The notes under the pieces: model-generated
The model's input: the letters and a program-made list of their open reading frames with translations, nothing else
What the model was told of the DNA's origin: nothing
The model's database searches: none
DNA from: Halioglobus sp.
GTDB taxonomy: Bacteria; Pseudomonadota; Gammaproteobacteria; Pseudomonadales; Halieaceae
Assembly: GCA_002699145.1 (NCBI GenBank)
Contig: PABK01000008.1
Coordinates: 1-64,000 of the forward strand
Reading direction: 5' to 3'
DNA length: 64,000 nucleotides
Translations under genes and position numbers: made by a program
Shown: one piece after another, positions 1-64,000 of the stretch
How positions within the stretch are numbered: the first letter of the stretch is position 1
How the letters are laid out: the number at the start of each line of letters is the position of its first letter

Positions 1-197
1 CGAGAACTATCGGTTGAGAGTGCTGACCCACTGTGGGTGGGACGGGATTATCAATCGGGTACGGATGAGTGCCCATCCCCCGTTAATTGGGTAGAGCCCG
101 CTTCGCTCCCGCGTCCAAATTGCTCCTGGGGTCGCAATTTGTGAACCTGGGATACGCTCGCCTATGGCTCGCTAAAGAACAACTCCAGCCCTTCGGG

Positions 198-240
198 CCA
201 AACAAAAAAGGCCACCCGATGGGTGGCCTTTTTTGTTTGG
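198..240. terminator. Perfect inverted-repeat hairpin, probable original tRNA-Pro terminator (bidirectional)
   Basis: ccaaacaaaaaaggccaccc-gat-gggtggccttttttgtttgg: 20-bp perfect arms with A/T runs on both flanks; directly abuts the tRNA 3' end copy in attL. Confidence 0.85.
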
Positions 241-282
241 TCGGGACGACAGGATTTGAACCTGTGACCACCACACCCCCAG
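237..282. repeat. attL: 46-bp direct repeat of the tRNA-Pro 3' portion (prophage left boundary)
   Basis: ttggtcgggacgacaggatttgaacctgtgaccaccacacccccag is identical to 49309-49354. Confidence 0.95.
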
Positions 283-469
283 AATGGCCGGTACAGAAAC
301 GATTGTTCTGCGAATTCAGTGACTTAGGCGGCCAGCTTGAGCATCTAGAAAATCGGATTATCGACCCGGCGCACCTCCTTTTTTAACACCACCTCCGAGA
401 GAGAAATTATTTTGCTATTTTTCTCCATCAACGCTTGACTATTGGGGCCAATGGCCCTATATTAACACC

Positions 470-961
470 ATGCCCGGCGATAACCGCAAGGGCGAAACCC
501 GAAAGGGCGAAGCTATGAAAAACCTGACCGAAGACCAGATCATTGAAAAGGCGCTGCAAATCCTTGAAAGCCGCATTTTCAATGGCGACACACTCGACTC
601 CCCTGCCGCCACTGTCAACTTCCTGAAGCTGAAGCTGGCTGGTCGTGATCAGGAAGCGTTCTGCGCGATCTTCCTGAACTCGCAGCGTCAGGTGCTGGAC
701 TTTGAGGAAATGTTCCACGGCACGCTGGACGGCGCGTCAGTCTACCCCCGCGAAGTCGTAAAGGCCGCCATTTACAAGCGCGCGGCTGCTGTTATCTTCG
801 CCCACAATCACCCCTCAGGCCCCGCGGAACCCTCAGCGGCTGATTGTAGCATCACCAGTCGCCTTCAGGACGCGCTGGCCCTCATTGATGTGCGCGTGCT
901 GGACCACATCATCGTCGGCGGCGCGAACAGCTACAGCTTTGCAGAAAACGGCCTGATATAG
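470..961 (+). CDS. radC: RadC/JAB-domain family protein
   Basis: FAHNHPSGPAEPSAAD matches the HxHPSG...SxxD JAMM-type RadC signature. Confidence 0.88.
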   Translation: MPGDNRKGETRKGEAMKNLTEDQIIEKALQILESRIFNGDTLDSPAATVNFLKLKLAGRDQEAFCAIFLNSQRQVLDFEEMFHGTLDGASVYPREVVKAAIYKRAAAVIFAHNHPSGPAEPSAADCSITSRLQDALALIDVRVLDHIIVGGANSYSFAENGLI

Positions 962-1008
962 GCCACCACTCAAGGGGCCGCAAGGCCCCTGATCCACTAC
1001 CCGAAAGG

Positions 1009-1284
1009 ATGAGCGAAATGAACATTAGCGAGCACATTACAGATAGCGACTACCCCACCCCCGGCGATCATGTACGCATGGCCAGGATTCGGGATCAGCA
1101 TAAGCTGCAGGAAGTCAGTGAACTGCTTGAGGAGCTGGCCGGCCTGAAGGCCGACCACCCCCACAGCTTTGAACTGTGCATTGACACCGGCGCCATCCAG
1201 CGCATCATTGACACCCTGCAGGATGAAGTGTTCAGAATACGAGATGAAGCCCACCGCGGCGCTGCCGCCGGAGACTGGACGTAA
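1009..1284 (+). CDS. Hypothetical phage protein
   Basis: ORF co-directional and closely packed with radC and downstream ORFs. Confidence 0.55.
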   Translation: MSEMNISEHITDSDYPTPGDHVRMARIRDQHKLQEVSELLEELAGLKADHPHSFELCIDTGAIQRIIDTLQDEVFRIRDEAHRGAAAGDWT

Positions 1285-1475
1285 TGGAAACAGAACAGTC
1301 ACGTTGCACAGAATGCGGGAAAGTCCGGGATCCCTCGCAACTGAATGGCCGGAACCCAATGGCCGCACCTGGCCAGCAATTCACGCGGGCATACTGCAAG
1401 AATCTAATGGACTGCGACAGTCCGCGATGCGCGGACATCATCAAACAGCTTCAGGAGGCCATGAAAAGTGAGTGA
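1284..1475 (+). CDS. Small hypothetical protein, Cys-containing (CTECG...)
   Basis: Overlaps the flanking ORF ends in operon style; Cys pairs suggest a zinc-ribbon. Confidence 0.5.
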   Translation: METEQSRCTECGKVRDPSQLNGRNPMAAPGQQFTRAYCKNLMDCDSPRCADIIKQLQEAMKSE

Positions 1476-1791
1476 AGAACGCGGAAAGCACGAAGTGGAT
1501 AGGCCGGGTGGACTGCCCCCGGGCACCCTGCTGCGATATGCGGACCCCGAGTACCAGGCGCCCACCCCCCAGGATGTCAGAACCCTGAAGACAATCAGCG
1601 GCATGACCGGCCGGGAGCTGTGCGCACTGGTCGGCATGGAAGACCATCGAACCTGGCGCCGATGGTCGCAGGAACCAGACCAGGCTGGCCATAGGCAGAT
1701 CCCGTATGCGGCCTGGCGGTTGCTGGTCCTGGAACTCGGCCTCGTTCGGCACCGGAGCACCGGTGTCAAGGCATCGCCGGAAGACGGCTAA
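1468..1791 (+). CDS. Putative HTH-type phage regulatory protein
   Basis: MTGRELCALVGMEDHRTWRRWSQEP reads as an HTH-like segment; operon overlap. Confidence 0.5.
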   Translation: MSEERGKHEVDRPGGLPPGTLLRYADPEYQAPTPQDVRTLKTISGMTGRELCALVGMEDHRTWRRWSQEPDQAGHRQIPYAAWRLLVLELGLVRHRSTGVKASPEDG

Positions 1792-2004
1792 TCCATACAT
1801 CTGGCCGAATCTGTATGCCACGCATCGGCACACTCGCTGATACCCTTGACGCACTCCATAGCCAAACAGGATGGCCACCATGGTGCGGGAACGCAGGGAG
1901 CGCAGGTGCGGAGAAAGGCGGCGGACGGACCGGCGACTATTCCCCGAACTCAGGACATACAGAAGGGTCAGCACGCGGCGCAAAGGCGATCGCCGGCAGG
2001 CCCC

Positions 2005-2232
2005 CTAAACCTCGACCAGCTCGAAATTGAGTGCGGGGGCTTGCCCCAGAATCTGGCGCCCCTTGATGAAAACCGGCGTGCCACCAGGGAAACTATCGCC
2101 AGTGACCGTGACAGATCCACCCCCGGCCACCAGCACGGTGCTGGTACCGTCGCCATTTACAGTCTGGACAGTACCGATCTGCTCGGGATCCTCCGGGAGA
2201 AGGCCCCGCAGCTTGCGCCACGGATTGAACAT
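2005..2232 (-). CDS. Hypothetical phage tail-region protein
   Basis: Stop/start overlap with the 2232-4127 ORF. Confidence 0.6.
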   Translation of the reverse strand: MFNPWRKLRGLLPEDPEQIGTVQTVNGDGTSTVLVAGGGSVTVTGDSFPGGTPVFIKGRQILGQAPALNFELVEV

Positions 2233-4127
2233 TAGATGCTCTCCTCATAGTGGCGCAGCAGGTCGACGTTCTGTCGCACAGTTAGCGCTACACCACCGTT
2301 TGAAACCCGCGCGGCCTCTGCGGTCACCGCAACTTGACGGACCAGGCCTCGCCAATCAGGCACAAATACACTCGCCACCTCGCCGCCCACTTCAACCAGC
2401 GCGCCAACCTGGACCAGGCCGCCCAGCGCCGGATCCAGCGGCAATTGATAGCTCTCCGTCGATCTGCGCGCAGAGTCGGCGAGCGCAACTATCCCCCTGG
2501 CCTCTGCAGGATTTCTGTCGGTAATCAGCGGATCCACCACCTGCGGAGCCCGCGGCTGACCGCTGGTATAACGCCGGATCACCTCGGCGTGGTACGGCGC
2601 GACCGTGCCGCCCGCAACATACACGCCATGAGCGCCCAGGCTGGGCAACTTCCGGCTGGCAGTTTGCAGCATGACGGCCAGCGGGACCTGGTAGGCAGGC
2701 GCAATCGAATCCAGCTCCCAGGGTGGGGCCGGGTAAAGTCGGTTGACTATCAGGCGGTCGATCGCAGGATCTGTCAACACGAAACCCCCGGCAGCTCGCG
2801 CTATCCGCGCCACCGCCTCCACCGGAGTCAAATCCTGATATTCCCAGGCTCCCGCCGGTACAAACCAGTCCACTGCATTCCACTGCAGATCCCAGCCAGG
2901 GGGAAGCTCCTGCAACGCCAGTTGCTGCGCGTTCAGGCTGGATGTCTCGGTATACGTCCGTCCTGCGGCGTAGGGCGCCGCCAGATAGGCGGACCGTGAC
3001 CGGCCGGTGATGCGCGCCTCGTTCTTGCCAAACGACGTCCTGCTGTCCCATGCGTCCACGAGGATGCGCCAGGTGACACCGTTAACACTGACGTCCACCT
3101 CCACCGGCTCCCCCTCTGGGCCCTCTACGAGCGCCCTGGCGGCGCCCTTGGCAAGCACCGCCGAGAAGCCCCAACCGAACTGATCATAGCTGCTGGTGAG
3201 GCTCAGGGAGCGCGCTGGCACGTCCAGGCCGTCTGATACTCGAATGATCTGCGCACTATTGGCCACTATGTAAAATCCCAGCGTCGGAATGGTGAAGGTA
3301 TTGTCTAAATTGATCGGGCCGGGATAGTCCGGCCACTCGAACTCCAGCGTGGTATCCCGGGACCCTGCCGGCCCCCATGGAATGCCCTTCCGGGTGTCAA
3401 GCACGCCTGCCACCCCTGCAGGCATTGTGGCAAAGCTGTCTTTCGGCTGGATCGGGTGGTGCGCGAATGCAGGCGCCAACACATACAACGATGTGCCTCG
3501 CTGGCTACGCCTCTCACTGAACTCGAACAGTGCCTGCCCAGGATCGGCCCCAGCCAACGCTATTGGCAGGTTCTCGTTACGCCGCCACAGCCTGGCGTGC
3601 ACAGCGGAGCTATAAAAAATCGTCGCGGCAGACCGATCCTTCCAGGGCGTTCTCACCAGGAACGGCGCGCCCCACGCTGCGTCCACGTAGAAGGCCGCCA
3701 CTTCCCAGATCGCCCGGCGACCCTCAATATCGCGTCTCGCTCCCTGCGAGTGCAGCGCACTCACAACGGCTTCCTTTGCCGCAACATGATCCCATGACAA
3801 GGCCCGCCCAAGCTCCAGAATCCGCGGCGCCGAATGCAAAAACGACCTGCGGTGATCGAGGATGCCGTTGGCCTTCCTGGAGGCGAGCCGCCGCAGCAAG
3901 TTCGCCGTCGTGCCCCGCCGAAACGCCGCCGTAACTGCCGCGTGCTTTCGTGCTGGAGCCGGACGCCATGACAGCCCCACCTGAACGATCACCCCCGGCG
4001 GCGGCGGATAGACGAGACCATCCCCACCGTCAGTCAGTTCAAATTGGGCCGCCGTGGCAGGTGGGGCCGTATAGCCGCCGCGGGTAAATCTGAATTGGGC
4101 CGCCGTGGCAGGTGGGGCCGTGTACAT
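2232..4127 (-). CDS. Putative phage tail/baseplate protein with N-terminal duplicated 17-aa motif
   Basis: 631-aa ORF in the tail module; YTAPPATAAQF repeated twice at the N-terminus. Confidence 0.75.
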   Translation of the reverse strand: MYTAPPATAAQFRFTRGGYTAPPATAAQFELTDGGDGLVYPPPPGVIVQVGLSWRPAPARKHAAVTAAFRRGTTANLLRRLASRKANGILDHRRSFLHSAPRILELGRALSWDHVAAKEAVVSALHSQGARRDIEGRRAIWEVAAFYVDAAWGAPFLVRTPWKDRSAATIFYSSAVHARLWRRNENLPIALAGADPGQALFEFSERRSQRGTSLYVLAPAFAHHPIQPKDSFATMPAGVAGVLDTRKGIPWGPAGSRDTTLEFEWPDYPGPINLDNTFTIPTLGFYIVANSAQIIRVSDGLDVPARSLSLTSSYDQFGWGFSAVLAKGAARALVEGPEGEPVEVDVSVNGVTWRILVDAWDSRTSFGKNEARITGRSRSAYLAAPYAAGRTYTETSSLNAQQLALQELPPGWDLQWNAVDWFVPAGAWEYQDLTPVEAVARIARAAGGFVLTDPAIDRLIVNRLYPAPPWELDSIAPAYQVPLAVMLQTASRKLPSLGAHGVYVAGGTVAPYHAEVIRRYTSGQPRAPQVVDPLITDRNPAEARGIVALADSARRSTESYQLPLDPALGGLVQVGALVEVGGEVASVFVPDWRGLVRQVAVTAEAARVSNGGVALTVRQNVDLLRHYEESI

Positions 4128-4136
4128 TGAAGGGTC

Positions 4137-5561
4137 CTATACGCTGGCCAGCGCCAGGCTGAACGCGAGGGGCATCTGTAAGAAATCCACATCTATCGAA
4201 TCGTGCACTGAGTTGACTGCCGTGCCATTGAGCCGGGTACCAATCAGCACGACGTCTACGCTGTGAGAGCCCTGCGGGATCTCTGCTATCTGGTTCGCCC
4301 AGTTTTGAATGGCCGCGTTTCTTGCCCCATACAGCCGTGTGGAAGTACCGATTACTCCGCCCAGAGAATCCCGAAATCGCAACTCGATAGCAGCATAGTC
4401 CCGGTCGTCGATCTGGCTGCCAATCCAGCTGCGTAGAACCGCATGCGTACTCCCAGCCGGGATGTTCGCCCCCTGAACCAATACGCCAAAGCTGACGTCG
4501 TCAGGTCGCGCCCCATAGCTGCCAAGCGCCCCGTTCGCAGTCACCTCCCAACTTCCTTGCTCTTCGTTCCAGCCAGTCAGGTCGCCGCTCTCGAAATCAC
4601 CATTCACGAGACCGGCGGACGTGGCGGACGGAAGCGCCGTACCCACCAGAAAGCTCAAACCTATACCGTCCACACCGCCATTGTTTGTCCCGGTTTCCGC
4701 AACCATCCAGGCCCCCAGCCGGCAGGTGACTGCACCGTCAGGCACCGGGGCTATGGCTTGGACAAAATCCTTGCGTTGCGCATCCGTATCCGGCGGCCCC
4801 AGTACGGTGCCGCCGATCAGCTGCGACCCGGCGTCGAAAAACTCCACGTAGACCCAGCCGGTGTCGCCGTCAGTAAACCCAGTAATGTCCCAGCCTGACA
4901 GATGATAGGCCACTGCATTCGCAGGTATCGTAATCGCCTGGTCGATATTGACCGTATCACCACTGCTGCTACTGCCCCTGCACGCATAGGTGCCTTCTGC
5001 AACGTAGTTGCCGCCAGCGGTTACATCTGGACTACCCTGCTGGACCGTCCATCCAGTCAGATCACCCGTTTCGAACCCACCATTGACCACCCCGGCGTCC
5101 TGCCACTCCCATTCTCCGGCACCGTCGGGGAACCACACAGGAGTCATCGGCGCATGCGCCACCGGGCGCCAGGACTCAACCGCCTGAAATGTTGCCGTGC
5201 CGACGGCCCCGGTATCGTCACCCCCGTCGGCAATCCACCACGACGGCTCTACGGCGCCGCTGTTGCCCGCCACCAGGCACACGTATACGTAACCCTCATC
5301 ATTTGGAGCCGGCGGCCGGATCCGGTCTCCGATGGAATAGTCAGTATCAGGCTGCCACACCACACCATAATCATCCAGAGCCACCACAATCACCGGATCC
5401 TGCATGTCAGGGATGTCCAGGGTGAAGGTGCCATCCGGGCCGCTCATCGTCTCGCCGACCACCTCGCCGGCTGTGCTCGGATCATAAGATACTGCCACCA
5501 ACCGGCGCGGCACCCCCGCCTCCTCGATCGTGACCGTACCCTCTATCCGACCGTACCCCAT
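4137..5561 (-). CDS. Virion-associated protein with two CBM-like jelly-roll repeats
   Basis: NGGFETGDLTGW and NGDFESGDLTGW repeat units; N-terminal GTVTIEEAGVPRRLV resembles a carboxypeptidase-regulatory-like domain. Confidence 0.7.
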   Translation of the reverse strand: MGYGRIEGTVTIEEAGVPRRLVAVSYDPSTAGEVVGETMSGPDGTFTLDIPDMQDPVIVVALDDYGVVWQPDTDYSIGDRIRPPAPNDEGYVYVCLVAGNSGAVEPSWWIADGGDDTGAVGTATFQAVESWRPVAHAPMTPVWFPDGAGEWEWQDAGVVNGGFETGDLTGWTVQQGSPDVTAGGNYVAEGTYACRGSSSSGDTVNIDQAITIPANAVAYHLSGWDITGFTDGDTGWVYVEFFDAGSQLIGGTVLGPPDTDAQRKDFVQAIAPVPDGAVTCRLGAWMVAETGTNNGGVDGIGLSFLVGTALPSATSAGLVNGDFESGDLTGWNEEQGSWEVTANGALGSYGARPDDVSFGVLVQGANIPAGSTHAVLRSWIGSQIDDRDYAAIELRFRDSLGGVIGTSTRLYGARNAAIQNWANQIAEIPQGSHSVDVVLIGTRLNGTAVNSVHDSIDVDFLQMPLAFSLALASV

Positions 5562-8500
5562 CAGTCCGCGTCCCCTCGAACCTGCAGCACGAACTGGTCA
5601 TTGTCTTCCTCGGCCTGGCCGGTTGTGACAGTGCGCGCAATCCATATCGGAGCCAGGCAGCCCTCGGTATTGAAGCGAACCACATTGCCGTTGGACCAGC
5701 CTGTGCCCCAACCAGCAGCGCGTATTACAAAATAGGGGAAGCCTGTGTTTACGTTCTCGGGCGCCAGGTCGACGTATATGGACCCGGTCGCGATAATCCC
5801 CAAGGTCTCGCCGATCACATCGAAAGTTGACGTCGAGCGAAAATGGATGGCCCACTTTTCAGTGATCGCGCCGCGGTTCGCAAACTCTATCGGCCAATTG
5901 ACCAGATCATACTTTGCAGTAGTGTCGTCGCCGATGCGCTCTGACGTCCAATTAGGCTCGCCACTGTCCCAGCTGCGCTGAGTGAAATAGTCGAACACCC
6001 GGGAGTTGATGTCCCCCCAGACCAGTGCAGAACTCACGACGGTTTCATCCGCGGGAAAATCGTGGACCAGCGGCGCGAGAAATGACAGCTCGCCACTGAT
6101 TTGCACATCATTGATCACGCTCATGTGCTCGATGCGGTCCTTGATGTTCAGAGGCGTGGTCAGCGCCGAAGTGTCCGCAGCCTGCAAGACTACGGGGTCC
6201 GCAAAGGTCACAGTCCCGGCCTCAAGGTTCGCCGTATACTGCGCGGGGTCCATGGCCACACCATCGGCATCAAATACCAAGATGCTTGCCTGGTGGTCCC
6301 TGGACAGCGACACCACCTGGCCGTCCGTTGGTGTGCCCGCATTCGTCTCTGCAGTATGGGACAGGACTACCACGTCGCCTTCACGATAGACCGGCACGCG
6401 GCCGTCGGCGGGAAGTCGCACAGGGTTAAGTCCGATCAGCTCTGCGTCGAGCGGAAGGAAGGAAAACAGTACGGCGCTGTATCGGCCAGAGTCGTGGTAA
6501 ACGTACACCGGGTCAACTCCGTCAGTGAACACCAGGTCCACCACGCCAGTTTCCACGTTCACAAAGCCATCCACCGACGCCCCGGTGATCGTCCCGTCGA
6601 CCCCGGCCAGTTCGCTGATCAAATTTCCCTCCTGGTCGGTCACTGTGATCGACAGAGACTGCGGGCGCAGCGGCTTGCCTGGCGTCCTGAAAGATATGCG
6701 GTCCACAGCAAGACGGTCATTAAGAGTAAGCGCCGCAACTACATCCACACCCAGCGGGGCGCCCGCCGGCCACGATTCGAGACTTATCGTGCGGTCGGTG
6801 TAGTTGACCGTACCCACCGCGGTGGCCGCACCGGTGGTCGACTCAAAGCCGGTATAGATGATGCCGTCTCGATCCAGGTACAGATTGCCCGCCCAAGTAA
6901 ACAGCAACGACCCCGGCACAAGATTCCTGACGCTGGCGCCAGGTAGCAGATCCAGGGTGACGGTTTCCTGTGGCACTACCGTCTGCCCGGCAGCGTCGGA
7001 TGGCCCGGCCTGCTGATAGCTGATAGTCACCGCGCCGCTCATCTCCTGTCGCTTGTTAACCGATGATGATGAGTAGCCGCCACCTACCTGATATTGCCTG
7101 CTTCCAAGGGTGTAGGGACGCAGCAGCTCTACGCTGTAGTCGCCCGTGGTGTAGTTGATCGTCCCCGTTGTGCCCGTACCGCGCAGGCTTCCACCGTTCT
7201 TGCCGAACAGCCAGCCGCCGGACCCATTGTCCACAACAGTCTGCAGCTTCGTGTATTGCTGACCGCTTGTGGTTTCGGACGTAACCAGCCCACCCAGCTC
7301 GACGCTGCCAGGCTCCAGGGGAGCGTTTGGTATAGTCCCGCTGATCACTCCATTCGTAAAGCTGGGACTGGCAATTACTTCCTCGTCTGGCACCGCGAAG
7401 TCATAATCCACAGTGATGCTGGTAGCATCATCGGGCAGAGTTGTGGGCTTGAATCGGATATAGCCCGATGCGTAGTCCACATAACCGTCGCCGTCACCAG
7501 CCAGGATGCCGGTGTCCGCAGTGTCATCCAGCGTCTTGGTGACCGCTCCGGACTCGTACGTCACAACAACCGTACCTGGCATCAGGCCAGGATCCGCTGT
7601 CAGCTCTATCTCACCTCCGGCCGATGCGATCGACCCGGATTCTTCAGTGGTGTCATCGGCCAGATCTATGATGAAGCTGAAAATTACTGCTGATCCGACG
7701 TCCGGGAGAGCATCGAGGGTCACGTTTATTGTGCCCGTCGTGAAGTTCACAGTGCCCGCGCCCAACCCCTCCAGGACGCCATTGCCGGGGTCGCGCAGGT
7801 CGTACCACTTGCCCAGAGCCATGTAGCTGACAACCGTGGTGCCTGGCCGCGGCTTCGCATCCGGGAATGTGCGGATATAGTTGAACGCACGGTTAACCAG
7901 CGTCACCTCCTCGCTGGTGGAAAGCGGCTTGCCCGAAAACAGCCCGCCCGGCATAAAGATCGCGCTACCGCTCTTCGTACCAGATCCGCTACCGCTATCC
8001 CTGACCCCCTCGATCAAGCCGGTGTCGTGGTCCAGGCTCAGCTCAGCGAACGGGAAGCTGCCGCTGGTGCGAGTCAGCGTGCCGCTGCCGTCATCGTCGT
8101 AGGTGGAGCCCTCCATCGTCAGCTGGACCGTGCCGCGAACCGCCGGACGGACCAGGTACCCGCGCACGTTAGCATCATCAAGGTACTCCATCTGCACCAC
8201 TGACTGTGTGTAGTTGGACGCTGCGGCAGCCCGAATGTCCCGCGGCTGGAGACCCATCTGTTGATCAGTCAGCGGGCTCTCTGCCTGGGCGCTGGGCACC
8301 AAGCTGGAGTAGATATCTGCCACCTTGATGCCAAAATCACCAATGCTGGCCTCTTCCACCGACCTGGACGTGCCCCAGTATCTTGCGGCGTCCGCCACCT
8401 CCGTGGTGTACACGCCTGAGTGCGGGCTGGTGGGGCCTTCTGGTCGGGCCTCTCCGCCGACAAAGGTGTAGTCCAATGGCGCACTGATGCCCAGGTCAAG

Positions 8501-9067
8501 CCGCCGGCGCTCAAAATTCACCAGGTTGCTGCCGATAAGTGCGGTGAATGTCTGGACCTGCGCGTCAACTTCAGTGATGCGGACAAACTGCTGTGTTTCG
8601 CCGTCCGGCAGCTCGAGCAGGTAGACCTCGCCCACCTCCGGCACTGGCTGCTCCTCTCTCTGAAATCCTACCAGCCCACGCTGGCCCTCGTACTGCGTCC
8701 CCAGCAAGTCCCACTGCGCCGACGGCCCGCGCACTACGTAGCTTTCGATGCGCTGTTGCGCAGCATCGCGTTCGTCATCTTCGCTGCCTGCATCGAACAT
8801 GACCACATGCACATTCGAATCGGCCGGCGGCTCTACGATGATCGCATGTGCGCCGAGGTAAACATCGGCGTTGTTTGTGTTGACGCCGACGAAAGCCTTG
8901 CGCAACGCCACATCACCCACCGTCCGGTCCAGTCGGCTGATGTCGGGAAACAGGTTGTTTATTTCGCCGTCGACTACCTCACGCCCCGTGGCTCGTCCTC
9001 CGCCATCGCTTTCATCCGTCAGGCGTTCGCTTTCATAGAGCTTTACGTTTTCCGGGTTGATTGCCAT
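5561..9067 (-). CDS. Large phage tail/virion structural protein
   Basis: 1168-aa ORF in the tail module; beta-rich repetitive GTVNFTTGTINVTL-type segments. Confidence 0.75.
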   Translation of the reverse strand: MAINPENVKLYESERLTDESDGGGRATGREVVDGEINNLFPDISRLDRTVGDVALRKAFVGVNTNNADVYLGAHAIIVEPPADSNVHVVMFDAGSEDDERDAAQQRIESYVVRGPSAQWDLLGTQYEGQRGLVGFQREEQPVPEVGEVYLLELPDGETQQFVRITEVDAQVQTFTALIGSNLVNFERRRLDLGISAPLDYTFVGGEARPEGPTSPHSGVYTTEVADAARYWGTSRSVEEASIGDFGIKVADIYSSLVPSAQAESPLTDQQMGLQPRDIRAAAASNYTQSVVQMEYLDDANVRGYLVRPAVRGTVQLTMEGSTYDDDGSGTLTRTSGSFPFAELSLDHDTGLIEGVRDSGSGSGTKSGSAIFMPGGLFSGKPLSTSEEVTLVNRAFNYIRTFPDAKPRPGTTVVSYMALGKWYDLRDPGNGVLEGLGAGTVNFTTGTINVTLDALPDVGSAVIFSFIIDLADDTTEESGSIASAGGEIELTADPGLMPGTVVVTYESGAVTKTLDDTADTGILAGDGDGYVDYASGYIRFKPTTLPDDATSITVDYDFAVPDEEVIASPSFTNGVISGTIPNAPLEPGSVELGGLVTSETTSGQQYTKLQTVVDNGSGGWLFGKNGGSLRGTGTTGTINYTTGDYSVELLRPYTLGSRQYQVGGGYSSSSVNKRQEMSGAVTISYQQAGPSDAAGQTVVPQETVTLDLLPGASVRNLVPGSLLFTWAGNLYLDRDGIIYTGFESTTGAATAVGTVNYTDRTISLESWPAGAPLGVDVVAALTLNDRLAVDRISFRTPGKPLRPQSLSITVTDQEGNLISELAGVDGTITGASVDGFVNVETGVVDLVFTDGVDPVYVYHDSGRYSAVLFSFLPLDAELIGLNPVRLPADGRVPVYREGDVVVLSHTAETNAGTPTDGQVVSLSRDHQASILVFDADGVAMDPAQYTANLEAGTVTFADPVVLQAADTSALTTPLNIKDRIEHMSVINDVQISGELSFLAPLVHDFPADETVVSSALVWGDINSRVFDYFTQRSWDSGEPNWTSERIGDDTTAKYDLVNWPIEFANRGAITEKWAIHFRSTSTFDVIGETLGIIATGSIYVDLAPENVNTGFPYFVIRAAGWGTGWSNGNVVRFNTEGCLAPIWIARTVTTGQAEEDNDQFVLQVRGDAD

Positions 9068-9477
9068 TAGGGTGAGTCCTTAACAATAAGATTCAATGTG
9101 ATGAAGTAGGGGTGGCCATTAGCCTGCTGGTGCATCGCCAGGCGATAGACCGGACGGGCAGAAAATCCGCGCTTCCCACCAGTGCGATCGAACACGACGC
9201 CAAAGGTGCGACCATCCACCCAGTCCAGGGTCATGGTGTCACCGTCAGCAAGTGGAATTGCAGCCAGCGCGTGCAGCTGCTGAACTGTCGACAGAGATGT
9301 CCAAGAGCCGTCGCCGGAAGCCAGCGTCATGGGCCTGCCTTCGGGCTGTGCGTTCTCTTCCACAACCAGGGCGCCGGTGATCGTGGGCGTAATGTTCTGG
9401 CCCACGCCAAAGCCCTCGAATTCATCCGTCCACTCGATGTCGCCCGGCAGCGCGATGCCGGCCAAAGTTACTGCCAT
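9067..9477 (-). CDS. Phage tail-associated protein
   Basis: ORF between tape measure and large tail protein. Confidence 0.6.
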   Translation of the reverse strand: MAVTLAGIALPGDIEWTDEFEGFGVGQNITPTITGALVVEENAQPEGRPMTLASGDGSWTSLSTVQQLHALAAIPLADGDTMTLDWVDGRTFGVVFDRTGGKRGFSARPVYRLAMHQQANGHPYFITLNLIVKDSP

Positions 9478-9482
9478 TGTGG

Positions 9483-12400
9483 TTACCCCGTCGTCAGGAA
9501 GCGGTTAGCTTCGATACTTTCCAGCAAGCGCTGCACCTGTGCGGGGTCCACGCCGTCCAGCGTGCCCAACTGTTCGCCCTGCACGCGCAGGTCCAGCGTT
9601 ACACGCGTGGACGATACGGCGCGATCCAGTTGCGTCACCTGTTCCTGGCTGCGCCGTTCTGTGCGGGACACGTCCTGGCGCTCTTCGCGCTCTTCGTCCT
9701 GCGTGCGGCTTGCGCGCTCGGCCTCGAGCTCGGCGCGGCGCTGGCGGGCGGATTCTTCTGCCTCCAGGGCCTGCTGCTTTCGCAGTTCATAGGCCTCCTC
9801 GGTGAGCTTCAGCGCCTTTTCCGCATTGGCAATCGTCTCCCGATCTCCCAGCTTTCGGGCCTTATCCAGCTGCTCCTGCAGCTCAGTCTGGCGCTCAAGA
9901 AATCGCAGGCGCTCCACCTCCGCGGTATCGCCACGCAGCGCAGCCAGCTCCTGCTCTGCCGCATTTACCGTGTCGATGATGGAGTCATTCAGGGCCGATA
10001 TTTCACGCCTGGCTGACTGTATGGCCCCGATCAGTGGCCTTAGTTGAGATCCGTCCAAAAGATCGAATCGGCGGGTCAGCTGATCCGCCGAGTAGTCGAT
10101 CTCTTTAACCGCCCGGTCACCACTAAGAATGCGATCGGTCAGCTTCTCAACGGCTATGGCCTGCTCCAGGAAGGCACGCTCAGTTTCAAAGCCCGCCTCA
10201 GCCCAGCTGCGCAATAGCCGTGCGACGGACCCGCCACCTGTAACGCGCTTGTCCATGTCGGCCAGGCGGCCTTCAACAGCAGATAGCTGTTGCTCCAAGG
10301 CGCTAGCGTCAGCTGTGGCCTGGCGAAACCCAAGACGCTGCTGGAAGGCCTCGGCAGCTCGCGATGACAGACCGGAAAGGTAGTTGGCCCATCTGTCGCC
10401 AATGGCGCCGATCGCTGCTCCAACGCTACCGGCGGACTCAACAACCGTGTCACCGGCCTCCTTGGCAGTCCGGCCAGTCTCCTGAAGCTCATCTTGCAGG
10501 AAGACCACTTGCTGGAAGGTCCGCTTGGTCGCATCAGTGGCGTCATCGGCAGCACCACTGACCTGCTGAAAGTTCTGAACCAGCCCACTGCCACCGGGGG
10601 CTTCTTGCTGCTGATCCTCGCTCAGACCCCGCAGCTGGTCCTGTAGGGCCTTGTATCGCTTGCGCAGCTCTTCCAGGCGCTGTGCCGCGGCTTCCGAGCC
10701 ATCCTGCTCCCAGGCCGCCTCCATCTCGGCAATGGCCAGCGCTGTGTCTGCGATCTGGCGGGCCAGTACGTCCTGCTGGCGGGCCAAGCCCTCCGTATTC
10801 TCCGCCGCCGACTTCGCCCCTTCGGCGGCATCGCGATTCGCGCCAACCAGGTCCTTCGCGGCGCTCACCGCGCCCTGAATCACTCCAGCTGCTTTGCCTG
10901 CGCCTTTGCTAGTGTTATCGAAAGCACTGACAGCCGACTTGCCAGCGTCCACTGCAGCCTCGGCGTAGCCGACAGTTTTCGCCCACAGATCCTCCATAGT
11001 GCCTTTCAGGTTCTGTGTGCGGAATTCCGCGCGCCTGACTGCCTCATCTGAAGCTAGGCCGAGATTATTTGCCCCCTTGACCGCCAACTCTATGGCTTTG
11101 GAGACACCGGCAGCCAACGCCCCCCAGTAAGCTTGAATTCCGGCGCCCAGAGCTTGTGTGGTACGAAAAACCCCCAGCAGGGTATTACCAAGAAACTGTG
11201 CAGTATCTACTACAGCCTGAAGGCCGCCGGTAATCTCGTCCCGGTTGTCCAGCAGCAAGCCCACCCAGTCCCGGGTTCGCTCGATCAGGCCGCCAAGCAC
11301 ACCCGCAATGTCACCTATCAACTTCGGATTACTGGCAAGAAACCCTTCGAAATCCTCAGCCAGCTCCGTGAAAGTAGGCGCAAGCTCCGCAGCTACCTTG
11401 TTACGCACCTGGTCCAGTCGGTCACGGATTTGCTGGAAGGCGTCATCGGTGTCTTTCAGGGCCTGAAGGTCGGCCTCTGACACCAGGGAACCTCGCTTCC
11501 TCGCCTGCTCCTGCAAGCGCGTCAGCTCCGCGGTGTTATTCTCGAGGAGCGGCAACAGCAGGGAGGCGTCGCTGGCAAGGGCTTCCAGCACAAATATCTT
11601 GTTTGATCGACTGCCCAGCTTGTCCAGCTCACGGCCGATGGTCGCCAGCTGCTGGTCCGGAGAAAGCCGGGCCAGCTTCTCAATATCCAGCCCCAGCCCC
11701 TGAATAACTTCGCGGGCCTCACCCCCGCCCGTCAGGTAGGCGTCGCCGATCTTCTCGGAGACGTCCTTGAGAATGTCCGCGGCCTTGTCGTTCTCAATGT
11801 TGAAGCGGCTTGCCGCGTACTGGAACGCCTGGAGCTCATCGGTCCCAATACCCAAGGCCTCAGCAGTGGCCAGCGTCTGTCTGGCGAGATCGGCCTGCTG
11901 CGCGGTGAACCGAGTCAGCAGGCCTACAGCAGCGGCCGCGCCCGCCGCAGCAGCGGCCGCGCCCCACTTGCCCAACGTTACGATGCTATCGGACAGCCCC
12001 CGCCGAAAAGCCAGGATGCGGCTGGTACCTTCCTTCTGTTCTCGGTTCAGGTCCTGCAATGCCCGCCGCGCCGCTATCGTCTCCTTCTGGTTGCGCTTCT
12101 GGGCGGCGTTCAGGTCTTCGAGGTTCAGGCCCGCCTGGCCTGCCTCTTCGCCCAGCTCTTCCAGGATCCGTTCGGACTTTTTGTATTCAGCCTCAGCATC
12201 GCGCGCAGTCTTGGTGGCCAACTCAAGGGCCGCCGCTTGGCTGGCGGTCGCCTCACCGCTACGCTCAATCTGCTCCTGCAGTCGCGTTACGCGGATCTTC
12301 GCGCGATCCCAGGCCTTGCCGGTGTTGCTGACCGCCTTTTCAGCCTGCTGGAATTGGCGCACCAGGCGCCCCTGGTCTTCCAGCGCACGCAGCCGATCCT

Positions 12401-12521
12401 GCAGGGCCTGCGCATTCTCACCCAGATTCTGGACGCTATCCGCAGCTGCATCAGTCTCAGATGACAGGCGGTTTTTGGCGCTCAGTATCAGGTTGACAGC
12501 TTGGTCTTTCAGGCTGGCCAT
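9483..12521 (-). CDS. Phage tail tape measure protein
   Basis: 1012-aa coiled-coil-rich ORF downstream of the major tail protein; hydrophobic Ala-rich segment; QQADLARQTLATAEALGIGTDELQAFQYAASRF is typical. Confidence 0.88.
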   Translation of the reverse strand: MASLKDQAVNLILSAKNRLSSETDAAADSVQNLGENAQALQDRLRALEDQGRLVRQFQQAEKAVSNTGKAWDRAKIRVTRLQEQIERSGEATASQAAALELATKTARDAEAEYKKSERILEELGEEAGQAGLNLEDLNAAQKRNQKETIAARRALQDLNREQKEGTSRILAFRRGLSDSIVTLGKWGAAAAAAGAAAAVGLLTRFTAQQADLARQTLATAEALGIGTDELQAFQYAASRFNIENDKAADILKDVSEKIGDAYLTGGGEAREVIQGLGLDIEKLARLSPDQQLATIGRELDKLGSRSNKIFVLEALASDASLLLPLLENNTAELTRLQEQARKRGSLVSEADLQALKDTDDAFQQIRDRLDQVRNKVAAELAPTFTELAEDFEGFLASNPKLIGDIAGVLGGLIERTRDWVGLLLDNRDEITGGLQAVVDTAQFLGNTLLGVFRTTQALGAGIQAYWGALAAGVSKAIELAVKGANNLGLASDEAVRRAEFRTQNLKGTMEDLWAKTVGYAEAAVDAGKSAVSAFDNTSKGAGKAAGVIQGAVSAAKDLVGANRDAAEGAKSAAENTEGLARQQDVLARQIADTALAIAEMEAAWEQDGSEAAAQRLEELRKRYKALQDQLRGLSEDQQQEAPGGSGLVQNFQQVSGAADDATDATKRTFQQVVFLQDELQETGRTAKEAGDTVVESAGSVGAAIGAIGDRWANYLSGLSSRAAEAFQQRLGFRQATADASALEQQLSAVEGRLADMDKRVTGGGSVARLLRSWAEAGFETERAFLEQAIAVEKLTDRILSGDRAVKEIDYSADQLTRRFDLLDGSQLRPLIGAIQSARREISALNDSIIDTVNAAEQELAALRGDTAEVERLRFLERQTELQEQLDKARKLGDRETIANAEKALKLTEEAYELRKQQALEAEESARQRRAELEAERASRTQDEEREERQDVSRTERRSQEQVTQLDRAVSSTRVTLDLRVQGEQLGTLDGVDPAQVQRLLESIEANRFLTTG

Positions 12522-12540
12522 AGGAGCCTCTTTAGCGGCG

Positions 12541-12570
12541 AAAAGGCCCAGCCTCGCGGCCGGGCCTATT
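12541..12570 (-). terminator. Candidate partial terminator between major tail protein and tape measure
   Basis: aggcccagcc-tcgc-ggccgggcct hairpin followed on the minus strand by TTTT. Confidence 0.5.
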
Positions 12571-12609
12571 CAGTGGAGATGTCGTGGGGCCGGACGGCCC
12601 CGAGGTGGA

Positions 12610-13371
12610 TCAGGAAGCGGGCTCGGCCATATCTACCCGGAAGTACTTGGAAATTTCCGAGCCAACAATGGAGCTGTCAGAGAGCACCGAACCTTCGAGG
12701 GGGAGCTCTGCGTAGTCATCGCCGATGAGCTCCAGGCCAGTGGTGGGCGTGAACTTGCCCTTGTGGATCCTCACCACCACCTCCGCACCGGATTTGGCCT
12801 CGTTCAGACCCTCAAAAACCAGCTCATACTCATCACCGGAGCTCGTCATGGCTTCCACCACGTCGCCCTTTTTCTTGGTGTAATCGACACCGACCTCGTC
12901 AGAATCAGACGCCGCGCCCCCCTCCAATATCCGAATGCCGGAGCGGGTGACTTCGTAGTCCGTGTCCGCGACCAGCGCGCTGGGCGAACCATCGGGATCC
13001 AGTACAACCGCAATGGCCTGGGTACGGTCCGGAATGTCATTGAACGGAATCAGGCCGCCGACGTAGGCAGTGTGTCGCTCATCCGTTACGGCTCCCGCGG
13101 CGATCGCACGCACGCTGGCGCGCAACGCGATACCCAGGTTCTGCGGACGCAGCTCCAGCATGGTCAGGTTCATGCCGACCGTGCTGATCCTGTCCACCAC
13201 GTTAGCCTCGCCGCCGCCGGCGTTCTCGTAGTCGGGCTGGCTGATGCTGTTGGTCTCAACGTTGAAGGAAAGGCCGCTGCAGTTGCCAATGGGCAACAGC
13301 GGCGCCGCAGCACCCTTCACTCGCAGATTGATGGTGCCCTTGCCGATAAATGCATAGGTTTTCTGTGCCAT
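12610..13371 (-). CDS. Major tail subunit (gpV-like)
   Basis: Position between U-like and tape measure genes; beta-rich sequence. Confidence 0.72.
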   Translation of the reverse strand: MAQKTYAFIGKGTINLRVKGAAAPLLPIGNCSGLSFNVETNSISQPDYENAGGGEANVVDRISTVGMNLTMLELRPQNLGIALRASVRAIAAGAVTDERHTAYVGGLIPFNDIPDRTQAIAVVLDPDGSPSALVADTDYEVTRSGIRILEGGAASDSDEVGVDYTKKKGDVVEAMTSSGDEYELVFEGLNEAKSGAEVVVRIHKGKFTPTTGLELIGDDYAELPLEGSVLSDSSIVGSEISKYFRVDMAEPAS

Positions 13372-13373
13372 GT

Positions 13374-13823
13374 TCAGTCCCCTTGGTACTGTTCGATGTA
13401 GGAAATTGCTGCAGGCAATGCTGCAAGTGCATAGTTGGAGTCGGGTTCCGGGTTATACTGCGCGGGCTGTATATCCAGGGCCCCGACCAGCGGCGACTGC
13501 CACCGTTGCTCCATCAGCTTCAGTGCAGCGCGCAGATCCCGCACCGCGGCCTGCAGCCGATCTGATTTGTCCACCTTGTCCACCACAAATATGATGAACG
13601 CCCCGGCGACCCTCGCTTGATCCGGGTGCGGACTTTGTGTCGATTCGGTATTTGGCTGGATCACGTAAAAGGGGCATTGTTGATCATCACTATCAACCGC
13701 GTGGGCCAAAAACCCCCTGATGACATTCTTTCCCGCATCGGTGAAGTACCCGTCGGCGACCGTAATCCCCTTCAAAGCAGCCTCGAGCTGCTTCGCCGCC
13801 TGTATGCTCTCGGCTTCTGCCAT
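13374..13823 (-). CDS. Minor tail protein U-like
   Basis: Synteny; FYVIQPNTESTQSPHPDQARVAGAFIIFVVDK. Confidence 0.6.
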   Translation of the reverse strand: MAEAESIQAAKQLEAALKGITVADGYFTDAGKNVIRGFLAHAVDSDDQQCPFYVIQPNTESTQSPHPDQARVAGAFIIFVVDKVDKSDRLQAAVRDLRAALKLMEQRWQSPLVGALDIQPAQYNPEPDSNYALAALPAAISYIEQYQGD

Positions 13824-13824
13824 G

Positions 13825-14436
13825 TCATGCCCGCCTTCTAAATTCTTTCTTGAAGCGCTTTACAGCGATATCCATCGCTTTCGGTGCGATTCTGAGTCGC
13901 ACACCGCGCCAGGCCTCATCCACGGATGAGCCATAGACTGCCGCGAGCTTTGCATTGGCGCCTCGACCCTTTCGCACCAGCATGATGTAAGCCCCGGAAT
14001 TCTTGCCCCAAATGAAAAACGCGTTGGGCCAGGCCTTCTTTTCGCCTCCGCGTTTTGGCCCCCAAGCCGTGGACCCTGCGGCCTTGCGGCCCTTAGGAAT
14101 CCGGCGATAGGGATCGCCTTTGACTTTCGACAATGGCGACTTCGTCGGTGCAGTCTTCTGGGCTGCGCCGAAGCGTGGCGCAAGCACGGACCGACGCTGC
14201 GCAGTGATCTTCGTTAGCAGATCTCCGCGACTTGACCGCTTGGTGATTGACATTTGCTTATGCACATAAGCCTTTTCGAGGTTTAGCTCCTTGAAGATGG
14301 ACGCCCGGCCTTCTCTGAGTGCGAACTCCGCACCCGCCTGCAGTGCCAGGTCAGCAGCTTGGTTTGCGGCTTCCGGGGCCCTCTTAAGCGCCTGCGCGAA
14401 AACATCCAGGTCCCCAAGGTTGAAGCTAGCGGCCAC
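13825..14436 (-). CDS. Minor tail protein Z-like
   Basis: Basic protein in lambda gpZ position; AQALKRAPEAANQAADLALQAGAEFALREGR. Confidence 0.68.
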   Translation of the reverse strand: MAASFNLGDLDVFAQALKRAPEAANQAADLALQAGAEFALREGRASIFKELNLEKAYVHKQMSITKRSSRGDLLTKITAQRRSVLAPRFGAAQKTAPTKSPLSKVKGDPYRRIPKGRKAAGSTAWGPKRGGEKKAWPNAFFIWGKNSGAYIMLVRKGRGANAKLAAVYGSSVDEAWRGVRLRIAPKAMDIAVKRFKKEFRRRA

Positions 14437-14749
14437 TATGCTTGCCCGCCGTCCAGCGCTCCTCCGTCCGGTCGCCTGCCAGTTTGCTCAGCAAGCGCCA
14501 GCGGTCATCATCCTTGCCCGTGTCCACCACCGTTCCGCGCATGGGGTTGGGAACTTCAGACAACTGCAAATGGATGATGCAAAGCTCTTCGGTGAACACG
14601 CCGTCATTTCCCCGGACCGTAGAATCCCTATCCAGGATGACCGTGGCGTCTTCAACAGGTAATAGATCGGGCACGGAAACAGTGGCGAGGACACCCAGTC
14701 GTTTGAACTGGTCGACAGTTGCCCGCCGTTCGATCTCATCGAAGTCCAC
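14426..14749 (-). CDS. Head-tail joining protein (FII-like)
   Basis: Synteny between capsid and Z-like gene. Confidence 0.55.
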   Translation of the reverse strand: MDFDEIERRATVDQFKRLGVLATVSVPDLLPVEDATVILDRDSTVRGNDGVFTEELCIIHLQLSEVPNPMRGTVVDTGKDDDRWRLLSKLAGDRTEERWTAGKHSGR

Positions 14750-14777
14750 GCCACTATTCCCGCTGATTGCCCCGCGC

Positions 14778-15773
14778 TTACGGCAGGGCGTTCTCGTGCA
14801 GCCTGATGATCGCGCCAGGCCGGGTGCAGAGGTGGATGGGATTGGACTGGGCCTCCAGTTCGATGCCCTTGCCGTGGTCCATCAGCTCGCTGCTGGAGTA
14901 GAACGGCAGCCCGATCGTGTTGACCGCGTCCATGTAGTTGGCCGGCGCGTAGCGCGTGATGAACAGCTCATCGGCGGACATCGGAACCGCAAAGGCCTCC
15001 GTGGTGGGCACGAATGGCGTACCGTTCACGGCGCCCCGATAGCGCTCGAAGATGATGCCACCGAAGTCCAGCTCTTCCCGCGCGTCATCCCGCAGGCGCT
15101 GGCTTTGCTGGTATTTGTATGCCTCCGTCACCAGCGGGTGGGTGATCAGCTTGCGCCAGAAACTGGAGCCACACAGGGCTCGAACGCCGGAAAACATGAT
15201 GTCCCCCAGGGCGACCTCGATTGCCTCGAGTACATCCAGACACTTGAGCTGTACGTTCGTCGTGCTGGTGTCCAGAACGAAGGCAACCGCCGTCTGAGTG
15301 ATGCCGAAAGCCGTGTACAAGTTCAGCAACTCCGTGGCACCGTCGGCATCCAGGATCTGGCCGCGAATTGCGCCCATGCGCTGGTATTCGTGCGTGGCGT
15401 CCAGCTTGCGCGCCATGGTCAGGGTGCGCGCATCCACCAGGTCCTGCAGGGCCTGGAGCGTGTCCTCCGAACCGAACGCCCTGATGTTCTGCGCTTCATC
15501 CGCCATAATCTGCGCGGTGGTCGGCAGGTGCACGGCGCTGAACGTATGCCCGGTGCGCTTGTCGGGCAGAACCGGGGTTCCCGGCGCGCCGCGCTCTTTG
15601 GCCGGCACCAGGCCCAGCTGCTTACCGGACTTCTCTACCACCACCGTGGTGGTAGTGATGCCTTCTTCCTGGAACAGGCCCAGCTGGCCCAGGCGCCGCG
15701 GCAAGTATTCCGCTTCGTTGATGGACGCTGTCAGCCGGGCAGTGGTGAAGATGTCACTGTCGAAAGGGTTCAT
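14778..15773 (-). CDS. Major capsid protein (lambda gpE family)
   Basis: MNPFDSDIFTTARLTASINEAEYLPRRLGQLGLF is typical of gpE-like capsids; synteny. Confidence 0.92.
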   Translation of the reverse strand: MNPFDSDIFTTARLTASINEAEYLPRRLGQLGLFQEEGITTTTVVVEKSGKQLGLVPAKERGAPGTPVLPDKRTGHTFSAVHLPTTAQIMADEAQNIRAFGSEDTLQALQDLVDARTLTMARKLDATHEYQRMGAIRGQILDADGATELLNLYTAFGITQTAVAFVLDTSTTNVQLKCLDVLEAIEVALGDIMFSGVRALCGSSFWRKLITHPLVTEAYKYQQSQRLRDDAREELDFGGIIFERYRGAVNGTPFVPTTEAFAVPMSADELFITRYAPANYMDAVNTIGLPFYSSSELMDHGKGIELEAQSNPIHLCTRPGAIIRLHENALP

Positions 15774-15881
15774 GTTTGCTTTCCTCTAGTTTCAGCAAAA
15801 GGGTGCCCGCCCAGCTGATGCCAGGATGGCGATGTAAATTGCGTAATGTCAGGCCAGATGTAGCCTGGGAGTGATACCGGA

Positions 15882-16250
15882 TCAGGTGCGGACGATGATG
15901 CCCAGCGCGGCCAGCTCGGCTTCAGCAGCGATCTGCTCGGGACCCGTTATATCCCCGGGCCAGGTCAATGCAGCGCCGGCCACTTCGCACTGACGAACGT
16001 GCACAACCGCGTCCTCATCCCCGCCGCTGGCGTCGACGGCCTCGTAAAGCACGCCCGCCGCCTCTTCAGTGCCATCACTGGCGTCCTGGTCAAACACCGC
16101 ATACTTGCCAGACGCCGTGATAATACCCAGCACCGTCCCGGCAGCCAGGTTGTTACCTGATGCCAACGTGACCTGCTCCCGGCTAAGGGCGCCATTGGCT
16201 TCAGAAAGGATGTGCTCGCCTGGGTGGCGGGCTTCTGTGAAGGTAGTCAT
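15882..16250 (-). CDS. Head decoration protein (gpD-like)
   Basis: FTEARHPGEHILSEANGALSREQVTLASG motif; position between protease and capsid. Confidence 0.9.
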   Translation of the reverse strand: MTTFTEARHPGEHILSEANGALSREQVTLASGNNLAAGTVLGIITASGKYAVFDQDASDGTEEAAGVLYEAVDASGGDEDAVVHVRQCEVAGAALTWPGDITGPEQIAAEAELAALGIIVRT

Positions 16251-16290
16251 AAGGTAGTCCCCTTAGTCTCCAGTGGGTTAATGCTGCACG

Positions 16291-17427
16291 CTACTGCGCG
16301 CGGTTATTGCGCCGGCCATAGATCGCTTTGGTATCTATGCCGGTATTCTGCCCGCCTTCGGGCGAATGCTGAGAATGGATGCCGGGCGCGGCGGCGGCGG
16401 CGGTCAATACGAAGTCAGCGCCCTTGTCCGCATCCCAATCCTCGGTGACGAGCTTTTCCAAGGCACCGTAATCCCCGGTGGTCTTGCAGGCATTCATCAG
16501 AGCCAGCACCCGGTCCCGCTCGGCTTTAACCTTGCCAGGCGCGTCCACGCCCGCCTGAATATCCTCAATCAGGCGCGGGCACGCCGCCTGCAGTTCCTCC
16601 AGCGTCATCGACGCCAGTTCCTGGGCTTCGAGTTCCTGTGGTTGGGTAAACATCCGGGCCTGAAGTTGCTCCTGGACAGCCTCCAGGTCGCCCTCGACGG
16701 CGTCTTCCTCCAGCTCCAGCGCCGCGGCCAGCACGCCAACAGCCGTGAGCTGCTCGGCTGACGAGGGATGAAGCCTGGCTTGGGCTTCCTCGCCCATCTT
16801 CGCCAGCGCCCCGCCCAACTCAACCAGACAGGCTGTGGCCGCGGCCTTGGTCTCCATCATGGAATCCGCCAGGCCCAGATCCAACCACTGCTGGGCGGAC
16901 AGTATGGTTCCCTGGCCGATGTCGCCGCGGATCAGCCCCTCCAGCTCCTCACGTCGATCTTCCCCGATCCGGGCCAGGTAAGTGTCCAGGATGCCATCAC
17001 CGATGGTGTCCAGATCTTTGGCCAGATCCCTGAATTCATCCGCATTGCCCACCGCCGCCGTCCAGGGATAATGCAGAAGACCGAAAGAGCCCAGCCCCAT
17101 GTTGACTTCGTCTGCCGAAGCTGCGATGACGGACGCGATGCTGGATGCCTGGCCCAGTACGTTCACTACCACGCGAGCCGGATGCGCACGCAGGAAGTTG
17201 GCGATGGTCAGGCCGTCGCTGACAGATCCCCCGGGGCTGTTCAGGTCAATGTGGATTTCCTGCAGGTCCCCGAGGGCATTCATCGCGTTCATAAACGCAT
17301 CGCTGGCCACCCCGCCGTCATCCCACCAGCTGCCGCCGCCGATGATGCCGTCAATCGTTACTTGCGCCACATTCGCCTGGCTTCCCTGATCGTGTTTCCG
17401 CGCTTTGATGTCAAACCACTTTTTCAT
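16291..17427 (-). CDS. S49/ClpP-like head maturation protease
   Basis: IHIDLNSPGGSVSDGLTIANFLRAHPARVVVNVLGQASSIASVIAASADEV. Confidence 0.93.
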   Translation of the reverse strand: MKKWFDIKARKHDQGSQANVAQVTIDGIIGGGSWWDDGGVASDAFMNAMNALGDLQEIHIDLNSPGGSVSDGLTIANFLRAHPARVVVNVLGQASSIASVIAASADEVNMGLGSFGLLHYPWTAAVGNADEFRDLAKDLDTIGDGILDTYLARIGEDRREELEGLIRGDIGQGTILSAQQWLDLGLADSMMETKAAATACLVELGGALAKMGEEAQARLHPSSAEQLTAVGVLAAALELEEDAVEGDLEAVQEQLQARMFTQPQELEAQELASMTLEELQAACPRLIEDIQAGVDAPGKVKAERDRVLALMNACKTTGDYGALEKLVTEDWDADKGADFVLTAAAAAPGIHSQHSPEGGQNTGIDTKAIYGRRNNRAQ

Positions 17428-18920
17428 GGGGTGTCTTCCTCTTCTTCCTGAGTCTTAGTGATAAAGTCCAGGGCCATCTGTACGGCCCCGCTCTTGTTTG
17501 TCTGCCGGGAGTTTGAGTCGAAAACCAGGCCCCCGTGGCGCTCAGCGCTTTGCTCTGACTCCTGAATCCTGCGGTCCAACTCATCCAGGCTATATCCGCG
17601 CTCAGCGGCCTTTTCACTACGCGGCGCGAACCCGCCACGCACTTCCATAAGGTCGGCCATGACCTCCTTCAACGGATCCACCCAGGACCAGCGTGGCGCG
17701 ATCCAGTTGATGGCCAGGTACTTATCGCGATTCTCCCAGTAGTCCGGCAGGGTAATAGCCCTGGACACAACTGCAGTATCCAGCCACTTGGCGGCCACCG
17801 GCTTGCACCATTGCTGCACGAGCAGGTGTGCCTGCAGGGCTTCGCAGCGACGCCGGAACTCCAGTAACCCGGCACGAATGCTCGAATAGTTCACACCCTT
17901 CAGGTCACCGGTCAGCTGCTCGTAAGTAACACCGGCTCCCTTTGCCACCGCGTGCAATTCCCCACGAAGCCAGCCGTCATAGGCGCTGCCGATGTCCGGC
18001 GGACTGCTAAAGGTGACCTCTTCGTCATCCTCCAGGTAATGAATGGCGCCGGGCGTGAACCTGTCCAGAGGCTCCAGCTCGCCAGGCAGCATCACCTGAT
18101 CACCAAACTCTGGGCGATCATCCTCAAGGTCTGGGGACTTGCGCTTTACAAACGCGCCGAAGAGTTGCGCCAGCTTTTGCCTCGCCAACATCGCGTCCTG
18201 CATCTCGTCAATTTCATACAGGCGGACAATGACGGAAGTGAGTTCTGGCACGCCTCGCATCTGGCCAGGGCGCGTACGGCGGAACAGGTGGACGACGCTG
18301 TGCGCCGGTACCACGATCCGCTGATTGTGCCTGGCTGTCAGGCGCTCACTTGGATGGTGGCGCCAAAGGTGATATGCAGTCCGGCGACCGATAGCATCAA
18401 ACTCGACGCCCATTTTGATCAGGCGACCACCCTCGAGCACTCGATTTAGCGCAGGATCCAGATGATCAGGCTCCATCAGCTGCAGCTGCAGCGGGACGGA
18501 CATTCCATCCTCAGGGCGACGGAAGCGCAATCGGGTCAGAAGCTCACCAGATTCGAACTGCGCACTGATACCCAGTGTCTGTAGCCCGTAGAAGCTCTCG
18601 AAGCCGTCTGCATCTGCCTCGGCCGCCCAGCGATCCCACAATGCCTGTATGTCAGGATTGGCCCAATCCGGACGCACGCCGGTACCAACCATGTTGCTCA
18701 CATAGGCATCCCTGGCGCCTTGGGCATGCGGATTGTTTCGTATGGCATTTCGGCTGCGGGACTGCAGCAGTGGCAGCGAATGTGCCAAAGGCGTATTCGG
18801 CCCGGTCGAGATGCCGCCCTTGCCCCCCATGCGTCGTGTGCTACTGGCCCCTTCGTACATGGCCCTGGCGAGGTTTGCACCGGCCGGCACACGGATTCTA
18901 GGCTTTACCATGCTGCTCAT
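17424..18920 (-). CDS. Phage portal protein, lambda gpB family
   Basis: NNPHAQGARDAYVSNMVGTG; GVTYEQLTGDLKGVNYSSIRAGLLEFRRRCEALQ. Confidence 0.95.
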   Translation of the reverse strand: MSSMVKPRIRVPAGANLARAMYEGASSTRRMGGKGGISTGPNTPLAHSLPLLQSRSRNAIRNNPHAQGARDAYVSNMVGTGVRPDWANPDIQALWDRWAAEADADGFESFYGLQTLGISAQFESGELLTRLRFRRPEDGMSVPLQLQLMEPDHLDPALNRVLEGGRLIKMGVEFDAIGRRTAYHLWRHHPSERLTARHNQRIVVPAHSVVHLFRRTRPGQMRGVPELTSVIVRLYEIDEMQDAMLARQKLAQLFGAFVKRKSPDLEDDRPEFGDQVMLPGELEPLDRFTPGAIHYLEDDEEVTFSSPPDIGSAYDGWLRGELHAVAKGAGVTYEQLTGDLKGVNYSSIRAGLLEFRRRCEALQAHLLVQQWCKPVAAKWLDTAVVSRAITLPDYWENRDKYLAINWIAPRWSWVDPLKEVMADLMEVRGGFAPRSEKAAERGYSLDELDRRIQESEQSAERHGGLVFDSNSRQTNKSGAVQMALDFITKTQEEEEDTP

Positions 18921-18921
18921 G

Positions 18922-19158
18922 TCACAGCCCCTTGGATGTGAAGATATGCCGGGTCCGGCTACGCCGCCTGCCGGCCGCAGCCTGCTTTTGCAGGTCCGCC
19001 TCGATCAGCAACTTCATTCGCTCAATCTGTTCGGGGCTGGCTCCCTGATAAACCAGCGTTTTGCCATTCGCCGACCGGACCTGCAGCACCCGATTTCCCT
19101 GAACAGCGTCCAGCAGGGCTTGCTGGACCGACTCCAGATCTTGTTGTGTATAAGCCAT
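18922..19158 (-). CDS. gpW-like head-tail joining protein
   Basis: 78 aa, between portal and terminase; YTQQDLESVQQALLDAVQGNRVLQVRSANGKTLVYQG. Confidence 0.88.
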   Translation of the reverse strand: MAYTQQDLESVQQALLDAVQGNRVLQVRSANGKTLVYQGASPEQIERMKLLIEADLQKQAAAGRRRSRTRHIFTSKGL

Positions 19159-19167
19159 TGAGGTTTC

Positions 19168-21258
19168 CTAAAGGTTCGACTTGACCACGCGCCGCCGGCG
19201 GCGGCCGCGATGCGACCGGTGACCGGCCTGGTCGCCGGGCTCTTCCCGCGCTTCTGGATCAAATATCAGCGTGTTGCGCGGCCAATCTTCGGCCCAAGGC
19301 GGCGGGGCCTGCCAGTTGACCGTTTCCAGGCCCAAGATGATGTACAGCGCCACCGCGTAAGCGCACAGGTCAAAAGCCTCATTCGGCCGCTTGCCGGGCT
19401 TCTTCCACTTCCCGGTGGCGGCGTCCTTGACCTCATAGGTCAGCTCGTCAAACCACCACCGCCCCAACCAGTCGGGCACATGCATATACCCAGCGCCGGG
19501 GCTATCCCGATCCATCGCCAGCGCAACGATATCTTTTAGCAGGTCAGTGCCCAATATCCACAGAGGCACATCACCCCGGGCCTTGGATTTACGCGACTTG
19601 CGACCCGAATTGTCTGGATAGGTCTTCCTGACGCGGTTTGACGTTTTCGTGCTGCCGCCCTTAAGCAGGTAAACCCTGTCCTGCAGCCCATCCCTTTTCA
19701 GACGCCGGTAATAGTCGTACGCCTGTGACGTCACCGACTCTTCGCCATGGCCCTCACCACCAGTGTCGACACCCATCGCCGCTATGGGCATCCGGCGTCC
19801 GGATCCGTCTGCCAGCCGATAAGACCTGCGCAGCACGTCCCTGGTCAACAGATCCCAATCCTCGCCGTGGGTGGCCGGGCTGATCCTCCGCGGCTCCTGG
19901 TCATTATTCGGCCCGCGGTCCTCCTTGATATTGAACCGGTCCACAAGCCACATTTCCCGCCCAGGCCCAAATCCATGAATCTGCACCACAAAGCGCCGAT
20001 TCTTTCCGCCTTGGACATCCACAGTGGCGATCAACACGCGCACGCCTGCCGGCACCGTGCGATGCTCGATGGCTTCGGTGCGGTCCATGAGCTGCAGGCT
20101 GGACCGGGACTTCGCAGAAACTCTGCTCTTGTACGGCCGCCCCCAGTCTGTGTTGATGACCGTTTTGAGATCTTCCTGGTCACCAGTTTCCGCAAAGGTC
20201 GCTTCCGCCGCGGCCAGCTTCGCCCTCAGCTGACCCCAGGTCTGGTAGGCCGCCGCGGGACCCTCCATCCAGAACGACGCAATCCGGACCGGCCGCCTGG
20301 CGCCATGGATGACGCCATCCACGTCTAGCTCGCAGCCTTCAGGCAGCCAGCGGTGCTCTCTGTTCAGCTGCCGCTTTTTCTTCGGGTCCAGCTCCACTGC
20401 GCAGTGCGGGCAAAAAACCAGGCCAGACTCCATGTTGAAGTTTTCTTTGACTGGCTGGAACCACTGCCGGCATCCCTTCTCGGGGCACTGCCAGTATAGG
20501 CGGCGCCGGTCCCCCTGGTTGTACAGATCCAGGATGCCCGTTGTGGGTGGAGCCCGGTGCGGCTCGTCTTCAGGGAGCCGCCAATCCGCATCCAGCACGG
20601 GTCGACCCGGGGACGACTCGGCCATCGTCATGCCGGTGGAGCCGAATGTCTGAGTGCGCTTGCCGGCCAACTGGAACGCGGATCCCTCGCCGCCAATGTC
20701 GGGGGGCATCCGGTCATAGTCCGTCAGCAGCACGAACTGATAGTCGGAGCTGGCGAACACGTTCTTGCTGGGCCATTTGATCGCCAGGTAATTGCCCGCG
20801 CGGAATATTTTGTCGTGGACGTTGTTGTCGTTTGCCCTGGGACTCAGCCGCTCCAGCAAGTCCGGCGATGCGTTAAACTCCCGGTCCAGTCGCTTCTTGG
20901 AAAATTCGCGCGCCTTTTCCTCGGTGATCTGGGCCAGCAGGCCGTCACCGGGATCATTGATAACCTTGTAGGCGATATACCCGTCTATCAGGCCAAGGGT
21001 CTTCCCAGTCCTGGCAGGGCCGGCAAAAATCACCGCGTCATACAATCGGGAGCCCATGCAATCCATGGGCTCTACCATGTAGGGCGTTTTCTCCGGCGAC
21101 CACAGCGTCCGGGTGCCATTACCGTGCACGACGTAGAGCGATTCGCGCGCCGCATCGCTTACCCGGATGCGCCGCGGCGGACGCAGCAAATCCGTAATAC
21201 CAAGCGCCGACTCTGTGGCGCGGGTGCGGAACGCCTCGGCGTGGTTGTCAGCCGTCAC
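19168..21258 (-). CDS. Terminase large subunit (gpA family)
   Basis: FAGPARTGKTLGLIDGYIAYKVINDPGDGLLAQIT; CPHCAVELD zinc-like; synteny. Confidence 0.96.
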   Translation of the reverse strand: MTADNHAEAFRTRATESALGITDLLRPPRRIRVSDAARESLYVVHGNGTRTLWSPEKTPYMVEPMDCMGSRLYDAVIFAGPARTGKTLGLIDGYIAYKVINDPGDGLLAQITEEKAREFSKKRLDREFNASPDLLERLSPRANDNNVHDKIFRAGNYLAIKWPSKNVFASSDYQFVLLTDYDRMPPDIGGEGSAFQLAGKRTQTFGSTGMTMAESSPGRPVLDADWRLPEDEPHRAPPTTGILDLYNQGDRRRLYWQCPEKGCRQWFQPVKENFNMESGLVFCPHCAVELDPKKKRQLNREHRWLPEGCELDVDGVIHGARRPVRIASFWMEGPAAAYQTWGQLRAKLAAAEATFAETGDQEDLKTVINTDWGRPYKSRVSAKSRSSLQLMDRTEAIEHRTVPAGVRVLIATVDVQGGKNRRFVVQIHGFGPGREMWLVDRFNIKEDRGPNNDQEPRRISPATHGEDWDLLTRDVLRRSYRLADGSGRRMPIAAMGVDTGGEGHGEESVTSQAYDYYRRLKRDGLQDRVYLLKGGSTKTSNRVRKTYPDNSGRKSRKSKARGDVPLWILGTDLLKDIVALAMDRDSPGAGYMHVPDWLGRWWFDELTYEVKDAATGKWKKPGKRPNEAFDLCAYAVALYIILGLETVNWQAPPPWAEDWPRNTLIFDPEAREEPGDQAGHRSHRGRRRRRVVKSNL

Positions 21259-21761
21259 TATTCGTCGACCTCTGATTCCAGCGCCCTGGACACAGCGGCC
21301 GCTGTTTCGTTGCGCACGCCGTCAAGCACTTCCTGGACCAGCACAAGACCCTCCGGCGCCAGGTTCGCATCTCGCTCCAGTATGTCTGGGATCGAATCCA
21401 GGGCTGCCGCAACGGTCTTGCAGAACGCGGCCAGGCATCGTGCGTGTTCGGACTCAGGAATCAGCCCGCCCAGCTTTTCCTCGAGCTGCACGCGATACAG
21501 CTCAGACTGATACCACGCCTTACGGGCCTCCGGAAAACTATCCAGATCCAGATCTCCGCCAGGGCTACTGCCCGCTGGCGAATACATGAACTTGACCACC
21601 TGCCGCGCGTCGTAGACCGGATTGCCACGCACCTGGTCGGCCGGGGGGATCCCGGACTGCCCGATCCGCTTCGACACCGTTTTGCGGTCCATACCGAGGA
21701 AGTCCGCCAGCTTGCTGACGGACCAGTGGTATGCAGCTTCGGTGCCAACAACCTTGGCCAA
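21258..21761 (-). CDS. Terminase small subunit (Nu1-like)
   Basis: WSVSKLADFLGMDRKTVSKRI winged HTH; ATGA-type overlap with the large subunit. Confidence 0.85.
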   Translation of the reverse strand: MAKVVGTEAAYHWSVSKLADFLGMDRKTVSKRIGQSGIPPADQVRGNPVYDARQVVKFMYSPAGSSPGGDLDLDSFPEARKAWYQSELYRVQLEEKLGGLIPESEHARCLAAFCKTVAAALDSIPDILERDANLAPEGLVLVQEVLDGVRNETAAAVSRALESEVDE

Positions 21762-21982
21762 AACGCCCCCAGACCGACCTGTGGCCGCGCTTCACCCCGG
21801 CAGCTGCAGGTCTCCCCCTTCCCCACCTTCCCCAGGCGGGCCACTGCGAGATAATTACTATATTTCAAGCGGAATTTACAATTTACGGGAGACCTGCAGC
21901 TGAGGCCCTACAACCCGAAAAACTATCCGAAGGCCGCGATTTCCGCGCCCCCGTGGACACTGGCTATCAGGGTAAGGACCCG

Positions 21983-22315
21983 CTAACCCCCGCCATCATC
22001 GGCGCGGCCCGCCGGCAGGCAAACCTCGCGCACGTAATCCTGCAGCGTGCGCACGCGGTCCGCCAGCTCCCAATACCGCGCGTTGTTTTCAGCCGCAGCG
22101 CGCAGCACGTCACCCGAGCTTGCCGGCCGATCAGGTGGAAGCATACGCAGCTGAGATGGTGCCAACATGTCGCGCGGATCAGGGCTCGGAATCACCGGAC
22201 ACAGGTCCACGTGCCGTGGCGTTGAAGCCGCGCACCCCAGCAAGATCCAAGCAATCGCCAGCGGCGGCATCATTCTCCATGTATTGTTCCAGCGCATGGT
22301 CCACCATCCCTTCAT
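21983..22315 (-). CDS. Rz1-like outer-membrane spanin lipoprotein
   Basis: Lipobox ILLGC; overlaps the i-spanin ORF in a different frame. Confidence 0.72.
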   Translation of the reverse strand: MKGWWTMRWNNTWRMMPPLAIAWILLGCAASTPRHVDLCPVIPSPDPRDMLAPSQLRMLPPDRPASSGDVLRAAAENNARYWELADRVRTLQDYVREVCLPAGRADDGGG

Positions 22316-22601
22316 ATTCTGCTCGCAGCTGGTCCCGGCGAAGCGCCTCGCGCTCAACTGCCTCGAGCCTGCCCAGCCGCTCGTTCGCAAGCGCGCGACC
22401 CGCCTTCTCCGCGGCCAAAGCCGCGCGCGCCGTACCAAGCTCAAGCTCTGCCATCCGCTCGCCGAGGCGCCACGCCTGCACTTGCCAGCCAGCACCGGCC
22501 GCCAACGACACCACCGTCGCAGCCGCCGCAACCCGCCAGGGCACCCGGGACTTAAGGACTGCCAACATCACGCTGCGCGAAAGCCGCGGCCACATTGGCA
22601 A
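22179..22601 (-). CDS. Rz-like inner-membrane spanin
   Basis: N-terminal TM followed by coiled-coil (ERMAELELGTARAALAAEKAGRALANERLGRLEAVEREAL). Confidence 0.75.
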   Translation of the reverse strand: MPMWPRLSRSVMLAVLKSRVPWRVAAAATVVSLAAGAGWQVQAWRLGERMAELELGTARAALAAEKAGRALANERLGRLEAVEREALRRDQLRAEYEGMVDHALEQYMENDAAAGDCLDLAGVRGFNATARGPVSGDSEP

Positions 22602-22746
22602 AAGAGTACGAGGCGATCACCGCAGAACTGATCATCGCGTAATCTGCGCCAGTTATCTTACCGGTAGCCATTGCAAAGGACGCAGGCACCTGAACAAGCA
22701 GCGTAACCAGGAATTTTCGCGACCTGAATTTGTTGTCCATGCTCAA
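22552..22746 (-). CDS. Putative holin
   Basis: 64 aa with hydrophobic segments, between endolysin and Rz. Confidence 0.7.
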   Translation of the reverse strand: MSMDNKFRSRKFLVTLLVQVPASFAMATGKITGADYAMISSAVIASYSFANVAAAFAQRDVGSP

Positions 22747-23204
22747 CCCGGTATCAGCTCGTAGTGCGGCAGGTCATGGAGCTGCTGGTCCACAGTCCTG
22801 CCATCCGAATCCCAATCGCCGCCCCATCGTATTCTGTGCTGCATGCGGCCCTCCGCCCTCAGCCGGCGTGCCACTTCATCAACTCGCCCAGCAAGTACGC
22901 AAAAGGCCTTTGCATCGCCCCAGTCTATGTCACGGATCTGAGCTTCATACGGTGCCAGATCAACAGCCCAACTGGGCTCACGGTTGTGCTTCGAGTCAGG
23001 CCACTGCAGCGATGATGCTCCCGCTCGGTATGCGGCATCTTGATCTTCCCTGGATCGGAATCCACACACCACAGTGATGTCATAGTGTGCGATCAGTTCA
23101 CGGCAAAGCACCTGCAGATCTTGGTGGCAGGTCGCCAGGCGGCGGCGGCTGGCCAGGCTGAACTCAGGCATTGGGCACGCCTTGGGCCTTGACTCGCAGA
23201 TCAT
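22743..23204 (-). CDS. Endolysin, M15-type peptidase
   Basis: VVCGFRSREDQDAAYRAGASSLQWPDSKHNREPSWAVDLAPY: SxHN...AVD Zn-binding signature. Confidence 0.9.
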   Translation of the reverse strand: MICESRPKACPMPEFSLASRRRLATCHQDLQVLCRELIAHYDITVVCGFRSREDQDAAYRAGASSLQWPDSKHNREPSWAVDLAPYEAQIRDIDWGDAKAFCVLAGRVDEVARRLRAEGRMQHRIRWGGDWDSDGRTVDQQLHDLPHYELIPG

Positions 23205-23481
23205 CTTCGATCTCTACGGCTTCGCCTGTGCTGGGATTCCACAGGTCTGCGTAAACCTTGTAATCACCTGGCTCCCACGAATTGGTAGCATCCCTGGAAA
23301 ACAACCCCACGAAACGGGTGCCGGCATCGTTCTTCTGCGTCAAATCCATCTGCCCAATGGCTGAGGCGCCCGGAGAGGCCTTCACCATGACCCTGCAGCT
23401 CCAGCCAGTCAGCTCCGGATCTCCCTCCAGGCCATACTTAAGGCCAAGGCTGGCACCCTGCGCAATCACCCTGCCCGCCAT
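23164..23481 (-). CDS. Hypothetical phage protein
   Basis: Overlapping ORF in the late operon. Confidence 0.6.
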   Translation of the reverse strand: MAGRVIAQGASLGLKYGLEGDPELTGWSCRVMVKASPGASAIGQMDLTQKNDAGTRFVGLFSRDATNSWEPGDYKVYADLWNPSTGEAVEIEDDLRVKAQGVPNA

Positions 23482-24050
23482 GTCAGCCCTCCGACGGATT
23501 CAAGTTGAGCGGGCGCACCCACAGAATCAAATGTCTGTAGAGACGCCACGGAATCCAGATAAATCAGGATGTCTTGCCCGTCAAGATTCTGACGGTACAC
23601 GAGACTTACCGTCTGACCGGCGGTATTGAACAGCCCTGCCGCGGGGCGAAGAACTCGATGAATATTCGCGCTCGCATCCTGACCAGACATCTCGAACACA
23701 CCATGGCCAGCGATCAGGCGATAGGCCTTCAGCAGGGAAATGTCCCGGCCCTCGAAAGTGTAAACGCCAGAAATCGCTTCTAGCCTGCGATGCACGCGAA
23801 ACGTGGCGTCTTGACCTTGAGTAACGAAACCACCGGAACTGGCCACCAGGGCATGTTCCTGAACCACCCGAAAGTCCGCATTCTGACCGGAAGTTGAGAA
23901 ATCACCTTCGCCCGCTTGTAGATAACGCTGGGAGACCAATCCTGCCGCAGGCCCGACGGTCTCAAAAACACCAGTTTCTGCAGAAAGTAGATATGTTGCG
24001 GACGCAAACTGAAAGAATGTCGTGCCGACTGCAAATGTGCCTACAGACAC
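23466..24050 (-). CDS. Virion protein made of about six 22-aa repeats
   Basis: L.A..G.F...GQ.A......R periodicity (LVASSGGFVTQGQDATFRVHRR / LIAGHGVFEMSGQDASANIHRV). Confidence 0.68.
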   Translation of the reverse strand: MSVGTFAVGTTFFQFASATYLLSAETGVFETVGPAAGLVSQRYLQAGEGDFSTSGQNADFRVVQEHALVASSGGFVTQGQDATFRVHRRLEAISGVYTFEGRDISLLKAYRLIAGHGVFEMSGQDASANIHRVLRPAAGLFNTAGQTVSLVYRQNLDGQDILIYLDSVASLQTFDSVGAPAQLESVGGLTWRAG

Positions 24051-25205
24051 TTAAAAGTCCCCGGAATCATAAGTCAGCATCAGCTCCAGCGATGCCTTGT
24101 CCTTAGCGTAATACTGATCGTTGGCGCCAATCGCAGGATAAACGACCGGATGCGGCTGCGGAGCAAATGCCGCAGGCGGGTAGCCGTATGAATATGAAAT
24201 CAACCCGCCGAGATATGTAAAGATCGCCGCTATGGTGTCCACGTTTTCTGATGCTGTTTCGGACACGGCCTGCCACTCGCCGCAGACAACCGGCACGGTC
24301 GCGCTTGCCCAGGACGAGATATAGCCAAGCGTGTCATCTATATCTCCCGGAAAGCGGTCCGACGTTGGGTAAAAATGCGGCTGGCAAAAATCCAGCAGGT
24401 CCTGCGTGTTCGCGTAACCGAATGCGCCACTTGGAAATGGCAGAACCCCGCACGTAACCAGCGCGTCAGGGTCAACAGCCTTGATGGCGTCACGCTCCTG
24501 CGTTATCCAGTCGCGCACCGTGTCGTCGTCCACCGAAGCCCCCTCCGCAACGCACTGGTTGTAGTAGACTCCTTGGCTGCCGTAGTTACCAGCGAATATG
24601 TCTGCAGTGGGGTCGGCGCTTATGTACGGCTCGTTAATGAGGTCATAGGCCATTACCGTTGTCGCGTTCCCCGAGTCGACAACAGCCTGCACCAGTTGTG
24701 TCCAGAAATACTCCTGCACGTCCCAGCGATCGGCGTATGGCAAAGCCTCGTACCACGCAGGAGCATCATCCGGCACCCCGACATTGCAGCCGCACAGAAT
24801 CATGTACAGGCCCGCCTGTCTGGCTTGGTCGACCTGATAGATCAGGTTAGCCATTTGCGTGGTGCGCACGGAAAGGCTGTTTTCGTCCGCCCCGGTGATG
24901 TACTGAAACATCTGCAATTGCACGCGGTGGACATTTGCTCCCATGCGCTTATTACCACGCAACTCGCTGCGGATTGCGGACTTCACGGCGGCGGCCTGCG
25001 TCTCGTAGTAATCATCCCAGTGCTGGATGACCGCTGAGCCGTGGTCGAACTCCAGATTGTGGAACCCGTAGGGGTTAATCACTCCGGTTTCGGCAGTGAC
25101 CAGCGAAGATCCGATCGTTGCGACACGCGGCAAGGTATGCCGCAGCTTGATAGCGGACCCGCCAATCGCGACGCGGCTTGTGCCGACCTTGACGCCTTTA
25201 GACAT
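24051..25205 (-). CDS. GH5-like glycoside hydrolase (endoglucanase/mannanase type), likely virion-associated
   Basis: AYDLINEPY (acid/base Asn-Glu-Pro) and VVCGEWQ (nucleophile Glu) in clan GH-A order and spacing. Confidence 0.8.
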   Translation of the reverse strand: MSKGVKVGTSRVAIGGSAIKLRHTLPRVATIGSSLVTAETGVINPYGFHNLEFDHGSAVIQHWDDYYETQAAAVKSAIRSELRGNKRMGANVHRVQLQMFQYITGADENSLSVRTTQMANLIYQVDQARQAGLYMILCGCNVGVPDDAPAWYEALPYADRWDVQEYFWTQLVQAVVDSGNATTVMAYDLINEPYISADPTADIFAGNYGSQGVYYNQCVAEGASVDDDTVRDWITQERDAIKAVDPDALVTCGVLPFPSGAFGYANTQDLLDFCQPHFYPTSDRFPGDIDDTLGYISSWASATVPVVCGEWQAVSETASENVDTIAAIFTYLGGLISYSYGYPPAAFAPQPHPVVYPAIGANDQYYAKDKASLELMLTYDSGDF

Positions 25206-26451
25206 CGTAGGTCACGCCCATTGCGTGCTTGAATGAATGGGCGCCTACTGGATAAAACTTCTTCTCACTGGACGATGTCAGATCATGCGCAGCAATAGCC
25301 ATCTCCATCAGCGTGAAGTTGGCCATTACGCGGGTTGAGTCCAGTATTGTCGCCTCCAGCGCGCCATCGATATAAAACCGGGTTTCCGCGTCGTCATGGT
25401 CATACACTATGCGGAAAGTCTTGTTGGTGGTCGAGCCAGCCACACCCGTATCAGTTTTGGTAACACCGCCAGCGTTGCGCACCACAGCGTGCCAGTTGTT
25501 GCTGCTCGGTGTCAGCTCAAAGAACATGCCCTGCGGGTTTACCGCTGTGACCGTCGACAAGAAACCAACGTAGTAATGGTGGCCATTGGACACAGGGTCA
25601 GTGTCGCTGGTGCCGCACATCCAAGACTGGTCAAACGACCTGTTACCAGCCCAGAAGGAAACTGCCATAGAGCTTTTTAGGGACACCCTGCCCGTTGACG
25701 AACTGCCGGTAGTCAGTGTTACAACCTGCCCGAGAAAGTTGGTTACGGTTGCGCCCGCGCCCGTGCCGCTCTGGTTGACCGTGTAAGGGTCCTTTCCAAA
25801 GTCATCGCCATCGGAGCTTGTGAAGCCTATCGGCGCCCCAAAAAAAGCGCACGCGCCCTGGACAGAGCTTTTTGCTCGGGTGAAGATGATTTCTGACATG
25901 GTGCGGTCGAATTGGTCGACCGTGGCCTTTCTTCCGTTACCGCCCTGCTCAACCGGAACAAACTCTGCGCCGGTAAGGGCAGACGCGGCGGTCATGTCCC
26001 CAATATCAACGTCCTGCAACGCCGCAATGTCGTCAGCCATGTCGTTAATATTTTCGGCCGCCGTGACCGTAATGTACCCTAGTTTGGTGCGCTCGGCGGG
26101 GGTGAGGATTTTGGCGTTTGTACCCTCCACCATATTTGACATGTCTTTCAGCGAGTCCGCGTCAGCAACCAGCCGGATTTCTATATTGCCTCCAGACCAG
26201 TTCACTGCATTGTCGGAGTTGCTGGAGTTGATAACTGTGTCCACAGACAGGCTGGTGCCCGATGCGGTGTATGTGCCCTCAAAAAGCATGTAATCGGTGC
26301 CGGAGGCATCGATAGCGAAGAACGTGCGCGAATCACCCTCGCCCAACACGTCGGGTATTCCCCGGTGATACTTCAGCGCAGTCGTCAAGGTCAGCGGTCC
26401 TGTGCCGGTGGTGGCAGACCTGCTGCCCGTGTTGTTTTCGAAATCCGACAT
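25198..26451 (-). CDS. Tail-fibre-like protein with LamG/concanavalin-like C-terminal domain
   Basis: ILTPAERTKLGYITVTAAENINDMADDIAAL is a typical tail-fibre motif; TFRIVYDHDDAETRFYIDGALEATI resembles a LamG-like domain. Confidence 0.75.
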   Translation of the reverse strand: MSDFENNTGSRSATTGTGPLTLTTALKYHRGIPDVLGEGDSRTFFAIDASGTDYMLFEGTYTASGTSLSVDTVINSSNSDNAVNWSGGNIEIRLVADADSLKDMSNMVEGTNAKILTPAERTKLGYITVTAAENINDMADDIAALQDVDIGDMTAASALTGAEFVPVEQGGNGRKATVDQFDRTMSEIIFTRAKSSVQGACAFFGAPIGFTSSDGDDFGKDPYTVNQSGTGAGATVTNFLGQVVTLTTGSSSTGRVSLKSSMAVSFWAGNRSFDQSWMCGTSDTDPVSNGHHYYVGFLSTVTAVNPQGMFFELTPSSNNWHAVVRNAGGVTKTDTGVAGSTTNKTFRIVYDHDDAETRFYIDGALEATILDSTRVMANFTLMEMAIAAHDLTSSSEKKFYPVGAHSFKHAMGVTYDV

Positions 26452-26490
26452 CCTACGCTAGCACTCGCGTCTTTCTCATGGGTTGGGCGC

Positions 26491-26958
26491 TCAGGAATCC
26501 TGCAGCACGCCGTTCACTTCACTGAAGTCAACGTCCATGCCTTCGCCATCCGCCAAGGTAATGCTTTCCCCCTTGTCCCAGTATCCCACCAACGGGTCCG
26601 CGGGACTGGAGGGCGTGTCGTTGACCAAATACACGTAGCGGAAAGGGCCGAGACTGCCGCCGCTAGCCTTCAGTTGATTCACGCCGGTCTTATCTTCCAG
26701 CACCAGCTTGTACACGCCTCCGCTCTGACCGCTGGACGTGGTGGTAACGTTCAGGCTCGACGTACCACCATCGAGATTGGTGTACGACACCTGGGTAACG
26801 CTGGCGAGAACACAGTCGTCGGTATCGATGGACGGATCGGTGGACTCCGCGCTGGGCGCGGTGTTGGACAGCGCCAGCTTCAGCTGGTCGGAGCCCAGGT
26901 TGTGCACGCCGTGGTTCTTGTGCTCCACGAATCCATTGAGCTTGACGAATGACGCCAT
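26491..26958 (-). CDS. Phage structural protein, hypothetical
   Basis: ORF in the structural operon; NGFVEHKNHGVHNLGSDQLKLALSNTAP. Confidence 0.65.
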   Translation of the reverse strand: MASFVKLNGFVEHKNHGVHNLGSDQLKLALSNTAPSAESTDPSIDTDDCVLASVTQVSYTNLDGGTSSLNVTTTSSGQSGGVYKLVLEDKTGVNQLKASGGSLGPFRYVYLVNDTPSSPADPLVGYWDKGESITLADGEGMDVDFSEVNGVLQDS

Positions 26959-26976
26959 GATTATTCCCCTTGCAAT

Positions 26977-27390
26977 TCAGTTGCCACAGTCTTCATCGCG
27001 CAGCAGGTCTTCCAGTTCCCGCTCCAGCGACCGCTGGCTCGTTCTCAGCCTCCCGAGGCGTTTCAAGTCCCTGTCTGTGGCGCTACCCTCCTGCGCCACC
27101 CGCTCCAGGTTGAAAACCTCAGAATCCGTTTGACGGATCGCTTCTTCCAGCGCCGTCTTCTGTATCGTGTGCTGGTTTTCGCACACCGCGCCTTCCAGCG
27201 ATTCCAGGCGCATATGCACCTGGCGCATCGCCTCCTTGCTACTCTCCCGGAACGTCTCGAAATCCGTCGCCAAGACAAATGGATTGACGAAGACGCCCAA
27301 CCCGACCATCAGCGTGCAGAAAGCCAGAATCGTGAAGTTCGGGTGCTTGTGTATTTCTTTCTCGAGTAGCGATGTCACAATTTCGCGCAC
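26977..27390 (-). CDS. Small membrane protein with coiled-coil C-terminus
   Basis: One TM segment (ILAFCTLMVGLGVFVNPFVLA) followed by charged helix; first gene of the late operon. Confidence 0.6.
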   Translation of the reverse strand: MREIVTSLLEKEIHKHPNFTILAFCTLMVGLGVFVNPFVLATDFETFRESSKEAMRQVHMRLESLEGAVCENQHTIQKTALEEAIRQTDSEVFNLERVAQEGSATDRDLKRLGRLRTSQRSLERELEDLLRDEDCGN

Positions 27391-27490
27391 GTCTATACCC
27401 TGGGTCGCGGCCCACGCATTTATGGTTTGATGAAAGGCTGCGCCCTATGGCGCGAAAATGGGAACCTGCCTGGGTGGAAGATTCCTTGAA

Positions 27491-27530
27491 CGCAAACAAA
27501 AACCCGCCATTTGGCGGGTTTTTGTTTGCG
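27491..27530. terminator. Strong bidirectional terminator at the head of the late operon
   Basis: cgcaaacaaaaacccgcca-tt-tggcgggtttttgtttgcg, 19-bp perfect arms. Confidence 0.85.
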
Positions 27531-27657
27531 CTCTACGGGCTGGAATAATCAGGGCATTTCCCGGCTCCTTGGCGTAATCTATGCTTGATTTTAGTTTTGG
27601 CCAGAATGCCAAAATACACGCTAACGATATACATTTTGTACACGTAAGGCAAGCGCT

Positions 27658-28317
27658 TTATTGAAGGCCCACCTTATAGCCGATTTTGAAAAGCGCCATG
27701 CGATCCACCCTGTCGAGATCGTCGCAAACTTTGGCCCAGTGTTGACGATAGGTATTGCTCCACATTTGTCGCGTGATCGTACGGTTGCTCGAGCTGAACT
27801 TGGCGTCCCACGGAATCTCTCCACCCATCTGCCCCATGCGCCATGCGACCATTTCCCGGATTACCGCGCGAGTCTCCGCCCTCACCCCGGCGCAATACAG
27901 CGCCTCATACTGCCTGGCGTATCGATGCAGGAAGCTCGCCCAACACTCGCTCCGCTTGTGGCAGCGGTCCCGATAACAAAAGTGCACCCACAGCTGTTCC
28001 ATCTCCGTCAGTTCGGAAATGCACCGATGGACGAAAGCCGTCAGCTGCTGGCTGTCCGCGAGCAGCGGCCGCGATCGCCCGCTATTGCGGGTTTCCACGA
28101 CGGACACGCGCGTCGCGGCAGTGCGCGACGGAACCTTCTTGCCATCGCCGCGGTCTACTGGCAGGCGTCGCGCCGGTAAGGCCCCCTGCCCATCGGTGCG
28201 CAAGTGGCGACTGCCAGTGAATGCTCCGACACCCCCGCCACGCTTGTCCACGTGGCCGAATGCCGCAAGCAGGGCCGCCCTGCCAATCCGCACCGCCTCA
28301 TCCCCTTCTGCCCCCAT
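27658..28317 (-). CDS. Hypothetical protein in late-regulator (Q-like) position
   Basis: Last gene before the 27491-27530 terminator and the late operon; no motif certainty. Confidence 0.45.
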   Translation of the reverse strand: MGAEGDEAVRIGRAALLAAFGHVDKRGGGVGAFTGSRHLRTDGQGALPARRLPVDRGDGKKVPSRTAATRVSVVETRNSGRSRPLLADSQQLTAFVHRCISELTEMEQLWVHFCYRDRCHKRSECWASFLHRYARQYEALYCAGVRAETRAVIREMVAWRMGQMGGEIPWDAKFSSSNRTITRQMWSNTYRQHWAKVCDDLDRVDRMALFKIGYKVGLQ

Positions 28318-29065
28318 AATAGCGCCCCCGCCGTACCTTGATCAGCCGCAACAGTTCATCTCTGCAACGGCGCACGCACTGCGCGCCGTGCTCGTATAAC
28401 GCAACGACCCCAGGGTCGGCGCCTCGCATTTCCGCCTGGTCAGCCCCTCCACTCAGGACCTGCGCCCGCTGAGACCACGAGACCTGCAGGTCATCCAGGT
28501 CCTGCAACTCCAGAGCCTGCCGATCCAAGTAGGAACGCACAAACATCACTGCCAGGCCCGCGTGGATCAGGTGCGCATCACACCGGTATACAAACCAGCC
28601 CAGCCTCGCAGCGTGGTGATACTTTTTCAGGTCCTTGGTAAACCCCAGGCCGCGATTGTGGCCGCCGCTCACCATGGCCCCACCCTCAACCTCTACCGCC
28701 AGACCAACATCAGGCCAGGCGAAATCGAAGCGCCAATCTGACAAGCCAGCCTGCTGCAGGCGAAATCGGACGCCATCACCCTTGCCTACGTGTTCTGCGG
28801 CAAAACGGTACTGCACCATGAAGCCGATGTCAGCCGCGCTCAGTTGGCGAGCCAGCTCATCCTCCAGCTCTGACCTGTTGGTCCGTCGCGTGCGGCGGTT
28901 TTCCTGGTACTTCGGCAGCTTGCCGGGCCGCCTTTTCACGCAGCACCCACAAGATCGAAATCGTCGGGCGTCTCGAAACGCACCTTGACGGCAGATGCTC
29001 CCACGGCCTACGCCTCCCGCCTGTTCCAGGCATCTACCGGCGCCCCAGCGAAGCACCGCGAGCAC
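28298..29065 (-). CDS. Phage endonuclease-like protein (Vsr/VRR-NUC-like fold)
   Basis: DWRFDFAWPDVGLAVEVEGG...GFTKDLKKYHHAARLGWFVYRC: D...E-x-E pattern of PD-(D/E)XK nucleases; true start uncertain. Confidence 0.65.
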   Translation of the reverse strand: MLAVLRWGAGRCLEQAGGVGRGSICRQGAFRDARRFRSCGCCVKRRPGKLPKYQENRRTRRTNRSELEDELARQLSAADIGFMVQYRFAAEHVGKGDGVRFRLQQAGLSDWRFDFAWPDVGLAVEVEGGAMVSGGHNRGLGFTKDLKKYHHAARLGWFVYRCDAHLIHAGLAVMFVRSYLDRQALELQDLDDLQVSWSQRAQVLSGGADQAEMRGADPGVVALYEHGAQCVRRCRDELLRLIKVRRGRYYGGRRG

Positions 29066-29298
29066 TCGTATGCATCGTGCTCGCCGTCATCAAGGCACCA
29101 CGTTCCGTCAAAAAGCTCCGTGCATCCGCAGAACGGGCAAGGCAACGGCTTGCGATCTTTACTGGGAGCCGCCCCGCTAAGCTCCTCCAGCCGGTCTGCA
29201 GCGTCGTGCAGAAGCCTATGCGGCCACTGAATGCGGGCATGAGGGTGGCCGACGCAGGCGTCACGCAATCGCTTTATGATCTCCTCGGTTGTCATCAA
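29008..29298 (-). CDS. Lar-like restriction alleviation protein (zinc ribbon)
   Basis: LPCPFCGCTELFD...YECSRCFAGAPVDAWNRR. Confidence 0.75.
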   Translation of the reverse strand: MMTTEEIIKRLRDACVGHPHARIQWPHRLLHDAADRLEELSGAAPSKDRKPLPCPFCGCTELFDGTWCLDDGEHDAYECSRCFAGAPVDAWNRREA

Positions 29299-29359
29299 TC
29301 TCGACCCCTCTGTATCTGTTCAGCCAGTCCGTTTACGCATCCCACCGCATCAGCTTCCG

Positions 29360-30136
29360 TTACCCCTCCCCGAGGCGACGAAACTCAACAACCCACACCC
29401 ACGGGTTTGCATCCCACGAGCCTTGGCCGTTGATGGATTGCCATAGAGACTTGTACGACGCTATCCGGTCGCCCTCGAACCAGGGCCACCCGTCTGCATC
29501 GCCATCGGCGGTATAGTCGCGCCAGCAGTCCTGATAATCGCCGCCGCCGGTGGGGTGGTCGATACCCTCGATACCCTCCGCCTCCGCATCCTCTTCGCTA
29601 ATATCCTGCAAACGCTCTATGCGTATTTCGGTTATCTCAAGCGTGATGCGGGAGGCGCGGCGTGGCATGTAGATAGGTGAGAGCCATCCTGTCTCTCTGC
29701 CTTTGGGGTAAAGCTTTCTGTCGACGTCATCCTTGGGCGTCAGTTGGCGGTATGGATGACCTCCAGTGTTGCTCCAGATCGGTAGCAATTCACCGTCTGC
29801 CCTGTACGCGACCAAGTAATGAACTGGAGGAGGGCCGGGTATCCCAGCGTGTAGCAGGCGTAGGCCCTTCCGGTCGGCTTGGAATGCCATGGGATGCGCC
29901 TCCTTCCATGTTTCCCGCACCCACAGCCTGTCGCCTGGCTTGCCGTAGGGGCAATTGAATGACGCGAGGCGCAACCCGTCATAGCGCAGCCAGTCCCAGG
30001 TTGCCCCCTCGAAGTGCTGACAGCGCTCCGCATGTAGGTGTGGTGGCGCCTTGACCACCCGCCGCGTCTGCGTTTTCTGGCCAGCGAGAATCGCCCTGAC
30101 CATCGGGGCGCCGAATAGGATTGGTCGTTCCTTCAC
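29360..30136 (-). CDS. ASCH-like phage protein
   Basis: PILFGAPMVRAILAGQKTQTRRVVKAP...GDRLWVRETW is a known phage family signature. Confidence 0.85.
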   Translation of the reverse strand: MKERPILFGAPMVRAILAGQKTQTRRVVKAPPHLHAERCQHFEGATWDWLRYDGLRLASFNCPYGKPGDRLWVRETWKEAHPMAFQADRKGLRLLHAGIPGPPPVHYLVAYRADGELLPIWSNTGGHPYRQLTPKDDVDRKLYPKGRETGWLSPIYMPRRASRITLEITEIRIERLQDISEEDAEAEGIEGIDHPTGGGDYQDCWRDYTADGDADGWPWFEGDRIASYKSLWQSINGQGSWDANPWVWVVEFRRLGEG

Positions 30137-30139
30137 CCT

Positions 30140-30481
30140 CTACTCCTCCTCTCCAAAGAGAGGAAACTCAAAAGCTCCGCCTTTCTGCTCTGCGTCCCAC
30201 CTGCAAAAATCTATAAAGCTATCGAACCCGTCCCCATACTCGATAAACCGCTGGTAACGCTCCTGGCTTCGGCTCATGCGGCGAACTGGCCCCATATCGC
30301 CATACGTGACTTTCCACGTGGGGTGGCATGGTGAAATGATGCCAGGCTTGTCATCGTCAAAACTGACGCCGATGTAATGCCCTTCATCTCGGGCAATGAC
30401 CCCGGCTCGCCCGTTGGCCGTAACCCGGCGTCCATAGCAGGCTGGCACTCGGTAATGCTCACGTACATACTCATAGTCCAT
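30140..30481 (-). CDS. Hypothetical phage protein
   Basis: ORF in compact operon context. Confidence 0.5.
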   Translation of the reverse strand: MDYEYVREHYRVPACYGRRVTANGRAGVIARDEGHYIGVSFDDDKPGIISPCHPTWKVTYGDMGPVRRMSRSQERYQRFIEYGDGFDSFIDFCRWDAEQKGGAFEFPLFGEEE

Positions 30482-30656
30482 GCTTTTTGTACTCCTCCTC
30501 TCCGTTGGCGGCGGGCGAGACGGCGCCCACCCCGCACGCCTCCAGCTCCTGAATTACAGCAGTCTCGATTGTGTGCAGGTGCTCGTGTAGCAATTCGTGG
30601 GAGCGTGATACTTGCAAGCTTACGAATACCAGCAGAGCCAGTATAAGCACCTTCAT
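30471..30656 (-). CDS. Small exported/membrane protein
   Basis: N-terminal hydrophobic segment MKVLILALLVFVSLQVSRS; abuts the large lipoprotein gene. Confidence 0.5.
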   Translation of the reverse strand: MKVLILALLVFVSLQVSRSHELLHEHLHTIETAVIQELEACGVGAVSPAANGEEEYKKHGL

Positions 30657-33600
30657 TTACTCGGCCTCCCCCGCCAACGTTCCGCGGAACCGCTCTTCAG
30701 CGGTCTTCCATCCCAGCTGTTCCAATCGCTCGTCGCTATGCGCATCGTGACAGCCATGACAGGTACACTCCCCTTCGTTGCACACCAAGGGGGTCAGGCC
30801 ATGGGCAACCTTGTCGCCGGCTTCGTCATAGCCAAAATGCCGAAATGGTCGCCCACACTCTACGGGTAAGGACACAGACCCATCGGCGAGCAGCGGAGCT
30901 TTTAGCGGTGGGTATGTTTTCATCAGCCCCTCCCGGTCCGGCGTCCTGGTCCAGTGGTCGAAGTACTCGACACCGAAATATCGGACTATCGCCGGGTAGT
31001 CGGGATGCGCATGCCCCTGGAACGCAACGCGGTTTTGCTCATCGCCCTTACCCGGTATCGGATAGAGCTCACCCGACCGCGCGTCCACCACGCGCAGCGC
31101 ACACTCACCACCGGGCGGCTGGACTTTCTCAACCTGTGGCGTCGGTACGCCGTACAGGTCTTGATACCTCGCAACCGGCTGGGCGTCCCAGCAGTGCCAC
31201 TGCAGATCGCCGCAAGCCATGACCTCGCTCTGGCTGGGATCAAACGGGTTGGTAACCACCTCCACCTTTGCGCGCCTGATCTGCTTCTGGCACGGCGGCT
31301 CACCCCCGAGCGCCGCATAGGTCGCCCTGCCTGGCGGTACCGCTTCAAAGCAGCCGTATCCACGTCCATGGGTATACATCCAATCAGCACCGCCACCAGG
31401 CAGCGGAGCGGGATAGCCAGCCCTGCCGGCAGCGCGGCCGTCGCGGTGCATCCTCGGCCAGCCCAAGTCCTGATCGTTGGCGTACGGCGTCAATGCCTCC
31501 AGGCTCTTCTCTACATAGTGCGCCGACCCAGGCACATCGGAATTCGACTCCATGCCACCCACTTGGCTCGCGCGCAGCGCTCCTTCCACTACACCCCCGC
31601 GAAAATCCAGGCCAAAGATCAATCCCATGGCCCCAGTGCTGTTCTTGGCGTAGTAGTTGGTGACCGCAATCTTTCCCGCGTGGATCTCGCCCGTGGCGCG
31701 TAGCGCGCGAAACTGAGTACTGCCCTCGCCCTTTCGCGCAGGGTCCACCCAGTCTTTGAGCAGCGCAGTGGTGATGATGTTGCCGGACCCATGAGCGCCC
31801 AGAATGGTGATCACCTCACCCCCGCCGAGGCCTACGCTTTTTAGCCACCACACGTTCTGCGGCGTGGATCCGTATTCGCCAGGACCATCCCCCTCCCACG
31901 CGGAAAAGAGCACTTCGCCGCTGGACAACACCTCAGGGCTGAGCGCCATCCACTCCCCCGGCGTGATATCGGTGATGTCGGCGAGCTGACGGCCGACCAG
32001 ACGCGCGCGGTGGATGTGCAGCGCTTTCGAAGGGTAGAAATTGCGCGGGAACCAGTAGCTGCCGTCAGGATGCCTTCCGGGCGTACTGCGCGGGGCATAG
32101 GTCCCCGCTCGATCGCTCGCAAATACAATGCAGTCGTTGCCGCACCAGTCGGGCGTGCGGTCCCGGTGGCCGCTGCTGATCCTGTATCGCTGCCCGCTGT
32201 CCAGCTCATAAATCCACAGCTCAGCGGTCACGGTGTCAAACTCCCACAGATCCGTCATCGGCCCATTTGCCGCCTTGATCGGCCAGCGTGTGGCGCCAGG
32301 CGGAGCGGTGCTGACGGCGTAGACCACCCTTTTGCCGTCGGGGCTGATGCGAGCCTCCTGCGCGGTGCATATGACATCGGATCCCGTGCAGTCGTGGATT
32401 ACCGTGATGCCGCCGGCCAGGTCATCAAACACCACGTCCGCTTCGGTCTGGCGCCACATGCGGCCCACGTCATTGACCCGTTGCCAGTTGCTGGCGTCAT
32501 CGATGGACTTGCTGTAGGGAGTTTCCGGGTCAACAGTAATTCGCGTGCCGTGCCGCGGCTGACGCGTGTAGGTGATTCCCGCGAGCACCGGGGTGGGCCG
32601 GGTGATCTGCAAGGGCGTGTACTGAGTAGCGCTGGCCAGAGTCAGAGCCGGTATGGTGACCTCGCCGGTGCGTGAGACCTCGACCGTGCCGGATGCAGAC
32701 CCTATCGACCAAGAAACGCGATCCCCCCTCTTAAGCTTGAAGTTGGCCGGGTTGCGAATCGTCAGGTCAAAGGTAGCCACCTCCGGCTGGTCCGGAATTC
32801 CGCCGCCGATATCTGTGTGCCTCAGATATCGCAGCGGCAAAGTTAGCCCGCCTTCCGTGTCCCGGACTCCCTTGCTGTTCCAGCTCAGCCCGAGGTTGTA
32901 GTGGCCTCTCGGATAGCCCTTGCCGTCGGCGTCCTGCAGGTGATTCGCAGTCGAGCCAGTGAACACCGGCAGCACCCCCAAGCGTCGGACCTGCGCGTCC
33001 GGTCCCGCGTACCGGTCGCGCCATGGGAGGTTTACGCCAGGCTCACCCCCCTGAACGTGCCAACCCAGCCCCCACATCGCAAAGCACGCGACCTTGTACT
33101 TGTCGCAGTAGCGGAGGAAGTCTAGGTCAAACACACCCAAGTTGTCGTTCGTGTGCCCCTGGAGCTTGAAATAAACGTGCGACAGCCGGCCCTTGCGCAT
33201 CTGCTCTTCCAGATCGGCTGCACTGATATCGTAGCCCTGCCAAGCGCGCTGCACCGCGGGGTCGCGCCAATAGCGCCCCTGCTTGCCGGCAAAGTTGGTA
33301 TGCGGCACCGTGGCGTCCACCACTGATAGCCAGTTTCGCCAGAACCCGTCGGGCATCAGCATCGCCTGCAGGATGCATCCGGTTCCGCCCATAGACGCGC
33401 CCACGCACTCCACCCCCGCGCCGAAGTCTATGGACGGCTTCATCAGCTCCACGGCCTTGTTCAGCGACACCGCCAGGCGATAGCCCGCATGGTTCTTTCC
33501 CTGGTTCGGGCCCCACCAGGTGGCATCATCGCCGTCCTGCGTGCTGCAGTTGGCAATGGTGATGTATCCCGCCTGCGGGTCCTGGTTCGGCTCTGTGCAC

Positions 33601-33896
33601 GCTTTCGGGACGCCCCCGGTTCCGTGTAGCGCCAGCCTCAGCTTTAGGGAATTGTCCCGTGGCAGTGGGTTCGGCGCGATGATCAGCAACGGTATGCCAT
33701 CCTCCGCCTCGGTTTTCGTGGTGTAGGGTTCGCCGCTGAAACTGCAGCGATACGCATTCCACAACTCTGTGACCGGCTCGGGATCCGAGCAGACCACGTC
33801 ACGACTACTGCCGGCCTCGGTTTTGCAACCACCCAGCAGCATCATCATCACCGCCAGGACGATTAGCACCAGGCCAATGCCGAATGATTTATGCAT
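30657..33896 (-). CDS. Large lipoprotein: alpha/beta-hydrolase-like domain + TolB/PD40-like propeller + C-terminal CHGCH c-type heme motif (HzsA-related)
   Basis: MHKSFGIGLVLIVLAVMMMLLGGCK lipobox; HGTGG and VGASMGGTG nucleophile elbow; ARISPDGKRVVYAVS, RTPDWCGNDCIVFASDRAG propeller repeats; GYPAPLPGGG; CTCHGCHDAH near the C-terminus. Confidence 0.78.
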   Translation of the reverse strand: MHKSFGIGLVLIVLAVMMMLLGGCKTEAGSSRDVVCSDPEPVTELWNAYRCSFSGEPYTTKTEAEDGIPLLIIAPNPLPRDNSLKLRLALHGTGGVPKACTEPNQDPQAGYITIANCSTQDGDDATWWGPNQGKNHAGYRLAVSLNKAVELMKPSIDFGAGVECVGASMGGTGCILQAMLMPDGFWRNWLSVVDATVPHTNFAGKQGRYWRDPAVQRAWQGYDISAADLEEQMRKGRLSHVYFKLQGHTNDNLGVFDLDFLRYCDKYKVACFAMWGLGWHVQGGEPGVNLPWRDRYAGPDAQVRRLGVLPVFTGSTANHLQDADGKGYPRGHYNLGLSWNSKGVRDTEGGLTLPLRYLRHTDIGGGIPDQPEVATFDLTIRNPANFKLKRGDRVSWSIGSASGTVEVSRTGEVTIPALTLASATQYTPLQITRPTPVLAGITYTRQPRHGTRITVDPETPYSKSIDDASNWQRVNDVGRMWRQTEADVVFDDLAGGITVIHDCTGSDVICTAQEARISPDGKRVVYAVSTAPPGATRWPIKAANGPMTDLWEFDTVTAELWIYELDSGQRYRISSGHRDRTPDWCGNDCIVFASDRAGTYAPRSTPGRHPDGSYWFPRNFYPSKALHIHRARLVGRQLADITDITPGEWMALSPEVLSSGEVLFSAWEGDGPGEYGSTPQNVWWLKSVGLGGGEVITILGAHGSGNIITTALLKDWVDPARKGEGSTQFRALRATGEIHAGKIAVTNYYAKNSTGAMGLIFGLDFRGGVVEGALRASQVGGMESNSDVPGSAHYVEKSLEALTPYANDQDLGWPRMHRDGRAAGRAGYPAPLPGGGADWMYTHGRGYGCFEAVPPGRATYAALGGEPPCQKQIRRAKVEVVTNPFDPSQSEVMACGDLQWHCWDAQPVARYQDLYGVPTPQVEKVQPPGGECALRVVDARSGELYPIPGKGDEQNRVAFQGHAHPDYPAIVRYFGVEYFDHWTRTPDREGLMKTYPPLKAPLLADGSVSLPVECGRPFRHFGYDEAGDKVAHGLTPLVCNEGECTCHGCHDAHSDERLEQLGWKTAEERFRGTLAGEAE

Positions 33897-33991
33897 GATC
33901 GATAGCGCCCCCTGGCGCGTGTTCCGCGGGGCCGGGCGCGCAGCCTGTTCCCGCATTGCTTCACTGACCGCGATAGGCAGCGCTTTTCTTC

Positions 33992-34258
33992 TCACCACCG
34001 CCACCACAGCAACAATGCCAGCACCAGGTTCAGCACCAGCGAATAGGTGATCAGGTGGCCATTGAAATACGCCGCCCGCGCCACCCTTGCCCCTTCCGTC
34101 CAGATGTTGGTGAATGCATGGCCGGACCAGGGCGCCCGCTTCCAGCGGTCAATGAAGGGCTGCACCGCCCTGCGCCAGATCTTGTATTCCTGTTTGATCC
34201 TGGCCCGCACCCTGGCAAAACCATCCTTTCCCCTCGGCTGATCACTCACCGCTTCCAC
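33992..34258 (-). CDS. Small membrane protein
   Basis: C-terminal TM (ITYSLVLNLVLALLLWW); N-terminal QPRGKDGFARVRARIK shared with the 34748-34897 ORF. Confidence 0.55.
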   Translation of the reverse strand: MEAVSDQPRGKDGFARVRARIKQEYKIWRRAVQPFIDRWKRAPWSGHAFTNIWTEGARVARAAYFNGHLITYSLVLNLVLALLLWWRW

Positions 34259-34269
34259 CCCCTTGCCGT

Positions 34270-34755
34270 TCAGTCACCAAACTTCACCAGCGGCTGGTCC
34301 GCTTTGATGTACAGCGGATGACGTGGCGCGCCAGACTTGGTGACACCCAGGCACCACAGCCTGGCATCCGTATCCTCCGCAAGCTGCATGAATTCGCGCA
34401 CGCGATCAGGCGCCGCGCTGTTCCCCCAGGCACAAACCGCTTCACCGTGTTCACGCAGCAGACGCACCAGGTGCGCGTCATTGTCAGGCCCCACCGGATC
34501 CGCACACAGCCGCAGCGCCGCCGGATCCGTTGCCCGGTATGCGTAGAGGTTCGCCACCGTCAGGCCCGCACAGCCCCAGCTTTCCGCAAAGCCACGGCAG
34601 CGGCGGATGGTAGGGTCATCCAGTTCAGCGTCAGCGGTGGAAGGGTTCAGCATGATGAACAGAACAGGGCCGCGCTCAGCGATTAGCGATCGACCAGGCC
34701 GCGTCAGCCAGTAGCGATAGAAGCCGCAGTCACTGATCAACGCACCACTATTCAT
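34270..34755 (-). CDS. DUF1643 domain-containing protein
   Basis: VLFIMLNPSTADAELDDPTIRRCRGFAESWGCAGLTVANLYAYRATDP. Confidence 0.92.
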   Translation of the reverse strand: MNSGALISDCGFYRYWLTRPGRSLIAERGPVLFIMLNPSTADAELDDPTIRRCRGFAESWGCAGLTVANLYAYRATDPAALRLCADPVGPDNDAHLVRLLREHGEAVCAWGNSAAPDRVREFMQLAEDTDARLWCLGVTKSGAPRHPLYIKADQPLVKFGD

Positions 34756-34897
34756 CAGTAACCGTTCCGTCTGGATGCGTGACTTTCAATTTACGGCCGC
34801 CCTGCACAACAAGGTACGGCACCGCAAACTGGTCAGCCATCTTGATCCGCGCCATGATCCTGGCGAGACCATCCTTCCCCCTCGGGTTGTCGGTCAT
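34748..34897 (-). CDS. Small ORF, ~49 aa (MTDNPRGKDGLARIMARIKMADQFAVPYLVVQGGRLKVTHPDGTVTDE)
   Basis: Read by eye; overlaps the DUF1643 start; shares its N-terminus with the 33992-34258 ORF. Confidence 0.5.
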   Translation of the reverse strand: MTDNPRGKDGLARIMARIKMADQFAVPYLVVQGGRKLKVTHPDGTVTDE

Positions 34898-35097
34898 TTC
34901 CACCCCCAGTGGTCATAAGCCCTGCAGGCCTCAGCTGGAGTCTTGAAGGCCATCGTCACGGTGTTGCCGTTCAGGGTCTTCACTACTGGCTTCGGCGGGC
35001 CATTGAGCAATCTCACCACCTCCTGAACAGGCACCGGCTGTCCTTCGCGTAGCACTACCGCGCCATCCCCCATGATTCCTTCCGTGTACTCGGCCAT
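34894..35097 (-). CDS. Small hypothetical phage protein
   Basis: Start MAEYTEG chosen inside the longer ORF; operon packing. Confidence 0.5.
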   Translation of the reverse strand: MAEYTEGIMGDGAVVLREGQPVPVQEVVRLLNGPPKPVVKTLNGNTVTMAFKTPAEACRAYDHWGWK

Positions 35098-35101
35098 TTG
35101 C

Positions 35102-35365
35102 CTACTCCCCTTGCGTTTCCAGGAAGTCCCGGATTTCTTCCTCGAGCTCACTAGGCGCCACACCTAGCGCGAGGTTCAGCAGCTCCCTGGCCTTTTCCAT
35201 ATCTGCCTCAGCGCGATCGAGGCGCGCAGACAGATCACCCCCGGCCACCACTTCGATCTGACCACCGAGTATCGGGGTGCGAATACCCACCCGCGGCGGA
35301 TTCAAGCCGTGGTACACCACGTAGGTATGACGGATGCCGATGGGCGCCTGGCTATCAGGTGGCAC
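35102..35365 (-). CDS. Hypothetical phage protein
   Basis: Operon packing. Confidence 0.5.
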   Translation of the reverse strand: MPPDSQAPIGIRHTYVVYHGLNPPRVGIRTPILGGQIEVVAGGDLSARLDRAEADMEKARELLNLALGVAPSELEEEIRDFLETQGE

Positions 35366-35993
35366 GAGTGCGGACCTCCTCGCCGCTAGATCGCGTGTCG
35401 CCAGGGCCGCGCTCTGGCGCGGTCACTAACCGACTCCTGAGTTCGTGGAGCCTTTTCAGGTCCTCGATGTGCGCAGCGCCAGACTCCAACATCAGGGCCA
35501 CGCTCTCCAGATGCGCACCGTTAAGCCAGGTGCCCATACCGTTGGCCTGAACCTCCGCGCGCAGGCCGGTGGCGCAAAGCCGCATAGCATCTGGGCTGCA
35601 GTCACCTCCGCCGTTCAGGATTGCTTCTTCAGCCTCATCCGGTGACAAGGCCGGCGTCTCGGGATCAGCCTGGGCGGCCGCCCTTTGCATCTCTCGCTTG
35701 CCGGTCAGCAGAAACCAAGTGAGCATCAACATGATGCTGGTAAACCACCAGGCCATAGCCCAGCATGCCACCACCAGAGCAGCCAGCAGGGTCCGATTGA
35801 CTCGCACCAACCACAGCATGGTTTTTTCGAACACCAATGACGCACTGGACAGCAAGGCAGCCCAGCCGACGGCAATGAACAGCCACAAAAGGCCGCGGCC
35901 AATGTTCATCAGTACTTGATCACGCAGGGCATAGCCGACAATGATGTTCGCCAGCGCGGCGCCATAAGCTATCGTTGCAGTGTATTTCCACAT
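35355..35993 (-). CDS. Membrane protein, multiple TM segments
   Basis: Hydrophobic segments ALANIIVGYAL, LLWLFIAVGWAALL, LLAALVVACWAMAWWFTSIML. Confidence 0.6.
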   Translation of the reverse strand: MWKYTATIAYGAALANIIVGYALRDQVLMNIGRGLLWLFIAVGWAALLSSASLVFEKTMLWLVRVNRTLLAALVVACWAMAWWFTSIMLMLTWFLLTGKREMQRAAAQADPETPALSPDEAEEAILNGGGDCSPDAMRLCATGLRAEVQANGMGTWLNGAHLESVALMLESGAAHIEDLKRLHELRSRLVTAPERGPGDTRSSGEEVRTRAT

Positions 35994-37525
35994 TACTCCT
36001 GTCCCTCATCGTCATCTTCATCGTCCAGATCGCGCTCGCCCCATGGGATATACGGCGCCTCGACGTCGTCGTAGATCTCCTGCAGGATCGCCGGGCGGTC
36101 TATGCCACAGGCCAGAATCGCCGCACGAAGGTCGGGCACCTTTAGCTTGTCCCAGGGCTTCCCCTCGGGCTGCTCGAGCTGGTGCAGCTCGACGAGGTGC
36201 AAAAGCTCAGCCTTGCGAAACAGTTCGAGGAAGGGCGCCTCGATCGTCCAGACCGCTTCGATGTTGCGGCCCCAAAGCTCGCGGCAGATTACTTGCGTCT
36301 CGCGCCACGGCAGGGAGTGTGCGACCTCGATTGCCGCGCAGAGCTTCGGGAAGTCGGTCGATTTTGCGGCAAGCAGGTCCTCGATACTGCCGATTCCGGC
36401 CTGCTTACTCGATTTGTAGTCCATGGAGATCGCGGGCTTGCGCCACCACCCGGCGGGCCCTGGCCTTTCCATAGCGTGCCAGGCGAGCAGCTCGTCGGTG
36501 ATATCGATATCGCCCTGCATCTTCTCGATAATCCGACTCACCAGGTAGTCGTGCAGGTAGTCGCGACACTTCTCGCGCAGCGACTGCTGGCGCTGTTCTC
36601 CTTTCTGCTCGACCTCTTTCTCAGAGGGCGCACCGGAGTTCGGCGCCTTCGCCTGCTTTGGCTTCTCGCCGCCAGGCAGTAGCCCAGCCGCCTTTGCCTC
36701 CCCATTCTTCTCCTGGAAGTCCTTCGGGCTCATGCAAACGGCTTCACCACCTACGGTGACGAGGTGCTCGCAGCCCTTACACGCAGTTTTGTAGTTGAAG
36801 TGGACTGCCTTGTCGCCGTACCAGCTGTGCGTTTTCGTAAGGCTCACGCCGCCAGCCTCGTACAGACCCTTGACCGCAGAAACTCGCGCCTCATGCACGG
36901 TGGCTTTGCCCCGCCAGTCGATGTCCTCCTTGAGCTCGCTGATAGCTGCCTTCATGGCGGCGGGGTACTTCTTGAGCGCACGCAGCTTGGACGCCGCGGC
37001 GGGCTCGAGCTGATCAGCGTCGATAAGGTTCTGCACGGCCTTGGGTAAATCGCACAGCTGTATCGCTTGCTCGATTTCCTTCGGCTTCATGGGCGGCAGG
37101 CCTGCGCGCGCCAGGTGCGCCGACAGATCGTTCACCGAGGCGAACTTTTCGCGCCGCAGCGACGCCAGCATGCGCGCCACCTCCATTTTCGAGAGCTTCT
37201 CGCGGATATTGTTCACGGCGAGCTGGTCTACCCGGATATCCTCCTCACTGATATCGCCGTCCATGAGCAGAACCGGCACCTCGTCCTGCTCGGCAATCTG
37301 CGCCGCACGGTAGCGACGCTCGCCGTCGTAGATGACGAGCTCCCCGTTGCTGCTCTCGCGCACGATGATGGGCACCAGGACCCCGCGATCGACGATGCTC
37401 TGCGCGAGCTGCTTCAAGGATTTCTTGTCGAAGTTTTTGCGCGGCTGGTCAGGGTCGGGCGTCAGGGTGGACAGCGGGACGTGCGTTATCTGACCTGCGA
37501 CCAGGGCGTTGTTGTTCTGAGTCAT
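35993..37525 (-). CDS. ParB/RepB-family protein with Cys motif
   Basis: PDPDQPRKNFDKKSLKQLAQSIVDRGVLVPIIVR...YDGERRYRAAQ is the ParB N-terminal domain; CKGCEHLVTVGGEAVC. Confidence 0.88.
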   Translation of the reverse strand: MTQNNNALVAGQITHVPLSTLTPDPDQPRKNFDKKSLKQLAQSIVDRGVLVPIIVRESSNGELVIYDGERRYRAAQIAEQDEVPVLLMDGDISEEDIRVDQLAVNNIREKLSKMEVARMLASLRREKFASVNDLSAHLARAGLPPMKPKEIEQAIQLCDLPKAVQNLIDADQLEPAAASKLRALKKYPAAMKAAISELKEDIDWRGKATVHEARVSAVKGLYEAGGVSLTKTHSWYGDKAVHFNYKTACKGCEHLVTVGGEAVCMSPKDFQEKNGEAKAAGLLPGGEKPKQAKAPNSGAPSEKEVEQKGEQRQQSLREKCRDYLHDYLVSRIIEKMQGDIDITDELLAWHAMERPGPAGWWRKPAISMDYKSSKQAGIGSIEDLLAAKSTDFPKLCAAIEVAHSLPWRETQVICRELWGRNIEAVWTIEAPFLELFRKAELLHLVELHQLEQPEGKPWDKLKVPDLRAAILACGIDRPAILQEIYDDVEAPYIPWGERDLDDEDDDEGQE

Positions 37526-37755
37526 TGGATCACCTCGAGACCCTGCAGGGTCACGCTAAATTGATGGACGCCGAGAGCCCCGGGGCAATGCACGCGGGCC
37601 ATGTAGCCGCCCTCGACGAGCTTCTCGAACAGGTCGTAGCGATCGGTCCCCTCGGATGCGATCGCGTGGTTGCCGCCTTTGACGATCGCCTGCATGAGGG
37701 CGACCTGCTGGCTGTCCGGCGGAAAGGGCAACGGTAGATCATCAGGCAGACTCAC
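37522..37755 (-). CDS. Hypothetical phage protein
   Basis: Overlapping stop/start with the parB-like gene. Confidence 0.5.
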   Translation of the reverse strand: MSLPDDLPLPFPPDSQQVALMQAIVKGGNHAIASEGTDRYDLFEKLVEGGYMARVHCPGALGVHQFSVTLQGLEVIQ

Positions 37756-37761
37756 AGTCTG

Positions 37762-38187
37762 TCAGCCCTCCCCGCTCGCCTTATCGATCAACTCTTCCAT
37801 CCACTTTTCCGCCGCCCTCAGGTCCGCGGGACTGCCGGTATGGTTCCAGTTGGTGATATGCCGGACGACACCAGCCTCCTCCCGATCGAGCTTGTTGGCC
37901 CTGGTGTACTCCAGGGATGTAATCCGGTTGTGCCACCAGGCACCGTGCACGCACGCCCCACACAACTTCCGCAGCATTCGCTGGTACAGCGAATCAGCCT
38001 GAATGAATCGGATGAAATGCCTGGCCTTGTGCAGGTCTTCGACGCCGCCCTTGTCTCGCCAGCGGGTGACGTACTTGACAACCATGCTTTCGCAACCCTG
38101 TAGCATGTTGGCCTGCCAGTACTGCACTGGCTCGATCGCACAGTGCTTGTAGTGATCACCCCCGATCTGGTGGTCCAGGGGATTCAA
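37762..38187 (-). CDS. DUF3310-like protein with two repeat units
   Basis: GGDHYKHCAIEPVQYWQANMLQGCESMVVKYVTRWRDKGGVEDLHKARHFI followed by a second, diverged SLEYTRANKL...VVRHITNWNHTGSPADLRAAEKWMEELI. Confidence 0.82.
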   Translation of the reverse strand: MNPLDHQIGGDHYKHCAIEPVQYWQANMLQGCESMVVKYVTRWRDKGGVEDLHKARHFIRFIQADSLYQRMLRKLCGACVHGAWWHNRITSLEYTRANKLDREEAGVVRHITNWNHTGSPADLRAAEKWMEELIDKASGEG

Positions 38188-38789
38188 AGGTCCTTCCCCT
38201 TACGCATCAGCCTTTCGATTTCAGCCAGTATCAACGCGCCAGCTTTCGTCAGATCACGAAGCGGCGTGGTGGGCTTCCACCAGTGGTACATAAACGGCCA
38301 ATCGGATGGGGCAGAAGACTCACCTCCTGCTGGATTAATAACGTTCACGGCGTAACACGCCGCAGCCTTTGGGAGCTCCCCGCGGACATAGCCATCATCC
38401 CACGCAGGGCTCCAGCCCTCTTCCAGGACCTGGCGTTGGCGCTCCCTGGCAACCAGGGTCAGTGCGGTACCTGCCCCGGGGCCCGACGTCAGGTGCGCGC
38501 GCGCAGCTTCGAGCTTGCTGATCAACACATCCAGCGCCTCTGCGCTGTCCGTTACGATCTCCGCGAAAACAGCGCCATCCACAGGCCTCGGAGCCGCGCA
38601 GGGCGCATCAGACTCGCCAGGCCCGTCACACAGCGCAAAGACCACCCCCGCCGCCTTGCCTCCATCCTCCCACGCATCTGCCATTTTCACCGCGCCCGTG
38701 CCCAACCTCAGCCGCACACACTCGCCGGTCCTGAGCACGCCCAGCTCATGGGCGCGTAACACATCCTCTCTGGCCATATCAGCGACCAC
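38184..38789 (-). CDS. Conserved phage protein (C-terminal ERQRQ...AGALILAEIERL domain)
   Basis: Common phage motif: VARERQRQVLEEGWSPAWDDGYVRGELPKAAACYA...LRDLTKAGALILAEIERL. Confidence 0.75.
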   Translation of the reverse strand: MVADMAREDVLRAHELGVLRTGECVRLRLGTGAVKMADAWEDGGKAAGVVFALCDGPGESDAPCAAPRPVDGAVFAEIVTDSAEALDVLISKLEAARAHLTSGPGAGTALTLVARERQRQVLEEGWSPAWDDGYVRGELPKAAACYAVNVINPAGGESSAPSDWPFMYHWWKPTTPLRDLTKAGALILAEIERLMRKGKDL

Positions 38790-38979
38790 CTCCCTTCAGT
38801 AATCCGCCCAGATAAATACCCAAGCCCAGCATCGACAAACTGATATCCACCAGCGACTTCCACACGGGGTGCGGGTATTGAATCAATTGGTCGGCGAAGG
38901 TAGGCAGGACGATCGCCACCCCCAGGGCTATCACGAAATGTTGATTCACTGCTTTCGGGCCTCCACGAACATGCTGCAC
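38779..38979 (-). CDS. Small membrane protein
   Basis: VALGVAIVLPTFADQLI..., operon overlap. Confidence 0.45.
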   Translation of the reverse strand: MQHVRGGPKAVNQHFVIALGVAIVLPTFADQLIQYPHPVWKSLVDISLSMLGLGIYLGGLLKGGGR

Positions 38980-39098
38980 ACCACAGCGCCAAGTCCGATC
39001 ATCGCCAGGGCGAATGCCAGCTTCCCGTAGTGCGGCGGCACGAAATATTTAGGGCCCAACATCAAGATCACCCCCAGTGCCAACATCCGTCCTTGCAT
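38946..39098 (-). CDS. Small membrane protein, 50 aa (MQGRMLALGVILMLGPKYFVPPHYGKLAFALAMIGLGAVVCSMFVEARKQ)
   Basis: Read by eye; two hydrophobic segments; overlaps the next ORF. Confidence 0.5.
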   Translation of the reverse strand: MQGRMLALGVILMLGPKYFVPPHYGKLAFALAMIGLGAVVCSMFVEARKQ

Positions 39099-39106
39099 GG
39101 ATCCCC

Positions 39107-39418
39107 CTACTCGCACCCGCTGGGCACGGTTATCAGTTTCTGATCACGAATTCTGCGCCGCCAGGTGCGGTAGATACCGCGCATCTGGCAACGCAACAAT
39201 TCCGCCTCCGACAAGTCCACGGTCATCCGGCCGTCGACGATCGCGTGACAGGTGGCGCAACCGTCTACCACCCACCAGTCCGGAGACTTGATAGACGTGC
39301 CCTTGTCCTCACTGGGCAAATGGCACGGCACCGTAGTTTCCGTGCCGCCCTCACACCACGGATGGATCCCGAACGCACACGTCTGATCACGCGATGCCGC
39401 GGTCAACTTACTCACCAC
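39107..39418 (-). CDS. Hypothetical phage protein
   Basis: Operon packing. Confidence 0.45.
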   Translation of the reverse strand: MVSKLTAASRDQTCAFGIHPWCEGGTETTVPCHLPSEDKGTSIKSPDWWVVDGCATCHAIVDGRMTVDLSEAELLRCQMRGIYRTWRRRIRDQKLITVPSGCE

Positions 39419-39722
39419 GCGGACCCTTGAGCCAGTTCAGGATGTCATTCACGCCGGCCTCCACGCGGGCCAGCTCCCGGCGAAGATCTCCACCCCCGTT
39501 GCGCACATTCCAAGCCGCATCGGCCGCGGGGGTCGCCAGGCGAACACCACGGGGCTGACCTGCAAGGCTCGGCGAAATCTCCACGCGCGGACCAAGCGCC
39601 CCGCAATCCTCACATCCAGTCTGCACGTAGCGCAGGTCGCCGTGCATGAAGTGGCGCTGACCAGACGAGGCCCCACCTCCGCAGAAGGGGCATTCGCGCA
39701 GCTCACTCACCGGACGGCCCAT
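39408..39722 (-). CDS. Second Lar-like restriction alleviation protein
   Basis: LRECPFCGGGAS...QTGCEDCGALGPRVE...AADAAWNVR. Confidence 0.82.
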   Translation of the reverse strand: MGRPVSELRECPFCGGGASSGQRHFMHGDLRYVQTGCEDCGALGPRVEISPSLAGQPRGVRLATPAADAAWNVRNGGGDLRRELARVEAGVNDILNWLKGPRGE

Positions 39723-40122
39723 TCGGGTTCAGCTCCAGCCATGCGGCTACCTGATCTTCCGGCCAGGCTTGGGGCTTTAGCCCCTTGATACGCGCCGGGA
39801 AGTCCTTGGCGGCGGTCCAGCGACGCGCCGTGGTTTCGTGCACGCCCGCCATACGCATGATTGCCGGGATCCTCACTATCCAGCGGCCGTCCACAAGTTC
39901 CCGCGCAGCCCTGGACACAACCTTGCCCGTATGCGGGTCAACGACCGGCTGAGAGTTGAACGGATAGACCGGCTTCGCGCCGTCGCACGACGAAAGCACT
40001 TTGATCTCGCCGCCGCGATCCAGAAACTCCTGCGTCTGGCGCGCGATTTCCGCTCTCAGCGCATCCGTATTCGGCCGCGGTGCCTCGTTCGTGGCGAAAC
40101 GTCTGATCTCCGAATAGCTCAT
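39703..40122 (-). CDS. Phage DNA-binding protein (AlpA/MerR-like HTH at the C-terminus)
   Basis: IMRMAGVHETTARRWTAAKDFPARI; EFLDRGGEIKVL N-terminal motif. Confidence 0.65.
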   Translation of the reverse strand: MSYSEIRRFATNEAPRPNTDALRAEIARQTQEFLDRGGEIKVLSSCDGAKPVYPFNSQPVVDPHTGKVVSRAARELVDGRWIVRIPAIMRMAGVHETTARRWTAAKDFPARIKGLKPQAWPEDQVAAWLELNPNGPSGE

Positions 40123-40170
40123 AGCTCACTCCCCGTGATTCACGTAGAACAATGAAATTTGTCAGCCCGC

Positions 40171-40425
40171 CTACCGGTCATCGGGATGCCATCCCTGCTC
40201 CAGGCCGCTGTGGCCCTCCGGTGCCGGCGGAAGCCAATAAACCACCGCCAGAACTGGCAGGCCCGCCGGCCACACCACCGCAAGCAGCACCAACTTTTTC
40301 CCGGCGATATGCATGCCCTCCTTGGCGCGCAGCAGTTCGACCAGCACCAGCACTGCACTGGCGCCCAAAATCCACAGTAAAAACATCACCATTCGATCGC
40401 CTCCCGCTGGCGCGCCAGGCGCCAC
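40171..40425 (-). CDS. Small membrane protein
   Basis: VMFLLWILGASAVLVLVELL and LVLLAVVWPAGLPVLAVVYWL. Confidence 0.55.
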   Translation of the reverse strand: MAPGAPAGGDRMVMFLLWILGASAVLVLVELLRAKEGMHIAGKKLVLLAVVWPAGLPVLAVVYWLPPAPEGHSGLEQGWHPDDR

Positions 40426-40757
40426 TGCGTGTATGTCCGCCCCTGGTGCTGCTTGAAAAACACCAGGAACGCCTCGCTCGTTTCGTAGCCGCAGAATCGC
40501 GCCGCCTTACGAATGTTCACCCGGCCGGACTTCTTCACCAGGAGACTAAGGCGCCGGCACTGCTCCCGGCGCTTTTCCCCCGCCCAGCTGGTGCCTGCAC
40601 CCCTCAACCGGCGGGCCATAGTCACCGGGTTCATGCCCATCCGACGCGCGCATGCGGATGCACTGGCCCGGGCGAGGTCTTCGTGGTGGTACAGGTAGCG
40701 CCGCACCCTGAGGCGCACGGTGGTCGGGTCCTGGGTGCCCAGTTGCGCGACGGTCAT
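40386..40757 (-). CDS. AraC-type HTH protein
   Basis: NIRKAARFCGYETSEAFLVFFKQHQGRTYTQWR matches the AraC HTH signature. Confidence 0.75.
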   Translation of the reverse strand: MTVAQLGTQDPTTVRLRVRRYLYHHEDLARASASACARRMGMNPVTMARRLRGAGTSWAGEKRREQCRRLSLLVKKSGRVNIRKAARFCGYETSEAFLVFFKQHQGRTYTQWRLARQREAIEW

Positions 40758-41818
40758 GCTGGCTCTCCGAAAGTCTCCGTGGACTGCAGGCCCGCGGATC
40801 GCGCGAGGCGATGGCGGTACCTGGCCTGATCACAATCCGCGGACTCCCAGTCACGCAGCACCCAGTCGCGGAACAACCGCGGCCAGTCGCTGTGCTGAAT
40901 CTCCATTGACCGGAACCAGATCACAAACACCTCCCGCGCCTTCTTGATCAGCGGGAGCGGCACCCCCATCGCCTGCAGGTCAGTCACCTGCGCCTCGTCT
41001 GGCTCCCAGTACAAGTCCAGCGCCCTGGGCTGGTTGGCCAACACCTGCATCAGGTAAGGCTTCGGCTGCACCGGAGCGGCGAGGATTGACACGACCAGGG
41101 CGTCCAGGAGCCGGTTGATGCCGGACTGCTCCTTGCACATCCCGAGGAACGCGCGCGCCTGATCCTCCGGGATCGCGTAGCCGGTCAACCAGGTCACGCC
41201 ACGGTCGAAAATGTATTGCGCCGCCGACTCATGCTGATAGAGCTCGCCGAGCGAGCGCATAGAGTTATCCACAGGATTGGCCGCGCGAGCGGCCGATGCG
41301 ATAGCATCGGAACTGGTATGATCATTGGTATGATCAGTACTGGTATGTTCTGGATCGTCTTGGGCAGTTTTTCCAAGTTGGAAGTTGGGTAGTTTTTCCA
41401 AGTTGGGCGGTGTTGTTTTTCCAACTTGGGCAGTTTTTCCAAGTTGGAGAGATTCGCCAGTGTCAGAGCTTCCAACTTGGGCAGTTTTTCCAAGTTGGGA
41501 ATACTCGCCATCTTGGGCGGCCGCGTCCTCCGGCAACAACAGCCGATCGGGAATGGTGAGTCGGTACTTTTTCGGCCCGTGAAAAGACTTTTTCTCGGCC
41601 TTGCTGAGCCACCCTTTGGACTCCAGGCGGCTCGTAATTTTGGAGACCTGCGTGGCGTCTCGATAGCCCGCCCGATGCGCAAGCGTGGCCAGCTTCGGCC
41701 ACACCGTGTCGCAATTCTTGTCCCGAAACGAATACAGCGCCACCAGCACTTTGAACTCCGATGGCGTCAGCTCAGGGTCTGCGATCGCCTCATGGGGCAC
41801 GATGGCGAATTTATTCAA
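40754..41818 (-). CDS. Phage replication initiator (O-like, winged HTH N-terminus, DnaT-like C-terminus)
   Basis: LTPSEFKVLVALYSFRDKNCDTVWPKLATLAHRAGYRDATQVSKITSRLESKGWL; FVIWFRSMEIQHSDWPRLFRDWVLRDW; internal iterons. Confidence 0.8.
   Translation of the reverse strand: MNKFAIVPHEAIADPELTPSEFKVLVALYSFRDKNCDTVWPKLATLAHRAGYRDATQVSKITSRLESKGWLSKAEKKSFHGPKKYRLTIPDRLLLPEDAAAQDGEYSQLGKTAQVGSSDTGESLQLGKTAQVGKTTPPNLEKLPNFQLGKTAQDDPEHTSTDHTNDHTSSDAIASAARAANPVDNSMRSLGELYQHESAAQYIFDRGVTWLTGYAIPEDQARAFLGMCKEQSGINRLLDALVVSILAAPVQPKPYLMQVLANQPRALDLYWEPDEAQVTDLQAMGVPLPLIKKAREVFVIWFRSMEIQHSDWPRLFRDWVLRDWESADCDQARYRHRLARSAGLQSTETFGEPA
41314..41351. repeat. Three short direct repeats TGGTATGATCA/TGGTATGATCA/TGGTATGTTCT
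   Basis: Copies at 41314, 41326 and 41341. Confidence 0.8.
41359..41498. repeat. Iteron array (candidate phage replication origin inside the O-like gene)
   Basis: CTTGGGCAGTTTTTCCAAGTTGG at 41359, 41425 and 41476, variant GTTGGGTAGTTTTTCCAAGTTGG at 41384, plus a degenerate copy at 41403-41429. Confidence 0.82.
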
Positions 41819-42084
41819 AGCCCCACCCCCGACAGCCGTTCATCAAGCTGGCGCAGACGCCTGGTCCGCTCTTTGCTGTCGCGTATCAGCCAGCCAAGCG
41901 TCATGCTCGTTTTGGCCAATCCGGCTTCGCGTATCGGGTTGGCTGCACCCCGCCCCATTGCGCTGATCGCCTCGACTGCCGCACTAATGGCTGCCTGGCG
42001 CGTTCTGGGCCTCGCCGGCGGAAAATTCGGCACGCGCACCCCCGGGAACACCTCCGCCGCCAATGATTTGCCGTACTTATCCAT
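41815..42084 (-). CDS. Hypothetical phage protein
   Basis: Overlaps the initiator start. Confidence 0.5.
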   Translation of the reverse strand: MDKYGKSLAAEVFPGVRVPNFPPARPRTRQAAISAAVEAISAMGRGAANPIREAGLAKTSMTLGWLIRDSKERTRRLRQLDERLSGVGL

Positions 42085-42105
42085 GACACCCCCTAAGCCA
42101 AAGTT

Positions 42106-42132
42106 CTGAAAAAGGCCGCTCGCGGCGGCCTT
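42106..42132 (-). terminator. Early-operon terminator
   Basis: aaggccgc-tcgcg-gcggcctt with T-run on the minus strand side. Confidence 0.7.
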
Positions 42133-42150
42133 GCTGTGGATCCCCTTGGG

Positions 42151-42474
42151 CTAACCGCCGGAGCCCTGCTGTTCGTCTTTCTCGGCGCCTCCCTGGTCGG
42201 AGTCCTGCTGTTCGGCATCATTGGGGCCGGCGCCCTTCGACCCGTCATCATCGGTGCCGGTGGAATCAACCCGACTACCGGTGGCCGCCCTTGCGTCCTT
42301 CTCCTGCCGGCTCTTGTCCGCCGGCAGCTCCTGCACACGCACCATGGTGTTTCCGTGCACGTGGAATTCACGCTCTTCGCCGTCCTGCAGGAACGCCGGC
42401 GGCTGACCGGTCACGTTGACCCGGACTTCCACGTCCGCACTACAGTGCGCCTCGACTTTCACATTGGTTGTCAT
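42151..42474 (-). CDS. Hypothetical acidic phage protein
   Basis: ORF between CII-like gene and terminator; low-complexity acidic C-terminus. Confidence 0.5.
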   Translation of the reverse strand: MTTNVKVEAHCSADVEVRVNVTGQPPAFLQDGEEREFHVHGNTMVRVQELPADKSRQEKDARAATGSRVDSTGTDDDGSKGAGPNDAEQQDSDQGGAEKDEQQGSGG

Positions 42475-42530
42475 GGTTCCCCCTGACTGTTTCTATGCGC
42501 CCAGAGATGGGGCCAGGCGCAGACCCCTGG

Positions 42531-42977
42531 TTAAACTGACTCGATCCTGGGCAAGGCACGCAGCAGCTGATTCAGCGCATCGACGGCATCGTCGACCTCG
42601 CCACGAATACGCGCGTGCTCTCGAGCTGTCAGCCGACCGTCGGAAAGCGCGTCCTGGATCACGCGCGCTACATCACCGTTCTCGGCCGCCGCGATCAGCA
42701 CCGCCTCAGCGATGTTCCGGGCGCCCCCCTCCTGGTCACTGTCCCGGACATAGCGCCCGCCCAGAATCTGGCATTCCGCGCTGATAATGTCTCGGGTGTT
42801 GGTGACCAGCTGCAGGGATATCGCTTCGCGCTGGCTCAGCTTGTTCTGATCTGCCGCCCAGTTGACCTTGTTGTTCAGGACCGCATAGCCCACGCCGATG
42901 CGCGCTGCGATCTCCTCGGCAGACAGGTCCGGGTGTGCGTGGAGTGTTGAGTGGTTTGCTACGTCCAGCTGGTCCAT
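42531..42977 (-). CDS. Phage regulatory CII-family protein
   Basis: MDQLDVANHSTLHAHPDLSAEEIAARIGVGYAVLNNKVN...LSQREAISLQLVTN. Confidence 0.8.
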   Translation of the reverse strand: MDQLDVANHSTLHAHPDLSAEEIAARIGVGYAVLNNKVNWAADQNKLSQREAISLQLVTNTRDIISAECQILGGRYVRDSDQEGGARNIAEAVLIAAAENGDVARVIQDALSDGRLTAREHARIRGEVDDAVDALNQLLRALPRIESV

Positions 42978-43041
42978 ATGATCCCCCCTGGTTCTATGTG
43001 TGGCATCAGCCCGCGTTCGCTAGGCTTGAGCAAATGGACGC

Positions 43042-43239
43042 CTACGCAGACTGCTTTGCGACGACGCGCGCCAGATACAGGCGCTCAATCTCCCGGCCGA
43101 TGGTCGTGCCCGGGTTGCGTGTATCGCCACTGCTGATCCGGCTGATCGTCGACTGGCTAGTGCCAGCCAGGCCGGCCAGCTCCGTTTGGCCGATACCGGA
43201 CTGCAACAATGCGTTTGTCATGTCTTTGAGTGTCGCCAT
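43042..43239 (-). CDS. Cro-like repressor
   Basis: HTH GIGQTELAGLAGTSQSTISRISSGDTRNPG; divergent from the CI-like gene. Confidence 0.8.
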   Translation of the reverse strand: MATLKDMTNALLQSGIGQTELAGLAGTSQSTISRISSGDTRNPGTTIGREIERLYLARVVAKQSA

Positions 43240-43253
43240 GCCCGCAGAGAATA

Positions 43254-43267
43254 ATGCAAATTTGCAT
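43254..43267. promoter_or_regulatory. Operator palindrome ATGCAAATTTGCAT in the cI/cro intergenic region
   Basis: Perfect 14-bp palindrome; lies in the spacer of candidate cro promoter TTGCTA-N17-TATTCT (minus strand). Confidence 0.8.
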
Positions 43268-43306
43268 ACGTAGCAAGGCATATGCGCTTTTTCATTGGAG
43301 GCCGGG

Positions 43307-43822
43307 ATGAATGACAATGCGAATATGTATAAGAGTCGATTCAAACCAATCCCGGGAAAGCCGCTGACCACAACCATTCCGGCCTTGCTAGAGTGGCGCG
43401 GAATTTCGCCAAGGGGCGTGGAAGAGGCGACCGACGGGAAGGTATTTCAAAGCAACATTCAGCGCATTTGCTCCGGGAAAACAAAAAACCCGGGGCAGGA
43501 TGTCGTGGGCGGCATCGCTGAGTTTTTCGGCCTCTCGATCAGTGAAATTTACAGCGCGGAGTTCGTTCAGGCATTCATAAAGGCCGGCGGGAGCAGGAAG
43601 CGAATGGGCCAAGGGGCGATCGCCGCTGCGTACACAGGCGAGCGGGCACAACCTGGCATCTTAAAGGATGCTCAGGTGCAGTGGACCGATGAGCAAGCGA
43701 AATCTATCTTCGCAAACCTGACAGCGGATGCCGCCACCCAGCTCATAGAAGAATTCGTCCAGGGCCTCCCCAAGGAAGACCGAATCAAGATCGCCCAGGC
43801 TTGCCTGGCTGATCTTGACTGA
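43307..43822 (+). CDS. CI-like repressor lacking a recognisable S24 peptidase domain
   Basis: HTH-like GISPRGVEEATDGKVFQSNIQRICSGKTKNPG; position; SD ggagg upstream of ATG. Confidence 0.72.
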   Translation: MNDNANMYKSRFKPIPGKPLTTTIPALLEWRGISPRGVEEATDGKVFQSNIQRICSGKTKNPGQDVVGGIAEFFGLSISEIYSAEFVQAFIKAGGSRKRMGQGAIAAAYTGERAQPGILKDAQVQWTDEQAKSIFANLTADAATQLIEEFVQGLPKEDRIKIAQACLADLD

Positions 43823-43967
43823 GTTGCTGCGCACGCTCAATCATTCTGCGCTGCTGCTTTGGCTCTGACGCCTTGAAAATTTTCATTAGTATTTCAAGCT
43901 GGGCTGCGGTGCACTTACTATTTTTTTTTAGGGCCATAGATACTACTTAAACAAAGCCGGACTTCAC

Positions 43968-44501
43968 ATGATGCATTTTTCAATCGCTCGACAGGATACG
44001 ACACACAGCTTCAATGCCAAAACCTTGACCCGTGTTGCAGTATTGCGAAATAAAGTCACGGCGGTATGCCTTCTTGCACTTTCCTGCCCGCTACTGGCGA
44101 CCGCGCAGGTATACAAGTGCGAGGACGCTAACGGCAAGCCGGTGTTTTCTGACAGGCCATGTGGCGCCGACGCTGAAACCGTAGACGTTAAAGTGCGGAG
44201 CTCTGGCATTTCGGTCGGCCCCAGCGGGGATTTTTCAAGGGTGCGCGAAGACATGCAAAGGCGTGAGATTGAGCGCAAAATTGCACGCCTTGACCAAGAC
44301 ATCGAAGACCTGGAAGACGAGCGTGACAGGCGCCTTGATGCCATTGCGAAAAAACGCGAGCAAGCGAACAACAACCTTGCCGGTGCCACCTGGGAACAAA
44401 GTCTGGCGACCGAGATGGCCAGCGTGTCTCAAGACTACAATGCCCGCATCACTGCAAAGCGCAGTGAAATAAATCGGTTGCGCGATCGCGCTGACCGCTA
44501 A
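43968..44501 (+). CDS. DUF4124-domain exported protein (lysogeny-region cargo)
   Basis: Signal-peptide-like VCLLALSCPLLATAQ then VYKCEDANGKPVFSDRPCG and coiled-coil. Confidence 0.8.
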   Translation: MMHFSIARQDTTHSFNAKTLTRVAVLRNKVTAVCLLALSCPLLATAQVYKCEDANGKPVFSDRPCGADAETVDVKVRSSGISVGPSGDFSRVREDMQRREIERKIARLDQDIEDLEDERDRRLDAIAKKREQANNNLAGATWEQSLATEMASVSQDYNARITAKRSEINRLRDRADR

Positions 44502-44541
44502 CTCATACACCCTGGCGCAGGGCTTTCGCTTCCCCCAAAAA

Positions 44542-44582
44542 ATGCAAATTTGCATATTCTGTGATTCTATGCAAATATGCAT
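44542..44582. promoter_or_regulatory. Tandem operator palindromes ATGCAAATTTGCAT and ATGCAAATATGCAT
   Basis: 44542-44555 is identical to the cI/cro operator; 44569-44582 differs by one base; upstream of the 44606 operon. Confidence 0.8.
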
Positions 44583-44605
44583 TTCAACCGGTTTAGGGGG
44601 GAAGA

Positions 44606-44983
44606 ATGAAAATGGCAACGGCAAACGACCTCGAATACACGCAGGTATCGGAAAGCTGGCACATTCTGCGCGCGCCAGGCAGGCCGGGTGAACCAGGGCG
44701 CGTTTTTACCGGATACACGAAATCCGAAGTTTTCCAAAAGGCGGCGGCCTCGATCGGTCGGCAGCGGATTGACGATGGCGCCTACATCGGCGGGGGCAGC
44801 ATTATCCTTCGCCTGGAGCGACTGCGCGCGGGAGAGTCACTGACGCAGGATCAGATCACGCAGGAAAGCGGCCTCTCTCCCCAGCACGCCAGGGAGCTGA
44901 TGTATCGCCTGATCGTCGATGGAAAGCTGATCCGCGTCTGCGGTATCGGCACCACGCCAAGCATGTACCACCTCCCCCAATGA
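44606..44983 (+). CDS. Hypothetical HTH-containing phage protein
   Basis: GESLTQDQITQESGLSPQHARELMYRLIVDGKLIRV winged-helix-like; strong SD ggggggaag. Confidence 0.6.
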   Translation: MKMATANDLEYTQVSESWHILRAPGRPGEPGRVFTGYTKSEVFQKAAASIGRQRIDDGAYIGGGSIILRLERLRAGESLTQDQITQESGLSPQHARELMYRLIVDGKLIRVCGIGTTPSMYHLPQ

Positions 44984-45084
44984 AATCCACACACCCTAAC
45001 TGCAGGAACTGTGGGCGCGCGCTGACCGCGCCGGAAAGCCGCGCATGCGGATTCGGACCTAGAGGAACTGAAGAACATGAATGA
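44980..45084 (+). CDS. Tiny Cys-rich ORF (MKSTHPNCRNCGRALTAPESRACGFGPRGTEEHE)
   Basis: Read by eye; overlaps both neighbours (ATGA style). Confidence 0.45.
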   Translation: MKSTHPNCRNCGRALTAPESRACGFGPRGTEEHE

Positions 45085-45697
45085 TATAGAGATCGACGCC
45101 AGATTTGTAAGGGGAGCACAGGCCTGCCAGGCCTCAAACGACATACGCTACTACCTAAACGGAATCTGCATCATGCCCGATGGCCGCATTGCAGGGACAA
45201 ACGGCCATGTGCTCTACGTCGGGAAGTACTCCGAAGATCAGGACAGCCTGCCCGACAGAAATATCATTCTGAAGCTTCACGGCACAATTCCCAGGGCGGC
45301 TAAAAGCGTCCGATTTACATTCACTGCAAGAGCTGGAGATGTCTGGCGGGGCGTCGCGGTAACAGACAACAACAAAGCATTTTGCTTTGAAACGATAGAC
45401 GGAAAGTACCCTGACATTGACCGAGTGATTCCAGAAGCACCGGAACCGGACGGAATCATCTGCGACGGCTTCGGCATACAAGCACGGTACCTGTCCCTAG
45501 TGCCAAAAACCCTGGGCGTCGGGGAATCCGTCATTTGCCAACACGCCGAGCCAAACGGGCCGGCGGTTTTCCGTCTGCATTCAGCCGACAAAGACGGCTG
45601 CGACCTATTCGCCGCTTCCTCGCGCCTCATAGTCATGCCCGCCTGGCTGAAAGCCACATATCGATCGGGGCAGGCCACCGCAACACAAACCATCTAG
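45077..45697 (+). CDS. DnaN (beta sliding clamp)-like phage protein
   Basis: IMPDGRIAGTNGHVLYV and ETIDGKYPDIDRVIPEAPEP resemble DnaN signatures. Confidence 0.68.
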   Translation: MNDIEIDARFVRGAQACQASNDIRYYLNGICIMPDGRIAGTNGHVLYVGKYSEDQDSLPDRNIILKLHGTIPRAAKSVRFTFTARAGDVWRGVAVTDNNKAFCFETIDGKYPDIDRVIPEAPEPDGIICDGFGIQARYLSLVPKTLGVGESVICQHAEPNGPAVFRLHSADKDGCDLFAASSRLIVMPAWLKATYRSGQATATQTI

Positions 45698-45717
45698 CCG
45701 ACTACTGGAGCAAACAC

Positions 45718-46035
45718 ATGCCACGCGCAACCCCCACCAAAGAAATGAAAGCCGCAGCCAAGCATATCCTTGGCATTTCCTCGATCACCATCACCCAGCT
45801 GAGACTGATGCCCACCTTGTATCAGTCGCTGATGTCGGATGACCAAAAGCTGGATCCTGACTCCATCACCGCCGCGGAATCGAAGATCCTGCAGGAGTGG
45901 ACCAAGGAAGGATGGATCACCTGGGGTGAAGACCACAGGCTGGGCTGCACAAAACCCTTCTGGAATGCCGTGTCCGAGCTGCTTTGGCTCTCATATGTCT
46001 GTCCCGAGGGAGAGGAGGAGGCTGATGCAAGTTAA
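45718..46035 (+). CDS. Hypothetical phage protein
   Basis: ORF in the operon. Confidence 0.5.
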   Translation: MPRATPTKEMKAAAKHILGISSITITQLRLMPTLYQSLMSDDQKLDPDSITAAESKILQEWTKEGWITWGEDHRLGCTKPFWNAVSELLWLSYVCPEGEEEADAS

Positions 46036-46669
46036 TACATCGAGTGCCACCAAGCTGGTTCTGACAGGGTTAATGGAATCGCATGGCATAGATCCTGTCT
46101 GCATCTTCCTGGAAGACTACGGCCCCGGCAAGGGCAAGGTCACCGTGGAATGCTACGGGAAGGCCTGGTCAAGCTACTGGCCCGCCATGGGTGAAAGATC
46201 AGTGGCTGAATTTTTTGTAGGCTGCGCTGCGGGCTATGTGGCCAAGAAGTTTGGCCAGGTAGAGGACCGCACCTATGACTGGGATGCCATTTCTGATCAG
46301 CTGGGACAGCGCACGGGTTCTGAAGTCTATATCACCAATGAAGTAGAACTGGCCGACTACCGCACAGAACTGGAAGCCATATGGGGCAATGACTGGTGGA
46401 ATAATGTGCCCAAGCGCCCGCACCCTGACTATGTGTACCTGTGCAAGATCATCGCCGCCGCACAGGAAGGCGTCAGGGAATGGATGGGGCAGCCCCAGCC
46501 GGACTCCCAGGAAGTATCCACCAGCTTCCTAGGCGCGGTCACCGCCATGCGCCAGGCACAGCGGCAGTATTTCAGCACCAGGGACAAAACCTGGCTGGAT
46601 ACTTCCAAGGGCCTGGAAAAGCGGGTGGACCAGTACCTGGACGGCCTGGCCAGACCGGGGTTGTTCTGA
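46025..46669 (+). CDS. Hypothetical phage protein
   Basis: ORF in the operon with overlapping start. Confidence 0.5.
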   Translation: MQVNTSSATKLVLTGLMESHGIDPVCIFLEDYGPGKGKVTVECYGKAWSSYWPAMGERSVAEFFVGCAAGYVAKKFGQVEDRTYDWDAISDQLGQRTGSEVYITNEVELADYRTELEAIWGNDWWNNVPKRPHPDYVYLCKIIAAAQEGVREWMGQPQPDSQEVSTSFLGAVTAMRQAQRQYFSTRDKTWLDTSKGLEKRVDQYLDGLARPGLF

Positions 46670-47316
46670 TGGCTGACAAAAAGCAAAGGGCCTGGGTGGC
46701 GAGTGAAGACGGTGAAGGCCACAGCGTTGTGATCTTCCATCACCATGGGCTTGCCGCCAGGCGTGAGGGGGCCAATGCCCTGGGCATGGAATTTGATGAA
46801 GTGGAGTGCAAGCGGGCGCCACACTTTGACAGCTTTGCTGACCAGGGCCATGTGCCGCCGCTGGATCTGCTGAAGGCGGGCTGGTGGTTTGAATGCCACT
46901 CGTGCGGCCACCGAATCTGTGAAGATGAATACGACCTTGACCTGGTTGTCCAGACCGCAGACCAATTGGTGTTCTGCAATACCGCGTGCCAGCAGGTCCG
47001 CGCTACCAGGGTCCTGCAGGTGGATGAAGCGTTCAATAACTTCAAGGAAAAGGTGCAGGCGCACCGGCCAGATCTAACTTTCACCAGGTTCACTGGCGGC
47101 TATCCAATTCTCACACCCAGCGCGGACTTCAAGTTCAAGGGGTGCCGGTGGGGCGGCACCGCTAGGATGGCCCGGGATGGGAAGGTGGCCTGGTACATAG
47201 CGCAAGGGGACCGGGATGCCTGGGACCTGTATGAAGCGGGCCGGGCAATGGAACCACTGGAAACCACCCCACAGCCGCCCAGCGCAATGGACAGCTGGGC
47301 GGAAGGCGAACTGTGA
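46669..47316 (+). CDS. Hypothetical phage protein with Cys/His motif
   Basis: TGATG overlap; FECHSCGHRIC...FCNTACQQV zinc-binding-like. Confidence 0.55.
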   Translation: MADKKQRAWVASEDGEGHSVVIFHHHGLAARREGANALGMEFDEVECKRAPHFDSFADQGHVPPLDLLKAGWWFECHSCGHRICEDEYDLDLVVQTADQLVFCNTACQQVRATRVLQVDEAFNNFKEKVQAHRPDLTFTRFTGGYPILTPSADFKFKGCRWGGTARMARDGKVAWYIAQGDRDAWDLYEAGRAMEPLETTPQPPSAMDSWAEGEL

Positions 47317-47335
47317 AGCGGGAACAGTTTTCAGG

Positions 47336-47590
47336 ATGACCGTGGCACACCAGATGAAAGGCCAGCTGATCCTTGGCTCCAAGTTCCTGAAGAAGCACTT
47401 CCAGGCCGGATCGCGCATGACGAAGCGAGAGCTGGCCCAAAAGATACTGGACGGGACGATACCTGGCTGGGTCGAAGGCGAAACGGAAAACGGCACCCCC
47501 TGGGTCGATGAAGAATCCTGGCTGAACTCCTGGGGTCCGCCCGCGCCGATCACTGGACAGAAAACCAGTGTTGCGGACATGTGGTCCTAG
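47336..47590 (+). CDS. Small protein in excisionase position
   Basis: MTKRELAQKILDGTIPGWVEGETENGTPWVDEESWL; overlaps the integrase ORF start. Confidence 0.5.
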   Translation: MTVAHQMKGQLILGSKFLKKHFQAGSRMTKRELAQKILDGTIPGWVEGETENGTPWVDEESWLNSWGPPAPITGQKTSVADMWS

Positions 47591-48828
47591 TGTATGGTTT
47601 GCGAGCGCACACAACGATGGGAACCGTAACCATGCCCAGGCCTAAAAAGCCCAGGCTTGTGGATGGTATTGTCCTGCACGATCGCCTATTCCAGGACTGC
47701 AGGAAAAGACCAGGCCACTGGCGCTGGCGCCGACCCGATGGAACCTTTAAAACCTTTCGGGCAGACACCCCCGAGGAAGCCAACAGCCTTGTGGAAGCTG
47801 CTCTAAACTTCGACCCGCCGCCCACCGGCGCAACTATTCGAAAAGACTCGCTGGAAGCACTGGTGCCACTGTTCATCGAGCACCGGCAAAAACTAGACCC
47901 CAGCCTCAAACAAAAGACCAGCTGGAAGAACAGGCGCAATGCCCTCAAGGCCTTTGCCAGGTACTTCTCCGGCGTTGGCGTGGGCAAGATCTCCAGGCCC
48001 ATGATTGTCACCTGGTGGGAAGGGCTGACATTCCACCAGCAGAAACAACGGCACACCGAATGCCGCCGCCTCTTCAACTGGCTGATGGGCGAAGGCCTAT
48101 GCCCGCAGCTGGAATATAATCCGTTCACCACCGCCGATGACCGGCCCCGACTCATGCTCTCAGGACAGGCGCCCAAGGCCAGAATGCGAATGGACCGGGC
48201 GGACTTCTGGGCCATCTATCACCAGGCCGGCGAACTGGGGCTGGAAGGCCTGCAAATTGCAATGGGGATTAGCTTGACTACGTTCATGCGTGAGTCGGAC
48301 ATCCTGGCATTACGCCTCGACGAGGATCTGGAGGGGGACCTGCTGAAGAAGGTGATAAGCAAATCAGCACAGCAAAAAGGGTCTGCACGCGCCGCCAGGT
48401 TAAAATGGGATGTCGCAAACCATAGGCTGCTGAAGCAGCTTCTAGCCCGAGCCAGGGTGCTGTCCATAAAGCACTTCCGTTGCCCCTACGTGATATCCCA
48501 TCGCCCGCTAAAGAAGCGCCGGGGTGCAGCGAAGGACCACCCCTACCAAGTGACACGATGGCGCTTGGCTGAAATGTTCGCCGAAGCCAGAGACGCCACC
48601 AGACGGTGGGACATAATTCAGGAAGGGCGCACACCGCCCACCTTCCACGAAGTTAGATCACTGGCTGACAGGCTGGCCGTGGACGCGGGGTATGACATCA
48701 AGACAATCCAGGGCGTAATGGCGCACGAGAGTGACGTCACCACCAAAGACTACCTTGATGGACATCAGCTGCCGTTTGACCAGGTGGATATTGTGTTTAC
48801 TGAAGAAATGATTGGGGGATCCTTTTAA
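47581..48828 (+). CDS. int: Tyrosine-recombinase integrase (true start probably 47617 or 47632)
   Basis: TTFMRESDILAL, PPTFHEVRSLA (HxxR), VMAHESDVTTKDYLD (catalytic Tyr). Confidence 0.93.
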   Translation: MVLVYGLRAHTTMGTVTMPRPKKPRLVDGIVLHDRLFQDCRKRPGHWRWRRPDGTFKTFRADTPEEANSLVEAALNFDPPPTGATIRKDSLEALVPLFIEHRQKLDPSLKQKTSWKNRRNALKAFARYFSGVGVGKISRPMIVTWWEGLTFHQQKQRHTECRRLFNWLMGEGLCPQLEYNPFTTADDRPRLMLSGQAPKARMRMDRADFWAIYHQAGELGLEGLQIAMGISLTTFMRESDILALRLDEDLEGDLLKKVISKSAQQKGSARAARLKWDVANHRLLKQLLARARVLSIKHFRCPYVISHRPLKKRRGAAKDHPYQVTRWRLAEMFAEARDATRRWDIIQEGRTPPTFHEVRSLADRLAVDAGYDIKTIQGVMAHESDVTTKDYLDGHQLPFDQVDIVFTEEMIGGSF

Positions 48829-49106
48829 TGAAGAAAACCACCACCTGCCGCGGATTCAGAGTGTATGAATTCTATGACAGGAATGGGGAAGCCTGCAGCC
48901 TGCAGGCCAGCAGCGTTGCCACAGAAAGCCTAATCTGGCTTGGCACTGATGACGCCAAGCCACAAGTTCTGGTGGCCGGGCAAGGGTGGCAGCCAATCGC
49001 GATGCCGGAAGACTACATGGCCACAACCAGGATGCACCTGGACCGCAAGACAGTGGCCAGGCTTCTGCCAAAGCTGATCAGGTTTGCAATTCTTGGCCGG
49101 ATCTGA
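48828..49106 (+). CDS. Hypothetical phage protein downstream of int
   Basis: TAATG overlap with the integrase. Confidence 0.55.
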   Translation: MKKTTTCRGFRVYEFYDRNGEACSLQASSVATESLIWLGTDDAKPQVLVAGQGWQPIAMPEDYMATTRMHLDRKTVARLLPKLIRFAILGRI

Positions 49107-49113
49107 AAAAGAT

Positions 49114-49147
49114 GAAGGGCGCCCGGCGGGAAAGCCGGGCGCCCTTC
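49114..49147. terminator. Perfect hairpin between the int operon and attR
   Basis: gaagggcgcccggc-gggaaa-gccgggcgcccttc. Confidence 0.7.
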
Positions 49148-49308
49148 GTGCGCACACAACACCCTGGGATGGGCGCCGTGTTCTTTTCACCAGATCAATT
49201 TTTCCTTCCTCAAATGAGGCGCCAATTATTGATCTGGCCGAGTTTGTGTTCAGGGTTTGTGTTCAGTTAGTGTTCAGTTAGTGGCCCTTAACCCTGAAAG
49301 CATTGGAA

Positions 49309-49354
49309 TTGGTCGGGACGACAGGATTTGAACCTGTGACCACCACACCCCCAG
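49309..49354. repeat. attR: 46-bp direct repeat (prophage right boundary)
   Basis: Identical to 237-282. Confidence 0.95.
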
Positions 49355-49386
49355 TGTGGTGCGCTACCAGACTGCGCTACGCCCCG
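49310..49386 (-). tRNA. tRNA-Pro (anticodon GGG), intact, CCA encoded
   Basis: CGGGGCGTAGCGCAGTCTGGTAGCGCACCACACTGGGGGTGTGGTGGTCACAGGTTCAAATCCTGTCGTCCCGACCA folds as a cloverleaf. Confidence 0.96.
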
Positions 49387-49443
49387 GATACGCCTGAAGT
49401 GGCGAGGGCGGCATTATACTCAATCAGCGGGGTGTAACAAAGG

Positions 49444-49809
49444 CTATTTGCCGGGCCGCAGGACTTTCAGTACGTCCTCCAGTTCCTCGATCGTTTCCTT
49501 GATCACCGCCTGCATTTCCACGGTCATGGTGCCCGCGCCGCCCTCGTCGGACATGCGCTGGCGGGCGCCGCCGATGGTGTAGCCCTGATCGTAGAGCAGG
49601 CCGCGGATCTGGCGGATGGTGAGGACGTCCTCGCGCTGGTAGTAGCGGCGGTTACCGCGGCGCTTGACCGGCTTGAGCTGGGGAAACTCCTGCTCCCAGT
49701 AGCGCAGCACATGCGGTTTTACCGCGCACAGCTCGCTGACTTCCCCGATGGTGAAATAGCGCTTGCCGGGGATGGCCGGCAGCTCATTGTTGTTCGTCGG
49801 TTCCAGCAT
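49444..49809 (-). CDS. MerR-family transcriptional regulator
   Basis: [47 protein letters not shown]. Confidence 0.95.
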
Positions 49810-50092
49810 ATTCTTCTACTCGGGCCTTGAGCTTCTGGCCGGGCCGGAAAGTGACCACGCGGCGCGCGGAGATGGGAATCTCCTCGCCCGTCTTGGGATT
49901 GCGACCGGGCCGCTGGCTCTTGTCGCGCAAATCGAAATTGCCGAAGCCGGACAGCTTGACCTGTTCGTTGTTCTCCAGGCAGCAGCGAATCTCTTCGAAG
50001 AAAAGCTCCACTATCTCCTTGGCTTCCCTCTTGTTGAGACCCAGCTCTTCGAACAGGCGCTCGGCCATCTCGGATTTCGTCAGAGCGGTCAT
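49784..50092 (-). CDS. ihfA: Integration host factor subunit alpha
   Basis: [36 protein letters not shown]...[29 protein letters not shown]. Confidence 0.98.
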
Positions 50093-50102
50093 CTTCCCTT
50101 AC

Positions 50103-52478
50103 CTAGTTCCTAAGCTCGGCCTTATAATTTTTTTCCAGCAGATCAATGACTTGACCCACGGCAGGATTCACATCCTCATCGCCAAGAGTGCGCGATTGAT
50201 CGCGGAAAGTCAAACCTACGGCCAGGCTTTTTCGTTTAGGATCAATGCCTTTGCCGGTGTACACATCAAACAGCGTTAAGTCTGTCAGGTAAACGCCCGC
50301 GGCGGATCGCACTTCCCCGAGCAACTGCGCCACGGGCACCTCGCGATCCACCACGAAGGCCAGATCGCGCCGTATTTCGGGGTATTTGGACATTTCCGAG
50401 AAGCGCGGCAGCGCGCTGTCCAGTACCGCCTCGAGATCGAGTTCACTGGCGTACAGCGGCGCGTCCAGGCCCAGCTGCGCCGCCGCGGAGGGATGCAGGG
50501 CGCCGATCACGCCAATCTCCTGCCCCTTTCGGGTTATGCGCGCGGTCTGGCCCGGGTGCAGGCCGGCGCGCTGCCCCGCGGCAAATTCGAACGACGCCGC
50601 GTCCCGCCCCAGGTTCAGCAGGCTCTGCAGGTCGCCCTTGAGGTCGAAGAAATCGCTGGCGCCGGTGGCGTTGGCCCAGGACTCCGACTGGCGCGGGCCG
50701 GTCATCACCATGGCCAGGGTCGGCACCTGGCGCAGGCCGTCCGGCCCGGGCAGGAAGCGCAGCCCGCACTCGTACAGGCGCACCCGCGACTGCTGGCGGT
50801 TGACGTTGCGCAGCACCGCGCCGACCAGGCCGGGCAGCAGGCTGGTGCGCATCACCGCCATGTCGGCGGAGATCGGGTTGGCCAGGGCCACCGGGGCCAG
50901 TTCGGGGTCGAAGATCGCCTGCAGCGCCGGGTCGACAAAACTGTAGGTGATCGCCTCGCGGTAGTCGCGCCCGCCCAGGTGGCGCCGCAGGTGACGCAGG
51001 GACAGGCGCGCCTCGTCGTGCCGGGTGATGCTCAGGTCGGCGCGGATGCTGCTCTGCGGCAGGCGGTTGTAGCCGTAGACCCGCGCCAGCTCCTCCAGCA
51101 GGTCGGCCTCGATGGCGATGTCGAAGCGCCAGCTCGGCACCGTGCAGGTCCAGCCACCGTCGATGGCGGTGACGCCCAGGCCCAGCCCGCTGAGGATGCG
51201 TTCGACCTCGGCGGCCGGCAGCTCGAAGCCGAGCAGCTTGCCGATACGCGCGGCGCGCAGGGTCACGTCGGGGCGCTGCGGCATGGCCTCGTCCGCGGTC
51301 TGTTCGATGATCGGTCCGGCCTGCCCGCCGACGATCTCCAGCAGCAGCTGCGTGGCGCGCTCCATGGCCTGCACCTGCAGGGCGAAGTCAACGCCGCGCT
51401 CGAAGCGGTGCGAGGCGTCGGTGTGCATGCCGAAGGCCCGCGCCTTGCCGGCGATCAGCTCGGGTGTGAAGAACGCCGCTTCCATGAACAGATTGCTGGT
51501 GTCGGCGCGCACGGCGCTGTGCTCACCGCCCATGATGCCCGCCAGCGCCGCCGCGCCGTCGTGGTCGGCGATCACCAGGTTGTCCTCGTGCAGTTCGACC
51601 TCGCTGCCGTCGAGCAGGCGCAGTTTTTCTCCGGCCTGCGCGCAGCGCACACGGATGCCGCCGCGCAGCCGGTCGAAATCGAAGGCGTGCATGGGCTGGC
51701 CCAGTTCGAGCATGACGTAGTTGGTCACATCCACCACGGCGTCGATGGAGCGCAGGCCGCTGCGGCGCAGCTTCTCCTGCATCCACAGCGGGCTGGGGCG
51801 TGACAGGTCCACGCCGCGAATGACGCGGCCGACGAAGTGCGGGCAGCGCTGCGGCGCGAGCAGCTCCACCGGGAATGTCTCGTCCAGGGTGGGCGCCACC
51901 GGCGCGCAGGATACCGCCTGCACCGCGCAGTCGTTGAGCAGGCCCACCTCGCGGGCGATGCCGCGTACGCCCAGGCAGTCGGCGCGGTTCGGCGTCAAGC
52001 CGATTTCCAGCACCGTGTCGTCCAGGCCGAGGTAGTCGCGCAGGTCCGCGCCCACCGGCGCGTCGGCGGCCAGTTCCATCAGGCCCTCGTTGGCCTCGGA
52101 CAGGCCCAGTTCGGCCTCGGCGCAGAGCATACCCTGGGATTCCACGCCGCGCAGCTTGGCCTGCTTGATGCGGAAGTCGCCGGGGAGTACACCGCCGACC
52201 GTCGCCAGCGGCGCCTTCAGCCCGGCGCGGGCGTTGGGCGCGCCGCAGACAATCTGCAGTTCCTGCGCGCCGCTGCTGACGCGGCACACGCGCAGGCGGT
52301 CGGCGTCCGGGTGCGGCGCGGCCTCGAGGATCTCCCCCACCACGACGCCGCTGAACTCACCGGCGACCGGCTCCAGCGCCTCGATTTCCAGGCCGGCCAT
52401 GGTCAATTGCCGGGCCAGGGTGTCCGTATCGATCGCCGGGTCGACCCATTCGCGCAACCACTGTTCACTGATTTTCAC
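50103..52478 (-). CDS. pheT: Phenylalanyl-tRNA synthetase beta subunit
   Basis: MKISEQWLREWVDPAIDTDTLARQLTMAGLEIEA; synteny. Confidence 0.98.
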   Translation of the reverse strand: MKISEQWLREWVDPAIDTDTLARQLTMAGLEIEALEPVAGEFSGVVVGEILEAAPHPDADRLRVCRVSSGAQELQIVCGAPNARAGLKAPLATVGGVLPGDFRIKQAKLRGVESQGMLCAEAELGLSEANEGLMELAADAPVGADLRDYLGLDDTVLEIGLTPNRADCLGVRGIAREVGLLNDCAVQAVSCAPVAPTLDETFPVELLAPQRCPHFVGRVIRGVDLSRPSPLWMQEKLRRSGLRSIDAVVDVTNYVMLELGQPMHAFDFDRLRGGIRVRCAQAGEKLRLLDGSEVELHEDNLVIADHDGAAALAGIMGGEHSAVRADTSNLFMEAAFFTPELIAGKARAFGMHTDASHRFERGVDFALQVQAMERATQLLLEIVGGQAGPIIEQTADEAMPQRPDVTLRAARIGKLLGFELPAAEVERILSGLGLGVTAIDGGWTCTVPSWRFDIAIEADLLEELARVYGYNRLPQSSIRADLSITRHDEARLSLRHLRRHLGGRDYREAITYSFVDPALQAIFDPELAPVALANPISADMAVMRTSLLPGLVGAVLRNVNRQQSRVRLYECGLRFLPGPDGLRQVPTLAMVMTGPRQSESWANATGASDFFDLKGDLQSLLNLGRDAASFEFAAGQRAGLHPGQTARITRKGQEIGVIGALHPSAAAQLGLDAPLYASELDLEAVLDSALPRFSEMSKYPEIRRDLAFVVDREVPVAQLLGEVRSAAGVYLTDLTLFDVYTGKGIDPKRKSLAVGLTFRDQSRTLGDEDVNPAVGQVIDLLEKNYKAELRN

Positions 52479-52501
52479 TGTCTACTCCACCTGGAAACGG
52501 G

Positions 52502-53660
<1,159 letters not shown>

Positions 53661-53671
53661 TCGCTGCTGTC

Positions 53672-53752
53672 GTCACCCCCGCGGAAGCGGGGGTCCATCG
53701 TTCGGCTTCCAGCCAGCGCCTTCACTGGATTCCCGCCTACGCGGGAATGACG
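53672..53752. repeat. REP-like intergenic element (paired inverted hairpins)
   Basis: tcacccccgcggaagcgggggtcca...tggattcccgcctacgcgggaatgacg. Confidence 0.75.
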
Positions 53753-53771
53753 TAAATCTTGAGTATCAAAA

Positions 53772-53863
53772 TGACGCCTGTCGTAACTACTAATTGACGC
53801 CTGTCGTACCTATAAATCGACGCCTGTTGTCCCTACAAATCAACGCCTGCTGCACCTGGAAAA
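53772..53863. repeat. Four imperfect 23-bp tandem repeats
   Basis: TGACGCCTGTCGTAACTACTAAT / TGACGCCTGTCGTACCTATAAAT / CGACGCCTGTTGTCCCTACAAAT / CAACGCCTGCTGCACCTGGAAAA. Confidence 0.85.
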
Positions 53864-53881
53864 AACGCGTGCCGAAACAAC

Positions 53882-53913
53882 AAAAAAGGGAAAGAGCAGC
53901 GCCCTTTCCCTTT
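53882..53913 (-). terminator. Rho-independent terminator/attenuator between rplT and pheS
   Basis: aaagggaaag-agcagcgcc-ctttcccttt with a T-run on the minus strand. Confidence 0.75.
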
Positions 53914-53972
53914 GGTTGTAACGTGTAGCCAGCGATCCGCGGGAATAAACAACAGCCCGCGGCCGGGGTGGG

Positions 53973-54329
53973 CTAGGCCAGTGAGGCCTTCGCTCGCTCC
54001 ACGATCGCTGCAAAAGCCGGCTTGTCGTGCACCGCCAGGTCCGCCAGCACGCGGCGATCCAGGGCGATATCGGCCTTTTTCAGGCCGTTGATAAGACGGC
54101 TGTAGCTGAGGCCATTGGCGCGTGACTGCGCGTTGATCCGCGTGATCCACAGCGCGCGGAACTGGCGCTTGCGCTGGCGGCGGTCACGGTAGGCGTACTG
54201 TCCTGCCTTGGTAACGGCCTGCTTGGCGACACGGAACACACGGCTGCGGGCACCGTAGTAACCCTTGGCCTGCTGCAGAATTTTCTTGTGACGGCGATGT
54301 GCCACCACACCACGTTTTACGCGAGGCAT
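53973..54329 (-). CDS. rplT: 50S ribosomal protein L20
   Basis: [39 protein letters not shown]. Confidence 0.99.
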
Positions 54330-54359
54330 AAGTCTTCTCCTTTCCGGTTCGGTTAAGCG

Positions 54360-54554
54360 TTACTTGGCACGCAGCATGCGATCGATCAGGACCTCATCAC
54401 GCTTGTGAATGAGAGAGGTCCCACGCAGCTGGCGCTTACGCTTGGTCGTCATCTTGGTCAGGATGTGACTCTTGTTCGCGCTCTTGCGCTTGTAACCACC
54501 GGCGGTTTTCTTGAACCGCTTGGCAGCGCCTGAGTGAATTTTTGCTTTGGGCAT
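54360..54554 (-). CDS. rpmI: 50S ribosomal protein L35
   Basis: [45 protein letters not shown]. Confidence 0.98.
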
Positions 54555-54639
54555 GTCAATTACTCCGCATTTGCAATGAGTTGTTTCGAGATACTGGGGC
54601 ATTCACGGGCCGTCAGTTCTCAGCGTTTTAAAGAACCAG

Positions 54640-54669
54640 AGCTTTTCTGGGGTCAGCTTTTCTGGGGTC
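54640..54669. repeat. Tandem duplication of the 15-mer AGCTTTTCTGGGGTC
   Basis: 54640-54654 and 54655-54669 identical. Confidence 0.85.
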
Positions 54670-54715
54670 AGGTCTTACAATTCACAGCATGCTGTGAATT
54701 GTAAGACCTGACCCC
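54664..54715. repeat. Perfect 52-bp palindrome GGGGTCAGGTCTTACAATTCACAGCATGCTGTGAATTGTAAGACCTGACCCC
   Basis: Every base pairs about the 54689/54690 centre. Confidence 0.95.
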
Positions 54716-54727
54716 GTCCTTTCCCGC

Positions 54728-55252
54728 TCAGTTCTTTTTCTTGGGGGCGATTACCATGGTGAGTTGCCGGCCTTCCATTTTCGGGAATTGCTCGACAGAA
54801 CCCAACTCGGCCAGGTCGGCTTCCACTCGCTTGAGCAGTTCCATGCCGATCTCCTGGTGGGCCATTTCACGTCCGCGATACCGCAGGGTGACTTTGGCCT
54901 TGTCGCCGTTTTCAAGGAAACGTACCAGGTTGCGTAGTTTTACCTGGTAATCCCCTTCTTCCGTCCCTGGACGAAACTTGATCTCTTTTACCTGTGTCCG
55001 TTTCTGCCGCTTCCGTTGCGCAGAGCGTTGTTTCTTCGACTCGAACACGTGCTTGCCGTAGTCCATGACCTTGCACACTGCGGGGTCAGAATCAGCAATC
55101 AGCACCAGGTCCATGCTCGCCGCCTCGGCGGCCGCCTGTGCTTCTCTCAACGGCACGATGCCGACCTGTTCTCCGTCGGCCCCGACCAGTCGGACCGGGT
55201 CGGCCGTTATCTGGTCATTGATCAGTGCTTTCTTACCGCTGTCCTTCTTAAT
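54728..55252 (-). CDS. infC: Translation initiation factor IF-3 (AUU start)
   Basis: [37 protein letters not shown]...; start read as ATT overlapping the thrS stop. Confidence 0.97.
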
Positions 55253-57191
55253 GCTGGCTCTCCAATGAGTTCTCCAATGCAATACGACCGCGACATGCCA
55301 CATCGTCCGCGAGGAGCGCGCTGAACGCGTCGAGATCCATGGATCCCAGGTCCTCACCACGACGGGCACGCACGGCCACAGTCTGTGATTCCACTTCTTT
55401 GTCCCCGACCACGAGCAGGTAGGGAACCCTCAGAATCGTGTGCTCGCGGATTTTAAAGCCGATTTTTTCGTTTCTCAAGTCCGAAATCACCCGAAACCCC
55501 TTGTTTTTCAAGGAATCTTCCACATTTTTCGCGTAATCGGCCTGTTTGTCGGTGATATTCAGCACCACTGCCTGGTTCGGCGCCAGCCAGGTGGGAAACG
55601 CGCCTTCATAGTGCTCGATCAGAATCCCGATGAAACGCTCGAAGGAACCGAGGATGGCGCGGTGCAGCATCACCGGCACCTGGCGCGAACCGTCCTCGGC
55701 CACGTATTGCGCGTCCAGGCGCCCCGGGGTGGAGAAATCCACCTGGATGGTGCCCAGTTGCCACACCCGGCCGATGCAGTCTTTCAGGGAAAACTCGATC
55801 TTCGGGCCGTAAAACGCGCCCTCCCCGGGCAGTTCCTCCCAGGGCAGTCCGTGCGCATCCAGCGCCTGGGCCAGGGCCTGCTCCGCCTGGTCCCACACCG
55901 CGTCCGAACCGACGCGCTTTTCCGGCCGGGTGGACAGGCGGTAGATCACCTCGGAAAACCCAAAGTCCGCATACACCTCGTGCAGGAAGTCGATGAAATC
56001 GGCGACTTCCGCCTGGATCTGCGCTTCCGTGCAGAAAATGTGCGCGTCGTCCTGCACGAAACCGCGCACGCGCATAATGCCGTGCAGCGACCCCGAGGGC
56101 TCGCTGCGGTGGCAGGAGCCGAATTCGGCCAGGCGCAGCGGCAGGTCGCGGTAGGATTTCAGGCCCTGGTTGAAGACCTGCACGTGACAGGGACAGTTCA
56201 TCGGCTTGACCGCGAACTCGCGTTCGTCCGCGCTGAGCGTGAACATGTCATCGCCGAACTTGTCCGCGTGGCCGGACTTCTCCCACAGCGACATGTCCAC
56301 CAGCTGCGGCGTGCGGATCTCCTGGTAACCGTGCTCGATCTGGCGCTGGCGCATGTACTGCTCCAGCGTCTGGTAAATACTCCAGCCCGCCGGGTGCCAG
56401 AACACCATGCCCGGCGCCTCCTCCTGCAGGTGGAACAGGTCCAGTTTCTTAGCGATCTTGCGGTGGTCGCGCTTCTCCGCCTCCTCGATACGGCGCAGGT
56501 AGGCCTTGAGCTCTTTCTTGTCCGCCCAGGCGGTGCCGTAGACGCGCTGTAGCATCTCGTTCTTCGCGTCGCCGCGCCAGTAGGCGCCGGCCACCTTGGT
56601 CAGCTTGAACACCTTGAGCTTGCCGGTACTGGGCACGTGGGGGCCGCGGCACAGGTCCATCCACGGACCCTGCTTGTAGATGGTGATCTCCTCGTCCTCG
56701 GGCAGTTCCTCGATGATCTGCACCTTGTAGTGCTCGCCCATGTTGCGGAAGATCTCCACCGCCTTCTCTCGGCTGGCGACGATGCGCTCCACCGGCAGGT
56801 CGTCGCGCACCAGTTCGGCCATGCGCTGCTCGATCTTTTCCAGGTCCTCGGGCGTGAAGGTGTGCCCGGTGGCGAAATCGTAGTAGAAGCCGTCCTCGAT
56901 CACCGGGCCGATGGTGACCTGGGTGCCGGGGTAAAGCTCCTGCACGGCCATGGCCAGCAGGTGCGCGGTGGAGTGGCGAATCACCTCCAGGCCGGCCGCG
57001 TCCTTCGCGGTGATGATGGCCAGTTCGGCGTCGTGCTCGACGACGTAGGAGGTATCCACCTCGCGCCCGTCGACCACGCCGGCCAGGGCGGCCTTGGCCA
57101 GGCCGGGGCCTATATCGGCGGCGACATCGTGTACGGAAACGGGTTGGTCGAAACTGCGTTGGCTGCCGTCGGGCAGGGTGATAACAGGCAT
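55248..57191 (-). CDS. thrS: Threonyl-tRNA synthetase
   Basis: [48 protein letters not shown]; synteny. Confidence 0.99.
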
Positions 57192-57431
57192 GCGCTTTCC
57201 TTATTCCAGTGGTGACCCCTACCAAAGGCCACGTGGTTCAACTGCGTGGGCGGCCGACAGGCGCCCTGTGATCGAGGCGCGCATTCTAGCACAGAATCCC
57301 GCGGCGACCACGGCCAGTGCGCGTCAGCAAATTTGACAGACGCCGTACCGCCGGGACTACCCGTGCCGGTTGACGGCGGCCGCGCGGCCGCGGCCTCTCG
57401 GCCAGGCAGGCCGGGAACGCAATTAACAGGC

Positions 57432-57465
57432 AAAAAAAATCCGGGGCATGGGGATGCCCCGGATT
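57432..57465 (-). terminator. Rho-independent terminator (minus strand)
   Basis: aatccggggcat-gggg-atgccccggatt followed on the minus strand by an 8-T run. Confidence 0.8.
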
Positions 57466-57568
57466 CGAGGGCGGTGTCAAAGCTCGGAAAGTGCAGTCCA
57501 GGGGCAGGACTGCGGGGGTATGGGGACGCTTCCGAGCAGACCCGTTGCTCCCCCCAGGGGAAGGGGGA

Positions 57569-57715
57569 TCAGGGCAATAACACCGCCACAACTGAACAGG
57601 TGAAGTACGTGGTCAGCGCCATGACCAGGGACGTGGCCAGCGCTGCCGGTATACCACGGCTCCAGAACCAGTAACTGCCGTCGATCGCAATGTGTCGTGC
57701 TTCTGGTTTCGCCAT
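57569..57715 (-). CDS. Small single-TM protein, ~48 aa (MAKPEARHIAIDGSYWFWSRGIPAALATSLVMALTTYFTCSVVAVLLP)
   Basis: Read by eye; followed by terminator 57432-57465. Confidence 0.5.
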   Translation of the reverse strand: MAKPEARHIAIDGSYWFWSRGIPAALATSLVMALTTYFTCSVVAVLLP

Positions 57716-57980
57716 GGTGTCTTCATCCTGTTGTTAGACTTGTCGGTCGACGCCGTCGTGCACGTCGTCCAGCGAAATCTATATAGCAACACCCGTGCCA
57801 GCTTATATAAATCAACAAGTTAGCGAATTTTAAGCTAGTCAATGTAAAGATTACTGACGCGCGCGGCGCCGGGGAAGAACCGCGCCACCCCCATTTGGGG
57901 TGCGGCCGGAAACGGTGTCAGGGGAAGTGTCGGGCGTGCCGCGCGGGGGGCCGCCAGGGTGCTGCAACGGCTCGCCGCGC

Positions 57981-59183
57981 TCAGCGGGTACCGGCCAACG
58001 CGCCCCGGCGCCCCTGTTTCGCCGAGCGCCGGCCCAGCCACTGGGCCGTCTCGGCCCACACCGCGTTGCAGGCGCGGCTGCCGATGATCACCCCCATGTG
58101 GCCGCCCGGGGCGATGCGGAAGTCCCTGTCCTTCGACGCGACGATATCGACGATGCGCTCGGCCACCTCCGGTGGCACGAGCTTGTCGCCCTCCCCCGCG
58201 AAGCCGAGAAAATTGCAGCCGATGCGGTCCAGCTGCGCCACCGTGTCGCCAAACTCCACGCGCCCGCTGGCGAACTGGTTGCCGCCCATGGCCGTGCGCG
58301 CCATGTCACGCAGCACGCCCCCGGGGTACAGCAGCATGTGGTTGAGGTAGTCCGAGGTGGTGGAGTGCGACTCGACGAACTCGCGGTCGTACAGGCGCGT
58401 CATCAGGTCCCAGTAGGTGGACACGCTGGCCAGCGGGTCGGTGAGCTTGAACACCAGGGTGGTCAGCCACGGCGGCGTGGACAGCAGCGCCGGGTCGAGG
58501 GTGTCCAGCAACAGGTTGGAATAGCGGCTGACCAGTTGCGCCGGGCCGTCCAGCGCCTGGGCCACGCCCGCCACCCCGGCGATCACGCCGCTGCCGCTCT
58601 CCAGGTCGATGGGGCTGGCCACGGTGACCATGTTGCGCACCTTCGGGTCGCGGCTGACGCCCTGGTAGAGCAGGCAGAACAACCCGCCCATGCACCAGCC
58701 CATCAGCGACAACTCGGCGCTGCCTGAGTGGCGGCGCACGTGGCCCAGGGCCTCGCCGAGCATGTCGCAGGCGTAGTCGCGCAGGCCCAGGTGGCCGTGC
58801 GTCTTGGTGGGCCGGCCCCAGTCCACCAGGTAGACCTTGAAACCGCGCGCCACCAGGTATTTCACCAGGCTGCGCTGGGGCATCAGGTCGAAGGTTTCGG
58901 TGGTCACGCCCAGCGGCGGCACCAGCACCAGCGGCAGCGCGTGCTGGCGGCGGCGAATCGGCAGCGAGCTGCCGTCGGGCAACTCGATCTCATCCTCGTC
59001 CGGCAGTTCGTAGTAGCGCAACGCCATCAGGTCGCTGTCGTGCACCAGTTCGAACCAGGTGCGCCCGGACTGGATCAGCGTGTCGCGCTTGAACAGCCAG
59101 TCCACGCTGTTGGCGGCGCCGCGCGCCAGGCGGCGGTTCAGCTCCAGCCCGCCGTCGAACAGGCGGTCGGTCAGATCGCTCAT
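57981..59183 (-). CDS. PhaC-like polyhydroxyalkanoate synthase / alpha-beta hydrolase
   Basis: LMGWCMGGLFCLLYQG (GxCxG lipase-like box), YLVDWGRPTKTHGHLGLRDY. Confidence 0.88.
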   Translation of the reverse strand: MSDLTDRLFDGGLELNRRLARGAANSVDWLFKRDTLIQSGRTWFELVHDSDLMALRYYELPDEDEIELPDGSSLPIRRRQHALPLVLVPPLGVTTETFDLMPQRSLVKYLVARGFKVYLVDWGRPTKTHGHLGLRDYACDMLGEALGHVRRHSGSAELSLMGWCMGGLFCLLYQGVSRDPKVRNMVTVASPIDLESGSGVIAGVAGVAQALDGPAQLVSRYSNLLLDTLDPALLSTPPWLTTLVFKLTDPLASVSTYWDLMTRLYDREFVESHSTTSDYLNHMLLYPGGVLRDMARTAMGGNQFASGRVEFGDTVAQLDRIGCNFLGFAGEGDKLVPPEVAERIVDIVASKDRDFRIAPGGHMGVIIGSRACNAVWAETAQWLGRRSAKQGRRGALAGTR

Positions 59184-60571
59184 GCGGCCTCCCCCGACAG
59201 GCCCAGCAGTCGCTCCAGGTCGTCCACCGCGCGCCCGGTGTAGACCGCCAGGCGCTGCAGGTGCGGCAGGGTATCCCGCGCGCCGGTAAAACCGATGTTG
59301 AAGGTGCCGGCGTAACTGACGCAGTCGATACTCAGGGCGCTGAACTGCATCAGCTGGCTCAGCGGGTAGATCGCCTCCAGCCGTGCGCCGTTGTAGTACA
59401 AGCGCTGCCCGGGCCCCAGGGTATTGGATACGCCCAGGTTGTACAGCGGCGGCACGAAGCGGCCGACGCCCGGCAGCTGGCTGGCGTACACCGGCGCCGA
59501 GCGCAGCAGCACATAGGGCGTCACCGCGGACGCGGGCAGCGAGGCGCGGTCGCGGCGCACCTCGTCCAGCGCGGCCTTCACCGCCTCCAGCCGCGCCAGC
59601 GGATCGCCGATATGCGTACCCAGCGCCACGCGCAGGTCGGCGATGGCGTTGCCGGCCACCTGCGCGCTGCGCTCCTGCAGCGAGACCGGCAGCGCGCCGA
59701 TCAACGAGGCCTCGGGCAGCGCGTTGTACTCCTTGAAGAAGCGCCGCAAGGAACTGCCGCACAGGTAGGCGAGGATCGTGTTCACCGTGGTGTCGCTGGC
59801 AGCGGCCAGTGACTCGATGCGCGCCAGCTCGAACTGTTGGGTGGCGAAGCGGCGCTGCGCGTTGATGCGCCGGTTCAGTGTGGAGCGCGGTGTACCGCGC
59901 GGCAGCAGCACACTGCCGTCGCTGCCGCGCCGTGCAATGTTGCGCAGGAAACCGCTCGAGGCCTGGCGCAGGGAAGCCAGCGTATCCGCCGGCTGCGCCA
60001 GTGCGCGCCACAGCTCGCCGCTGTCGAAATCGCTGTCGGCGGCCGCGCCGGACAGGTCCAGCGGCACGCACCACGGCGGCGGTAGCTGCCGGTCGCGGGC
60101 GCGGCTGGACAGCAGCGAGGTGAACAGCGGTATGCCGGTGACGTTATCCACCAGGGCGTGGTGCACCTTCAGGTAGCAGGCGAAACGGTTGCGCTCCAGT
60201 CCCTCGATCAGGTGGAATTCCCACAGCGGCCGGTTGCGATCCAGCTCCATGCTGTGCAGGCGCGACACGACCACGCCCAACTCGCGCTCGCCACCGGGGG
60301 CCGGCAGGGCCGAGTGGCGGAAGTGGTAGTCCAGGTCGAAATGCGCATCCTCCACCAGGCGCGGCGCCAGCGCGCTGCTCCCCACCTGCGCCAGCCGGTA
60401 GTGCCACGGCGCCGCCGGTTCGCGCGACTGCCGCATCTGCGCGGCCATCGTCGCCAGGTAGTCCGCCGGCGCGCGGGCGGGTTTCTTGAACACCGCCAGC
60501 ACGCCCACGTGCATGGGTGTGTCGGCCGACTCCATCATGAGCCAGACCGCGTCCAGGGGATTGAGCCGCAC
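59180..60571 (-). CDS. Wax ester synthase/diacylglycerol acyltransferase (WS/DGAT) family
   Basis: MRLNPLDAVWLMMESADTPMHVGVLAVF; YLKVHHALVDNVTG (HHxxxD). Confidence 0.92.
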   Translation of the reverse strand: MRLNPLDAVWLMMESADTPMHVGVLAVFKKPARAPADYLATMAAQMRQSREPAAPWHYRLAQVGSSALAPRLVEDAHFDLDYHFRHSALPAPGGERELGVVVSRLHSMELDRNRPLWEFHLIEGLERNRFACYLKVHHALVDNVTGIPLFTSLLSSRARDRQLPPPWCVPLDLSGAAADSDFDSGELWRALAQPADTLASLRQASSGFLRNIARRGSDGSVLLPRGTPRSTLNRRINAQRRFATQQFELARIESLAAASDTTVNTILAYLCGSSLRRFFKEYNALPEASLIGALPVSLQERSAQVAGNAIADLRVALGTHIGDPLARLEAVKAALDEVRRDRASLPASAVTPYVLLRSAPVYASQLPGVGRFVPPLYNLGVSNTLGPGQRLYYNGARLEAIYPLSQLMQFSALSIDCVSYAGTFNIGFTGARDTLPHLQRLAVYTGRAVDDLERLLGLSGEAA

Positions 60572-60605
60572 CCGTTTGCCTCGTCGTTATCGCCGCTGGC
60601 AGCGA

Positions 60606-61214
60606 TTATAGCAGGGTGGACCGCGGCGCAACGGGTATCGCGCGCACCGCGTAGCGCAGCGGCCCGCCGGCGAACACCGCGTCGAAGGGGTAGCAGGTCA
60701 CCAGTAGCAGCGCCTCGCGGCCGGGCTGCGGGGACAGTCGCTCGCGGCGCACATCGACCACGCGCGCGGCCTCGACGCGGTAGTCGCGCCAGCGCCCGTC
60801 CAAGGTCTGCAGCTGCAGCCGGTCGCCGCGGCGCAGGTGACGCAGGAAGGCGAAGTGGGTGTCGCGGTGCCCGCCGATCACCGCCAGCCCCGCCGCACCG
60901 AGCGGCGCCGAGGCCCTGGCGTGACCGGGGCCGAAGGCCAGGGCGTTGCCGCTGTCGCCGGCCAGCACCAGGCGTTCGATACCCTGCCCCGGCGCGCGCA
61001 GTTTCGCCACCGGCCAGGTGTCGGCCCAGGGCCAGGGTTTCACCGCCGCGCCGCCGTGCGCCAGGGTGCGCGACCACGCACGCTCGATCAGCAGCGGCGC
61101 CAGCCAGGCCTTGGCGTGGATCAGCGCGGCGCCAGCGCCGTGCAACAGCGCCGCCGCCAGCAAGGCGACGGCCAGGGCGTCGCGCCCGCGCTCAAGCGCG
61201 CGCCGCGGGCACAT
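60606..61214 (-). CDS. Class-GN-type (proteobacterial dedicated) sortase
   Basis: GLAVIGGHRDTHFAFLRHLRRGDRLQLQT...LLLVTCYPFDAVFAGGPLRYAV: catalytic His, Cys and Arg context. Confidence 0.93.
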   Translation of the reverse strand: MCPRRALERGRDALAVALLAAALLHGAGAALIHAKAWLAPLLIERAWSRTLAHGGAAVKPWPWADTWPVAKLRAPGQGIERLVLAGDSGNALAFGPGHARASAPLGAAGLAVIGGHRDTHFAFLRHLRRGDRLQLQTLDGRWRDYRVEAARVVDVRRERLSPQPGREALLLVTCYPFDAVFAGGPLRYAVRAIPVAPRSTLL

Positions 61215-63384
61215 GGTCGACCTCGCCCTGGCGCAGCACGCGCAGCAGCAGCGCCAGGAACAACAGCAGCGCCGCGAACCACGCCCTGGCCCGCGCCGTG
61301 GTCGCCGTACGCGGCCAGGCGAAGGGCTGGTCGGCCTGGCCGTGCGGCCGGCTGTTGGGCACGGCCTTGCCGTGCAGCGCCTCGTCCTCGGGGCGGCTGA
61401 CGATCTCCTCCACCGCGATAAAGCTGGTGTAGGGACTGAGCAGGCGGTGTTGCAGGGCCAGCGGCAGCACCTCGGCGCGCACCTCCTCCTCTGCCCGGCC
61501 GCTGACGCGCTGGTCGAGCAGGCCGGCGATCTTGCGCCGCGCCCACAGGCTGGCCACGCCCGCGTGGGCGCCCTGCCCCACCGCGCCGCTGATCTGCAGG
61601 CGCCGGCTCCAGGCTTGCCCGCCGATGTCGCCGCTGACACGCACCTCGCCGGCGGGGATCGCCGCGCCAAACTTCACCGCCACGGACAGCGGCTGTCCGT
61701 GGTAGAGGTCGGGCAGGCGCTGCGGCCAGGCCTCCACCGGCTGCGGCCAGTCCACGGCCAGGTTGACCGCCGCCGGCCGCGACAACTGTTCGAACAGGGT
61801 GGCCATCTTCTGTCCCACCTCGTCGATATCGCCGATGTGGGTGTGCGCGCCGCGGCCGAACTCGGCGGCCTTGCGCATGAACCAGCTGTTGGGCGCCGAG
61901 CCGATGCCCACCGTGAACAGGCGCGTGTCGCCGAGCAGCCGGGCGATCTCCTCGAACAGGGCCGCCTCGTTGCCCACCGCGCCGTCGGTAATGAACACCA
62001 CCTGGCGCAGGGCGACCGCGTCGTGCTGCAGGTCGGCCTCGAGCGCGGGCGCCAGCGCCGCGCGCAGGGCCGGCAGCATCTCGGTGCCGCCGGAGGCGTG
62101 CAACTGGCGCACGAATTCCTGCGCGGCCTGCACGTGGTGGCGCGAGGCGGGCACGGGCGAGCGAAACAGGCTGCGCTGCTGCGAGTTGAACTCGATGATG
62201 TTGAAGCGATCCGCCGGGTGCAGTTGCGCCAGTGCCCGCGACAGGCTCGCCCGCGCCTGCTCGATGGACACGCCGCCCATGGAGCCGGAGGTGTCCACGA
62301 CGAAGATGATCTCACGCGGCAGCGGGCGGGTCGCCGCCGGCGCCGACGGCGGCACCACCAGCAGCAGGCCGAAGTGCTCGCCATCCACCTGCTCGGTAAA
62401 CAGCGCGGCGCGCGGCGCCGAGCCGGTGACCGGCTCCCAGGTGAGTACGAAATCGCGATTCATTTCACTGACTCCCTGGGCCAGGCGCAGGTCGTAGACC
62501 CCGGCGCGGCGCGCCAGGGCGATGTCGTGATACGGCGAGTCCACCGCGGCCAGGGGCATGCCCATGTCGAGTCGGGCGCTGATCTCGATGGGATTGAGCG
62601 GCGCGTGGTCGCCGCCCGGCGCCGGGTGTAACAGCGGCGAAATGGCGTCGGCGTCGGGCACCTGGTCGGTGGGCAGCGCCCAGCCCAGGTAGGGGTCCGG
62701 CGTGAGCGCGAGCGGCGCCTCCTCGTCCGTGGCCAGGGGCACCCCAGGCATATAGCGCGGCGTGATGGTCATGGGAAAGCGCAGCGAGAACACCCCCGCG
62801 GTGTACGCCACGGGCTGCACGTATTCCAGTTCCACCGTGACCGCCTCCCCCGGTGCGATGTTGGCGACGCGGTTGGTGAACAGGTTGGGCCGCTGCTGCT
62901 CGACCAGGCTGGCCTTGCGGCCCGCCTGTTTGGCCGCCTGGTAGAGCTTTTTCGCCTCGGCCTTTTCACGCACCGCGCCGACGATGCGCCGCTCGCCGAT
63001 GCGCATCTCCATGTAGCGCACCGCCGCATCCTGCGGCAGCGGGAAGGCGTATACGCCCTCGACGTACTGCGCGCTGTCGTTGTGGAAGGTCTGCTGCAGG
63101 CGCACGGTGGCGAGCATGCCGCTGATATCGAAATGCACCTTGCTTGCCTGGATGATCGCCGGCACGAAGGGCTGGCCGGCGGCGCGCAACAGCAGCTGGC
63201 CGCTCTCCAGTTCGTTCAGCGGATTTGGCGCCTGCGCGCGCGACGGCGAGGCGGCCAGCAACAGCAGCATCAGGCCCGCGACGAGCAGCGCCGGCAGGCA
63301 GCGAAAGGCCAGCCACAGGGGCAGGCCGCCAAAGGTGGCGGCCTCGCGCCGGCAGCTACGGTACAGTCGGTATTGTGGGGTCAT
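61192..63384 (-). CDS. Proteobacterial sortase target protein, VIT + vWA domains
   Basis: LQQTFHNDSAQYVEGVYAFPLPQDAAVRYMEMRIG (VIT); IIFVVDTSGSMGGVSIEQAR (vWA MIDAS); C-terminal WPRTAT + TM + basic tail. Confidence 0.93.
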   Translation of the reverse strand: MTPQYRLYRSCRREAATFGGLPLWLAFRCLPALLVAGLMLLLLAASPSRAQAPNPLNELESGQLLLRAAGQPFVPAIIQASKVHFDISGMLATVRLQQTFHNDSAQYVEGVYAFPLPQDAAVRYMEMRIGERRIVGAVREKAEAKKLYQAAKQAGRKASLVEQQRPNLFTNRVANIAPGEAVTVELEYVQPVAYTAGVFSLRFPMTITPRYMPGVPLATDEEAPLALTPDPYLGWALPTDQVPDADAISPLLHPAPGGDHAPLNPIEISARLDMGMPLAAVDSPYHDIALARRAGVYDLRLAQGVSEMNRDFVLTWEPVTGSAPRAALFTEQVDGEHFGLLLVVPPSAPAATRPLPREIIFVVDTSGSMGGVSIEQARASLSRALAQLHPADRFNIIEFNSQQRSLFRSPVPASRHHVQAAQEFVRQLHASGGTEMLPALRAALAPALEADLQHDAVALRQVVFITDGAVGNEAALFEEIARLLGDTRLFTVGIGSAPNSWFMRKAAEFGRGAHTHIGDIDEVGQKMATLFEQLSRPAAVNLAVDWPQPVEAWPQRLPDLYHGQPLSVAVKFGAAIPAGEVRVSGDIGGQAWSRRLQISGAVGQGAHAGVASLWARRKIAGLLDQRVSGRAEEEVRAEVLPLALQHRLLSPYTSFIAVEEIVSRPEDEALHGKAVPNSRPHGQADQPFAWPRTATTARARAWFAALLLFLALLLRVLRQGEVDHVPAARA

Positions 63385-63551
63385 GGCGATTCTCCTGGGT
63401 TGCTCAGACCCAGTGAACCGCGCCGGGATGGCGTGGCCGGGATGAATGCTGGCGCGCGCCTGACGAATCATGGCGAATTCTGGCGGGCGCTTGAGCCCGG
63501 CAGCCGAATCTGAAAATATGGTGGACGGGCCAGACAGCACACGGGATACCT

Positions 63552-64000
63552 ATGTCGCAGCACATCGCGATCGTCGAGGACGAGGCGGCGCTGGCCGCCA
63601 ACTACCGCGACGCCCTGCAACGCCACAGCTACCGGGTGTCCCTGCTGGCCGACCGCCGCAGCGCCCTGAGCGCCTTCCAGCGCCAATTGCCGGACCTGGC
63701 CATCATCGACGTCACACTGGGCGACGAAATCGAGGGCGGCTTCGAGCTGTGCCGCGAACTGCGCAGCCGCTGGGCCGAGTTGCCCATCGTCTTTCTCACC
63801 GCGCGGGAATCGGAACTGGACGTGGTCAGCGGGCTGCGCCTGGGCGCCGACGACTACTTCACCAAGGACATCGGTCTGAACGAGATGCTCGCGCGCATCG
63901 CCGCCCTGCTGCGCCGCGTGCAGGCGCTGCGCGCGCCGGAGCGCGCCGAACACGTGATCGAGCGCGGCGCGCTGTGCCTCAACGGCGAGCGCATGACCGC
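63552..64000 (+). CDS. Response regulator of the sortase system (partial, runs off the window)
   Basis: MSQHIAIVEDEAALAANYRDALQRHSYRVSLLADRRSALSAFQRQLPDLAIIDVTLGDEIEGGFELC...PIVFLTARESELDVVSGLRLGADDYFTKD receiver domain. Confidence 0.92.
   Translation, partial: MSQHIAIVEDEAALAANYRDALQRHSYRVSLLADRRSALSAFQRQLPDLAIIDVTLGDEIEGGFELCRELRSRWAELPIVFLTARESELDVVSGLRLGADDYFTKDIGLNEMLARIAALLRRVQALRAPERAEHVIERGALCLNGERMT

Follow-up and report, generated by a model that had tools for sequence, protein, structure and literature searches.

A prophage-borne lipoprotein gene joining an esterase-like hydrolase module to a monoheme module homologous to the alpha subunit of hydrazine synthase

The window, i.e. 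the whole stretch of 64,000 nucleotides of Halioglobus sp. DNA analyzed here, contains on its minus strand a gene for an exported fusion protein of 1079 amino acids (30657–33896), delimited from the ORF list and from homologues, in which a hydrolase module precedes an HzsA-like monoheme module. The ORF of this cargo gene is unbroken from the ATG at 33896 to the stop codon at 30657. An alternative in-frame GTG start lies upstream, at 34007, and would add 37 amino acids; the extended reading is overlapped by an 88-aa ORF of no family (33992–34258, minus strand) with a hydrophobic stretch at its C-terminus. A 61-aa ORF, likewise listed with no family (30471–30656, minus strand), begins immediately after the cargo stop codon and is likely co-transcribed with the cargo gene. 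Around the latter, no promoter-like site was found and terminators were at chance level, in a scan that is blunt for GC-rich marine hosts.

The protein starts with a signal peptide that carries the lipobox LGGC (33825–33896, minus strand) and forms a helix at residues 6–22 in the structural model. Lipidation is predicted at Cys24 (33825–33827), within MMMLLGGCK; the lipobox Cys of LLGGCK and a +2 residue other than Asp constitute the sequence signal of an outer-membrane lipoprotein. The motifs HGTGG, GASMGGTG, SPDGKRVVY and FASDRAG, and the c-type heme motif CHGCH (residues 1046–1050; 30747–30761, minus strand; also seen in the alignment of relatives), were all present as claimed by the first-pass annotation, which had also given the ORF limits and the lipobox correctly. 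A single CxxCH was observed, and the number expected by chance from the composition of the protein is 0.014.

The gene resides in a lambdoid-type prophage beside a tRNA-Pro gene (49310–49386), next to which the prophage integrase is encoded (47581–48828, plus strand). On the minus strand, the order of transcription runs from an O-like replication protein (40754–41818) and a ParB-like protein (35993–37525) to the cargo gene, and then to a Q-like antiterminator (27658–28317; phrog_304, E 4e-11), tail-type genes together with a GH5 cellulase-like protein of the tail-fibre region (24051–25205; PF00150, E 2e-11), a gpA-type terminase, a lambda-family portal and tail genes. Gifsy-2 and mEp460 have terminases with about 53% identity to this one, and the GH5-like protein is a possible virion depolymerase. 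The genes beyond the tRNA-Pro, with names read from the sequence, are presumably the host pheT, pheS and an ihfA-type gene. Since window and contig begin at the same position, the left end of the prophage lies outside the view. The first-pass annotation had placed the gene among the early genes of a prophage. The prophage location is upheld by the antiterminator, terminase, portal, integrase and tRNA-Pro, but an earliest-gene position is not: the gene lies between the replication genes and the Q/lysis/tail/terminase block, in a nin-like region. The GC3 of the cargo gene (0.75) is close to that of the phage genes (0.72), host genes being at 0.88. The host genome encodes CcmE.

Direct searches of the window protein against Pfam, PHROGs, NCBIfam, PADLOC and PDB returned nothing significant. 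An anti-phage defence role was rejected, there being no PADLOC match. A single-protein scan of genome contigs found no relative, the relatives being recovered with an alignment query; plasmids contained none. The protein is built of two halves, an N half (residues about 34–432) and a C half (438–1079), with the seam near residue 437 revealed by partial paralogues in the same genome.

Concerning the N half, alignments, an AlphaFold2 model and Foldseek delimited an esterase-D/CE1-like alpha/beta-hydrolase core (residues 34–300; 32997–33797, minus strand), and the alignment and model an all-beta domain of beta-sandwich type (residues 309–432; 32601–32972, minus strand) with conserved GHYNLGL and PDQP motifs. 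The catalytic triad predicted from alignments comprises Ser168 as the nucleophile in GASMGG (33393–33395), Asp251 (33144–33146) and His280 (33057–33059), all on the minus strand. The GxS motif and the triad are invariant in seven aligned standalone N modules, and the Ser triad is retained in 20 of 25 N modules, that of the window included. It is missing from the host fusions L029, L035 and L036, from the chromosomal module C38 and from L052, a relative described below. The three host fusions have a decayed N half, with the triad and the first 110 or so residues gone, and an intact C half with two hemes. The model of the N half, built on an alignment of 7 sequences and of moderate confidence (pLDDT 67, pTM 0.63), displayed alpha/beta-hydrolase topology, with the three triad residues after the expected strands, plus the beta-sandwich. 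Its best PDB matches were esterase D, EstA, S-formylglutathione hydrolases and CE7 acetyl-xylan and ferulic acid esterases (Foldseek E 6e-9 to 1e-6). The Pfam Esterase family PF00756 did not match the window protein, and a distant relative (L100) reached E 8e-4 and 19.6 bits, under the cut-off of 22. On the strength of this moderate-confidence model, the N half is taken to be an esterase-D/CE1-like alpha/beta-hydrolase with its triad intact. It has in common with the esterase D and CE1 hydrolases (PF00756; PDB 4B6G, 2UZ0, 5VOL) the core topology, the GxSxGG nucleophile elbow and the Ser-Asp-His order; unlike them, the window family adds its own C-terminal all-beta domain with GHYNLGL/PDQP, has no Pfam match and is partnered with an HzsA-like protein.

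The C half consists of a PD40-like beta-propeller (residues about 438–960, an approximate boundary; 31017–32585, minus strand), assigned by profile and fold, and a match to the middle domain of HZS alpha, of heme alphaI type (residues about 970–1060; 30717–30989, minus strand). Relatives at about 33–41% identity matched PF18582 (HZS_alpha) with 40–48 bits, above the cut-off of 26.6 (E 1e-10 to 1e-12). A search for PF18582 and PD40 had been proposed with the first-pass annotation: the relatives match PF18582, the window protein itself has no Pfam match, and PD40 stays sub-threshold in the relatives. The profile of the C-module alignment found in PDB only 5C2V, HZS alpha (E 2.7e-9). The full-length model, of low confidence (pLDDT 55.6, below 50 in the heme region), also had 5C2V_A as its top PDB fold match (Foldseek E 5e-12). 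Structure prediction therefore recovered both a propeller and a hydrolase fold at modest confidence, and CxxCH proved invariant among the aligned C-module relatives. The C half is thus a true homologue of HZS alpha, with a propeller and a heme-alphaI-like domain bearing one CxxCH, and the kinship proposed at first reading is borne out by PF18582 in the relatives and by the 5C2V profile and fold. The description as a lipoprotein with an alpha/beta-hydrolase, a propeller and a single c-heme motif is supported as well.

Homology does not extend to activity. In hydrazine synthase, the heme is liganded by Tyr591, four residues past the CxxCH His (PMC12607021); the window protein reads CHGCHDAHS, with Ser at that position. 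A second CxxCH domain, alphaII-like, is carried by host copies and by L052, but the window protein and that of another phage (L053) stop after the first. No other CxxCH protein occurs among the called genes of the window, so neither beta/gamma subunits nor a partner cytochrome are encoded there. A hydrazine synthase function was rejected because the Tyr ligand, the alphaII heme and the beta-gamma partner are all missing. Compared to HzsA of Kuenenia stuttgartiensis (PDB 5C2V), the order of a beta-propeller followed by a CxxCH middle domain is the same, but the window protein lacks Tyr at +4, the alphaII domain and phage-encoded beta/gamma subunits, and has instead a hydrolase fusion and a lipobox. 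Its homology is also to the HZS_alpha homologues of bacteria outside the anammox group, in which the Tyr ligand is absent and some clades also lack the last 100 or so residues with heme alphaII (PMC12758564). It differs from these PF18582 proteins in being phage-borne, fused to an esterase-like module, too divergent for PF18582 and without an adjacent beta-gamma homologue.

In bacterial genomes the family is mainly chromosomal within the genus, where 12 of 18 surveyed genomes have the N half and some members have no such gene at all. The two halves were found alone, as adjacent genes (L040, L043) or fused. Elsewhere in the class, the N half is seldom found (2 of 368 genomes). One of the carriers, from another gammaproteobacterial family (G259), has the gene of an N-module protein immediately preceding that of an HzsA-like protein, which matches PF18582 and contains two CxxCH motifs; an alginate lyase adjoins them, an association known from this one genome. 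Encoded in this cluster (L100, G259:C14) are a Calx-beta protein with the N module at its C-terminal end, the HzsA-like protein (1383 aa), the alginate lyase and a protein of beta-helix type. That the halves are fused in some genomes and adjacent in others, even in another family, argues from gene arrangement that both may act jointly. The same patterns exclude a sequencing-error fusion, which had been named as a possible flaw: the fusion recurs in L034 and L052, and the halves are neighbours in L040, L043 and L053. Sulfatase genes were rejected as a functional clue, since their frequency near host copies was not above chance (about 1 per 200 kb).

These genomes also bear on the possibility that the gene is metabolic cargo, by which the lysogen would acquire an exoenzyme for breaking down polysaccharides or esters, equipped with a redox partner domain, and would grow better on algal or particulate material, the phage profiting through the fitness of its host. 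It would fit such a role that, within the genome of this bacterium, no N module other than the prophage copy has a Ser triad, the chromosomal modules C3 and C38 having lost theirs, that neighbouring halves lie beside an alginate lyase in G259, and that each genus genome contains 7–31 sulfatases. However, the gene sits in the lytic delayed-early region with no promoter of its own detected, and other members of the genus do without any such gene. Metabolic cargo is thus considered a serious candidate, although on the whole an unlikely one.

Concerning viral sequences, no match to the cargo was found in 50,697 phage records, and no cultured phage is on record with it; in a viral structure library the propeller and hydrolase matches were weak and of low TM, with no credible counterpart. 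In IMG/VR scans the family was confined to three contigs, of which two come from the bacterium studied here; the cargo is as unusual for a phage as had been supposed. One contig (L008) carries an identical copy (100% over 13,237 bp) and is very probably the same prophage as that of the window and not independent. The homologue survey thus added two further viral contigs. L052 (7564–12222; G000:C4) belongs to a second, unrelated prophage of the same bacterium and encodes a 1552-aa fusion, in which the elbow reads GSDYGG, with Asp in place of Ser, and the triad Asp and His are retained. An Asp nucleophile occurs in dehalogenases and epoxide hydrolases. In L053, from another metagenome, the N and C halves are encoded by two ORFs with 350 bp between them, shortly before a Q-like gene; a 125-aa ORF (10471–10848) is wedged into the gap. 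On the same contig (614–1459), a pair of short proteins encoded side by side contains GWRLPT...WYWSST/WYWTST repeats; by eye they are Lcl/DUF1566-like, a kind of protein sometimes diversified by retroelements.

In all three phages the cargo has replication genes on one side and lysis/terminase genes on the other, and all three versions have signal peptides, on account of which a virion component is disfavoured. L053 and the window phage have distantly in common a replication gene, a DUF3310-like gene, the portal and the terminase. Their C halves form a clade with 100/100 support, long branches being a caveat, and both have the truncation, a WCGxDC motif and a WVDPAR insertion. A joint phage origin of both halves is neither supported nor rejected by the N-module tree (AU p 0.096). 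The gene of L052 is also phage-like in GC3 (0.64 vs 0.69). From the phage-like GC3, and from the truncation and insertion in common with L053, the cargo has probably been resident in phages for a long time. A recently captured host gene of no phage role, i.e. a neutral or decaying insert, would agree with a family that is chiefly chromosomal in the genus and with a C terminus shorter than in host copies. It is nevertheless very improbable, because the 1079-codon ORF is intact with all catalytic residues present and a phage-like GC3, a related phage has the same truncation and indels, and a third phage has its own copy. The cargo is recurrent and phage-adapted, not an artefact, and the architecture, the homology and the status of true phage cargo very probably hold together.

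What the three phage proteins have in common is the propeller and the first CxxCH. Having Asp instead of the nucleophile Ser in L052, they need not have one reaction in common; in that variant the hydrolase chemistry may differ, or may matter less than the heme/propeller half. It could be, then, that the conserved task belongs to the heme and propeller, such as scavenging or turnover of NO, hydroxylamine or peroxide, or electron transfer, protecting the infected cell, with the hydrolase secondary. The match of both profile and fold to HZS alpha would agree with this, as would the conservation in all three phages. Still, such a task is quite unlikely, since the window and L053 proteins have lost the second heme domain, the Tyr ligand is missing in all, the phage encodes no partner cytochrome, and HZS-alpha homologues of non-anammox bacteria have no known activity (PMC12758564).

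The reading favoured here is that of a phage-resident lipoprotein that de-esterifies surface or extracellular polysaccharide, the N half having the fold of carbohydrate and small-ester esterases, a distant pair lying by an alginate lyase and the phage encoding a GH5-like protein. Taken whole, it is held tentatively, at somewhat less than an even chance. From its delayed-early, nin-like position, the cargo would be made on prophage induction, exported by Sec, lipidated at Cys24 and loaded with one heme by the host Ccm system, and the mature protein would be located in the outer membrane. At this site it would strip, by its hydrolase half, an ester group, e.g. O-acetyl, from host surface or extracellular polysaccharide, and the propeller/heme half might bind the polymer or perform an auxiliary redox step. 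The phage would gain from an altered receptor or matrix, through less superinfection, fewer progeny lost on debris and easier escape. The first-pass annotation had put forward a modified host surface, a block on superinfection and an extracellular or redox substrate as possible roles. By parts, a polysaccharide-directed hydrolase is plausible without being probable, and a surface or receptor benefit to the phage is more doubtful. A lead for comparison is T5 Llp, a receptor-blocking phage lipoprotein. Like the cargo, Llp is phage-encoded and exported, with the host outer membrane as the proposed site of action, but it is tiny and non-enzymatic, whereas the cargo is a two-module protein of 1079 aa with a putative effect.

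With this gene, a kind of heme protein is added to the known cargo of temperate phages, and a hydrolase module is named as the likely partner protein of the orphan HZS-alpha-like heme family. The compact one-heme phage version, fused to or paired with a triad-bearing hydrolase and found on three viral contigs, offers a small testable system for the HZS-alpha fold. It is conceivable, if rather less than probable, that temperate marine phages carry, as a stable phage-specific lineage, an exported enzyme directed at the host surface, with an esterase-like module and an HZS-alpha-like heme propeller. In that case phages would be seen to use the hydrazine-synthase-alpha fold for the first time, and a route would open to the function of a widespread orphan heme family.
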